Below are positions 1 to 41,285 of a stretch of 41,285 nt of DNA, piece after piece. Numbering within the stretch: position 1 is the first letter of the stretch; every line of letters starts with the position of its first letter. Source of the DNA: Desulfocapsa sp. (GTDB taxonomy: Bacteria; Desulfobacterota; Desulfobulbia; Desulfobulbales; Desulfocapsaceae); the NCBI GenBank assembly GCA_030145625.1, contig JAQYVF010000041.1, forward strand, positions 1 through 41,285. The letters are read 5' to 3'. The position numbers and the translations under genes were made by a program. Under the pieces are notes generated by a model that ran no database searches, was not told where the DNA came from, and saw only the letters and a list, made by a program, of their open reading frames with translations.

Positions 1-135
1 ATGCGTCTCTTTCACAGTTAACGTCAAGTTCTTACAGATATCAGGTGAGCGGTACCCACGCACGAATATTTGCCGGAATGTATTCTGTTTTAATCATCGC
101 TGAAAACTGACAGTGGGTGGGGCAGTTTGAGAGCA

Positions 136-564
136 TTATTGAGATATCATCTTGTATCTTAAGACGCATATTAATGTAAAATCTCCAAATTTTTCTGTTG
201 ATACCTCTATATCATAGGGAGTGGTTTCGTTATGCTTTTTAATGTCTAGAATTGTGTCGACGCAATTATGTGAAATTCCGGTTGAGAAAGTATGCACTAC
301 TGCATTTTTAATTTTGCAGTTTTCACAGTTTATGTCTACCCCACAACCAGCTTCTGTGAAGGCGTAAATGCAATCGAAGACTTGGCCTCCTCTGTGCCCC
401 TCAATTTGCGCAAGAGTTTTGCCGAATAATTCACAGGCTTTTTCATTTGCTGTTACTACTTGTCTCGGTTCTGTTTGCATTAGAAGAGTAGGGTGTTCAA
501 GTGCATCAAGGAATGTTTTTGGGTTTTCTATGTGATTGTCGAAAGATGTGTGATCTGGATCCAT
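136..564 (-). CDS. PAS-domain-like protein with a conserved-looking Cys cluster
   Basis: A 142-residue soluble protein. Residues 17-60 read like the first half of a PAS fold (FLDALEHPTLLMQ, then a VVTANEKACELFG block). The middle carries five cysteines: C65, C74, C80, C83 and C101, with C74-x5-C80-x2-C83 close together, unusual for a plain PAS domain and suggestive of a metal or iron-sulfur site (inference). There is no kinase, HTH or output domain, so it would act as a stand-alone sensor or partner protein. The start is supported by GAGGAAATC directly before ATG. No signal peptide is visible. Its downstream end faces the window edge, so a partner there cannot be assessed. Confidence 0.75.
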   Translation of the reverse strand: MDPDHTSFDNHIENPKTFLDALEHPTLLMQTEPRQVVTANEKACELFGKTLAQIEGHRGGQVFDCIYAFTEAGCGVDINCENCKIKNAVVHTFSTGISHNCVDTILDIKKHNETTPYDIEVSTEKFGDFTLICVLRYKMISQ

Positions 565-710
565 GATTTCCTCAATTTTTGGTGTGGAGGGGATGCATTT
601 TATTTGTTGATGGTGAAGAATAAGATGACAGGTCTCTTTTTTCTTTAGGTCACCTTTAATCAGTGGGTTAACTGTGTAGACCTGATTCTGCTGCTTCTAC
701 GTTCTTACAG

Positions 711-1340
711 TTATCTGTTGCTCGCAGCTAACCCAACACCGGCTCCAATAAAGGTTCCGCCAATTAATTTGTTGATATGTTTGAATATGATGGTTTTCGA
801 AAAGAGGGGTGCAATCTTCTGTCCACTGATTGCGTACACCATGAAACAGGTAAATGCTATAATTCCACAAGTTCCCATCAGTATGCTGAATTGTGGGATG
901 TAAGCAACATTCGGGTTAATGAACTGTGGGAAGATTGCCGTGAAAAAAACAATAGCTTTTGGGTTTCCGGCTGTTACAAAAGCTGCTTGAAGATACATCT
1001 TTCGTAAAGGCGCTTTTTGGACAGGATGGTTAGTAGGGGTTGTTGGGATAGTAACATCTGGTGAACACCATAGACATATTCCCATATAGATTAAATAGGC
1101 GGCACCGCCTAACTTGACTACAAGAAATAAAGTTTCAGATGCGAGAAGGATAGCACCTAAGCCGGCAATAGAGATAGCTGCTTGAAGTAATGTAATTGAT
1201 ACATTACCTAAGGCTGAGGCAATTGTTTTTTTTGCTCCATATTTAATACCGTGAGATAGGGCCAATAACATACTTGGTCCTGGTATAATCGAAGCGACAA
1301 AAACAGTTACTGTATAAAATAAAAACAATTCGAGAGACAT
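711..1340 (-). CDS. LysE/RhtB-family amino-acid exporter
   Basis: A 209-residue integral membrane protein with about six hydrophobic segments. The N-terminal motif PGPSMLLALSHGIKYG followed by a Gly-rich helix is characteristic of the LysE/RhtB superfamily, whose members export amino acids or their analogues from the cytoplasm by proton antiport. Length (about 205-210) is typical of the family. The middle loop (residues ~97-115) and the AGNPKAIVFF motif at ~126 also fit RhtB-type members. The substrate cannot be told from sequence. It is a single gene, separated from the PAS gene by about 145 bases and from the next gene by a repeat-bearing gap. Confidence 0.9.
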   Translation of the reverse strand: MSLELFLFYTVTVFVASIIPGPSMLLALSHGIKYGAKKTIASALGNVSITLLQAAISIAGLGAILLASETLFLVVKLGGAAYLIYMGICLWCSPDVTIPTTPTNHPVQKAPLRKMYLQAAFVTAGNPKAIVFFTAIFPQFINPNVAYIPQFSILMGTCGIIAFTCFMVYAISGQKIAPLFSKTIIFKHINKLIGGTFIGAGVGLAASNR

Positions 1341-1825
1341 TTTGTGACACTCTTTTAGGTTAGATTAACCGTTTATTATTACCATTCAAACTCAGCCAAA
1401 CAAGATGTAATCCAGGGGGCACATTGATATCTAACAAATATTCCCTTGCCACAAAGTCATTCCCGCGTAAGTGGGAATCCAGAGTATTTGGCACGACCTC
1501 CTAGATTCCCGCTTACGCGGGAATGACACCGGATGAGCTGAAGATTCGTGGTAGTCAGGTAACTATTTGATTTGTAATCTAATTGGATGGGATCGTCTCT
1601 TACTTTTTTGCTTAGAGTGCTCTTTTTTGATAATCAAAAGAGGCTGCTGAGGATTGAAATGATCCCGCACTGGTGTGTTTTTCATGGAAAAATAGAGCGC
1701 TGGGTTGATATTGTTCTATTCTTGAAGATGTGGCTTCCTGGAATCATAAATGAAAAGTGACTTTATGTCCTTATGTAACGCTGCTGCGTAGCTGCATGGT
1801 GCTTTGAGTCAGCTAAATATCCACC
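1341..1825. other. Intergenic gap with one inverted repeat
   Basis: A 485-base gap. Apart from the inverted repeat listed separately, it holds only a 57-codon open frame on the plus strand (1587-1760) without ribosome-binding site or recognisable motifs, which I do not call a gene. Confidence 0.5.
1456..1527. repeat. Inverted repeat of the ATTCCCGC type (REP/dRS3-like)
   Basis: Two 27-base arms, 1456-1482 (GTCATTCCCGCGTAAG...) and 1501-1527 (...CTTACGCGGGAATGAC), are inverse complements with two mismatches around an 18-base spacer. Each arm is itself a small palindrome (ATTCCCGC...GTGGGAAT). Repeats built on ATTCCC-N-GGGAAT are widespread non-coding elements in proteobacteria, such as neisserial dRS3. 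No transposase is present. Confidence 0.8.
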
Positions 1826-2854
1826 TTAGGTTTTGGTGACATGTTCTATGGTTATGACAACTTTTCCTTTAGGGTGTCCCTCTTTCAGATAGCAGATTGC
1901 CTCGGGGACCTTTTTCAGCGGAAATGTCCTGTCGACCACCGGTGTGATCTTTCCGGATTCAAGGAGCTCTCTCAGGATAAGCATGGATTTTTTTTTGTTT
2001 GGCATCGAAAAGTTTAGATTCGGCAGCTCTTTCACGAACGGCGACATCATCATTAATTTGAAAAAGCGAGGCAAGCTTCCTAACCACAATTTGCCAGCAT
2101 TTCCGAAATGATCATACCCGATGAGAACGTATTTCCCCTTGGGTTTAAGTACACGTTTGCAACTTGATAATGAATTGTTTCCAGGAATATCGAAGATGAG
2201 ATCGTAGCGCTCGTCACTATGGGTGAAGTTCTCCTGGGTATAATCAATGACGTGGTCTGCGCCGATTGATTTGACCATGTCCAGTTTCCCAGTGTGATCC
2301 ACACCGGTTACTTCTGCTCCAAATGCCTTAGCAAATTGTACAGCGAAGGCACCCACACCACCTCCAGCGCCATTGATTAACACTTTTCCTCCCGTTTGTA
2401 CCAGTGCCCCATCGCAAAGATTCCAGAGTGCGATTAATCCAGAGGTCGGTACAGCTGCGGCTTGTTCAAACGTGATGTCGGCAGGTTTTTGTGCCAGTGC
2501 GTCTTCAGGGGCAGACACATACTCAGCATAAGCTCCGCCGTTGGTCCACTGATGGCCGCGGACACATTCGCCAAATACCTCATCACCTGGCTTAAACTGT
2601 GTCGCGTCTTTGCCAACCGATTCAACGATGCCCGCTATATCCGTCCCCGGAATCTGGTTCTTTGGTTTGAGCAGTCCGGACCCCATAAGGCGAAGGGCAT
2701 ATGGCAGGCCACTCACCACGTGCCAGACATCTGGATGGATGGAAGCTGCATACACTTTCACCACTACTTCATCATCTTTGGGAGTGGGCTTATCTACCTC
2801 CTTGAGTTCAAGAACATCAGGTGGTCCGTATTTGGTGTGTGTAATCGCTTTCAT
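1826..2854 (-). CDS. Zinc-independent MDR oxidoreductase (quinone oxidoreductase-like)
   Basis: A 342-residue medium-chain dehydrogenase/reductase. Residues 1-125 form the GroES-like domain. The nucleotide-binding Rossmann motif is at residues ~163-170 (NGAGGGVGAFAVQ), followed by GADHVIDYTQENF, typical of the family. The cysteine and histidine ligands of zinc alcohol dehydrogenases are missing, so it belongs with NADPH-dependent quinone or enone reductases; the substrate is unknown. The start has a good Shine-Dalgarno (AAGGAA, six bases upstream). It is monocistronic in this window. Confidence 0.9.
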   Translation of the reverse strand: MKAITHTKYGPPDVLELKEVDKPTPKDDEVVVKVYAASIHPDVWHVVSGLPYALRLMGSGLLKPKNQIPGTDIAGIVESVGKDATQFKPGDEVFGECVRGHQWTNGGAYAEYVSAPEDALAQKPADITFEQAAAVPTSGLIALWNLCDGALVQTGGKVLINGAGGGVGAFAVQFAKAFGAEVTGVDHTGKLDMVKSIGADHVIDYTQENFTHSDERYDLIFDIPGNNSLSSCKRVLKPKGKYVLIGYDHFGNAGKLWLGSLPRFFKLMMMSPFVKELPNLNFSMPNKKKSMLILRELLESGKITPVVDRTFPLKKVPEAICYLKEGHPKGKVVITIEHVTKT

Positions 2855-3029
2855 AAGTATTCCTTGAAGATTACCTCGATTCCGCTATTTCCAGAATTGC
2901 TTACGATAACGCATCCTGCATATTTGTAAAACATTGTTGTCTGAATCTCAGGTGGTGGGAGAGCAGCTACTAAGAGACTTTTACCCGACTGTAACGATGG
3001 AGCACCAGATGGTTCACTCGTGAGGTTGG

Positions 3030-3569
3030 TTAAAGATCTAGTGGACAAGGTTCTCCGGTGACCATGGATAACTCATGAGCTGCAATTTGACACTCAAAAA
3101 AGGCTGCTGAAGAATGTTTCAATAATGAGCCAAGGTAGGATGCTGATATTTGTTTGCGAGAATGTACCTGTTGCCGAGGATTCTGGCATAAAACCTCTTC
3201 CTTATCGTTGTAACGCAACAAGGCATGGCTGATTTCATTTCTTTGATTGTGGGCTTTTTGTGTCGCCGAGATAATACGAGCAATAATTTTTTCTGAGCTC
3301 TTAAAGTTGCTGACATTCAGTGTGCGTGAGATAAGTTTTTTCTTAGCATGGAAAGATTCAACCGTGTAATAAATAGCCCTTTCCATGTCTAAGCTACACT
3401 CTGAGATGATTTTAAAGGCAGAGAACAGTATTACATCACACACGGCGGCATTGTTGACTAGCTGGCCGATCATCATCAAGTGTTGGTCCAGCATTACAGA
3501 GTTGTCGCTGTTATTGGTTGTTTCTATCACGCTTCCCTTCTTTGGATGTTGCGCGATAGTAATTGTCAT
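3030..3569 (-). CDS. Hypothetical cytoplasmic protein
   Basis: About 179 residues from the ATG at 3569 (MTITIAQHPKKG...). A longer TTG-initiated form to 3599 is possible, and neither start has a strong ribosome-binding site. The protein reads as genuine: it is mostly helical, with a conserved-looking stretch HLMMIGQLVNNAAVCDVILF at ~25-45 and a middle segment with RNEISHALLRYN. It has no signal peptide, membrane segment or catalytic motif I recognise. I do not know the family; it resembles short uncharacterised proteins that occur as isolated accessory genes. Nothing in the neighbourhood suggests a role. Confidence 0.6.
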   Translation of the reverse strand: MTITIAQHPKKGSVIETTNNSDNSVMLDQHLMMIGQLVNNAAVCDVILFSAFKIISECSLDMERAIYYTVESFHAKKKLISRTLNVSNFKSSEKIIARIISATQKAHNQRNEISHALLRYNDKEEVLCQNPRQQVHSRKQISASYLGSLLKHSSAAFFECQIAAHELSMVTGEPCPLDL

Positions 3570-4090
3570 TTTTAGCGAGACTAATCTCCATGACCACAAG
3601 GCATCTTAAAGTTGAATCAATTATTGCCTCTGGATAACGAAGAAATGGCTCCATGCATTTTGAATGCAGTCATTCTAACGTAGCATCGGCGAATTGCGCA
3701 TTTGTCGGAATGTTCCTGTATTATCAGGTGTTCCGGAAGGTCGATGGTTTTGTCTGGTAGAATTCTTTAAAAAATACTGCATTTCAAGTAGTTAATGCTT
3801 AGCAGTTGGGAAGAGAGAAATCAATAAATCTTTTTTGCCGGTTTTCCAGTTTCTGTGATCTGGTTAGGGGGAATCTACTTCAGGAAATAATCGAAACGTT
3901 ATTTTGCAACATTGATAAGTCAGGGGGCAATGTGCAATTTTTCAGTTTTTTCGATTTGTCTTTGTGGAGACACCATATCATTCCAGAATTTTTGTTTTGG
4001 AAAAGCAGCTGAAAGATTTCGATGAGCATTGCTTTCGGAAGCTGATTTTTACGTGAAAGAGATGTAAGGACATTATCTAATTACAACGGG
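3570..4090. other. Intergenic gap, nothing convincing
   Basis: About 520 bases. Short open frames on both strands lack ribosome-binding sites and recognisable motifs. A minus-strand 47-codon frame starting with MEPFLRYPEA overlaps the start of the preceding gene in another frame and could be a fragment, but I cannot support it. No strong terminator or palindrome is seen. Confidence 0.4.
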
Positions 4091-6100
4091 TTATATTGGC
4101 ATACCAACTACAGTTCGATTAGTATACACCCAGGTCAGGATGTTATTTAAATCTGCACTAAAGTTGGCAGAAGGAACAGAGATAAGTTCTGCCGTTAGAG
4201 CGCGGGCTTCGTCTCGAGTCAGTGAACTAAAGGGAGACCCCGGGAAAGTACTGCTTCCCGTATCAATCACTTGATATAATCCTTTCATTGCTCCATAAGA
4301 CTTGCAGAATCTTTGCCGTAAAGCTCCATGCAAGCTCGCCAACGCAATGGAAGATAAATTTGTCATAATCCCTAGGATGGCTGATATTCGTGGCTGATCT
4401 CCATTTCTTTCCGCCAGGTAATATTCTACTCCGTAGGCCTCTCCCTCCTCATAATCATATAAACCCATCGGGTTAGTATGGTGTTTGGTGTGTACGTATT
4501 CATGGATGAGTAGTGCGCCCAGACGGTTATCAGAAAAGCTTGCTGCGAGAATAGTGGGGTTTACAGTGGTGTCACCTAAGGGGTCGGTCTGTGCATAAAT
4601 TCCAGAACTTCTCCATGCCTGAGCCTGTTGACCGGTGGCTTTTTCAATTTCTCTATTGGAATAGTAGTCATAAAAAGAAACAAGCAAATGGGTATTGTTT
4701 CCAACTGCACCATTTAGAGCAGTATGTATCTTAGACAGTTCGTTTGCATTTAATTGACTGTTGTTCCTGTCGAAATTCTGTTCTGCCTGACGCAGGCGAG
4801 TTGCACCCATTGCACCGCTGGATGATCTGCTGCAACCACTCAGCAAAAGGCCCCCCAGCACAATTATGCCAATACAAATCCCTCCACATGCTACTCGCTG
4901 CACGAGAGCTTGGCCAGAAGGGATTTGGGTGATACGAGAAGTTCTGCTATGTTCAAACTTGGCTTGCAATTCAAGAGGAGCTTGCTGTGGTGTGGGGGCA
5001 GACACCGAAAAAGGATAATAGAGTTCAGTCACACTCTTACTGGCATCTCCGGCATTTATTTCGTTGGCTGCGGGAGTAGTATCAAATGTTGGTGTAATAG
5101 CATTACCACCACTCCTTCCTGCCTGTTCTACTTGTCCGTACAATGTTCTCAATCGTCCATATAGAATTCGGATTTTTTGTTTTTGATTCTCCGGTATCTC
5201 GGTATCTTCCAAAGCACGAGGAACCATTGAAAAGGACAAATTGAGTAGTCGTGTGGTTTGCTCTACCGTGTAGGTCGCTTCTGTTGGAGGGCTCGCCTGT
5301 CCGGTTCTCTGCAAGACTGAGTGAGCAGCTCTCTGCTGAATTACATGGGTAAGCTCGTGTGCCAGCAAGCGTTTACCCTCAGTACTCTCCGGCAGGTACT
5401 GATGCTCATTGAAATATATGTGGTTTCTGTAGGTAAATGCCCGAGCATTCAGTTGTTGATTCATCTTTGCTGACTGTTGACCGGTATGAATTCTCACCGG
5501 GCTGAAATCTGCTTGGAACGCGTCGCCCATCAGCTCCTGGGTGGCTGGACCCATAGGCTGCCCACCACACCGCGACTGCTGCATCTGAGTGTAGACTGAA
5601 GCGGAATCGTTACATGTATCAGTACCTTCTTCTGTTCCTGAGGTCCTTTGAATAGTTTTATTTTTTTCTTCTAGGAGTTGCTGCTGTAACGGTATATCAG
5701 AGTCACAAACGGTATAATCCTGCTGAATATGTGATGGCATAGAATTGTGGGTAGATTGCTGCACCACTTGTTCTGCTATAGTATCAGCTTCTTCCTCATA
5801 TTTATCTCCCGGTGTGCTCATCATGAGGTTCGTCTGAACTGTTTCTCCTGCCTGGGGGTGCATTGGTATTCGACTAAAATCATGTTCGACGTTTGACTTC
5901 GAAGCATTACTGGGGAGAGGGTCGGGGATATGTTCCTCTGCTTTGAACATTCTCAACAGTGCCTGGTTGCCAATAGTGCGCTGTAATTGGAGGATGGAAT
6001 GTACTGTATGGTTTTGTGTGGTGAATGGTAGGCGATGATTGCTAGCATCAGCAGGCTTGCTTTGCTGTTTTGACTTCTGTTTTTTTATAAAAGTGCCCAT
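4091..6100 (-). CDS. eCIS-core (DUF4157) protein with a second C-terminal zincin-like domain
   Basis: A 669-residue multidomain protein. Residues 38-50 (QLQRTIGNQALLR) and 98-113 (GDKYEEEADTIAEQVV) are hallmarks of proteins linked to extracellular contractile injection systems. Residues ~185-256 are the DUF4157/eCIS-core domain with an intact H248-E-L-T-H252 zinc motif. A hydrophobic stretch at 404-422 ends in LSGC, so it could be a membrane segment. Residues ~430-669 hold a second HExxH (H533-E-Y-V-H537) followed by an acidic EEGEAYGVEYY block at 551-561 that can supply the third ligand, as in gluzincins. I infer an eCIS-delivered or cell-surface metallopeptidase effector. The ribosome-binding site AGGAGGAGAG is strong. 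No sheath, tube or baseplate genes are in the window. Confidence 0.85.
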   Translation of the reverse strand: MGTFIKKQKSKQQSKPADASNHRLPFTTQNHTVHSILQLQRTIGNQALLRMFKAEEHIPDPLPSNASKSNVEHDFSRIPMHPQAGETVQTNLMMSTPGDKYEEEADTIAEQVVQQSTHNSMPSHIQQDYTVCDSDIPLQQQLLEEKNKTIQRTSGTEEGTDTCNDSASVYTQMQQSRCGGQPMGPATQELMGDAFQADFSPVRIHTGQQSAKMNQQLNARAFTYRNHIYFNEHQYLPESTEGKRLLAHELTHVIQQRAAHSVLQRTGQASPPTEATYTVEQTTRLLNLSFSMVPRALEDTEIPENQKQKIRILYGRLRTLYGQVEQAGRSGGNAITPTFDTTPAANEINAGDASKSVTELYYPFSVSAPTPQQAPLELQAKFEHSRTSRITQIPSGQALVQRVACGGICIGIIVLGGLLLSGCSRSSSGAMGATRLRQAEQNFDRNNSQLNANELSKIHTALNGAVGNNTHLLVSFYDYYSNREIEKATGQQAQAWRSSGIYAQTDPLGDTTVNPTILAASFSDNRLGALLIHEYVHTKHHTNPMGLYDYEEGEAYGVEYYLAERNGDQPRISAILGIMTNLSSIALASLHGALRQRFCKSYGAMKGLYQVIDTGSSTFPGSPFSSLTRDEARALTAELISVPSANFSADLNNILTWVYTNRTVVGMPI

Positions 6101-6115
6101 GTCTTCTCTCCTCCT

Positions 6116-6137
6116 GTTATGTCTCTCACCACATAAC
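6116..6137. promoter_or_regulatory. Inverted repeat in the 5' leader of the DUF4157 gene
   Basis: GTTATGT (6116-6122) and ACATAAC (6131-6137) form a perfect 7-bp stem with an 8-base loop, directly upstream of the strong ribosome-binding site on the minus strand. It could be a leader hairpin or an operator. The role is inference. Confidence 0.4.
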
Positions 6138-6349
6138 GAGTTTGTTGGAAAAGTCCTGTGTTATGGCCAATTTTAATTTGTCGTGTTTTTTTAAGCTGCG
6201 GGAAAAAACACTAATTTACTAACATAGTATATTTTTAATTTTATGTAACGATTTTGCTTTTCTGTTTCTACGAATTCAGCTTGTGTGTCTATGGTAACAT
6301 CTCGATAATATAAGTTGTTTTGTTGACCTCTGAAAATAACGATACTCTT

Positions 6350-6927
6350 AAACGCCTTGACATCTTCAACCGAAATAAGAGCTGGGTCTTTACTCCTGAC
6401 ATAGTCCTGAAATTTTAGAGTTCAGTTGGCACAGTCTTTCAAAGACTTAAGTGAGTAATGATGCATTTTTACAACATTTTTTTAACTCATTCAGTGCTTC
6501 TGTCCAGTCAGAGCCTCTAGACTGGAAACCATCGGCAGGCATTACATTCTGTTTACAGGCCGGTGAACCAGGGGGGGTGAAGTTGAAACTGGTTGATTTA
6601 ATGGTTTATTTCTAGTAAGTTAGTTGCTAGGTGTGGTTTTTCCTTTGTCGTCGGTTATAGAATTTGCCTGGTTGACCTTACTGGTAAAAACAGTTCCCGA
6701 GCCAGGTTGTATTGTTAGAAATAAAGTGACGGCATGGTGAGCCTGCTTTCTCAGAGGCCCTACCTGTTTTTTTCTTGGAGTTTTTCGATAAAGGTGGGGA
6801 GTGAGTTTCTCTCATGATCAACGAAGCCATATTGACTGCAGAAATCGAGATAGTAACGCAACCATTTAAGGTAATAAGGGTGATGTCCATGTGGTGCCTC
6901 TCTGTTCGAGAAAAGCTGTAACTCGAT
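6350..6927 (-). pseudogene. Decayed integron-type tyrosine recombinase (N-terminal part)
   Basis: Pieces of one integrase lie in consecutive but shifted minus-strand frames. At 6927-6760: HHPYYLKWLRYYLDFC and SLPTFIEKLQEK, then a stop. At ~6760-6700: LRKQAHHAVTLFL in another frame. At 6543-6478: SDWTEALNELKK. At 6479-6350: MHHYSLKSLKDCAN, an in-frame TGA where Trp is expected, then YVRSKDPALISVEDVKAF. This order matches the N-terminal SAM-like and core-binding regions of long integron/phage-type integrases. The catalytic domain (R..HxxR..Y) is absent. At least two frameshifts and two stops make it non-functional. Downstream, an open stretch continues to ~6190 with no match I recognise. Confidence 0.75.
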
Positions 6928-7114
6928 TTATGAGGATGAGGGAGATTTGGATCATTTGGTGATATCAAGTTTCCTGCTAGCACACGTTATCGAATGATAT
7001 CCAGTTAGAAATGGGGTGTCACGAATGGAAAACCGTTGTCAAATTATCTTTACCAAGAATGATATCAGGAAACCGGATAATAACTTGTTCGATTAAACTA
7101 AGTTCCAAACTACA

Positions 7115-7873
7115 ATGGATTATCTACGTATAAAACATATACTTATAAAGTTGCATAAGTATGCGTGCTTAACATATGAAAAACTATTTTGCGAAGAAAT
7201 CTTAGTTCTTGGGGATTCTCATGCAAATATCTTTAATCATATAAATAAAAGTTCATTTTTCCCAAGATATTCTTTCAGAGTTATAGCTGTGCGAGGAGCT
7301 ACAGTATCAGGTCTTGAAAATCCGAACTCAAAAACCAAAGCACTACCAATCTTCATGGACAATTTGAGTAAATCAAGAGCAAAAATCGCAATCACCTTGA
7401 TTGGTGAAGTAGATACTGGATTCCTCATTTGGTATAGAGCAGAGAAGTATTCAACACCTGTTTCGGAAATGTTAAAACAAGCACTAAAAAATTATCAGAA
7501 GCTACTTTTGATTCTATCAAAAAAATATAATGTAATATGCATTAGTACCCCGTTATCTACTATTAAAGATAATATATCTTGGGGGAAAATAGCTAATGCA
7601 AGAAAGGAATGTAAAGCGACACAATTAGAAAGAACCACGTTAACACTCGAATTTAATAAACGCATGAACACATTCTGTTGTAAAAATGACATAGACTATT
7701 TTTCATTTGATGAAATATTATTAGGAAAAAATGGGTTAGTGAGTGATAAATTACTTAATGAGTACCCAGCAGATCATCATTACTCACAGGGTGCTTATGC
7801 TGAAATGATAAATAGTAGATTGAAAATGTACATCGAACCAGCCGTTCGAGCTGACCAAAAACAGCGTGGTTGA
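7115..7873 (+). CDS. SGNH/GDSL-like hydrolase, AT-rich
   Basis: A 252-residue protein with a block I-like motif VLGDSHANIF (Ser35 within G33-D-S-H) and a C-terminal D220-H221-H222 in YPADHHYS, as expected for the catalytic Asp-His of SGNH esterases. G97-E-V-D100 sits where block III is expected. It has no signal peptide, so it is probably cytoplasmic or membrane-peripheral; relatives often sit in surface-polysaccharide loci, but no glycosyltransferases are adjacent. The coding sequence is clearly richer in A and T (ATA, AAA, TTA codons) than its neighbours, which with the flanking integrase and gene relics suggests horizontal acquisition. The start has no strong Shine-Dalgarno. Confidence 0.7.
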   Translation: MDYLRIKHILIKLHKYACLTYEKLFCEEILVLGDSHANIFNHINKSSFFPRYSFRVIAVRGATVSGLENPNSKTKALPIFMDNLSKSRAKIAITLIGEVDTGFLIWYRAEKYSTPVSEMLKQALKNYQKLLLILSKKYNVICISTPLSTIKDNISWGKIANARKECKATQLERTTLTLEFNKRMNTFCCKNDIDYFSFDEILLGKNGLVSDKLLNEYPADHHYSQGAYAEMINSRLKMYIEPAVRADQKQRG

Positions 7874-8174
7874 TATGTACATACGAGTATCGTTATTGCC
7901 AGGTGCAGTCGTTCTGTCAAAGATTTCCCGTTTTTTTGGTAGCTCAACTTAACGTTAATATTGCCACATCCAAGATATGAAGATTTTCAATTAACCTCAG
8001 ATTTTACTTCCTTCTGTATATAAGTAATAAATTAACGATCGAACTTATGGTATAATAATGTCATCAATGTCCTGTTTTTCTTGAAAAAGAAAAGCCAGGA
8101 TCTATTACGTATATGGTCTGTTTCTTTAAACCTGGGTCAGATCAGGTCTCGATTTCTACAAATTAATACACTCA
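7874..8174. other. Intergenic gap, nothing recognised
   Basis: About 300 AT-rich bases between the SGNH-like gene and the oxidoreductase relic. No open frame, terminator or repeat was supported. Confidence 0.4.
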
Positions 8175-8297
8175 CTATTTTTTTTTATTTGCAACAACTC
8201 TACCCTGTTTGTCCCATCCCCTTGCTTTGTAATATTCCTCCAAAAGTTGATTCATCTGTTCCATCGTTATGGATTGTGAGGTTTCAATCACCCTTGG
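8175..8297 (-). pseudogene. C-terminal relic resembling aldehyde ferredoxin oxidoreductase
   Basis: Read on the minus strand, about 40 codons give PRVIETSQSITMEQMN and then LLEEYYKARGWDKQGRVV before a run of Lys codons and TAG. The string EYYxARGWDxxG is the typical end of tungsten aldehyde ferredoxin oxidoreductases (where it is followed by a short PT.EKL..LGL tail). A stop codon lies just upstream in this frame and no further part of the roughly 600-residue enzyme is found, so only the 3' end survives. The assignment rests on recalled family pattern, not a search. Confidence 0.55.
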
Positions 8298-8399
8298 TCG
8301 TTATTTTTTTCACTGCTACAAAAAAACATAAATACGATAGGATACGCAATCTTATTCACAAGTTCTGACTTCTGGTGTTCCTATTTTTTTGCGAAATTC

Positions 8400-8428
8400 T
8401 TGACAGGCTCAAAGTCAAGGTGTAGCTT
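8400..8428 (+). promoter_or_regulatory. Candidate sigma70 promoter for the TetR operon
   Basis: TTGACA at 8400-8405 is followed after 17 bases by TAGCTT at 8423-8428. The -35 is perfect and the -10 weak. It lies about 55 bases upstream of the TetR start, immediately before a palindromic operator-like site. Confidence 0.45.
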
Positions 8429-8436
8429 GTTTGTTT

Positions 8437-8452
8437 AGTGAACGTGTTTACT
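8437..8452. promoter_or_regulatory. Operator-like palindrome upstream of tetR
   Basis: AGTGAAC-GT-GTTTACT is a 16-base palindrome with one mismatch, located at the expected transcription start just downstream of the promoter. This size and position fit an autoregulatory TetR-family operator. Binding is inferred. Confidence 0.55.
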
Positions 8453-8480
8453 TAAAAAACAAGACTAATGGTGGGGCTCA

Positions 8481-9095
8481 ATGAGCAGAAGAGATGATTC
8501 AAAGGCAGAAACCAAGGCGTTGATACTTGGGGCAGCGCGTAGCATGTTTTGGGAAAAGGGGGCAGATCGTTGCACCATACGCGATATTGCAGCGGAAGCA
8601 GGGGTTGCTCCAGCAACTATCATTGTTCACTTTAAGAACAAAACAGCTCTCCTTGATGCGTCGCTCCATGAAGATATCGAGAAAGCCTTTTCCAAGGCGC
8701 AGGCAACCATGCCTATTGAAGATGGTCTCCATGCTGTTCTGGTGCACATGGTGTCGTCCATGTTTTCTTTCTATGATAGAAACCGTGAACTCTATCGTAT
8801 CCAGTTTCGGGATACGTTTTTTGAGCCTGACCATGAAAATCCTACCATGATCAAGCTTCTTAAAGAGAAACTGGAACTCATAGCTATCATGATAGAACAG
8901 GAGAAAAGCAAAGGCACAGTTCGTGCTGAAGCGGATTCGTTTTTGGCGGCCTCTTCTTTCTTTTTTCTTTATCTCGGAGTGCTGGGGGACTTTCTGCGTG
9001 ATCGGGAGCTGAGCGTGGCCAGTGCAACTGAACGACTTTCAATAATTCTTGATCAGCATCTTACAGGTATTTTAATTTTTGGAGAAGGGTCGTGA
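8481..9095 (+). CDS. TetR/AcrR-family transcriptional regulator
   Basis: A 204-residue regulator. Residues ~12-58 are the TetR HTH domain (ILGAARSMFWEKGADRCTIR, then DIAAEAGVAPATIIVHFKNK). The rest is a helical ligand-binding domain, which is not diagnostic of a ligand. It starts the operon: its stop overlaps the GTG start of the RND exporter by four bases (GTGA), so the two are translationally coupled. This arrangement usually means the regulator represses its own exporter operon until an inducing lipid or toxic compound binds. The operator candidate at 8437-8452 fits. The ribosome-binding region is GGTGGGG. Confidence 0.92.
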   Translation: MSRRDDSKAETKALILGAARSMFWEKGADRCTIRDIAAEAGVAPATIIVHFKNKTALLDASLHEDIEKAFSKAQATMPIEDGLHAVLVHMVSSMFSFYDRNRELYRIQFRDTFFEPDHENPTMIKLLKEKLELIAIMIEQEKSKGTVRAEADSFLAASSFFFLYLGVLGDFLRDRELSVASATERLSIILDQHLTGILIFGEGS

Positions 9096-11482
9096 AAACT
9101 ATCTATAAAAAATGCGAAGCCTTGTTTGCCGGAATTGCACTCTTAATTTATACAAGAAAATATGTCGCATTGGCGTTCATGCTGCTGTTCACAGCAGGGT
9201 TGGCCAGTCAGCTTGGCAAGATTACTATTGATACGCGCGATGAAGGTTTTTTTCACGATGATGATCCCGCCCTTATTGCCTACAACGATTTCAGAGAGCG
9301 TTTTGGTCAAGATGAAATTTTCATCATCGCTTTGCAGCCAAAACAAGGTCTGGATAAAGAATTTTTTAATACCCTGTACCGGATCCATCAGGAACTTGAA
9401 GAGTCTGTACCCTATATTGATGACATCAAAAGTCTGGTCAACGGCAGAGTTGTCTGGGCGGACCAGGATACTCTCTATGTTGAGGATCTGGTTGAGACAC
9501 CTCCCCAGACTGATGAAGAGGTCGCAAGAATTAAAGAACGTATTGATCATTTCCCACTTTATGAAAATCTGCTGGTCTCTCAAGATCGATCAACTGTTTC
9601 AATCGTTATCAAGGCTCTGGCAATAAAAGAATCACAGTCCGATGATCTCCTGACTGGCTTTGAGCAAGAGTTTCCCCAGGATGGGGATAATGCGGACAGG
9701 TACCTCAGTAATTCGGAAAGTCTTGAGATTACCAAGGCGATTCAGGCCGTGATTGCAAAATATCAAGCCCCCGATCTGAAAGTATTTTTCACTGGAACCC
9801 CGGCGGTGGTGGCAGAGCTGCAGATGAGTATCGAGCGGGACCTGTCTTTAATTATGCCTCTTTCCATGTTGCTGATTATCTTCTTCCTGACCTTGCTCTA
9901 CAGGAGAATTTCCGGAGTAGTTTATCCCTTGCTGGTGGTCGTCCTGTCCCTGCTTGCCACTTTTGGGTTCATGGCTCTGGTGGGTATACCCATAACACTG
10001 GTCAGCCAGATATTACCCTCCTTTTTACTCATAGTCGGTATTGGTGACACTGTTCATATCCTCACCATTTTCTATCGAAATTATAACCAGCATGGCGATA
10101 AAAAGAGGGCCATTGTCGATGCCGTTGGTTTTGCCGGCTTACCGGTTTTTATGACCAGCATCACCACAGCCTGCGGTCTTTTATCTTTTGCCTGGGCCGA
10201 TGTTGCCACGGTTGCTCAACTTGGATATGTGGCACCGGTGGGTGTTATGTTTGCTTTTGTTTACAGCATAGTGCTCCTGCCTGTTTTCATAGCGATCCTT
10301 CCCGTTAAACAAAAAAGTACCAAAGCAGGGGTCGTTAATTCTCCAGTCGAAATATTTTTTGACTGGATTGCCCGCACAACAACACAACGTCCCCTGGTCG
10401 TAACTTTGATTTTCGGGGTTATTGTTACTGTCGCTTTTTTCAGCGCCTTAACAGTCCGTTTTTCTCACAATATATCCACCTGGTTCCCTGAGGATTCATC
10501 TATCCGGGTGGCAACAAATCTTCTTGATTCTGTTAACGGTGGGTCGGTAATGTTGGAGGTCCTGATAGATTCCGGTGAGAAAAATGGACTTCATACTCCT
10601 GAGTTTCAACAGAAGCTTGATCAGGCCGTTACTTATATCAGCGATTTTAAGGTGTCTGGAATCAAAGCAGGTAAAGTTTGGGCGCTCCCTGATGTACTTA
10701 AAGAAACAAACCGAGCACTGAATGAGGACAAACAAAGCGCCTACACGATACCTGATAGTCGTGAACTCATTGCCCAGGAACTTATTCTTTTTGAGTCAAG
10801 TGGCAGTGATGATCTGGAGGATTTTACAGACAGCAGTTACCGGACTGCGCGAATTTCTATTGTTGCCCCTTTTGCCGACGCCATTCTTTATGCCGACTAC
10901 ACGGAAAAAGTACTCGGTTATTTAAAACAGCAGTTTCCTGGTAACTCCGTAACATTAACAGGTAAAATTCAGCTTTTTGTTCACATAATAACTAACTCCC
11001 TTACAACAATGGCAAAAAGTTACACCTTTGCCATTGTTGTCATTACCCTGTTAATGATTGTCTTGGTGGGTCGTGTTCGTATCGGTCTGATGAGTATGGC
11101 AGCAAATGTGACCCCCATTGTCTGTATACTCGGTGTGATGGGTATGCTTAGCATCCCTCTTGATTTGAGTACAATGCTCGTCGGGAGCCTTATTTTAGGA
11201 ATCGTGGTCGATGACACCATCCATTTCCTCCATCATTTTCGCAGGGCTTTTGAAGAAAATGGTGATGTGGAGCAGGCAGTCCGTGAGACTTTGTATACTA
11301 CCGGCAGGGCATTGTTTATTACAAGTATGGTGCTTTGCGGTGGTTTCTACATCTACACTGTTGCCTATCTAGCAAACAATGTTCGGTTTGGTATTATCAG
11401 TGGCACAGCTGTGCTCTTTGCCCTGGCTGCTGATTTTTTTCTGGTACCGGCATTATTGACCTTAGTTTACAGGCGTAAATAA
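9092..11482 (+). CDS. RND-superfamily (MMPL-type) exporter
   Basis: A 796-residue inner-membrane transporter with the RND layout repeated twice: one N-terminal helix, a large periplasmic loop (~45-250), six helices (~250-400), then again one helix near 440, a loop (~460-640) and five to six terminal helices. The signature blocks GIGDTVHILTIFYRNY (~316) and GIVVDDTIHFLHHFRRAF (~702) belong to the predicted-exporter branch (COG1033/MMPL) that moves lipids or hydrophobic compounds by proton-motive force. It starts with GTG overlapping the TetR stop. With the following LolA-like and DUF1302-like genes it likely forms an envelope lipid-transport route (inference from a recurrent gene cluster). Confidence 0.92.
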   Translation: MKTIYKKCEALFAGIALLIYTRKYVALAFMLLFTAGLASQLGKITIDTRDEGFFHDDDPALIAYNDFRERFGQDEIFIIALQPKQGLDKEFFNTLYRIHQELEESVPYIDDIKSLVNGRVVWADQDTLYVEDLVETPPQTDEEVARIKERIDHFPLYENLLVSQDRSTVSIVIKALAIKESQSDDLLTGFEQEFPQDGDNADRYLSNSESLEITKAIQAVIAKYQAPDLKVFFTGTPAVVAELQMSIERDLSLIMPLSMLLIIFFLTLLYRRISGVVYPLLVVVLSLLATFGFMALVGIPITLVSQILPSFLLIVGIGDTVHILTIFYRNYNQHGDKKRAIVDAVGFAGLPVFMTSITTACGLLSFAWADVATVAQLGYVAPVGVMFAFVYSIVLLPVFIAILPVKQKSTKAGVVNSPVEIFFDWIARTTTQRPLVVTLIFGVIVTVAFFSALTVRFSHNISTWFPEDSSIRVATNLLDSVNGGSVMLEVLIDSGEKNGLHTPEFQQKLDQAVTYISDFKVSGIKAGKVWALPDVLKETNRALNEDKQSAYTIPDSRELIAQELILFESSGSDDLEDFTDSSYRTARISIVAPFADAILYADYTEKVLGYLKQQFPGNSVTLTGKIQLFVHIITNSLTTMAKSYTFAIVVITLLMIVLVGRVRIGLMSMAANVTPIVCILGVMGMLSIPLDLSTMLVGSLILGIVVDDTIHFLHHFRRAFEENGDVEQAVRETLYTTGRALFITSMVLCGGFYIYTVAYLANNVRFGIISGTAVLFALAADFFLVPALLTLVYRRK

Positions 11483-11503
11483 ATCGTTTGAGGATCAATT
11501 GAC

Positions 11504-12382
11504 ATGAAAGTCCAATTATATAATAAAACTTCTCGTGGATATCAGCTATCGGCTTTTGGAAGTATGGCAAGGCCGTTACTTCTGTTGCTCGTTGTTGGCC
11601 TGTTTTTTTGCATGCCCATCACTTCAGCTCATGGGGCAGATTATAGTGCCAGAGAAATCATGGAGATGGTCGACGCCCGTGATGATGGAGACAGATCCAT
11701 TGCTGATATGCAAATGGTACTTTTTGACCGGCAAAATACGCAACGCCGTCGTTCTATCCGCTCCTTTGGCATTGATAAAGGGGAAGACCGCTATAACCTG
11801 ATGTTCTTTCATTCTCCTGCTGATGTGAAAGGAACCGGATTCCTGACCTATGATTATGAGGCGGAGGGGAAAGATGATGATCAATGGCTCTACCTGCCTG
11901 CACTCAGAAAGACTAAGAGAATTGCCTCCAGTGATAAAAGCGGCAGTTTTATGGGATCTGATTTCAGTTATTCCGATTTAACTAAAAAAAGACTGAATGA
12001 TTACAGCTACACGTTTCATCAAAAACAGGCCGAGGTTTCTGTTTATGGCAAGCAATGCTGGGTTATTGAAAGTATTCCTAAAAACGCAAAGATTATAAAA
12101 GAGACTGGCTATACTCGCTCTATTCTCTTTGTTCGTCAGGATAATATGATGGTGGTTCGGGCAATTAATTATGTCAAAGATGGTCGTTATCTCAAATATT
12201 TCGACGTCAAAAAGATGGAGGAAATTGATAATATCTGGACTGGTCTTGAAATACATATGACACGAAAAAAAGGGCCACAGACAGTCCATCGTACCATCTT
12301 AACCCTCACCAATGTCAAATATAACCAGGATTCGGTTGATGAGACGCTCTTTACTACCCGTCGCCTTGAAAAAGGGTTATAG
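11504..12382 (+). CDS. LolA-like outer-membrane lipoprotein-sorting protein
   Basis: A 292-residue exported protein. A signal peptide is clear: MARPLLLLLVVGLFFCMPIT followed by SAHGA, with cleavage expected near residue 45. The annotated ATG adds 20 residues before it; the internal ATG at 11564 (GGAAG just upstream) is an alternative start. The mature part matches the LolA-like family (DYSAREIMEMVDARDDG, then WLYLPALRKTKRI and GSFMGSDFSYSDL), a half-barrel that carries lipid or lipoprotein through the periplasm. Its position directly after an MMPL exporter and before a DUF1302-like protein is a common bacterial cluster, supporting a role as the periplasmic shuttle. Confidence 0.88.
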   Translation: MKVQLYNKTSRGYQLSAFGSMARPLLLLLVVGLFFCMPITSAHGADYSAREIMEMVDARDDGDRSIADMQMVLFDRQNTQRRRSIRSFGIDKGEDRYNLMFFHSPADVKGTGFLTYDYEAEGKDDDQWLYLPALRKTKRIASSDKSGSFMGSDFSYSDLTKKRLNDYSYTFHQKQAEVSVYGKQCWVIESIPKNAKIIKETGYTRSILFVRQDNMMVVRAINYVKDGRYLKYFDVKKMEEIDNIWTGLEIHMTRKKGPQTVHRTILTLTNVKYNQDSVDETLFTTRRLEKGL

Positions 12383-13718
12383 GGAAGTTCTTCTCGCCCT
12401 TGGCCTTATCTGCTCTCCTGCCTGGGGACTTGCTGCTGCAGAAGTGGATGACCCTTTTGCCGGATTTGAAGATCTTGACGCTTTTTTGGAGCCTGTCGAG
12501 CCGCCTACCGAGTCAATTTTGCGTTATTTCAGCGGCTATGCCAAGTTGTTAAGTGTATACAATACCACTCACTATTCTCCTGATGTTATCTATGCGGATT
12601 GGCAGGGTCTTTCGAAGCTACGCTTGGAAGGCCTGGTGGAGGTCGATTTTCGTATTGCTGATTGGAAAGTGTTTGCAGGTATAAAAGGGTGTTATGATTT
12701 CGCCTACGACCTGAACGGGCATGATGGCTATAGTGAAGAAGTACTTAATGCCTATGAGAAGGAGATAGACTTACGGGAAGCATACCTCCAGGGCAGCCTT
12801 ACCCCTTTTGCTGATCTGAAAATAGGCAGGCAGATTGTTGTCTGGGGTCGTTCCGATAATTTTCGGGTGACGGATGTTCTCAATCCCTTGGATAACCGAG
12901 ATCTTGGCCTGGTGGATATTGAAGACCTGCGGCTACCTCTGGCAATGGTCAAGGTTGATTTGTTTGCAGGGGACTGGAATCTTGACCTCATTACCGTCCA
13001 TGAACATCGATATGATGAAAGTCCGGTGTATGGTCATTTTTTTTATCCTGCCAGTGACCTCCCTTCCTATGAAACCGAACCTACCAATACCTTGAATAAT
13101 ACCGAGATTGGTGTAGCGCTCAATGGAACGTTTGCCGGCTGGGATCTCTCTTTCTACGGTGCGCGAACTTTTCAGGACCAGGCAAATTTCGTTCCTACAC
13201 CTGTGGTTAGCAGGGAGCATCAAAAAATCACCATGCTTGGCTCGGCATTGAGTTTTGCCAGGGGAAATATGCTTTACATTGCTGAAGCAGCTCATTTGCG
13301 AGGGCGCCATTTTTTAGAGGATTATCAAACAAGTTATAATCGAAGTGAGTTGCTGGCAGGAATTGAATATAGCGGTCTGTCTGAAACAGTCATAAGTCTC
13401 GATTTTGTTACCCGTTATCTTCATAATTACAATCCGAAGCTGGACAACTCCCCTGAAGCACCACGAGGCACTGAAAATGATCTTGCTTGCAGGATAACCA
13501 GTGATTTTATGAATGATACCTTGGAATTGGAGGGGATGATTCTTTTGAGCGGTGTACGGGGAGAGTATGGCGCTCTACAGCGTTTTACTGCAACCTATGA
13601 TATTGTTGATAACTGGAGTGTGAAAGGAGGGGTACTGTTGTTTCAGGCAAGAGAAGGAGTAATGGCTCCGGTTGGTGACAGTGGGAGAATCTTTTGTGAG
13701 TTGCGCTATGATTTTTAG
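12339..13718 (+). CDS. DUF1302-like outer-membrane protein
   Basis: About 459 residues from the ATG at 12339, chosen because AGGA lies eight bases upstream and a signal peptide follows (hydrophobic ALGLICSPAW, then LAAAE). The start lies 44 bases inside the preceding gene in another frame, so the pair is tightly coupled. An upstream ATG at 12312 is less likely. The mature protein is rich in alternating polar and aromatic strands with a terminal aromatic residue (LRYDF), typical of a beta-barrel. GRQIVVWGRSDNFRVTDVLN is the hallmark of DUF1302/alginate-export-like barrels that accompany RND exporters. It is presumably the outer-membrane component of the operon. Confidence 0.82.
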   Translation: MRRSLLPVALKKGYREVLLALGLICSPAWGLAAAEVDDPFAGFEDLDAFLEPVEPPTESILRYFSGYAKLLSVYNTTHYSPDVIYADWQGLSKLRLEGLVEVDFRIADWKVFAGIKGCYDFAYDLNGHDGYSEEVLNAYEKEIDLREAYLQGSLTPFADLKIGRQIVVWGRSDNFRVTDVLNPLDNRDLGLVDIEDLRLPLAMVKVDLFAGDWNLDLITVHEHRYDESPVYGHFFYPASDLPSYETEPTNTLNNTEIGVALNGTFAGWDLSFYGARTFQDQANFVPTPVVSREHQKITMLGSALSFARGNMLYIAEAAHLRGRHFLEDYQTSYNRSELLAGIEYSGLSETVISLDFVTRYLHNYNPKLDNSPEAPRGTENDLACRITSDFMNDTLELEGMILLSGVRGEYGALQRFTATYDIVDNWSVKGGVLLFQAREGVMAPVGDSGRIFCELRYDF

Positions 13719-13854
13719 CGGGAGAAACGGTGTGGAATTGTAAAAATGCCAGCTGAGTTTACCGGTCAGGTCATAGGGGCGGTCGAGTTGTATTCCTAAA
13801 AATAAATTCCAGATGGATAGTGTTGTATTTCCTCTTCACTCCTGTTAATTTCCT

Positions 13855-13900
13855 CATGCCTCGATTTTAACGGAAATTCTAATTTTTCAAGCTACCCTAA
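13855..13900. repeat. Dispersed intergenic repeat, copy A
   Basis: About 46 bases beginning CATGCCTCGATTTT and containing CTAATTTTTCAAG and TACCCT recur at 37052-37099 with a few changes and small indels, in the same strand orientation. It lies about 20 bases upstream of the methyltransferase-like gene. Confidence 0.75.
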
Positions 13901-13919
13901 ACTCAATGGAGATGGACCA

Positions 13920-14531
13920 ATGGGACTGCGGACAAAGACAAAAGCATTCCTTCTGAAGGCCTTGACAAGGAAAGAGGTTCGTGAAGATTTTGCTCGCTGG
14001 GAAAGTCTGTATGGCCATTTTGATCAGGGAGAATATGAAAAATTCTTTTTTAGTGATCTCCCCAGTGAATCATGTATGTACCATGGAGAGATAATCAAAT
14101 GGGCCACGGATCTCCACCCAAAATGTATCCTTTTTGCAGGAGAGAATAAAGAGACTGCCAGCAGGTTGAAAAAGATCATGAATGCTGAAAAAGTCCTTAC
14201 AACTGGATTGGTCGATACTGATTATACGTGGGATTTTGAGAAGGATGCACCTGTTGTTGAAGAAGGGGTGGATTTGATTGTCAGTCAGGCAATTTTAGAG
14301 CATCTTTTAAACCCATATAAACATATAGAGGATTTAAGTATTCTGCTTCAGACAAATGGACATCTCATCGTGCATACTGTCATGCCTGGCTTTCTCTATC
14401 ATCGTTATCCTATCGATTCAGTACGATTTTTTCCAGACTGGTTTGAGGAGGTTGCGCTTAGAATGAACCTGAAAGTGGTCAAGAAGAGGATTAGTGACAC
14501 TCATATCTTTTATATGTATCAGAAAAAATAA
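13920..14531 (+). CDS. SAM-dependent methyltransferase-like protein
   Basis: A 203-residue soluble protein. Residues ~69-190 follow a class I methyltransferase plan: a beta strand CILFAGENKE in place of the usual GxGxG loop, then VDLIVSQAILEHLLNPYKHI (motif IV and the following helix) and LLQTNGHLIVHTVMPGF (post-motif strand). The glycine-rich SAM motif is degenerate, so activity is uncertain. Relatives occur among polysaccharide and glycan-modifying methyltransferases, but no sugar genes flank it. GGAGATGG precedes the start. It is monocistronic, and a strong palindrome at 14661-14700 follows it. Confidence 0.65.
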   Translation: MGLRTKTKAFLLKALTRKEVREDFARWESLYGHFDQGEYEKFFFSDLPSESCMYHGEIIKWATDLHPKCILFAGENKETASRLKKIMNAEKVLTTGLVDTDYTWDFEKDAPVVEEGVDLIVSQAILEHLLNPYKHIEDLSILLQTNGHLIVHTVMPGFLYHRYPIDSVRFFPDWFEEVALRMNLKVVKKRISDTHIFYMYQKK

Positions 14532-14660
14532 GTGAATGTTGATGAATTGAACGATGAGAAGCATATTGTGAATTGTTGTCAATCTTGTCTTGACCGTCAT
14601 CAAAAGAACAGCACCTTCAGCGCCTTAGCACCAGCAGATCGGATCAATGACTAGAGAGAA

Positions 14661-14700
14661 TCAAAAGAGTCCCCTGGTTAATGCTTGGGGACTCTTTTGA
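14661..14700. terminator. Hairpin between convergent genes
   Basis: A perfect 14-bp stem (TCAAAAGAGTCCCC at 14661-14674, GGGGACTCTTTTGA at 14687-14700) with a 12-base loop. The stem ends in TTTT on both strands, so it may terminate transcription from both sides. The remaining ~360 bases of this gap hold nothing else I can support. Confidence 0.7.
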
Positions 14701-14894
14701 AGTGGCCAGTAGAATGTCTGAATTGACGTATTACAATTTCTAAGTAGTTAATGTTACTTTTGATTCATGTACTATTTTTGGAACATTTTTGGGAATGTTT
14801 AAAACATTCTTGATTGATTGCGTCCTCTATGGACAAACCTTGACTAAGGTTGATATCCCCTTTGTACCTATAGAAAGGAAAGATTTCAGGGTAG

Positions 14895-15215
14895 CTATCT
14901 CAGTTCAACAGTGGCGTCACCAACCGTTATGCTGGAAGCCATGGCTTTTGTTGTACCATCATCACAGAGAAATTCGAAATACAAAATGGAGACGATTTCG
15001 CCTTCTTCTAGACAGATAGTATATTGGTTACACAGATAATCGAACTTCATACCATAAACTTTAGTACCGTCAACCACGACCACATTAGGCCTATATGACA
15101 TGGAATCAATTGTTCCTTCTACAGTATAGGTGTCTACTGCGCCAACGTTCTGTACGGCTGATAAAGTCAGTACAGCGGTTAGGATCACAAACATTATCTT
15201 GAGAGTACTCTTCAT
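14895..15215 (-). CDS. Small exported protein of unknown function
   Basis: 106 residues from the ATG at 15215, chosen because GGAGGA lies six bases upstream and the signal peptide begins there (MKSTLKIMFVILTAVLTLSA). Cleavage is expected near residue 27 (VGA-VDT). The mature part of about 80 residues looks like a small beta-rich domain (YTVEGTIDSMSYRPNVVVVD) with three Cys (C63, C68 and C84), perhaps disulfide-bonded in the periplasm. I do not recognise a family. An upstream in-frame ATG would give a 19-residue extension without a signal-like start and is rejected. It lies downstream of another small exported-protein gene on the same strand. Confidence 0.75.
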   Translation of the reverse strand: MKSTLKIMFVILTAVLTLSAVQNVGAVDTYTVEGTIDSMSYRPNVVVVDGTKVYGMKFDYLCNQYTICLEEGEIVSILYFEFLCDDGTTKAMASSITVGDATVELR

Positions 15216-15343
15216 GATTGTCCTCCATTGGTAAAAGTTTTTTCTTATTTTCTCCGGCCAGTTTTTACTCATCCAGTCTTTTCTGGATTAATCGGTTAGT
15301 GAGATAAGCGTAATAAACATACGAATGAAAAAACTGAAAAACT

Positions 15344-15386
15344 GACAGACCATGATTTATCGTTATGCTGAAAACCATGGTCTGTC
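15344..15386 (-). terminator. Terminator after the repeat-peptide gene
   Basis: GACAGACCATG (15344-15354) pairs with CATGGTCTGTC (15376-15386). On the minus strand the hairpin is followed by T-rich sequence (AGTTTTTCAGTTTTTTC), consistent with a rho-independent terminator for the gene at 15424-15648. Confidence 0.65.
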
Positions 15387-15423
15387 TCTTATTGTTTGGG
15401 ACAAATTTTTTATTTCGTACGTC

Positions 15424-15648
15424 CTAAAAGCCACTTCCATCTGGATCACCGTCACCTGAATTCGGTGCAGGTCCATCTCCCGGCGACGCAGTGGAATCAC
15501 CTGCATCACCCTCGAATCCACTTCCGTCAGAAACACCGTCACCTGAATTTGGAGCCGGTCCATCTTGGCCATAATCGTCGGCCATTGAACTGGTTACGTT
15601 GATCGTTATAAACATGATGAGACACATCATCACAAACCATTTCTTCAT
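15424..15648 (-). CDS. Small secreted Gly/Asp/Ser-rich repeat peptide
   Basis: A 74-residue precursor. Residues 1-23 are a signal peptide (MKKWFVMMCLIMFITINVTS, then SMA). The mature ~50 residues are strongly acidic and nearly devoid of hydrophobic residues, built from an internal repeat: DGPAPNSGDGVSDGSGF, a linker, then DGPAPNSGDGDPDGSGF at the very end. The Asp/Gly pattern could bind calcium, but this is only suggested by composition. The ribosome-binding site AAGGAGGT is excellent and a terminator follows, so the gene looks expressed on its own. The function is unknown. Confidence 0.8.
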   Translation of the reverse strand: MKKWFVMMCLIMFITINVTSSMADDYGQDGPAPNSGDGVSDGSGFEGDAGDSTASPGDGPAPNSGDGDPDGSGF

Positions 15649-16082
15649 GTGTTACCTCCTTGTAAATAAGCTGCGGTTACAGTCTGCCTTTATTATAGCT
15701 AACGGCTTTCGATGAAAATAGTTACAGGGATTCTGTGAAAAAAATGGGGCAACAATTTGTTATCTGAATATCGAAACAGATTTCCAGATTGGATTAAGGT
15801 GGCAACAATAGTTTTGGTAACAGTCTCTTGCTAACAGGTATTATGTGATTCTCTAAAAGGTATGTCTAGGAGATGTCAGGGCAACAGCTACAGGTCCTTT
15901 TGCTGGATTTAAAAAACCGAGCTTGTGTTTGATGTTTGTCTTGATAGAATGCAATATGAGGGGAATCTCTTTGGAGGGTGTGTTGCTCTTGCAATCAGCA
16001 AAATTGCAAATAATCACTTTTCCAAGTCCGGTATTAAAACAGGCAGGTATGTATTCTGTAAATTTAAGTAAGGAGAGGCAGC
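15649..16082. other. Intergenic gap between divergent genes
   Basis: 434 bases between the secreted repeat peptide (minus) and the thioredoxin-fold gene (plus). It must carry promoters for both. A 40-codon plus-strand frame (ATG near 15951, MQYEGNLFGGCVALAISK...) ends just before the next gene but has no clear ribosome-binding site and is not called. Confidence 0.4.
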
Positions 16083-16673
16083 ATGAATAAAAATATTGTT
16101 TTGGCCCCGATCATCTTTCTTCTTCCTTTCTTGTTCACTTACGTTTCAATCGCTGAAACTTCATCTGTGGTCGAGGTACTTCCTGAAATTACTCTTACTG
16201 TTCCTGAAAACAAAGAACATATCCAATATCTGGGTCTAAAAGGTAAGCCGGGCGAATCGTTTACGCTTGGTGAAATAGAAGCCGACATCCTGATGATTGA
16301 ATTGTTCAGCATGTACTGTCCTTATTGTCAACATGCTGCTCCGATTGTAAATGAACTCTACGAAAAAATGGAACAAATCAAGCAACCGGATCTGAAGCTT
16401 GTAATGATCGGTATCGGTGCAAATAATACAGACCTTGAGGTTGACACCTTTCGTAAGGGTTTTGACATTGCCTTTCCGCTTTTTTCTGATCCGGATATGT
16501 CTATTTATAAAACTTTGGCAGGTGAAGGGACTCCAGGTTTTATCGGGTGCAAAAAAGATGGAGAGAAGAATGTTATTTTCTTCAGAGAATCTGGAGGATT
16601 CACTGATCACTCTGAGTTCCTTGACAACTTGCTCAATCGAGCTGGATTGAAAGAGGTGGATCATGCTCGCTAA
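16083..16673 (+). CDS. Periplasmic thioredoxin-fold protein with a CPYC site
   Basis: A 196-residue exported protein. An N-terminal hydrophobic segment (residues ~6-24) ends in SIAE, a likely signal peptide. The thioredoxin fold follows, with the redox motif C79-P-Y-C82 in LFSMYCPYCQHAAP and a cis-Pro-like GTPG at ~158. The length and layout fit TlpA/AhpC-TSA-like thiol-disulfide oxidoreductases. AAGGAGAGG gives a strong start. The stop overlaps the start of the following peroxiredoxin-like gene by 11 bases, so the two are co-translated and probably act together on periplasmic thiols or peroxides. Confidence 0.85.
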   Translation: MNKNIVLAPIIFLLPFLFTYVSIAETSSVVEVLPEITLTVPENKEHIQYLGLKGKPGESFTLGEIEADILMIELFSMYCPYCQHAAPIVNELYEKMEQIKQPDLKLVMIGIGANNTDLEVDTFRKGFDIAFPLFSDPDMSIYKTLAGEGTPGFIGCKKDGEKNVIFFRESGGFTDHSEFLDNLLNRAGLKEVDHAR

Positions 16674-17283
16674 CATTGCAGTGTCTGTTTTGGCAGCTCT
16701 GATTTTCCTGATACAGGCTGATATCTCTCAGGCTGAGAAACCTAAAAATTTTCGAGAATTGATTTTTACTCCAGAATCCCTCAAACCGATTGACAGTGAT
16801 CTGAAGGTAAAGGTCGGTGATACAGCACCAGATTTCATCCTGCCTTCAATTCAGGGAGAAAAGGTTAGGTTGAGTCAATTTCAAGGGAACAAAAATGTTG
16901 TTCTCTCCTTTGTCCCCGCAGCCTGGACACCAGTCTGCTCAGATCAATGGCCAGGATATGTTTTTGCCAGACAGTTGTTTGAAGACCAGGAAGCCATTAT
17001 TCTAGGCATTACCGTGGATAACATCCCAACGCTTTATGCATGGACCAGGCAGATGGGAGAAGTCTGGTTTCCGGTTCTTTCCGATTTCTGGCCTCACGGA
17101 GCTGTTGCCGATACCTACGGTGTACTGAGAGGGGATGGAACGACAGAGAGAGCGCTTATCATAATTGACAAACAGGGGATTATCCGCAATATAAAGGTGG
17201 AAGACATAAACGTCAGGCCACCTCTCGATTTCATCGTCACTTCCCTTAACCGGCTCAATACAAAAAAGACAAGTTCCGAGTAG
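16663..17283 (+). CDS. Exported peroxiredoxin-like (AhpC/TSA) protein
   Basis: A 206-residue protein with a signal peptide (MLANIAVSVLAALIFLIQAD, then ISQAE). The core motif FVPAAWTPVCSDQW places the peroxidatic-type Cys at residue 92. It is the only cysteine, so it would be a 1-Cys enzyme needing an external reductant. The upstream overlapping CPYC protein is the obvious candidate reductant (inference from coupling). The motif differs from the canonical PxxxTxxC by having TPVCSDQ, which is common in redoxin-family members. It ends the two-gene unit and faces the convergent CAP gene. Confidence 0.85.
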   Translation: MLANIAVSVLAALIFLIQADISQAEKPKNFRELIFTPESLKPIDSDLKVKVGDTAPDFILPSIQGEKVRLSQFQGNKNVVLSFVPAAWTPVCSDQWPGYVFARQLFEDQEAIILGITVDNIPTLYAWTRQMGEVWFPVLSDFWPHGAVADTYGVLRGDGTTERALIIIDKQGIIRNIKVEDINVRPPLDFIVTSLNRLNTKKTSSE

Positions 17284-17311
17284 AATCTATCAAGTTTGCC
17301 GGATGGAACTC

Positions 17312-17917
17312 CTATTCTGAAAGGAGTAGGGTGAGGATGGGCATGAGTATAGTGACGTCTGTATGTGCTGTTGCTCCACCTCCACTGCTGGGTGTTGGTG
17401 GGAATACATTGTAGGCAAATTCGCCACTGTAGTTGCCTGGTGGGTTGTATTGGCAAACCCAAACATTAGACATGTATGGCCAGTCAATGCCACAGCCTGT
17501 TGCAAAGCCGCAGCCAATTTCTGTGGTTCCTTTCCAGACAACTTGGGTGAAATGCCCGGTCTCAGAACTAAAACCGGGGTTGTTGTAGTCATAAAGTGGT
17601 TCTTCATCGTACCAGTATTGTACGACTGTATTTTCTCCCATATCGTATGTTGCCCAGGCCAGATTTTCTCCATAGCCGGAACCTGAATGGCCTGAAGGAC
17701 AGGTTTCGGCATATGCCTGGGCACTTGCAGCAACCGTTGCGGACCATGTCACGGGGGGGACGCCGTGGAGTGTGCGGTAGTTATTGTGTGTCTGCAGCCA
17801 TTCCTGGATCTCTGTTGGAGAGGCAGCTATGGAAGACGTTGACCAGAAGAACAACAGTGTTACTGCCAGCAAAGAGAGTTTTTGTGAAGGGAGCGTACGC
17901 TTTTTTGCTAGTTGCAT
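17312..17917 (-). CDS. Secreted CAP-superfamily (SCP/PR1) protein
   Basis: A 201-residue exported protein. Residues ~14-32 are a signal peptide (LSLLAVTLLFFWSTSSIAA). The CAP domain follows: HNNYRTLHGVPPVTW (helix 1), GSGYGENLAWA, the CAP1-type GHFTQVVWKGTTEIGCG and the CAP2-type VWVCQYNPPGNY, all in the usual order. Bacterial CAP proteins are extracytoplasmic, and their biochemical role is mostly unknown (lipid binding or peptidase-like activities have been proposed). A hydrophobic C-terminal tail (TILMPILTLLLSE) could anchor it or be a sorting remnant. It is convergent with the peroxiredoxin gene. Confidence 0.92.
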   Translation of the reverse strand: MQLAKKRTLPSQKLSLLAVTLLFFWSTSSIAASPTEIQEWLQTHNNYRTLHGVPPVTWSATVAASAQAYAETCPSGHSGSGYGENLAWATYDMGENTVVQYWYDEEPLYDYNNPGFSSETGHFTQVVWKGTTEIGCGFATGCGIDWPYMSNVWVCQYNPPGNYSGEFAYNVFPPTPSSGGGATAHTDVTILMPILTLLLSE

Positions 17918-18243
17918 GGTGTGTTGTAAGAGGTGATAAAAACAATTTTCAGTCCAACCGAGACAGATGAAAAAGGAATGGTCGGTATGGATTATAAAGG
18001 ACTTGTTAGTTAATTAAATCTCTAAGTCAGGTGGATTGTCAATATCTTTACTCTCTCCGGCAGATTTAAAGATTCTTAATACACTTTTAAAAGGTATTAA
18101 CAGCGCACATTTTTTAATGAGAACAGGCCTGTTTTTTTTGAGATTCCTGGCAATAGCTTTTGAAATAACTTGATTTTTTGTTTTGCTTGCTGCTAGCATA
18201 CGAATGGAGAAAAAAAGATTCTTTTTAAGAAAGGGGAAGGATA
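17918..18243. other. Intergenic gap, possible tiny frame only
   Basis: 326 bases between divergent CAP and omptin genes. A minus-strand 61-codon frame (18014-18199, basic, ending DNPPDLEI) has no ribosome-binding site. I consider it unproven. Confidence 0.35.
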
Positions 18244-19245
18244 ATGAGTCAGTTAAGACTTTCTGTCGGCCTGGTTATAGGCCTCACAGCATTGGCTGCG
18301 CTGCCTGTCAGTGCAGAAAACAATACGATTAATGTTGAACCGGTTGAAGTCGTCTCCGGGGTGGCCAGTGCTCAGTTGATGATTGGTGTCGAATCTTGGT
18401 CAGGAGACAATACTTACCAGATTGGAAATCCGGTCCACTGGTTTGATGGAACTGTTGATCAAGGATATTTTCCATTCAGTGAGCTTGCTTTTCCGCTGGA
18501 TATCGCTATGGCGACAGCACGGGCCAATGTCGAATTTTATGATACCTGGATGCTTATGGCTTCTGTGAAAAAGAATGTCACAGATCCAGATGATCAGATG
18601 ATTGATAAAGACTGGGTAACAGCTTCTGATCCCAGCCAGCTTGATATTTATTCCAACAGTAATATTACTGATTTTGATGGATACGAGTTTGATTTCAGTT
18701 TGAAGTACAAGTTTCTTCAAGGTGAAAACTGGTCATTAAATGGTGGTGCTGGATATCTCTACCAGAACTGGCAGTATGAGGCATCATTGGTCAGGCAGTA
18801 CTCTCCATCCGGTATGATAGGATATGACTACATTGGTGATGGCAGTCCCGCAATTCGTTACACGCTTGAGTATAACATTCCCTACTTTCAGGTGGGCGGC
18901 AGGGTCAAAATTGGGAAGCAATTCAGTTTGCTCTCCAATCTCAGTTATTCTCCCTGGGTTGATGCAGAAAACGTTGATCAGCATATGCTCCGTTATAAGG
19001 TGAATAAAGGTGATCTTGATGGCTATTCATGGATGTTTAAAGTGGAAGGACAGTTTGACTTTACCGAGCACTGGTTCATGAGCGCCTCATATGATTATAA
19101 GAAGATGAAAGTTGATGGTACGATGACTGCTGAGTTTGCCAGCTTTTATCAATATATCTATGGCGTTGTACCAAACCACACCGTGTGGGAAGAGATAGAA
19201 TCAGTTCAACATGCCTGGGCAGTAAATGTGGGGTATCTCTTTTAG
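18244..19245 (+). CDS. Omptin-family outer-membrane protease
   Basis: A 333-residue beta-barrel protein with a signal peptide (GLTALAALPVSAE, cleavage near 24). It follows the omptin pattern: D121-K-D123-W (the Asp pair of the active site) and D245-Q-H247 (the Asp-His dyad), then YRSK-like RYKVNKGDLDGYSW and a terminal barrel strand ending in Phe (VNVGYLF). All four catalytic positions known from OmpT are therefore present. Omptins cleave peptides and proteins at basic residues on the cell surface and usually need lipopolysaccharide. It is slightly longer than enterobacterial omptins (~300). A terminator follows at 19351. Confidence 0.85.
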   Translation: MSQLRLSVGLVIGLTALAALPVSAENNTINVEPVEVVSGVASAQLMIGVESWSGDNTYQIGNPVHWFDGTVDQGYFPFSELAFPLDIAMATARANVEFYDTWMLMASVKKNVTDPDDQMIDKDWVTASDPSQLDIYSNSNITDFDGYEFDFSLKYKFLQGENWSLNGGAGYLYQNWQYEASLVRQYSPSGMIGYDYIGDGSPAIRYTLEYNIPYFQVGGRVKIGKQFSLLSNLSYSPWVDAENVDQHMLRYKVNKGDLDGYSWMFKVEGQFDFTEHWFMSASYDYKKMKVDGTMTAEFASFYQYIYGVVPNHTVWEEIESVQHAWAVNVGYLF

Positions 19246-19350
19246 TTTCTTGTGAATTGTTTTTGAACTATTGTTAAGGTACTTGCCTCCCTCAAAGGGT
19301 AACGAAAAGGCTATTCCATAGACTAGGTTTGTCACAATAGAGATTTTTTT

Positions 19351-19390
19351 AGGCGGTCGATGCTGTTGCATCTTCCGCCTTTTTATTTTT
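19351..19390 (+). terminator. Rho-independent terminator after the omptin gene
   Basis: AGGCGG (19351-19356) and CCGCCT (19375-19380) form the closing stem, followed by TTTTTATTTTTT. On the other strand the stem is preceded by A/T runs, so it may also serve the convergent cytochrome b operon. Confidence 0.8.
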
Positions 19391-19502
19391 TCTGTGGGAG
19401 TGCATTTGTTCGTGAACAGTGCTTGGGGCGGTCTACTTGTGCCGGTTCAATGATCTAGATTTGAGCCCTATGAGGTATTGGAAAGGCTATCCTCAAGTTT
19501 AG

Positions 19503-20378
19503 TTATCGGTTCAGGGCAATTATCGTTAATATTGCATAGACCACTAACCAAACCAGAGTATATAGAAGGTACCAGCGGTATCCTCTGTTTTTTCTTTGCA
19601 GAAGGGCGAGGCTCAGGAGGAGAGAAGAGGGAATCAGGAATCCAGCCAGGATGGGGGGAAAATAGATAAGAAGTTCCTGGAGGCCGAGGAAAAACCATGG
19701 CCCTGAGATGTGAAAGACTCCAAGGTGATCGGGTTCAAAAGGGGCGGCAACAAAGAGAGAGAAAAGCAGGGTTCCGATGGTCAGCGGAATGTGCTGGGAA
19801 AAAGAAATTGTGTATTTTTTAAGATGAGTCCATGCCAACCATCCCCAGAAAATACCTAGTCCTATGATATGATTGACGTATATTCTTTTCATTCCATTGT
19901 CGGAGATGGAGAAGAAAAGGTCATTGAATGGTTGTCCTATGAAAGGGAGGTCGAGGAGTATAGCCTCTGCAATCAGGCCGGCTGAGGAGCCGGTACTATC
20001 GCCACGCAGTATATATCCGGTAAAGAGAAGAAGCAGGGCTATGGGAAGGGTGGCTGTCAGTTTGATCCATTGTTTTGTGGAATAGGTCTGGCTCTCTTCA
20101 AATACAGCTATCATATGAACAACTGAAAAAAGAAAAAAGAACTGGCTGGAATAAAAATGAAGTGAGCGGAAATAGGCCCCAAAAGGAACCAATAGATCCA
20201 TGGTCGATATTGAATAGAGGGGTGTTTCTGAGCTATATTGGAGTGCGACAACTACACCGGACAAAACAGATATATAGAGAGAGAGGAGTGACCAGGCTCC
20301 CCATCGAATTTCTCTGAATATTTTGATTATGGCTGTCACTGTGTTCCGGATATCAGATGCTGACGATATAGCCGCCAT
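19503..20378 (-). CDS. Cytochrome b (b6-type haem spacing, short fused C-terminal domain)
   Basis: A 291-residue membrane protein. Haem-ligand histidines are H74/H88 (13 residues between) and H170/H185 (14 between), the second spacing being that of cytochrome b6. About three more helices follow, with FEPDHLGVF and GPWFFLGLQELL at 213-237; GPWF sits where the PEWY quinol-site motif of the cytochrome b C-terminal domain is expected. So one polypeptide seems to combine the petB-type part and a shortened petD-type part. It overlaps the Rieske gene just upstream by 26 bases. Together they should form a quinol-oxidising Rieske/cytochrome b complex at the inner membrane. No cytochrome c gene is adjacent. 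Confidence 0.88.
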   Translation of the reverse strand: MAAISSASDIRNTVTAIIKIFREIRWGAWSLLSLYISVLSGVVVALQYSSETPLYSISTMDLLVPFGAYFRSLHFYSSQFFFLFSVVHMIAVFEESQTYSTKQWIKLTATLPIALLLLFTGYILRGDSTGSSAGLIAEAILLDLPFIGQPFNDLFFSISDNGMKRIYVNHIIGLGIFWGWLAWTHLKKYTISFSQHIPLTIGTLLFSLFVAAPFEPDHLGVFHISGPWFFLGLQELLIYFPPILAGFLIPSSLLLSLALLQRKNRGYRWYLLYTLVWLVVYAILTIIALNR

Positions 20379-20787
20379 TGTCTTTTAATTTTTCCACTTT
20401 ATAGTGGGGCAGTTCTTTCTCGGCCGGTCCATGCAGCACCTTTCCCTCAGGTGAAAAACGACTTTGGTGACAGGGACATTCCAGTAAGCCATCTTTTTCA
20501 CGGTAATTGACGGTGCAGCCAAGGTGGGTACATCGTCTGGAAAGAGCCCATGCCTTTTCACCATTGTCAAAAAGGATGTAGTCGCTTCCAAGGTGAAATC
20601 CTCCAGCGGGCAATGGCGCTGGAACCTCAACAATTCGGGGCTTTCGGGGAATTGAATACCCTAGAAAACGGAAGAACGGATAGAGGGCGGCAAGGCTTGC
20701 ACAAAAGAGGAGAAAACGGCGACGTTTTCGGCGCGGGTGAGTTATGTTTTCTGGAGGAGCCATTGAAGAATTGGAGAAAGGGGTCAA
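20353..20787 (-). CDS. Rieske 2Fe-2S protein
   Basis: Up to 144 residues. The cluster motifs C86-T-H88-L-G-C91 and C104-P-C106-H107 are complete, providing two Cys and two His ligands plus the usual disulfide. The N-terminus has RRKRRRFLLFCASLAALYPF, a Tat-like signal anchor. The start is ambiguous: TTG at 20787 overlaps the coaD stop (TTGA), while ATG at 20763 (MAPPENIT) gives 136 residues; neither has a strong ribosome-binding site. It transfers electrons from quinol at the outer face of the membrane and pairs with the overlapping cytochrome b. Confidence 0.92.
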   Translation of the reverse strand: MTPFSNSSMAPPENITHPRRKRRRFLLFCASLAALYPFFRFLGYSIPRKPRIVEVPAPLPAGGFHLGSDYILFDNGEKAWALSRRCTHLGCTVNYREKDGLLECPCHQSRFSPEGKVLHGPAEKELPHYKVEKLKDNGGYIVSI

Positions 20788-21284
20788 GATTTGGCGAACG
20801 CTGCCAGCAGATGTTGGTTGACATGTTCCGGGACCAGGTCGCTGACATCCCCACCATGTCTGGCAGCTTCTTTGATGATGGAAGAACTTATATATATCCA
20901 GCGGAATCCGGGCATGAGAAACAGGGTATCCACTTCCCTTTCAAGTTTTTTGTTCATGAGTGCGAGCTGAAATTCATAGTCAAAGTCGGAAACAGCTCGC
21001 AAGCCGCGGATAATTGCCTTTGCATTCCGTTCTGCTGCATATTCTACTAGAAGCCCTGAGACACCCACAACTTCGATTCTGGAATAGTCCTCAGGAAAAC
21101 ATTGTTTGGCCATTTTTAACCGTTCATCCAGTGAAAAAAGAGGGGTCTTGCCTGGGTTAATGGCAATGGCAATGACGACTTTGTCAAAAAGGTTTAATGC
21201 ACGGTCAATGATGTCCAGATGGCCCATGGTTATGGGATCAAAGGTTCCAGGGTAGACTGCGAGGGTTTTTTTTGATAAAGGCAT
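20784..21284 (-). CDS. coaD: Phosphopantetheine adenylyltransferase
   Basis: A 166-residue enzyme that converts 4'-phosphopantetheine and ATP to dephospho-CoA, the penultimate step of CoA synthesis. The nucleotidyltransferase signature YPGTFDPITMGHLDII (with TxGH-type MGH) is at residues ~11-26, and RGLRAVSDFDYEFQLALMN and the late ISSSIIKEAARHGG are canonical. The length is normal. It follows rsmD by about 20 bases, as in many bacteria, and its end overlaps the Rieske start, so core metabolism and the respiratory genes share a transcript here. Confidence 0.97.
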   Translation of the reverse strand: MPLSKKTLAVYPGTFDPITMGHLDIIDRALNLFDKVVIAIAINPGKTPLFSLDERLKMAKQCFPEDYSRIEVVGVSGLLVEYAAERNAKAIIRGLRAVSDFDYEFQLALMNKKLEREVDTLFLMPGFRWIYISSSIIKEAARHGGDVSDLVPEHVNQHLLAAFAKS

Positions 21285-21305
21285 GATAATTCAATAAGTA
21301 GAGTG

Positions 21306-21896
21306 CTACCTGGTTTCTTTCAGGGTGTAAAACCAGAATGCAGTATCACCGTAACGTCTGTGGTCTGAAAGAATAAGATGAGAAAAGGATTCGGGTAATT
21401 TCTCTCCGCTACTTTCCTCGGCAATAATGAGGGTATTCGGTCCACAGAGGTCGCTCTTGTTAATGTTTTCCAGGGTTTCCTCTGCAAGTCCCTGACCGTA
21501 AGGCGGGTCCAGGAAAATAAGATCGAAAGAAGGTGGAACAGGTTTCTTCCCGAAATTCAGGTTTAGGCCGCGACGGAGATCGTGTCTGATAATGATCAGT
21601 TCCTCTTCTGCCGCGGGGCTCATGTTTTGCAGGCAGGTTGAGCAGTTTCTTTTGATCAGTTCAAGCGATTTAACATGATGATCTACAAAGACGATCTGTT
21701 TGGCCCCTCTGCTCCAGGCTTCAAGGCCCAATGCCCCGGTTCCGGCAAAAAGGTCAAGGACAAGGGCAGAGATAATCCGTTCTCCTATGATACTGAAAAT
21801 GGCCTCTTTTGCCCTGTCCGCAGTGGGACGAATGATTTTTGACTGCCCCGGAGAGTAAAGTGTCCTGCCCCGGGCCTGCCCACTGATTATCCGCAA
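21306..21896 (-). CDS. rsmD: 16S rRNA (guanine966-N2)-methyltransferase
   Basis: A 196-residue enzyme that methylates G966 of 16S rRNA in the assembled small subunit. It has the N-terminal signature MRIISGQARGRTL, IRPTADRAKEAIFSII, the SAM-binding LDLFAGTGALGLEAWSRGA and the catalytic DPPY in LIFLDPPYGQG. The start is TTG at 21896, immediately after the asd stop (TAATTG); it is chosen because the MRIISG start is conserved. The rsmD-coaD order is widespread. Confidence 0.96.
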   Translation of the reverse strand: MRIISGQARGRTLYSPGQSKIIRPTADRAKEAIFSIIGERIISALVLDLFAGTGALGLEAWSRGAKQIVFVDHHVKSLELIKRNCSTCLQNMSPAAEEELIIIRHDLRRGLNLNFGKKPVPPSFDLIFLDPPYGQGLAEETLENINKSDLCGPNTLIIAEESSGEKLPESFSHLILSDHRRYGDTAFWFYTLKETR

Positions 21897-22925
21897 TTAT
21901 TTATATTTCTCAACAAAGGCCTCTGCGATCTGAACGGCGTTCAGGGCAGCACCTTTGAGGATATTGTCAGAAACAACCCACATGTTAATCCCATTGGCGA
22001 TGGATTCATCTTCACGAATTCGGCCAACCAGGGTTTCAAATTTTCCGGCACAGTCGGTGGCCAGAGGGTATTTCCCATTTTCTGGATCGTCCACCAGTTT
22101 TACACCAGGAGCAGTTGCCAGCAGTTCTTTTACTTCGGCAGCACTGATCTTGCTATTGGTCTCGATGTTTATGGCCTCGGAATGACCATAAAAGACAGGT
22201 ACTCGGACGGTGGTTGCTGTAACCCCGATAGAGCTGTCTTCAAAGATCTTTCTGGTTTCGTTTACCATCTTCATCTCTTCCTTGGTGTAACCATTTTCCA
22301 TGAAAACATCAATCTGAGGAAGACAGTTAAAGGCTATTTGATGCGGATAAACCGAGGCTTCCATGGGAGTCCCGGCGGCATAAGCAAGAGTCTGGTTCTG
22401 CAGTTCTTCTATGGCCTTGGCACCGGTTCCGGAAACGGCCTGATAGGTGGATACAACAATACGTTTTATACCGACCTTATCGTAGATGGGTTTCAGGGCG
22501 ACCATCATTTGAATGGTGGAGCAGTTTGGATTGGCAATAATACCGCGCTTACTATATTGAGCAATGGCATGGGCATTGACCTCGGGTACTACCAGTGGGA
22601 TTTCAGGGTCCATGCGATAGGCGCTGGAGTTGTCGATGACTACTGCTCCAGCCTCAGCTGCTGCAGGGGCAAAGTCGAAGGAACGGGTTGCACCAGCTGA
22701 AAAAAGAGCGACATCTATATCGGTGAAGGCGTCTTTGCTGAGCAGTTGCACCTCTAATTCCTGGTCTTTAAAGGTGATCTTTTTGCCAACGGAACGCTCT
22801 GAGGCAAGAAGCCGTAATTCGTTTATGGGAAAGTCACGCCGTCTCAAGACTTCAAGCATGGCACCACCAACTGCACCGGTGGCACCGGCGATGGCAACAT
22901 TATACTTTTTCTGATTTTCACTCAT
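21897..22925 (-). CDS. asd: Aspartate-semialdehyde dehydrogenase
   Basis: A 342-residue NADPH enzyme reducing aspartyl phosphate to aspartate semialdehyde, the branch to lysine/diaminopimelate, threonine and methionine. It has the nucleotide motif GATGAVGGAMLEVL at 14-27, the active-site Cys135 in ANPNCSTIQM, and the substrate block STYQAVSGTGAKA. It starts the asd-rsmD-coaD-Rieske-cytochrome b unit, and rsmD begins at the base after its stop codon. The size matches bacterial Asd of the non-enteric type. Confidence 0.97.
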   Translation of the reverse strand: MSENQKKYNVAIAGATGAVGGAMLEVLRRRDFPINELRLLASERSVGKKITFKDQELEVQLLSKDAFTDIDVALFSAGATRSFDFAPAAAEAGAVVIDNSSAYRMDPEIPLVVPEVNAHAIAQYSKRGIIANPNCSTIQMMVALKPIYDKVGIKRIVVSTYQAVSGTGAKAIEELQNQTLAYAAGTPMEASVYPHQIAFNCLPQIDVFMENGYTKEEMKMVNETRKIFEDSSIGVTATTVRVPVFYGHSEAINIETNSKISAAEVKELLATAPGVKLVDDPENGKYPLATDCAGKFETLVGRIREDESIANGINMWVVSDNILKGAALNAVQIAEAFVEKYK

Positions 22926-23070
22926 TTTGGATCCTTATTTTTCTTTAACAGGGGTAAATGATGGTAACCTGAAAATAATAATACTTACAGGGGATGCTAA
23001 ATCATAAAAGAAAAGAAACTAACAAATTTTTTAAGTGGGAGCAATATGCATTGTTTGAGAGATAAAAAAA

Positions 23071-23106
23071 GGCGTATCCGGTTTAAAGCTCCGGTTACGC
23101 CTTTTT
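23071..23106 (-). terminator. Rho-independent terminator after pssA
   Basis: GGCGTATCCGG (from 23071) pairs with CCGGTTACGCC (to 23102) across the loop tttaaagct, flanked by AAAAAAA on one side and TTTTT on the other. On the minus strand it ends the psd-pssA transcript before asd. Confidence 0.85.
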
Positions 23107-23124
23107 AAAAAGAGACAGGATGTT

Positions 23125-23883
23125 TTATCGGTCCTGATTTCGCAATGGGAGATTCGATTTTTTCATATGCCTAATTTTTTTGAAAAGGGCAAAACCAGGT
23201 CCTGAGAGAAGATAGCCCAGAAAAAGAGTGAAAATCATGATCTGGGGTTCTGCAGCAATAAGCATGAAGAGTAGGAGAAAGCCGACAAGAATTTGAAAAC
23301 GGTTTACTTTGATCTGAGGTACCTCTTTAAAGCTATAGTAGGTGTGGGTGGATACCATCAGGTAGGAAAGAATGTAGACAAGCAAGAGCAGGGAGATATG
23401 CTTGACCTCACCGGTAATGCCAAGAAAGTTACAAAAAAGGATTGATGCCGATATCATGGCTGCAGCGGCAGGACAGGGAAGGCCGACAAAGTTTTTTGAT
23501 TTCGAGGCAACATCCTGAGAGTTAAAGCGGGCAAGGCGTAAAGATGTCATGGCAACATAAAGAAAGGCAGCCAGCCAGCCATAACGGCCATAGGGGTGAA
23601 GGGCCCAGAGGAAGGCGATAACACCGGGGGCAACACCAAAGGATATCATGTCGCAGAGTGAATCCAGTTCAACACCAAACTTGCTTGTTGTCCCTGTCAT
23701 CCGCGCCACTCGACCATCAAGCCCATCGAATACGGCAGCCACAAGAATTGCAATGGCCGCTGTTTTAAACTCAGAGTTAATCGCTGCAATGATGGCATAA
23801 AAGCCACAGAATGAACTAGCTAGTGTAAACATACATGGCAACGGATAAAAACGATTGCTCATGTTTAGAGAATTATCTTCCAT
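23125..23883 (-). CDS. pssA: CDP-diacylglycerol-serine O-phosphatidyltransferase
   Basis: A 252-residue membrane enzyme making phosphatidylserine from CDP-diacylglycerol and serine. It carries the CDP-alcohol phosphatidyltransferase motif, D-G-x2-D-G-R-x-A-R, then G-x3-D-x3-D (FDGLDGRVARMTG, FGVELDSLCD). About seven to eight hydrophobic helices follow. It lies downstream of psd, giving the complete phosphatidylethanolamine route. The start has no clear alternative; the ATG (MEDNSLNMSNRF) could be replaced by the inner ATG of MSNRF, which is where most homologues seem to begin. Confidence 0.95.
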   Translation of the reverse strand: MEDNSLNMSNRFYPLPCMFTLASSFCGFYAIIAAINSEFKTAAIAILVAAVFDGLDGRVARMTGTTSKFGVELDSLCDMISFGVAPGVIAFLWALHPYGRYGWLAAFLYVAMTSLRLARFNSQDVASKSKNFVGLPCPAAAAMISASILFCNFLGITGEVKHISLLLLVYILSYLMVSTHTYYSFKEVPQIKVNRFQILVGFLLLFMLIAAEPQIMIFTLFLGYLLSGPGFALFKKIRHMKKSNLPLRNQDR

Positions 23884-23976
23884 AAATTATACTCCGAAGA
23901 AGATGAAGGGAATGAGTATCTATATCTTATATATTGTATGTATTTTTGAAATAAATGCAAAAAAGAAAGGTATCTG

Positions 23977-24621
23977 TTAGGAGAATGTTGCAAGTGGCGT
24001 CTCTCCAGCGCGTACTTTCTGTCCTATTTTGACACTGATTTTACTGTCTACCGGTAGATAGAGATCCACGCGTGATCCAAAGCGGATAAGGCCAAAACGT
24101 TTGCCGCGCTGCACAGTGTCTCCAGGTTCAAGCCAGTTGACTATTCTTCTGGCGATGAGTCCGGCGACCTGGACAAAAACCATGCGTTCGCCATTTTCGG
24201 TTCGCAGGATAGCGCCGCAGTTTTCATTGAGCAGTGCTCCCTTCTCGCTGTCGGCAGAATAGAACTTACCGGGTGTGTAGTGGATAGTCTCAATTGTACC
24301 ATTTACCGGGATACGGTTGACATGAACATTGAATACGTTCATGAAGATGGAAACCTTGATGACCTGTTGTTGCAGATATTTGTCATCAAACTGTTCTTCA
24401 ATAATAATGATTTTACCGTCTGCAGGAGAGAGTAGGGCATCGGGCGGAGCAGGACTCATTCTCTCAGGGTCACGGAAGAAAGCAAGGATAAAGGTTGTCA
24501 GAAGAAGAAAGGGCCAGGTCAGGAAGTCATACCCAAGTATGGCAGAAATCAGGGTAATAAAGGCAGAAAAGCCGATAAAAGGATAGCCTTCCAGTGCAAG
24601 AGGAATCCTGGGTGATGTCAT
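23977..24621 (-). CDS. psd: Phosphatidylserine decarboxylase (short, archaeal-type)
   Basis: A 214-residue pyruvoyl enzyme converting phosphatidylserine to phosphatidylethanolamine. It belongs to the short family: two N-terminal membrane segments (~12-48), FNVHVNRIPVNGTIE at ~97-111, KFYSADSEKGALLNENCG, and the self-cleavage site Gly182-Ser183 in LIRFGSRVDLYLP, where Ser183 becomes the pyruvoyl group. It is followed by pssA in the same orientation, about 90 bases downstream. Upstream lies a 48-base hairpin separating it from ilvN. Confidence 0.95.
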   Translation of the reverse strand: MTSPRIPLALEGYPFIGFSAFITLISAILGYDFLTWPFLLLTTFILAFFRDPERMSPAPPDALLSPADGKIIIIEEQFDDKYLQQQVIKVSIFMNVFNVHVNRIPVNGTIETIHYTPGKFYSADSEKGALLNENCGAILRTENGERMVFVQVAGLIARRIVNWLEPGDTVQRGKRFGLIRFGSRVDLYLPVDSKISVKIGQKVRAGETPLATFS

Positions 24622-24654
24622 AGTGGTTTTATACCGAAATTTAAGAAGTTCTTA

Positions 24655-24702
24655 CACGCCAAAAGCAGGTGGCGACATGAGTCGTGACCTGCTTTTGGCG
24701 TG
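24655..24702. terminator. Long hairpin between ilvN and psd
   Basis: CACGCCAAAAGCAGGT (24655-24670) is a perfect inverse complement of ACCTGCTTTTGGCGTG (24687-24702); the loop adds CGAC-ATGA-GTCG. No U run follows on the minus strand, so it may be a transcript-processing or attenuating hairpin rather than a standard terminator. Confidence 0.6.
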
Positions 24703-24743
24703 ATTCAGTTATCAAGTGTTATTCATAACACTTTGTTACTGGA

Positions 24744-25226
24744 TTATTTTTTTGGGGCTCGAGCCATGGCAATGGTACCGGTACGAACGATTTCCTTGAT
24801 TCCGATGGGACGGAGAATGTCGATAACGGCCTGGATCTTCGAAGCGGAGCCTGTAAGTTCTACGGAATAGGATTTGGGGCTGACATCAACGACTTTTCCA
24901 CGAAAGATGTCGATAACCCGTAAGACTTCAGCGCGGGTTGAGGCCTCGGCCTTGACTCGGAGGAGAACCATTTCTCGCTCAACATATTCACTTTCACTAA
25001 TATCAGTTACTTTGATTACATCAATAAGCTTGTGCAGTTGTTTTGTGATTTGTTCAATGATGGCGTTATCACCACTGGTAACCAGGGTGAGACATGAGAT
25101 GGTGGACTCCAGGGTTTCTGCAACACTGAGACTTTCAATGTTGAAACCACGGCCGCTGAAAAGCCCGGTGACCCGGGAAAGAACGCCTGGCTTATTTTGG
25201 AGAAGGACTGAGATCGTATGTTTCAT
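24744..25226 (-). CDS. ilvN: Acetolactate synthase small (regulatory) subunit
   Basis: A 160-residue regulatory subunit (IlvN/IlvH) that binds valine and activates the catalytic subunit. The N-terminal ACT domain (HTISVLLQNKPGVLSRVTGL, then GRGFNIESLSV) and the C-terminal ACT-like domain (VKAEASTRAEVLRVIDIFRG) are both complete. It follows ilvB by about 95 bases. A GC-rich hairpin, TGAGGC...GCCTCA at 25257-25285, lies in that gap and could balance subunit expression. Confidence 0.97.
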   Translation of the reverse strand: MKHTISVLLQNKPGVLSRVTGLFSGRGFNIESLSVAETLESTISCLTLVTSGDNAIIEQITKQLHKLIDVIKVTDISESEYVEREMVLLRVKAEASTRAEVLRVIDIFRGKVVDVSPKSYSVELTGSASKIQAVIDILRPIGIKEIVRTGTIAMARAPKK

Positions 25227-25256
25227 CGGTTTATCCTGTACAGAAATATATGGTTA

Positions 25257-25285
25257 TGAGGCACTGCAGGTGTGCAGGGGCCTCA
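25257..25285. other. Hairpin in the ilvB-ilvN gap
   Basis: TGAGGC (25257-25262) and GCCTCA (25280-25285) enclose a second stem CTGCA/TGCAG. No U run is present. It may shape processing or translation of ilvN; the function is inferred. Confidence 0.45.
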
Positions 25286-25320
25286 AAATTATACTACAAG
25301 CAGACAGCGCGCGCGGTGTA

Positions 25321-27018
25321 TCAGACCAGAAGCATCTCCGTGGTAGCCTTACCAGCAGGTACCATGGGGTAGACGCCTTCTTCTCTGGCGATACGGAAGT
25401 CCATGAGGACAGTGTTGTCTATGGATAAGGCCTCTTTGATAACGTTTTCGACTTCGCTGGTCTTGGTGGCACGAAGTCCAACAGCGCCATAGGCTTCAGC
25501 CAGGGCAACGAAATCAGGTGTTACTTCCATGACTGTTGCGGCGTAGCGCTTGTCGTAAAATAATTCCTGCCATTGACGAACCATACCAAGGTAATTGTTG
25601 TTCAGGAGACAGATCTTGACCGGACATTTGTACTGCTTAGCGGTGGCCAGTTCCTGAATATTCATCTGAATGGAGCCGTCACCGGCCACATCGACAACAG
25701 TAGCATCCGGGAATGCCATTTTTGCACCAATAGCAGCAGGGAGGCCGTAACCCATGGTACCAAGACCACCGGAAGTGATAAGGCGTCTGGGTTTGTTGAA
25801 TTTGTAGAATTGGGCTGCCCACATCTGGTTCTGGCCGACCTCGGTGGTAATGATAGCATCACCACCAGTTAATTCGTCAAGCTTTTCGATGACGTATTGA
25901 GGTTTGATGATCTCACCTTCGTCCAGGTAGGCCATGGGGTGTTTTTTTGTCCACTCTGCAATGGTCTCGATCCAGGGGGTGTGCGTTGCCCCAACTTCTT
26001 CAAGATTGTGGCCGCAGCTAGCAAGCCAGCTGTTCATGGCTGTGAGGGCGTGTTTGCAGTCGGCAACAATGGGAATGTCAACGGCGACGTTTTTACTGAT
26101 GGAGGTGGGGTCAATATCAATGTGAATAATTCTGGCATGGGGAGCAAAGGCGTCAACACGCCCGGTGACCCGGTCATCAAAACGGGCACCAACAGCAATG
26201 AGAAGATCACTTTTGGCCACAGCCATATTTGCAGTATAGCTTCCATGCATGCCGAGCATACCCATAGACAGCTCATTGCGGCCAGGGAAGCCACCAAGTC
26301 CCATGAGGGTCATGGTCACCGGAATGTTCATTTTAGTGGCGAGTTCAGTCAGCTCTTCATTGGCATTGGAAAGAATTACCCCTCCGCCAACATAAAGAAC
26401 AGGCTGCTTGGCTTTTAGGATTTCTTTACATGCTTTTTCAATCTGGCCCATGTGTGGTTCGTAGGTTGGCTGATAGGTCTGCATGCGGATAGGTTTTTTT
26501 TCGTCAAAATCAACCATGGATGCGACGATATCCTTGGGGAGATCGATGAGAACAGGCCCCGGTCGACCGGTGCGGGCGATGTGAAAGGCTTCTCGTATGG
26601 TTGGAACAAGGTCTTCGGCCTTGCTTACCAGGTAATTATGTTTGGTGCAGGGCCTTGTGATACCGACAATGTCAACTTCCTGAAAGGCATCATTGCCAAT
26701 AAGCGGTGTTGGTACCTGACCGGTAAGAATGACCATGGGAATGGAATCCATGTAGGCCGTGGCAATGGCTGTTACCCCATTCGTGGCGCCAGGACCTGAG
26801 GTGAGGAGTGCAACCCCGACTTCACCTGTTACACGGGCAAGGCCGTCAGCTGCATGCACGGCACCTTGCTCATGGCGAACAAGGACATGTTTGATCTCAG
26901 AGTCGAAAAGGTCATCGTAGAGGTCAATAACTGCTCCTCCGGGAAAACCAAAAATTGTCTTAACCCCTTCTTCCTGGAGGCATTTAATAATGGCAATCGA
27001 GCCTTTAAGTTTTTCCAT
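25321..27018 (-). CDS. ilvB: Acetolactate synthase large (catalytic) subunit
   Basis: About 565 residues from the ATG at 27018, where AGGACGAGGG supplies the ribosome-binding site; an upstream in-frame ATG would add six residues. The ThDP enzyme makes acetolactate or acetohydroxybutyrate for valine, leucine and isoleucine. It has the N-terminal glutamate in FGFPGGAVIDLYD and RHEQGAVHAADG, the central FAD-associated domain, and the ThDP motif GDGSIQMNIQELATAKQY, with NNNYLGMVRQWQELFY characteristic of AHAS. Its promoter at 27203-27231 fires away from leuA, so the two branched-chain operons share one control region. Confidence 0.97.
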   Translation of the reverse strand: MEKLKGSIAIIKCLQEEGVKTIFGFPGGAVIDLYDDLFDSEIKHVLVRHEQGAVHAADGLARVTGEVGVALLTSGPGATNGVTAIATAYMDSIPMVILTGQVPTPLIGNDAFQEVDIVGITRPCTKHNYLVSKAEDLVPTIREAFHIARTGRPGPVLIDLPKDIVASMVDFDEKKPIRMQTYQPTYEPHMGQIEKACKEILKAKQPVLYVGGGVILSNANEELTELATKMNIPVTMTLMGLGGFPGRNELSMGMLGMHGSYTANMAVAKSDLLIAVGARFDDRVTGRVDAFAPHARIIHIDIDPTSISKNVAVDIPIVADCKHALTAMNSWLASCGHNLEEVGATHTPWIETIAEWTKKHPMAYLDEGEIIKPQYVIEKLDELTGGDAIITTEVGQNQMWAAQFYKFNKPRRLITSGGLGTMGYGLPAAIGAKMAFPDATVVDVAGDGSIQMNIQELATAKQYKCPVKICLLNNNYLGMVRQWQELFYDKRYAATVMEVTPDFVALAEAYGAVGLRATKTSEVENVIKEALSIDNTVLMDFRIAREEGVYPMVPAGKATTEMLLV

Positions 27019-27202
27019 GAACCCTCGTCCTTTCATTATGTGGATGTTTTTAGTGCCTTGTAAAAGATTTCTTGTTTTTCATAGGGAAAAATAAAAAAGA
27101 TATCCCTGTGAGCACAATTAACTGTTAAGACACGTATTCTTTAGGATTGAGAAAAGTTGTCATCGCTGCAGACAACATCTGTTTGTTTGTCGAAAAAGGT
27201 GA

Positions 27203-27231
27203 AATATATCTTTCTATGAGATGGATGTCAA
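27203..27231 (-). promoter_or_regulatory. Strong sigma70 promoter of ilvB
   Basis: On the minus strand TTGACA (27231-27226) and TATATT (27208-27203) are separated by exactly 17 bases. The transcript would have a leader of about 180 bases before the ATG at 27018. Confidence 0.75.
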
Positions 27232-27338
27232 TATTGAAGGTGTGACTGTCTTGAAAAGAGCTTAAAAAAAATGATAGTTAAAGGGAGAAAATTAAGATTT
27301 TTTTTGCCTGCGGAGTTGTTTTCCCTGGAAAAAGGTGC

Positions 27339-27368
27339 TTGACAACAATCAATTCCAATGATTATCTA
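27339..27368 (+). promoter_or_regulatory. Candidate promoter of the leucine leader and leuA
   Basis: TTGACA at 27339-27344 with a TATCTA-like -10 at 27363-27368 (18-base spacing). It lies about 36 bases upstream of the leader-peptide ATG, consistent with a short leader transcript. The -10 is weak. Confidence 0.5.
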
Positions 27369-27404
27369 TTCAGACATTCAATAATAAAATTAAAAGAGAC
27401 TCTC

Positions 27405-27485
27405 ATGTACCCAAATAATCTCCTATCTCTATTGCTATTACCCCTGTTTAGGGAATCGACTGTGGTAGAAACCGGAGAGTTGTGA
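27405..27485 (+). CDS. Leucine-rich leader peptide (leuL-like)
   Basis: A 26-codon frame starting MYPNNLLSLLLLPLF. Codons 6-14 read CTC CTA TCT CTA TTG CTA TTA CCC CTG: seven leucine codons in nine, including three CTA. It sits between a promoter candidate and a perfect terminator hairpin in front of leuA, the arrangement of classical leucine attenuators. When charged Leu-tRNA is scarce, ribosomes should stall here and prevent the terminator. The ribosome-binding site is weak (AAAGAGAC). The context argues strongly that the frame is translated for regulation rather than for its product. Confidence 0.8.
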   Translation: MYPNNLLSLLLLPLFRESTVVETGEL

Positions 27486-27514
27486 AACGCACATAAAAAT
27501 AGCAACGAAAAATT

Positions 27515-27555
27515 CGAAAAAGGCCGCAGTGAGAAACTGCGGCCTTTTTCGTTTG
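27515..27555 (+). terminator. Attenuator terminator upstream of leuA
   Basis: CGAAAAAGGCCGCAGT (27515-27530) and ACTGCGGCCTTTTTCG (27536-27551) form a perfect 16-bp stem with a GAGAA loop, with the U run built into the 3' arm. It lies 48 bases before the leuA start. TAGAAACCGG (27466-27475), just after the Leu codons, is perfectly complementary to CCGGTTTCTA (27559-27568) and could take part in alternative pairing around the terminator. Confidence 0.85.
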
Positions 27556-27598
27556 TGGCCGGTTTCTAGCTTGTCTGGCACAGAAAAGAGGAAAAGGT

Positions 27599-29284
27599 AT
27601 GAAAGCAGAAGCAGTGAGAAAATACAGACCCTATGCAGTAATTGATCTTCCTGATCGCACCTGGCCTGGGGAAACAATAATCAAGGCACCGAGCTGGTGC
27701 AGTGTTGACCTTCGCGATGGGAATCAGGCCCTGATTCAACCCATGGATCTGGAGAAGAAGCTTGAGCTTTTTCAGTTGCTGACAGATGTTGGTTTTAAAG
27801 ATATTGAGGTCGGTTTTCCGTCGGCATCACAGGTTGAATATCAATTTACCCGAACCTTGATCGAGAATAACTTGATTCCGGATGATGTCTATATACAAGT
27901 TCTGACTCCAGCCCGAGAACATCTGATCAAAAAAAGCTTCGAGGCCTTGAAGGGGGCCAAACGTGCTGTGATGCATCTGTATAATTCTACTTCTACCCTG
28001 CAACGGCGTGCTGTTTTTCAGATGAGTAGGGAGGAGATCACTGCACTTGCTGTGCAGGGTGCAACAATTATTCGGGATGAGGCCGCGAAATATCCGGAAA
28101 CTGATTTTCGATATGAGTATTCACCGGAAAGCTTTACCGGTACTGAGATGAATTTTGCTCTTGCTATCTGTGAAGCGGTCATGGAGGTGTGGGAGCCGAC
28201 ACCAGAAAAACCTGTGATTATTAATCTTCCTGCCACAGTGGAAATGGCAACTCCCAATGTTTATGCTGACCAGATTGAGTGGTTTTGCAAGAATATGAAG
28301 AACCGTGATTCTGCCATTATTAGCCTGCATGCTCATAATGATCGTGGATGTGCGGTTGCTGCCACCGAGCTTGCTCTGATGGCTGGAGGCGACAGGGTTG
28401 AGGGTACGCTTTTTGGTAATGGTGAGAGGACCGGTAATGTCGATGTCGTTACCCTTGCTCTTAATATGTTTACTCAGGGAATCGATCCCAAGCTTGATTT
28501 GCATGATATTAACCGTGTGATCAACGTCTCTGAGCATGTCACTGATATTCCTGTCCATGTCCGACACCCTTATGCCGGAGAACTGGTTTATACCGCTTTT
28601 TCCGGTTCTCATCAGGATGCAATCAACAAAGGCATAACCCTTTGCGAGCAGGATAAGGAGTGTAAGTGGGAGGTGCCCTACCTTCCCATTGATCCAACTG
28701 ATCTTGGTAGAACCTACGAATCGATAATCCGTATCAACAGCCAGTCTGGAAAGGGTGGTGTGGCTTACGTGATGGAGAGAGAGTTCGGGGTGAAAATGCC
28801 CAAGGAGATGCACCCTGAGTTTGGCGCAATTGTCCAGGAAGTAACCGACAAAGTTGGTCGGGAACTTCAGCTTTCCGAGGTATGGGAATCCTTTGAAAAA
28901 GAGTACCTGGCAATTAATTCTCCTTATTCCCTGAGAAAATTTAATGTGGTCAAACGTCACATTGACCGTGATGAACAGGGCTCCATGGCTGAGATTGAAG
29001 CAGTTATCGAAGTCGAGGGCGTTGATAAAACAATTGCGGCAGACGGCAACGGTCCACTGGACGCATTCTGTGCTGCCTTGCGAAATCAGCTGAGTGGAGA
29101 TTTCTCTCTCTGCCAATACCACGAGCATGCCTTGAGCAAGAGTTCAAGTTCCAAGGCAGTAGCTTTTATTCAGATAGAAATGCCTGACGGTAGGAAACAA
29201 TGGGGCGTGGGTATGGATACCGATATCATCGTGGCGTCCATTAAGGGAGTGCTGAGTGCCCTGAACAGGACCTGTGAGCCTTAG
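27599..29284 (+). CDS. leuA: 2-isopropylmalate synthase (LeuA type 2)
   Basis: A 561-residue enzyme condensing acetyl-CoA with 2-ketoisovalerate, the first committed step of leucine synthesis. It has the catalytic WCSVDLRDGNQALIQPM with the metal-binding Asp at ~39, the TIM-barrel blocks LHAHNDRGCAVAATELAL (HxH metal ligands) and GTLFGNGERTGNVD, then the C-terminal regulatory LeuA dimer domain (~430-561) that usually senses leucine. The long type-2 form matches the actinobacterial/fungal-like variant. AGAGGAAAAGG is the ribosome-binding site. It stands alone, divergent from ilvB, under the leader attenuator. Confidence 0.96.
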   Translation: MKAEAVRKYRPYAVIDLPDRTWPGETIIKAPSWCSVDLRDGNQALIQPMDLEKKLELFQLLTDVGFKDIEVGFPSASQVEYQFTRTLIENNLIPDDVYIQVLTPAREHLIKKSFEALKGAKRAVMHLYNSTSTLQRRAVFQMSREEITALAVQGATIIRDEAAKYPETDFRYEYSPESFTGTEMNFALAICEAVMEVWEPTPEKPVIINLPATVEMATPNVYADQIEWFCKNMKNRDSAIISLHAHNDRGCAVAATELALMAGGDRVEGTLFGNGERTGNVDVVTLALNMFTQGIDPKLDLHDINRVINVSEHVTDIPVHVRHPYAGELVYTAFSGSHQDAINKGITLCEQDKECKWEVPYLPIDPTDLGRTYESIIRINSQSGKGGVAYVMEREFGVKMPKEMHPEFGAIVQEVTDKVGRELQLSEVWESFEKEYLAINSPYSLRKFNVVKRHIDRDEQGSMAEIEAVIEVEGVDKTIAADGNGPLDAFCAALRNQLSGDFSLCQYHEHALSKSSSSKAVAFIQIEMPDGRKQWGVGMDTDIIVASIKGVLSALNRTCEP

Positions 29285-29303
29285 AAGAAGCTATCCCCAA
29301 AAA

Positions 29304-29340
29304 AAACTCCATAGCGAAAGTGGTATTCACTATGGAGTTT
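29304..29340 (+). terminator. Hairpin after leuA
   Basis: AAACTCCATAG (29304-29314) pairs with CTATGGAGTTT (29330-29340) over a 15-base loop, with A-rich sequence before it and TTT at the end. It is the likely terminator of leuA and perhaps of the convergent small gene. Confidence 0.75.
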
Positions 29341-29385
29341 CCAATTACAAAACAGTAACGAGGTGGTGACGGGCAAGAGGGCTGA

Positions 29386-29565
29386 TTAGGCGTAAAAATC
29401 TATTTGTCCCTGCTTGTCGTCAGGCACTTGTTCAACGGGTTTTGTCGCATCGGATTGTTGTGATTGTTCTGTCTTTTCAAGAGTCTTTTGCAGGATCTCC
29501 TGTTCTACATTTGCCTTGTTCAATGCCATTTCCCGTGAAGCCATCGAGCTTGCGCCAATTTCCAT
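29386..29565 (-). CDS. YjfB-like small protein
   Basis: A 59-residue protein beginning MEIGASSMASREMALNKANV and ending DDKQGQIDFYA. Short proteins with this layout (an N-terminal MEI..., a central helix VEQEILQKTLEK, a Q/S-rich linker, and an end like IDxYA) resemble the YjfB family of putative motility proteins. The ribosome-binding site AAGGAG is ideal, six bases before ATG. It has no signal peptide or membrane segment. No flagellar genes are nearby, so the motility link rests only on family resemblance. Confidence 0.65.
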   Translation of the reverse strand: MEIGASSMASREMALNKANVEQEILQKTLEKTEQSQQSDATKPVEQVPDDKQGQIDFYA

Positions 29566-29585
29566 AACGTTCTCCTTTGCAGTTA

Positions 29586-29921
29586 TATAACAAATGTCAT
29601 AATGTGTCTTGCAAAGTTTATTCCATCGTGGAGAAAACTTTCATTTTTCCCATGAGATGATTTTGTGAAATGTATTCATCTGTCAGGAACAAGGGAATTT
29701 GATGCAAAGAAAGTTAAATGTTTTCTGCTCCACGATTCACTCTCTTTTCGGATCTTGAATTTTAATTTCCAGGCAGGGTAATTTTTTTCTGTCCATCGTC
29801 ATCCTGCAGAAGGTCAGGTTATTGACTCGTGGCTAATATTGCTTATTTTCATTATCCCCCAAAAGCCTGTTTTTGTCTTGCAGGATGTTCCGTCCATGCC
29901 TTCAGGCACAATTCTCTTGAC
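29586..29921. other. Intergenic gap, nothing recognised
   Basis: 336 bases downstream of the antiporter gene. Short minus-strand frames exist, but none has a supported start. No clear terminator or repeat. Confidence 0.4.
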
Positions 29922-30764
29922 CTATCTGGTAACTAGATAAAAACCAATGCCGCCAGCCGCCAGCCAGATGTTGGTGATATTGGATACGGTAATGTTGAGT
30001 ACGGCAGCCAGGGGTTTGTTACGGCTGAGCAGGGCTAAACAGGATTTGAACTCTGGCCAGGAGGTGAGTGTGGCTAGAACCAGAAACCCGATTATTCCCT
30101 TTGGCGCTTTGGAGTGTTCGGCTGCAAAAGAGACTACAGGGTCGAGGAAAAAGCCAGCTCCGCAGAGAAGGATAATGGCGGGGAAAAACCATATTCTGGC
30201 CTCGGGGTGATACATTTCATCGCTCTCTTGCTCCCCTTCTTTTGGCCGAAGGAAAAAGAGAGGTATTGTTAGAATTAAGGCGGTAAGCAGCCAGTATGGG
30301 TATAATGACTTGTCCAGTAAATAGAAACTTATGGCCAGAGTGGCAGTTGAGAGGATAGTGACAAGATTGTAGATGGGGTTTGTTTTGAAGGTCTGTAGAG
30401 CTCTTCCGCAGATGATTGCGGCAGTGAAGAGCAGGATCGGGTTCATGAAATTTGATCCGAGTGGCGTGGAGGCAGCAAAAAGGACATCGCCGACCGCCAG
30501 ACCAGCAATAAGGCAGAGCGCCTCCGGGCCATTGGTGATAAATCCGGTGACGGTGCCGATCCCTTTGATGTGTTTGATGGACTCGATGATGATCTCTATT
30601 GATAGGCCAATGATCATCATTTCAACAATAATCCCACATGCTCCGATGAAGGAGAGTTGCACATTACCTTGAAAAAACAAGGAGCTGCCGCAGAAAAAGG
30701 CCAGGACCAGAAGCCAAACCACCAGATCCAAGGTGTTAACTGAGTTCAGCAGGAGCTGTTTCAT
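29922..30764 (-). CDS. CaCA-type sodium/calcium exchanger-like membrane protein
   Basis: A 280-residue inner-membrane protein with about nine hydrophobic helices. Two inverted alpha-repeat-like segments are visible: TGFITNGPEALCLIAGLAVG with TPLGSNFMNPILL (~75-110), and LATLTSWPEFKSCLALLS with ITVSNITNIWLA (~235-275). In the CaCA superfamily the acidic residue after Pro and the GSN motif coordinate cations. The family normally exports Ca2+ (or other cations) using Na+ or H+. The first motif is divergent (NGPEAL), so the ion is uncertain. Its ATG overlaps the stop of the selenoprotein gene (ATGA), indicating coupled translation. Confidence 0.8.
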   Translation of the reverse strand: MKQLLLNSVNTLDLVVWLLVLAFFCGSSLFFQGNVQLSFIGACGIIVEMMIIGLSIEIIIESIKHIKGIGTVTGFITNGPEALCLIAGLAVGDVLFAASTPLGSNFMNPILLFTAAIICGRALQTFKTNPIYNLVTILSTATLAISFYLLDKSLYPYWLLTALILTIPLFFLRPKEGEQESDEMYHPEARIWFFPAIILLCGAGFFLDPVVSFAAEHSKAPKGIIGFLVLATLTSWPEFKSCLALLSRNKPLAAVLNITVSNITNIWLAAGGIGFYLVTR

Positions 30765-31012
30765 GAATGGTGCACTTTTTGTAGAAAATCTTTCAGTTTA
30801 GTGCGGTCGAGCAGGATTCCGCTCAATTGTTCATCGCCACATTTGAGAGTGGGGATAAATTTCACCCCGTCTTTGATGGTGCGCAGGGGGCTGGTCAGCA
30901 CCTCAACTTCTTCTAGGCTGACATCGCTCATGTCTGATAGCAGCTCGTCCAGAGCTTTTTTGGCCATGCGGCAACGGGGTCAGAGGGTGGAATGGTAGAA
31001 GGTCAGATTCAT
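30761..31012 (-). CDS. Probable selenoprotein with U-P-R-C redox motif (Grx/Trx-like)
   Basis: Read from the ATG at 31012 the frame gives MNLTFYHSTL, a TGA at 30982-30980, then PRCRMAKKALDELL and on to a stop at 30761: 83 residues in all. If TGA is selenocysteine, the protein begins with a short beta strand and a U11-P-R-C14 redox motif, exactly where CPRC sits in small glutaredoxin/thioredoxin-like proteins; the later FIPTLKCGD supplies a cis-Pro-like region. A bSECIS-like hairpin lies 3' of the UGA (separate entry). The alternative start at 30967 would remove the whole active site. The GGAG sequence is 14 bases upstream, rather far. It is coupled to the antiporter gene. Confidence 0.82.
30942..30956 (-). 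promoter_or_regulatory. Bacterial SECIS-like hairpin
   Basis: On the minus strand AGCTCTGGACGAGCT folds as a perfect 5-bp stem (AGCTC/GAGCT) with a UGGAC loop. The loop begins 29 nt after the UGA codon and has G as its second base. Both features agree with known bacterial SECIS elements (apical loop about 16-37 nt after UGA, G in the first two loop positions). Confidence 0.75.
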
Positions 31013-31187
31013 GATTTTTGTTACAACTCCTTTTTCGATGTTGTGTGATATTCTAAGGTGTTAGGAAGTGTCTCGTGTGCTTGAATGATTACTTTGTCTT
31101 GTACCAATATTAGTTGACAAAAGGTTTGTATACACAGTACACCGAAAGCAGGAATATGAGCAACGAAAGTTTTCCACTTCAGAGAAT

Positions 31188-32150
31188 ATGACAATGTCTG
31201 CACCTCTCACTATTATCAGTGATCAACGCTATCTGCAACATGATACAGGTGGTGGGGAACATCCGGAAATTCCGGCCAGACTTCAGGCTGTTTCTCAGGC
31301 ACTGGAGGCAAGTCCCTATTTTAGTGATCTCACCTTTGTTCCTCCACATGTTGCTGAACGTGAATGGCTTGTGAAGGCCCATACCGAAGACTGGCTTTTT
31401 CGTTTTGAGGAAGCAGTTCTTGCAGGCCGAACTTATATCGATCATACCGATAATCAGATCTGCTACGATTCCTACGACATTGCATGTCTTTCTGCAGGTG
31501 CCGGCCTTACCGGTATAGACCTTATTGAAGAAGAAAAGGCGCGTAATGTCTTCTGCCTGGTTCGTCCTCCAGGGCATCATGCTGAACACAATATTCCTTT
31601 TGGTTTCTGTTTTTTCAACAACTGTGTTGTCGCAGCCAGATACTGGCAACACTGTTACGGTAAGAAACGTATTCTGATTTTTGACTTTGATGGCCATCAT
31701 GGCAACGGTATCCAGTCTGCCTTTGAAGATGAGGCCGCTGGCTACTATATCAGTATTCATGAACATCCGAGTTTCAGTTATCCAGGCACCGGTTATGGAG
31801 ATGAACATGGGTTGGGAGAGGGGAAAGGAACAATCCTCAACCTTCCCCTCTCTCCAGGTGGCGGTGACGATCAGGTCGTAAAACTCCTTCAGGAAACCAT
31901 TCTCCCAAAACTGAATGAATGGCAGCCAGACGCCATCATTATTGCAGCCGGATTTGATGCTCATCGAGAAGATGAGATGACAGGGCTTCACTACTCTACG
32001 GAACTTTACCATACCATAGGCTTAGTCATCCGTGACTGGGCTGAACAATTTACCGAGGGCAGAATCCTCTCTATTCTAGAGGGTGGTTATGAACTTTCTG
32101 TGCTTGGAGACTCAGTAGAAGCCTATGTGAGGGGACTTCTGGGGAAATAA
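31188..32150 (+). CDS. AcuC-like histone deacetylase-family protein
   Basis: A 320-residue zinc-dependent deacetylase-fold protein. It has the diagnostic blocks RPPGHHAEHNIPFGFCFFNN (charge-relay His pair), FDFDGHHGNGIQ (Asp and His zinc ligands), SIHEHPSFSYPGTGYGDE, and AAGFDAHREDEMTGL (second Asp ligand). Bacterial members remove acetyl groups from lysines (AcuC) or from small amines. Here it opens an operon with an AcuB-like CBS-ACT protein and two acetyl-CoA enzymes, supporting the AcuC role. ATG at 31188 is used; the ATG two codons later is an equal alternative. The start region is divergent from the selenoprotein gene. Confidence 0.92.
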   Translation: MTMSAPLTIISDQRYLQHDTGGGEHPEIPARLQAVSQALEASPYFSDLTFVPPHVAEREWLVKAHTEDWLFRFEEAVLAGRTYIDHTDNQICYDSYDIACLSAGAGLTGIDLIEEEKARNVFCLVRPPGHHAEHNIPFGFCFFNNCVVAARYWQHCYGKKRILIFDFDGHHGNGIQSAFEDEAAGYYISIHEHPSFSYPGTGYGDEHGLGEGKGTILNLPLSPGGGDDQVVKLLQETILPKLNEWQPDAIIIAAGFDAHREDEMTGLHYSTELYHTIGLVIRDWAEQFTEGRILSILEGGYELSVLGDSVEAYVRGLLGK

Positions 32151-32178
32151 TAAGTTCTTTTACCCATAAAGGCAGACC

Positions 32179-32817
32179 ATGTATATTTCACGACATATGA
32201 CAGGTGAACCTATTACTGTTTCTTCAGCCATGCTTCTTCCCGAGGCCAGGGCTTTACTCAACGACTATCAGTTTCGACACCTGCCTGTGGTCGATGAAAA
32301 CGGTATTCTGTTAGGGATGCTCACGGATCGTGATTTGCGATCCGCTTACCCTTCATCAGTCCTCAGTAACAGTGAACGTCAATTGGTTTATGAGAAAGTA
32401 GAAAAGACCACTGTTGCTGAAATTATGTCCACCGATTGTGTTACCTTGGGGCCAAATTCCACCTTGGATGATGCCCTTTTTCTCTTTGATCGCGATCAGA
32501 TGGGAGCTCTGCCTGTACTTGATGAAGAGAGAGTAGTAGGGGTCTTTTCTATCAGAGATCTGACTACAGCCTATAAAAATCTCTTTGGTGTTGGAGAAAA
32601 AGGATCTATTCTTATAGGTATTGTAGATGATGGGAGTCCCGGTATTATGACTCGGATCGTGACGCTTTTGGAAGAACAGCAGATACCTTTTACCAGATTG
32701 TTGCGTATTTGCGGTAAGAGTGATGGTGATACCATCTATCTGCGAATTAATACATTTAAAATCGCGAAAGTTTACGCTCTCTTGGAGGAAGAGGGTTTAA
32801 CTGTAAAACGGGCCTGA
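32179..32817 (+). CDS. AcuB-like CBS-pair plus ACT protein
   Basis: A 212-residue cytoplasmic sensor. Residues ~1-60 and ~75-135 are two CBS motifs (FRHLPVVDENGILLGMLTDR and MGALPVLDEERVVGVFSIRD), which bind adenine nucleotides; residues ~140-212 form an ACT domain (ILIGIVDDGSPGIMTRIVTL). This is the architecture of Bacillus AcuB. It lies 28 bases after the deacetylase gene and 50 before the synthetase. I infer that it senses AMP/ATP or a metabolite and tunes the acetylation state of the acetyl-CoA enzymes in the operon. Confidence 0.9.
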   Translation: MYISRHMTGEPITVSSAMLLPEARALLNDYQFRHLPVVDENGILLGMLTDRDLRSAYPSSVLSNSERQLVYEKVEKTTVAEIMSTDCVTLGPNSTLDDALFLFDRDQMGALPVLDEERVVGVFSIRDLTTAYKNLFGVGEKGSILIGIVDDGSPGIMTRIVTLLEEQQIPFTRLLRICGKSDGDTIYLRINTFKIAKVYALLEEEGLTVKRA

Positions 32818-32867
32818 TTGTATATTCGAAGTGTTCAACTGTCCTTCTCTTTTTTTAAGGTATTTTT

Positions 32868-34976
32868 ATGACTATAGATACACTTTTCCATCCTAAGAGT
32901 GTTGCCGTTGTCGGAGCTTCGAGAACAGTAGGAAAGGTTGGCCATGATATCCTGGCCAATCTGGTTCGTGACGGTTTCCAGGGAACAATTGTTCCGATTA
33001 ATCCATCTGCTGATGAACTGCTGGGTCTTCGTTGTTTTCCATCGCTTGGTGAATATGGAGAAGAGGTTGAGCTTGTGGTTGTGGCTGTTCCACAACCTCA
33101 GGTCAAGGAAGTTTTGAAAGAGTGTGTAAAGGTAAAGGCCAAGGCAGTGATCGTCACCAGTGCAGGGTTCCGTGAGTTGGGTCCCGAAGGATTTGTTCTG
33201 GAAAAAGAGTTGGTAGAGTTCTGCAGGCGTCATGACATTCGTCTTCTGGGGCCAAACTGTTTGGGTGTGATTAATACGGAGAATCAATTAAACGCCTCTT
33301 TTGCCGGAGCTATGCCCAAATCTGGTGGGATTTCTGTTTTTTCCCAATCTGGTGCCCTGTGTACCGTAATGCTTGATCTTGCTGCAGGGCGACACCTCGG
33401 TCTTGCCAAGTTGATCAGCATTGGTAATAAGGCAGATATTTCAGAGGTGGATATCCTCTCTTACCTGGCCAAAGATGAACAGACAAAAGTCATTGTCGGC
33501 TACCTGGAAGACATTTCCACCGGAAATAATTTTGTGAAAGCGGCAGAAGACGCTTCTTCACAAAAACCTGTGGTTATTTTTAAAGCAGGTACCACTACTG
33601 CTGGGTTGAGGGCTGCGGCTTCCCATACCGGAGTGCTGGCAGGAACTGATACGGCTTATGGAGCAGCTTTTAAGCGTTCCGGTGTTGTGAGGGCAGACAA
33701 CTTTGAATCCCTTTTTGATTATGCCACGGCCCTCTATATGCAGCCTCTCCCCAAAGGGAATAATATCCTTATCATCACCAATGCAGGTGGACCGGGAACT
33801 ATGGCTGCCGATGCCGTTGAACGTGCCGGAATGCGTGTAGCTGAACTGGATCGTAATACGGCCACCGCTCTTCGAGACAAGCTTCCCCGGGTAGCCAGTG
33901 TTGGCAATCCCATCGATGTTTTGGGTGATGCAGACCCTGAACGTTACGTGGCAGCTATTGAGGCGGCCCAGTCTGACCCTGCTGTGGATGCGATTCTTGT
34001 CATTCTTACTCCCCAGGCCATGACTCGTCCTGCAGAAACCGCTCAGGCCATAGCAAATACCATTGACGGCACTAAGCCAGTGGTGGCCTCTTTCATGGGA
34101 GGAGCTGATGTCATGCCTGGACGCAAAGAACTGACAGCAACCGGTCTTCCGGATTATGAATCACCCGAGCGGGCGGTCGCAGCTCTCAAGGGAATGCGTG
34201 AGTATGCGGCCTGGCAACAGCGGCCTCCCCGGAGGGTGACTCGTTTTCGGGTCAACAGAAGGAGAGTTGAGCGAATTCTCTCCCGACGTCAGCGAATTGG
34301 CCTGTTGCAGCTGGGTGAAGTCAAGGGAAAGGATGTTCTCGGGGCTTATGGGTTTCGGATTCCCTCAGGAGCTCTTGCTTCGTCTTCGGAAGAGGCAAGA
34401 GAGGTAGCAGAGCGTATCGGTTATCCGGTGGCCATGAAGATCGTCTCTCCAGATATCGTTCACAAGAGTGACTTGGGGGGAGTACACCTTAACGTGGCCA
34501 ATGGAGAAGCGGCTGAAGATATTTATGACCTCATGACTATTAAAATTGGCAAGAAGGTACCGGATGCCAAAATTGAGGGAGTCTACGTGGAGAAGATGGC
34601 CCGTAAAGGCCTGGAAGTTATTATCGGTATGACTCGTGATCCTCAGTTTGGCCCTATGCTTATGTTTGGTCTTGGCGGAATCTTTGTTGAGGTAATGAAG
34701 GATGTCACCTTTCATCTGGCACCTATCACTGAACAGGAAGCAATCCAGATGCTCATGTCTACCAAATCCTATGCTATGCTTGAGGGGCGACGTGGAAATA
34801 AGGGGGTTGATGTCGCAGCTATTGCCTCAGGTCTTCAGCGCATAAGTCAACTGACCACAGATTTTCCACAGATTCTGGAATTAGATATTAACCCGTTTAT
34901 TGTCGGCGACTTTGGCTCCGAACCAGTGGTGGCGGATGTACGAATGACCCTGGCTCCATTGCCGGAAGAGAAGTAG
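32868..34976 (+). CDS. ADP-forming acetyl/acyl-CoA synthetase (alpha-beta fusion)
   Basis: A 702-residue enzyme interconverting acyl-CoA, ADP and phosphate with the acid, CoA and ATP. Domain order: CoA-binding Rossmann (~5-130; SVAVVGASRTVGKVG), ligase-CoA domains (~150-450) with the phosphohistidine candidate His253 in AAASHTGVLAG, then an ATP-grasp domain (~480-700; GYPVAMKIVSPDIVHKSDLG and GLGGIFVEVMKDVTFHLAP). Archaeal enzymes of this type make ATP from acetyl-CoA. Similar fusions lacking clear catalysis also include Pat-type acetyltransferases, but the GNAT domain here is on the next gene. It is followed after eight bases by the hydrolase-GNAT fusion. Confidence 0.93.
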   Translation: MTIDTLFHPKSVAVVGASRTVGKVGHDILANLVRDGFQGTIVPINPSADELLGLRCFPSLGEYGEEVELVVVAVPQPQVKEVLKECVKVKAKAVIVTSAGFRELGPEGFVLEKELVEFCRRHDIRLLGPNCLGVINTENQLNASFAGAMPKSGGISVFSQSGALCTVMLDLAAGRHLGLAKLISIGNKADISEVDILSYLAKDEQTKVIVGYLEDISTGNNFVKAAEDASSQKPVVIFKAGTTTAGLRAAASHTGVLAGTDTAYGAAFKRSGVVRADNFESLFDYATALYMQPLPKGNNILIITNAGGPGTMAADAVERAGMRVAELDRNTATALRDKLPRVASVGNPIDVLGDADPERYVAAIEAAQSDPAVDAILVILTPQAMTRPAETAQAIANTIDGTKPVVASFMGGADVMPGRKELTATGLPDYESPERAVAALKGMREYAAWQQRPPRRVTRFRVNRRRVERILSRRQRIGLLQLGEVKGKDVLGAYGFRIPSGALASSSEEAREVAERIGYPVAMKIVSPDIVHKSDLGGVHLNVANGEAAEDIYDLMTIKIGKKVPDAKIEGVYVEKMARKGLEVIIGMTRDPQFGPMLMFGLGGIFVEVMKDVTFHLAPITEQEAIQMLMSTKSYAMLEGRRGNKGVDVAAIASGLQRISQLTTDFPQILELDINPFIVGDFGSEPVVADVRMTLAPLPEEK

Positions 34977-34984
34977 GGGAAATC

Positions 34985-36862
34985 ATGGAATACGATGCAA
35001 ATTGGAAAGAAACCTATAAGGACATGATCAAGACCCCGAAACGTGCTCTGTCTCATTTGAAATCAGGGCATCGGGTTTTCCTCGGTACTGGCTGTGGCGA
35101 GCCCACGGTACTGGTTGAGGCCATGACCAAGATAGCTGGAAAACTGGCAGATGTTGAGATAGTAGAGCTTCTGACCAAGGGCAACGCGCCCTATGCCGAC
35201 AAAAAATTTGCCAGTAGTTTTAAAATAAATTCATTTTTTATCGGCCACAATGTCCGCGATGTTATTCAGGAGGGCAGAGGGGACTATACTCCTATTCTCA
35301 TGTTTGATATCCCACGCCTTTTTAATTCCGGACAGCTGCCTCTGGATGTTGCTTTGATCCAGGTTACTCCACCTGATGCCCGGGGGAAGATGAGCTTAGG
35401 GGTGTCCGTGGATATCGTCAAGAGTGCTGCTGAAAATGCCTCTCTGGTCATTGCCCAGGTCAATCCGCAGATGCCGTGGACCAGAGGAGATAGTCTCATT
35501 GATGTGTATGATCTTGATATCCTGGTTCCAGCAGATGTCCCGCTTCTGGAGCGTAAGTCTCAGACAGCACATCCGGTCAGTAAAAAGATTGCCGAGCTGG
35601 TCGCAGCTTTAGTCCCCAGCGGCTCCACAGTAGAGTTCGGCATTGGGCGAGTTCCTGGAGTCGGTCGAATCTCTCAGGCGGTTATTGTTGCGCTTCAAGG
35701 AAAACATGATCTCGGAATTCATACGGAAATGATCACTGATTCGCTTCTTGATCTGATCAAGTCGGGGGCCGTGACCGGAAACAGGAAATCCACCGATCGT
35801 GGAAAGGTTGTCACCAGCTTTTGTATGGGGACTAAGGAACTCTATGACTTTGTAAATGACAACCCTCTTTTTTCCTTCAGACCAACAGAATACGTAAATG
35901 ATTCAAATGTGATCGGCAAACAGAACCGCATGGTTTCCATCAATATGGCTCTGGAAATCGACCTCACAGGACAGGTCTGCTCCGATTCGGAAAACGGTGT
36001 CTTTTATTCAGGAGTCGGGGGACAGGTGGACTTTAACCGGGGGGCAGCCCGTTCCGAAGGGGGAAGGGCTATCATCACTATTCCATCGACCACCCAGGAC
36101 GGCAGATCCCGGATTAATGCCCGACTAAGCAGTGGATCAGGGGTAGTGGTAAGTCGAGCCACCGTTCATTACGTGGTCACCGAATACGGTGTGGCCTATC
36201 TTCACGGAAAATCGGTGCAGGATCGGACTTTGGCCCTGATTGCCATTGCCCATCCCGATCATCGTGAACGGCTTCTGAAAGACGCGATTGAGGCCAAATT
36301 TATTCGTCAGGATTTTGTTCAGGTCGAAGGGAAATTCGTGGTGGCACCCCAGGAGATGATGAAGACCACCTATCTTCTTGATGACGGTACCCAGTTTCAT
36401 TTCAGGCCAATCCACCCCACGGATGAACCGCTGATGCGCGATCTGCTCTATGCCCTTTCTCAGGAAACCCTGTATTACCGCTTCATGAGCCACAACCAGC
36501 GCTTTGGGCAGCGTGAGATACAGAATTTTGTCTATGTGGATCATCGCAAGGATGTGGCCATTGTTGGTACCCTGCCCGAGGCCCATGGCGACAACATGGT
36601 GGCTGTTGGAAGGTACTATCTTGATGAAAGGACCAACCTGGCCGAGGTAGCCTTTATTGTCCGCGATGAGTGGCAGAACAAGGGGCTTGGAACCTTCCTG
36701 TTCCGACACCTGATTACCCTTGCCAAGGCAAGTGGTATAGCTGGTTTTACTGCAGAAGTCTTGCGTGATAATAAGCGGATGCAGGCAATATTCAACCACT
36801 CTGGATATAAGGTGCAGAGCGTGGTGGAAGAGGGTGTTTACAGTTTTAAGATAGAGTTCTAA
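34985..36862 (+). CDS. Acetyl-CoA hydrolase/transferase fused to a GNAT acetyltransferase
   Basis: A 625-residue fusion. Residues ~1-440 form the acetyl-CoA hydrolase/CoA-transferase fold (FLGTGCGEPTVLVEAM near the start, then VEFGIGRVPG, GKQNRMVSINMALEIDLTGQ with the catalytic-type Glu, and VTEYGVAYLHGKSVQDR). Residues ~455-625 are a GNAT domain (FRPIHPTDEPLMRDLLYALS, acetyl-CoA-binding EWQNKGLGTFL). The fusion is full length with no frameshift. I infer that it moves CoA or acetyl groups and acetylates a lysine, possibly on the upstream synthetase, opposing the deacetylase. The gene ends the operon. Confidence 0.92.
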   Translation: MEYDANWKETYKDMIKTPKRALSHLKSGHRVFLGTGCGEPTVLVEAMTKIAGKLADVEIVELLTKGNAPYADKKFASSFKINSFFIGHNVRDVIQEGRGDYTPILMFDIPRLFNSGQLPLDVALIQVTPPDARGKMSLGVSVDIVKSAAENASLVIAQVNPQMPWTRGDSLIDVYDLDILVPADVPLLERKSQTAHPVSKKIAELVAALVPSGSTVEFGIGRVPGVGRISQAVIVALQGKHDLGIHTEMITDSLLDLIKSGAVTGNRKSTDRGKVVTSFCMGTKELYDFVNDNPLFSFRPTEYVNDSNVIGKQNRMVSINMALEIDLTGQVCSDSENGVFYSGVGGQVDFNRGAARSEGGRAIITIPSTTQDGRSRINARLSSGSGVVVSRATVHYVVTEYGVAYLHGKSVQDRTLALIAIAHPDHRERLLKDAIEAKFIRQDFVQVEGKFVVAPQEMMKTTYLLDDGTQFHFRPIHPTDEPLMRDLLYALSQETLYYRFMSHNQRFGQREIQNFVYVDHRKDVAIVGTLPEAHGDNMVAVGRYYLDERTNLAEVAFIVRDEWQNKGLGTFLFRHLITLAKASGIAGFTAEVLRDNKRMQAIFNHSGYKVQSVVEEGVYSFKIEF

Positions 36863-37141
36863 GACCTCACAGAGGTGCTAGCGATCTTTGTGAGCTGTCA
36901 TTTAAGGCCACCTTGCAACATTGCCTTTTCGCCCAAACTTTTCGTTATGAACGAAAAAACTATACTCGGAATATCAAATATATGCACCTCAAGGGCACTT
37001 GTACCCGTAGTTAGGATGATTCTTGCAGAGCACCTGCGGTAAACTTTTCTTCATGCCTCGATTTTGAACGAAAAATCTAATTTTTCAAGGTACCCTTAAG
37101 AAAAATTGTCTCGTTTTTTTTGTTAGAAGACGTTATCGATT
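36863..37141. other. Gap with small palindromes and repeat copy B
   Basis: No gene is supported between the fusion gene and 37141. Visible are TTTTCGTT-ATG-AACGAAAA (36938 onward, a small palindrome) and the dispersed repeat listed separately. Confidence 0.5.
37052..37099. repeat. Dispersed intergenic repeat, copy B
   Basis: Second copy of the element at 13855-13900: CATGCCTCGATTTT, then GAACGAAAAAT, then CTAATTTTTCAAG and TACCCTT. About 40 of 48 positions agree, by eye. Part of it (GAACGAAAAA.CTA) also recurs imperfectly about 100 bases upstream. Confidence 0.75.
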
Positions 37142-37180
37142 TTACTGTCTCAAATCCGTTGTAGTTCTTCGTTGTTTCAT
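37142..37180 (-). pseudogene. Orphan mini-ORF with an ideal ribosome-binding site
   Basis: On the minus strand CCAAGGAGGAAAGA directly precedes ATG and a 12-codon frame (MKQRRTTTDLRQ, stop). The near-consensus Shine-Dalgarno and the palindrome just upstream look like the 5' end of a real gene whose body has been lost, or a regulatory leader. No downstream continuation is recognisable. Confidence 0.4.
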
Positions 37181-37218
37181 TCTTTCCTCCTTGGTAACAT
37201 TACAATCCGCTTAGATTG

Positions 37219-37245
37219 CACCGATAGAATTTAATTCGATCGGTG
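37219..37245. promoter_or_regulatory. 27-bp near-perfect palindrome (operator candidate)
   Basis: CACCGATAGAATT-T-AATTCGATCGGTG has one mismatch pair in 13-bp arms. It lies about 40 bases upstream of the mini-ORF start at 37180 on the minus strand. The size and perfection suggest a dimeric repressor site. Confidence 0.6.
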
Positions 37246-37512
37246 TGAACGCGTGAGGTGAACATCCTGTAATACCGGACTAATCCGTTTTTTTACGAGC
37301 TAAAAAAAACATATTAACGGCAGTCTAACGATGAATGGTATATTCCTGAAACAGACAAGGGAAGGTATCAGATATTGTGTAGCTAATCGTTTCTGCAGGA
37401 AATGTAGGCCAAGTCTCTCTTCCATTCATTACAGGGTACCTTCGTTGGCAAACTCCTAAGACGAATTCGCCTGAAAAATTTAGGTAATATCTTTTTGCAG
37501 AGACAATAAAAG

Positions 37513-37552
37513 TTGACATTTTTGCGTTTTCGTATAGGGTATACCTCTATAC
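37513..37552 (+). promoter_or_regulatory. Promoter and CsoR-type operator for the regulator-exporter pair
   Basis: TTGACA at 37513-37518 is followed by GTATAGGGTATACC (37532-37545) and CTATAC (37547-37552). The centre GGTATACC is a perfect palindrome flanked by GTATAG and CTATAC, which resembles the G/C-flanked TATA-type operators of the CsoR/RcnR family. It overlaps the -10 region, so the regulator should repress itself and the exporter until metal binds. Confidence 0.65.
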
Positions 37553-37572
37553 ACTAAAAGGAGGTGTTGTTT

Positions 37573-37851
37573 ATGGGGTTATGTGGGACAGATCAGGACA
37601 AAAAACGCCTGGTTACAAGACTTAAGCGGATCGAAGGTCAAATCAGAGGGGTGTCCAAGATGATTGAACAAGATAAGGACTGTATGGACGTCCTTCGACA
37701 GGTTACATCTGTGTCTGGTGCAATGCGCGGGGTGTGGTTGCAGATTGTTGGCGATCATATCCGTGGGTGTGTGCAAAATGCGAGCCTGGACGTGATCAAT
37801 CGTGACCAACTCATTGATGAGTTGATGGAACATTTAGGAAAAATACGATAA
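37573..37851 (+). CDS. CsoR/RcnR/FrmR-family metal-sensing repressor
   Basis: 92 residues from the ATG at 37573 (AAGGAGGTG eight bases upstream); a GTG three codons earlier is less likely. It has the all-helical family signature KKRLVTRLKRIEGQIRGVSK and ends EHLGKIR. The metal-site positions are C37, H62 and C66, the Cys-His-Cys pattern of copper-sensing CsoR, while RcnR-type Ni/Co sensors usually have Cys-His-His plus an N-terminal His. Its neighbour is a DmeF-like Co/Ni exporter, so the actual metal is uncertain. The operator candidate at its own promoter supports autoregulation. Confidence 0.93.
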   Translation: MGLCGTDQDKKRLVTRLKRIEGQIRGVSKMIEQDKDCMDVLRQVTSVSGAMRGVWLQIVGDHIRGCVQNASLDVINRDQLIDELMEHLGKIR

Positions 37852-37997
37852 TTCTTAGAATTTACTTTGTCAGGCAGATTGTCATTGCCTGCAAAATGCT
37901 GTTGGGTACTCCTCGGAAGAATCAGTTTGTAATTGCTCAAATTGAGAGACTGAATGCCGAAGAGTCATAATCTTTTTTCTATTATTTACGGTTTGTC

Positions 37998-38921
37998 ATG
38001 CATACATTATCTCGGCAGGAGCTGAATCATAATCACGCTTTTGATCAGTGCACTAAAAGTAATGAACGGAAAACCATGTCGGTGATCATTCTCACCTTTA
38101 TTACCATGGCCGTAGAGATCAGCACCGGAATTCTCACTGGTTCCATGGCCCTTCTCGCTGATGGATGGCACATGGGTACGCATGTCTTTGCCCTTGGTAT
38201 TACCTGGTTTGCCTATATTTTGGCCAGGCGATATGCTCATACGACCAGGTTCAGTTTTGGTACCGGTAAATTTGGTGTGTTGGCTGGCTATACGTCAGCA
38301 CTGTTTTTAGGTGTTGCTGCCGTGTACATGATAGTTGAATCAACAAAACGCTTTCTCTATCCGGTGGATATTGGTTTTAATGAGGCAATCATAGTTGCGA
38401 TTATCGGCCTACTGGTCAATGTGTTAAGTATCTGGTTGCTCCATGATGATGAAGATCACCATGGCCATCATCATGACCATAACCTCAAGGCGGCCTACCT
38501 CCATGTCTTGGCAGACGCCCTTACATCTGTACTGGCCATCATTGCCTTGTTGTCCGGAAAATATTTTGGTCTGGTTTTTCTTGATCCTGTTATGGGCTTG
38601 GTTGGAGGAGTGCTTATCGGCAGCTGGTCCTGGGGACTTCTTAAATCCAGTGGTTTTATTCTCCTTGATGGAAATCAGGATAATATAACAAAACAGGCAA
38701 TTATCGATGCTATTGAAGTTGATCAGGATGCCAAGGTTGTTGATCTTCACCTATGGAAGCTCGGCTCAAATAGTCTTGGCGTTCTTATCACATTGGTTGC
38801 AGGCAGCCCCCGTTCACCGCAGGAGTATCGTGATCGACTTGATCAGATTCATCATCTGGACCATATTACCATTGAGCCACATAGTTGTATGGATGACAGA
38901 TGTGTATGTAGGCAACAGTGA
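37998..38921 (+). CDS. dmeF: CDF-family metal cation exporter (DmeF-like)
   Basis: A 307-residue inner-membrane antiporter of the cation diffusion facilitator family, exporting divalent metals (Co2+, Ni2+, Zn2+) against protons. Six helices are visible. Metal-site motifs lie in ALLADGWHMGTHVFAL (helix II) and YLHVLADALTSVLAI (helix V). Between helices IV and V is the His/Asp-rich loop HDDEDHHGHHHDHN, which with the order of motifs fits DmeF. The C-terminal cytoplasmic domain is short (VVDLHLWKLG, then CMDDRCVCRQQ with three Cys). It lies 146 bases after the CsoR-type gene. The ATG lacks a clear ribosome-binding site. Confidence 0.88.
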   Translation: MHTLSRQELNHNHAFDQCTKSNERKTMSVIILTFITMAVEISTGILTGSMALLADGWHMGTHVFALGITWFAYILARRYAHTTRFSFGTGKFGVLAGYTSALFLGVAAVYMIVESTKRFLYPVDIGFNEAIIVAIIGLLVNVLSIWLLHDDEDHHGHHHDHNLKAAYLHVLADALTSVLAIIALLSGKYFGLVFLDPVMGLVGGVLIGSWSWGLLKSSGFILLDGNQDNITKQAIIDAIEVDQDAKVVDLHLWKLGSNSLGVLITLVAGSPRSPQEYRDRLDQIHHLDHITIEPHSCMDDRCVCRQQ

Positions 38922-39458
38922 AATACATAACAGTTAAAATGTGTAATAATCCAAATTTGTATATCAAACAAATGGCGTGGATCCTTGTCCTGCTTGGCTT
39001 CTGTCCTTTTCTTGGAGTGAAATTAGAGGCTGGCATCTGATGAAAGTCATATGTTGAGGAGAGAATGTAAAACCTGTTTCGTGATACGATTGCGTGATTC
39101 AATATTTCGCTTGTCTCGTAGCTTCGATAGCTTACCTTGTTGGCACCATCTTGATATTATCTCTGAGTTACGGTATATAGGCTCTCAGAAAAAGCGCTGA
39201 TGGTTTGCGGATAGCCATTGTTTGAAGGTCGATTATCCGTTATATTAACTCGACACAGACTATCTTGACCTCACCATTTTGTTCATATGATAACTTCTCG
39301 AATGCATCAGTTTATTGCTCATGGAGAAGTAAAACTGTGCTTTGATATAATGTCTCAGGTAGGGAAAACGAGAGAAAGTATATAAGGATAAAATAACTCC
39401 TGACAAGGTGATAGAAAGATTACTTGAATAAACAATTGTACATACAAGAGGAGAATAT
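38922..39458. other. Intergenic gap, nothing convincing
   Basis: 537 bases. A 33-codon hydrophobic frame near 38938 has no ribosome-binding site. TTGACC near 39265 with a TATGAT-like hexamer is a poor promoter candidate for the next gene. No repeat or terminator is evident. Confidence 0.4.
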
Positions 39459-39761
39459 ATGCAAGGTGCGGAGTATATGATCAAACGGGCTGAATATCGA
39501 AAAGAAAAGGAAGCCCATCTCTTTGACCAGGTTATTAAGTGGGCACTTGAAGATAACGATGAACTCATAGTAACAATTGTTCAACGTGCTTTCGCTGATG
39601 ATTATGCGGAACACTGGTTGACTATTCATCCGACCAGTTCTTTTACTGGTCTCACCGGATATTATATGGATATTGTCGCCAATGAAAAAGAATTGAACGG
39701 TAATGAAAGGCGTCTTCTCAGTAACAGATTAAATGCTTACAATAAACGACTTCTGGCATAA
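39459..39761 (+). CDS. Hypothetical 100-residue protein
   Basis: A soluble, charged, mostly helical protein (MQGAEYMIKRAEYRKEKEAH... ending SNRLNAYNKRLLA). The first ~45 residues are Lys/Glu-rich and may form a coiled helix; residues ~48-68 (FADDYAEHWLTIHPTSSFTG) look more ordered. There is no signal peptide, membrane segment or known motif. The ribosome-binding site AAGAGGAG is good and a strong terminator follows at 39918, so it is likely a real single-gene transcript. I do not recognise the family. Confidence 0.65.
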   Translation: MQGAEYMIKRAEYRKEKEAHLFDQVIKWALEDNDELIVTIVQRAFADDYAEHWLTIHPTSSFTGLTGYYMDIVANEKELNGNERRLLSNRLNAYNKRLLA

Positions 39762-39917
39762 TCCTACTGCATCATGACGTAAGACCTTTTTTATGCTTCA
39801 AAGCAAAGAAGATAGCATAAGTTCTCGCCTGACTTCTTTCATCAGCCAGTTCTTCTGTTTTTCATTGTTTCTGATTCATCCCCACTGCTTGGCTTCCAGG
39901 TGCTTAGCAAACAACAT

Positions 39918-39945
39918 TCCGAAAGTGATTACTTTCGGAGTTTTT
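39918..39945 (+). terminator. Rho-independent terminator
   Basis: TCCGAAAGT (39918-39926) and ACTTTCGGA (39931-39939) form a perfect 9-bp stem with a GATT tetraloop, followed by GTTTTT. It ends the 100-residue gene's transcript. Confidence 0.88.
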
Positions 39946-40012
39946 AAAATAGTAACAGATTGATTTGAGCTTCGGCATATCAACAACTTTTGCGGATAGT
40001 TTAGGGCGAATC

Positions 40013-40879
40013 ATGGATGAAAAGTGCGAAACTACTCTTTGGATCGAGTCGCTTATCACAACTCATGTGGCTGAGTCCCCGAAGAACAATCTTGGTCTTT
40101 CTGGTGATGAAAAGGTCTTTGCCCAACCGCTGGTAGGGTTTTCCAGTGGTTCGGATCCTCTTTATGACGAGTATAAAAAACATATCGGCAGCTTTTATTA
40201 CACCCCTCTTGAACTCTATCGGCAAACTTTTCCTGAAAGTGTGGTTGAAAAAACAGATCTGACTGTAATCAGTTGGATTCTCCCTTCCACCACAAAAACA
40301 CGGCAAGAACAGGCAAGTCAAAAAAAGCATCCTGCAAGACGTTGGATACATACCAGGGCCATGGGGGAGGACTTTAATAACACCATACGCAACCATCTTT
40401 TAGCACACTTTTCAGCAAAAAATATATCAGCACTCTCACCCATGCTTTCTCCTCTCTGGAGTCGGTCAGACCAGGGGCCTTATGCCCCCTGTTCAAACTG
40501 GTCAGAGCGCCATGCTGCTTATGCGGCAGGCCTTGGCACATTTGGCTTGTGCGACGGTCTGATTACTCCCGTGGGTAAGGCCGTGCGGGTGGGTTCGGTG
40601 ATTGCCAAGCTCATCATTCCCCCTTCTCCACGCCCCTATACCAATCATCATGCGTACTGCCTGCATTATAGCCATAATACCTGTCGAAAATGTATCGGTC
40701 GCTGTCCAGTTGGGGCTCTCAGTGAGCAGGGGCATGATAAAAAAATCTGTATGCAATACACCGAGCATACCATGAACAAATATATACAAAAAAAGTTCGG
40801 CCTTGATACCTACGCTTGCGGCCTGTGTCAGGCAGGGGTCCCCTGTATGGACAGAATACCTGATCCCTCAGCAGTATAA
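40013..40879 (+). CDS. QueG-like protein with two 4Fe-4S clusters
   Basis: 288 residues from the ATG at 40013 (AGGG seven bases upstream); a TTG start at 39965 would add 16 residues. The central WSERHAAYAAGLGTFGLCDG block matches the epoxyqueuosine reductase (QueG)/iron-sulfur domain region. The C-terminal half has two cluster motifs: C216, C224-x2-C227-x3-C231 (CRKCIGRCP) and C246, C269-x2-C272-x5-C278 (CGLCQAGVPC). QueG proper is cobalamin dependent and ~370 residues; this shorter member lacks the HEAT-like tail, so the true substrate is open. It is probably cytoplasmic, reducing a substrate with low-potential electrons. Confidence 0.82.
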   Translation: MDEKCETTLWIESLITTHVAESPKNNLGLSGDEKVFAQPLVGFSSGSDPLYDEYKKHIGSFYYTPLELYRQTFPESVVEKTDLTVISWILPSTTKTRQEQASQKKHPARRWIHTRAMGEDFNNTIRNHLLAHFSAKNISALSPMLSPLWSRSDQGPYAPCSNWSERHAAYAAGLGTFGLCDGLITPVGKAVRVGSVIAKLIIPPSPRPYTNHHAYCLHYSHNTCRKCIGRCPVGALSEQGHDKKICMQYTEHTMNKYIQKKFGLDTYACGLCQAGVPCMDRIPDPSAV

Positions 40880-40902
40880 CCTCGGATTTATCATTGTTTA
40901 CT

Positions 40903-40994
40903 GTAGGAGCGGATTTATCCGCGAATGGTGTTGGCGCGTGCCGCTTGTCTGTTTTGCCGCGTGAGGAGTTGTTCGCGACTGAAGTCGCTCCTAC
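40903..40994. repeat. Paired inverted REP elements
   Basis: GTAGGAGCGG...CCGCGAA at 40903-40925 and its inverted partner TTCGCGACTGAAGTCG...CTAC at 40972-40994, spaced 46 bases. Each 23-base unit has an internal palindrome. This is the GTAGGAGCGG-type REP in head-to-head (BIME-like) arrangement. Confidence 0.85.
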
Positions 40995-41043
40995 TTGTAA
41001 AGCGATAACTTGTTATTGAGTTGTCGGAAATATTGTTTTTCTT

Positions 41044-41135
41044 GTAGGAGCGGATTCATCCGCGAATCGGCCTTGGCAAAGACCGCTTATCTGTCTCAGT
41101 TAGTTGAGTGATTGTTCGTAGTCAAAACCTCTCCT
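41044..41135. repeat. Third REP unit with a degenerate partner
   Basis: GTAGGAGCGG...CCGCGAA at 41044-41066 is nearly identical to the first unit. About 46 bases later a decayed inverted unit (TTCGTAGTCAAAACC, then TCTCCTCC) follows, so the two-unit module is itself repeated. Confidence 0.75.
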
Positions 41136-41285
41136 CCAGAGAGGGGGGGAAACCTGCTCTTCTGACTCTACAACATTACTGATTTCCCATACGTTATAAA
41201 GCGGCTTGCATAGCTATTGCGGGCGGTGAAATCACAACTTCAAATCCATCCCATCTCACGTCAGTGTTTGTTTATTGCATCAAGG

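Follow-up and report, generated by a model that had tools for sequence, protein, structure and literature searches.

Selenocysteine (Sec) proteins of the thioredoxin fold are represented among the 119 selenoprotein families and subfamilies collected in Table 1 of a 2026 inventory (PMC13188914). The Sec-containing thioredoxins (PF00085) and glutaredoxins (PF00462) of this inventory share a UxxC site and the thioredoxin fold with the protein described here; they differ from its family, in which a Pro and an Arg are invariant between the two redox residues and which is seen in one order. The UXX-star proteins (NF041212 and NF047338) are likewise small, Sec-containing and glutaredoxin-like. SaoT (NF040730) is listed as a thioredoxin-like UxxC selenoprotein and is named with a transporter group, much as the gene studied here adjoins an exchanger, but the proteins listed near SaoT are the ABC transporter proteins SaoX, SaoB and SaoP, whereas the partner in the present locus is a CaCA-type exchanger. 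Table 1 of the inventory has no entry named for a UPRC site or an exchanger partner, and its broad "Thioredoxin" and "Glutaredoxin" entries could include the family. For Desulfolithobacter dissulfuricans GF1, 22 known and no new selenoprotein genes are reported (PMC12013277). Literature searches pairing UPRC with selenoprotein, or selenocysteine with Desulfobulbales, found nothing, and by title none of the papers retrieved on Desulfocapsa selenocysteine or on CPRC thioredoxins concerns this family. The present analysis contributes a selenoprotein family that is well supported and goes unnamed in Table 1 of the inventory.

The window, a stretch of 41,285 nucleotides that makes up positions 1 to 41,285 of Desulfocapsa sp. 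contig JAQYVF010000041.1, carries on its minus strand a gene whose read-through translation begins MNLTFYHSTL-U-PRCRMAKKALDELL and contains the active site UPRC. A first-pass annotation, made from the letters without naming a strand, had pointed out an in-frame TGA between FYHSTL and PRCRMAKK, a hairpin AGCTC-UGGAC-GAGCT with its loop 29 nt past the UGA and a G as second loop base, and an ATGA overlap with an exchanger gene. All of these features are present; the TGA lies on the minus strand, and the exchanger open reading frame begins inside the ATGA. Rfam gave nothing above threshold in the window and ARAGORN no tRNA.

Coordinates of the features of the locus (positions in the window unless another locus is named)
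Feature	Position	Strand	Remarks
Selenoprotein gene	31012..30761	-	83 residues, read-through translation; 128 members in relatives
Shine-Dalgarno-like AAGGAG ahead of selenoprotein start	31027..31032	-	Duplex energy -8.2 kcal/mol
In-frame TGA, codon 11, U of UPRC	30982-30980	-	Column: TGA 49, TGC 50, TGT 29 of 128 members
Codon 14, Cys of UPRC, presumed to be the resolving residue	30971..30973	-	Cys in 127/128 members, Ser in one
bSECIS-type hairpin AGCUC-UGGAC-GAGCU	30942..30956	-	Loop 30947-30951; same register in 32/32 Sec genes of the window's taxonomic family
Codon 54, Pro before a strand, cis-Pro place of the thioredoxin fold	30851..30853	-	Invariant in 128; model strand 55-58
Selenoprotein stop TGA	30763-30761	-	Read-through translation
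Divergent CaCA-type cation exchanger	30764..29922	-	280 aa; start codon shares ATGA (30764-30761) with the stop of the selenoprotein
Two selD genes of the window's genome (G000)	L018 1501-2442; L019 1501-2430		One in-frame TGA each

The AlphaFold2 model of the window protein (pLDDT 95.4, pTM 0.86) has the fold beta-alpha-beta-alpha-beta-beta-alpha, in which the redox motif opens helix 1 and the conserved Pro precedes strand 3. Most of the structures listed by Foldseek and VIA-align were thioredoxins; fold-switched KaiB was among the top rows of VIA-align. The protein is thus predicted with confidence to belong to the thioredoxin-fold superfamily, with U where helix 1 begins, in agreement with the thioredoxin- or glutaredoxin-like nature proposed at first pass. 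The best solved relative by sequence profile was thioredoxin PDB 1fo5 (E 1e-12), which we take to be MJ0307, presumably with a CPYC active site. The "MJ0307 family thioredoxin" model, TIGR00411, describes small thioredoxins of archaeal type, of about 85 residues and thioredoxin fold like the window protein; the family studied here is set apart by its U/CPRC site and by the Sec found in many members. TIGR00411 was matched by 111 of 128 members at E <= 0.001, and the window protein itself fell below every NCBIfam and Pfam cut-off: 26.4 bits against the curated 92.75 of TIGR00411, 22.8 against a gathering score of 23.5 for PF00085, 20.3 against 22.9 for PF00462, 12.3 against the curated 66 of NF041212 (Uxx-star) and 12.2 against 97 bits for NF047338 (UXX-star), with no row for NF040730 up to E = 1. 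The best Pfam E-value among the other members, 1.8e-7 for Thioredoxin_3, suggests that some of them pass, so that Cys members may be labeled generically as thioredoxin or glutaredoxin.

The search of 193 related genomes gave 129 matches, of which 128 have [U/C]PR[C/S] correctly placed; the remaining one (G167), which is without a [U/C]PR motif, was left out of all family counts. The first-pass annotation had proposed looking for Cys homologues at the UGA position, and a Cys codon, TGC or TGT, indeed stands there in 79 of the 128 members, the other 49 having TGA. The count of first in-frame TGAs ended each frame at the first stop past the key codon and was blind to later TGAs, so the matched stretches themselves were checked. 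Only three further stops were found within them, all near the C-terminal end (TAA in G184, TAG in G143 and TGA in G106). Genome G169 carries the Sec form. The gene's own stop codon is TGA in 25 of the 49 Sec genes, and in these the codon therefore carries both meanings within one gene. U/C11, P12, R13 and P54 are the invariant residues of the family. Loci from genomes not seen before, fetched later and covering 26 of 27 places (G626 was left out), had TGA at the key codon in 16 cases and Cys in 10, which brings the Sec members seen to 65 (49 + 16). On a tree built from 85 columns, whose bootstrap had yet to converge, the family switched between Sec and Cys repeatedly: 12 Sec/Cys changes are required, and well-supported branches force at least 6 of them. 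One genome, G619, has two copies, one with Sec and one with Cys (L189 and L190). One member (G004, L029 1501-1746) is a UPRS variant that retains Sec with the resolving Cys replaced by Ser, and its product would need an outside thiol.

In bacteria, the decoding of UGA as Sec calls for a hairpin just past the codon with a G among the first two loop bases (bSECIS). Counted from the base after the UGA, the window hairpin has its AGCUC stem at 24-28, the loop UGGAC, with its second base G, at 29-33 and the GAGCU stem at 34-38. The fold of the window's single sequence was no better than chance (MFE z = +0.32, equaled by 124 of 200 shuffles), and comparison was used instead, since single-sequence folding gave the hairpin no support. 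Within the window's taxonomic family, all 32 Sec genes have the 5-bp hairpin in this register, as do 2 of 45 Cys genes. The five pairs are always formed in the 32 Sec genes (29 distinct sequences; 100% of cells paired), and in two pairs both partners have changed, GCUC/GAGC becoming ACUC/GAGU and GUUC/GAAC; the change on the 3' side is silent (Leu CTN to TTR, Glu GAG to GAA), whereas that on the 5' side alters the residue. All 500 shuffles fell below the observed percentage paired, double-change cells and covariation score, but the number of double-change pairs and that of further pair types were each matched by 114 of 500. RNAalifold found the hairpin de novo. The two Cys genes that keep it (G023, L042; G039, L045) have TGC for TGA and are placed among Sec genes, which points to recent Sec losses with a leftover SECIS.

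This register was absent from all 17 Sec genes of other taxonomic families. There, a register with the loop at +22 gave 5 bp in 11 and at least 4 bp in 13 of the 17 Sec genes and occurred in 0 of 34 Cys genes; at 4 bp it was seen in 1 of 45 Cys genes of the window's taxonomic family. RNAalifold found the +22 hairpin unaided, with double changes in four of five pairs, a pair count that 20 of 500 shuffles reach (339 of 500 for further pair types). Both registers had been chosen on the same 128 genes, so the later-fetched loci, which are relatives and not independent draws, served as a check: the +22 hairpin of at least 4 bp was present in 14 of 16 Sec loci (5 bp in 9) and in 0 of 10 Cys loci, the two Sec misses being G593 and G575. 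The family uses at least two putative SECIS positions, in different clades, which would reflect either separate Sec gain or a shift of the element. A permissive hairpin search matched all 49 Sec genes and 35 of the 79 Cys genes; with synonymous-codon resampling the Sec genes had a mean z of -2.7 and the Cys genes one of -0.6, but p < 0.05 was reached by only 19 of 49 and 6 of 79, respectively. The fixed-register counts were taken as the clear test instead. In two Sec genes of a separate clade (G141, L104; G135, L148) neither register fits well; the best hairpin, with its loop at +19, has -2.0 kcal/mol.

The selenium machinery, which the first-pass annotation had suggested looking for, was found in the window's genome (4.98 Mb, 229 contigs): selB (374 bits), tRNA-Sec (selC, 73.4), selD twice (373 and 346) and selA (490.7), which is truncated by a contig end, so that 124-454 of 455 are covered. 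With one in-frame TGA in each, both selD genes look like genes for Sec-containing SelD. Across the relatives, selB was matched at 1e-40 in 182 of 193 genomes and over the cut-off in 165, and its presence among these 193 fails to separate Sec from Cys genomes. The TGA/Cys column and the TGA-linked hairpin in relatives make the selenoprotein reading very strong. We give a probability of about 0.92 to the reading that the locus is a genuine selenoprotein gene, encoding a single-domain thioredoxin-fold oxidoreductase with a UPRC site and with its UGA decoded by means of a downstream hairpin; the selenoprotein claim of the first-pass annotation withstood both refuting conditions set there, since Cys homologues align at the UGA and selA, selB, selC and selD occur in the genome. 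Comparison, at the level of sequence, shows the UGA at codon 11 to be decoded as Sec, a step in which SelB and tRNA-Sec would be helped by the hairpin just downstream. In dithiol-type chemistry, the selenol would then attack disulfides, or related oxidized sulfur, in a partner; the selenenylsulfide would be resolved by Cys14, and thioredoxin reductase would supply the electrons that reduce the selenoprotein. A thioredoxin reductase is present in the window's genome (374 bits). As a pointer to glutathione use, PF02955 matched this genome at 66.9 bits; in a control, the same model also matched genomes such as those of B. subtilis and archaea. The family offers a natural experiment in one small protein, with repeated Sec/Cys switches in genomes that mostly keep SelB, two SECIS positions and Cys genes with an intact SECIS. 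The benefit of Sec to a thioredoxin-like protein and the birth and decay of SECIS elements can be asked about here directly.

The downstream gene was assigned at first pass to the CaCA-type exchangers, and the profile and the structure comparison agree. PF01699 scored 31.9 bits against a cut-off of 24.9, in one stretch of the second half; no sequence match to PDB was obtained up to E 0.01. The model (pLDDT 85.1) matched VCX1, CAX, YfkE and NCX_Mj in Foldseek; these share with the coupled exchanger the two-repeat fold and the PE and SN motifs of both halves, and differ from it in sequence (11-19% identity in those rows). The motifs P80-E81, S104-N105, P237-E238 and S261-N262 are invariant. The coupled gene is thus a CaCA-type exchanger by sequence and model, and ion exchange is its predicted activity. 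It was found in 45 of the 193 genomes and lies directly downstream of the selenoprotein or its Cys form in 43 of them (20 Sec, 23 Cys), the two without a family gene upstream being G030 and G066. Since the upstream neighbors vary among these loci, selection for the pair is favored. The coupling noted at first pass is therefore conserved in part of the family, but 85 of the 128 family genes have no such exchanger adjoining in the stretches fetched, and the further proposal that the selenoprotein may regulate or protect the exchanger is speculative.

What the protein does for the cell admits more than one answer. It may be a general reductant of the thioredoxin/glutaredoxin type whose linkage to the exchanger is only inherited gene order, a possibility to which we give somewhat less than an even chance. 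It accords with the many members that stand without an exchanger, with genus g5, which has the gene (12 Sec and 2 Cys members) and no exchanger match, and with the upstream gene in 38 of 128 loci, which belongs to a cluster of which a single member was tested and matched as a class-I adenylate cyclase; as the family gene often follows such a gene outside the window's taxonomic family, the protein cannot depend on the exchanger. Inherited order sits less well with the retention of the exchanger directly downstream in 43 of 45 genomes while upstream neighbors change, or with the 4-nt overlap in 17 of 18 genes of the window's genus. From this overlap, the two products in that genus probably act together or must be co-made.

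Direct action of the selenoprotein on the exchanger, by reduction of cysteines near the ion site, is a tentative and rather unlikely reading. Besides the gene linkage, it could draw on exchanger Cys84, three residues past the Glu of the first PE motif and invariant in the aligned exchangers, and on Cys242, four residues past the second PE glutamate and present in 39 of 42; the nearness of both to the PE glutamates makes a redox link possible, no more. These cysteines sit in predicted helices and may be beyond the reach of a soluble protein, and the single exchanger detected beyond the order (G415), which has no family gene upstream, keeps the first Cys and not the second.

A selenium-gated exchanger, in which the Sec codon and hairpin would double as a riboregulator of ion transport, is likewise doubtful. 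The exchanger gene begins within the stop of the selenoprotein gene (ATGA or NTGA), its Shine-Dalgarno sequence in the window is nearly absent (-0.4 kcal/mol, against -8.2 for the selenoprotein), and ribosomes halted at UGA 11 would never arrive at its start. On this reading, the exchanger would be made well only when selenium is plentiful. Spacing is tighter in the Sec forms, 18 of 20 of which overlap by 4 nt, against 5 of 23 Cys pairs (gaps from -4 to 105 nt, with a median of 10), the starts being set by alignment with the window protein; as 18 of the 20 Sec pairs belong to one genus, this spacing is close to one phylogenetic event. Moreover, Shine-Dalgarno-like sites before the exchanger are on average stronger, not weaker, in Sec forms (mean -3.8, against -1.1 in Cys forms), which argues against full dependence.

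Alternatives that deny the selenoprotein reading fared far worse. It is very improbable that the gene starts at the downstream ATG at 30967, with the upstream part untranslated. The plain open reading frame list does place the start there (30967..30761, only 68 aa), as the first-pass annotation had expected of ordinary gene calls, and Met stands at the equivalent place in 37 of 49 Sec members, against 10 of 79 Cys members; however, it is lacking in 12 Sec and 69 Cys members, the Cys members are a single open frame running from the upstream start, and purifying selection acts on the codons ahead of the TGA. There, pN/pS over nine codons was 0.19 in the window's genus (g1, 18 genes) and 0.23 in g5 (12 genes), and over the twenty codons after the TGA it was 0.31 and 0.28, respectively. 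By the model, the 68-residue form would be without strand 1 and the active site, which gene callers lacking Sec rules are expected to miss in family members.

That the hairpin is a terminator, another regulator or a by-product of conserved protein sequence is just as hard to credit. The plus strand at 30942-30956, where the SECIS and Lys-Lys codons lie, does resemble an intrinsic terminator, and three terminator-like sites were found in the region against 1.9 expected. The hairpin, however, tracks the TGA and not the protein family, its stem pairs have changed on both sides with a synonymous 3' change, and other clades carry a hairpin elsewhere. A pseudogene or a sequencing error, in which a Cys codon had turned into a nonsense TGA one base away from TGC or TGT (the codon of two close relatives is TGC), has a next to negligible probability and is already contradicted by TGA at this codon across many genera and in the later-fetched loci, by the intact frames of the TGA members and by their conserved and covarying hairpin.

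Within the genomes sampled, all members seen belong to the window's order. At E 1e-9, 7 of 395 genomes of a phylum sample matched, all 7 in this order; at 1e-6, 150 of 242 genomes of a class sample matched and, among the matches listed, all were of the window's order or nearer. The share of out-of-order genomes in the class sample is not shown, and the restriction to one order therefore rests on the phylum sample. Beside the locus, the window holds at 31188-36862 on the plus strand a divergent cluster of histone-deacetylase-like, CBS-domain, CoA-ligase/ATP-grasp and acetyl-CoA hydrolase-GNAT fusion genes; relatives of the histone-deacetylase-like and CBS-domain genes lie upstream of the family gene in 39 and 45 of the 128 loci, respectively.
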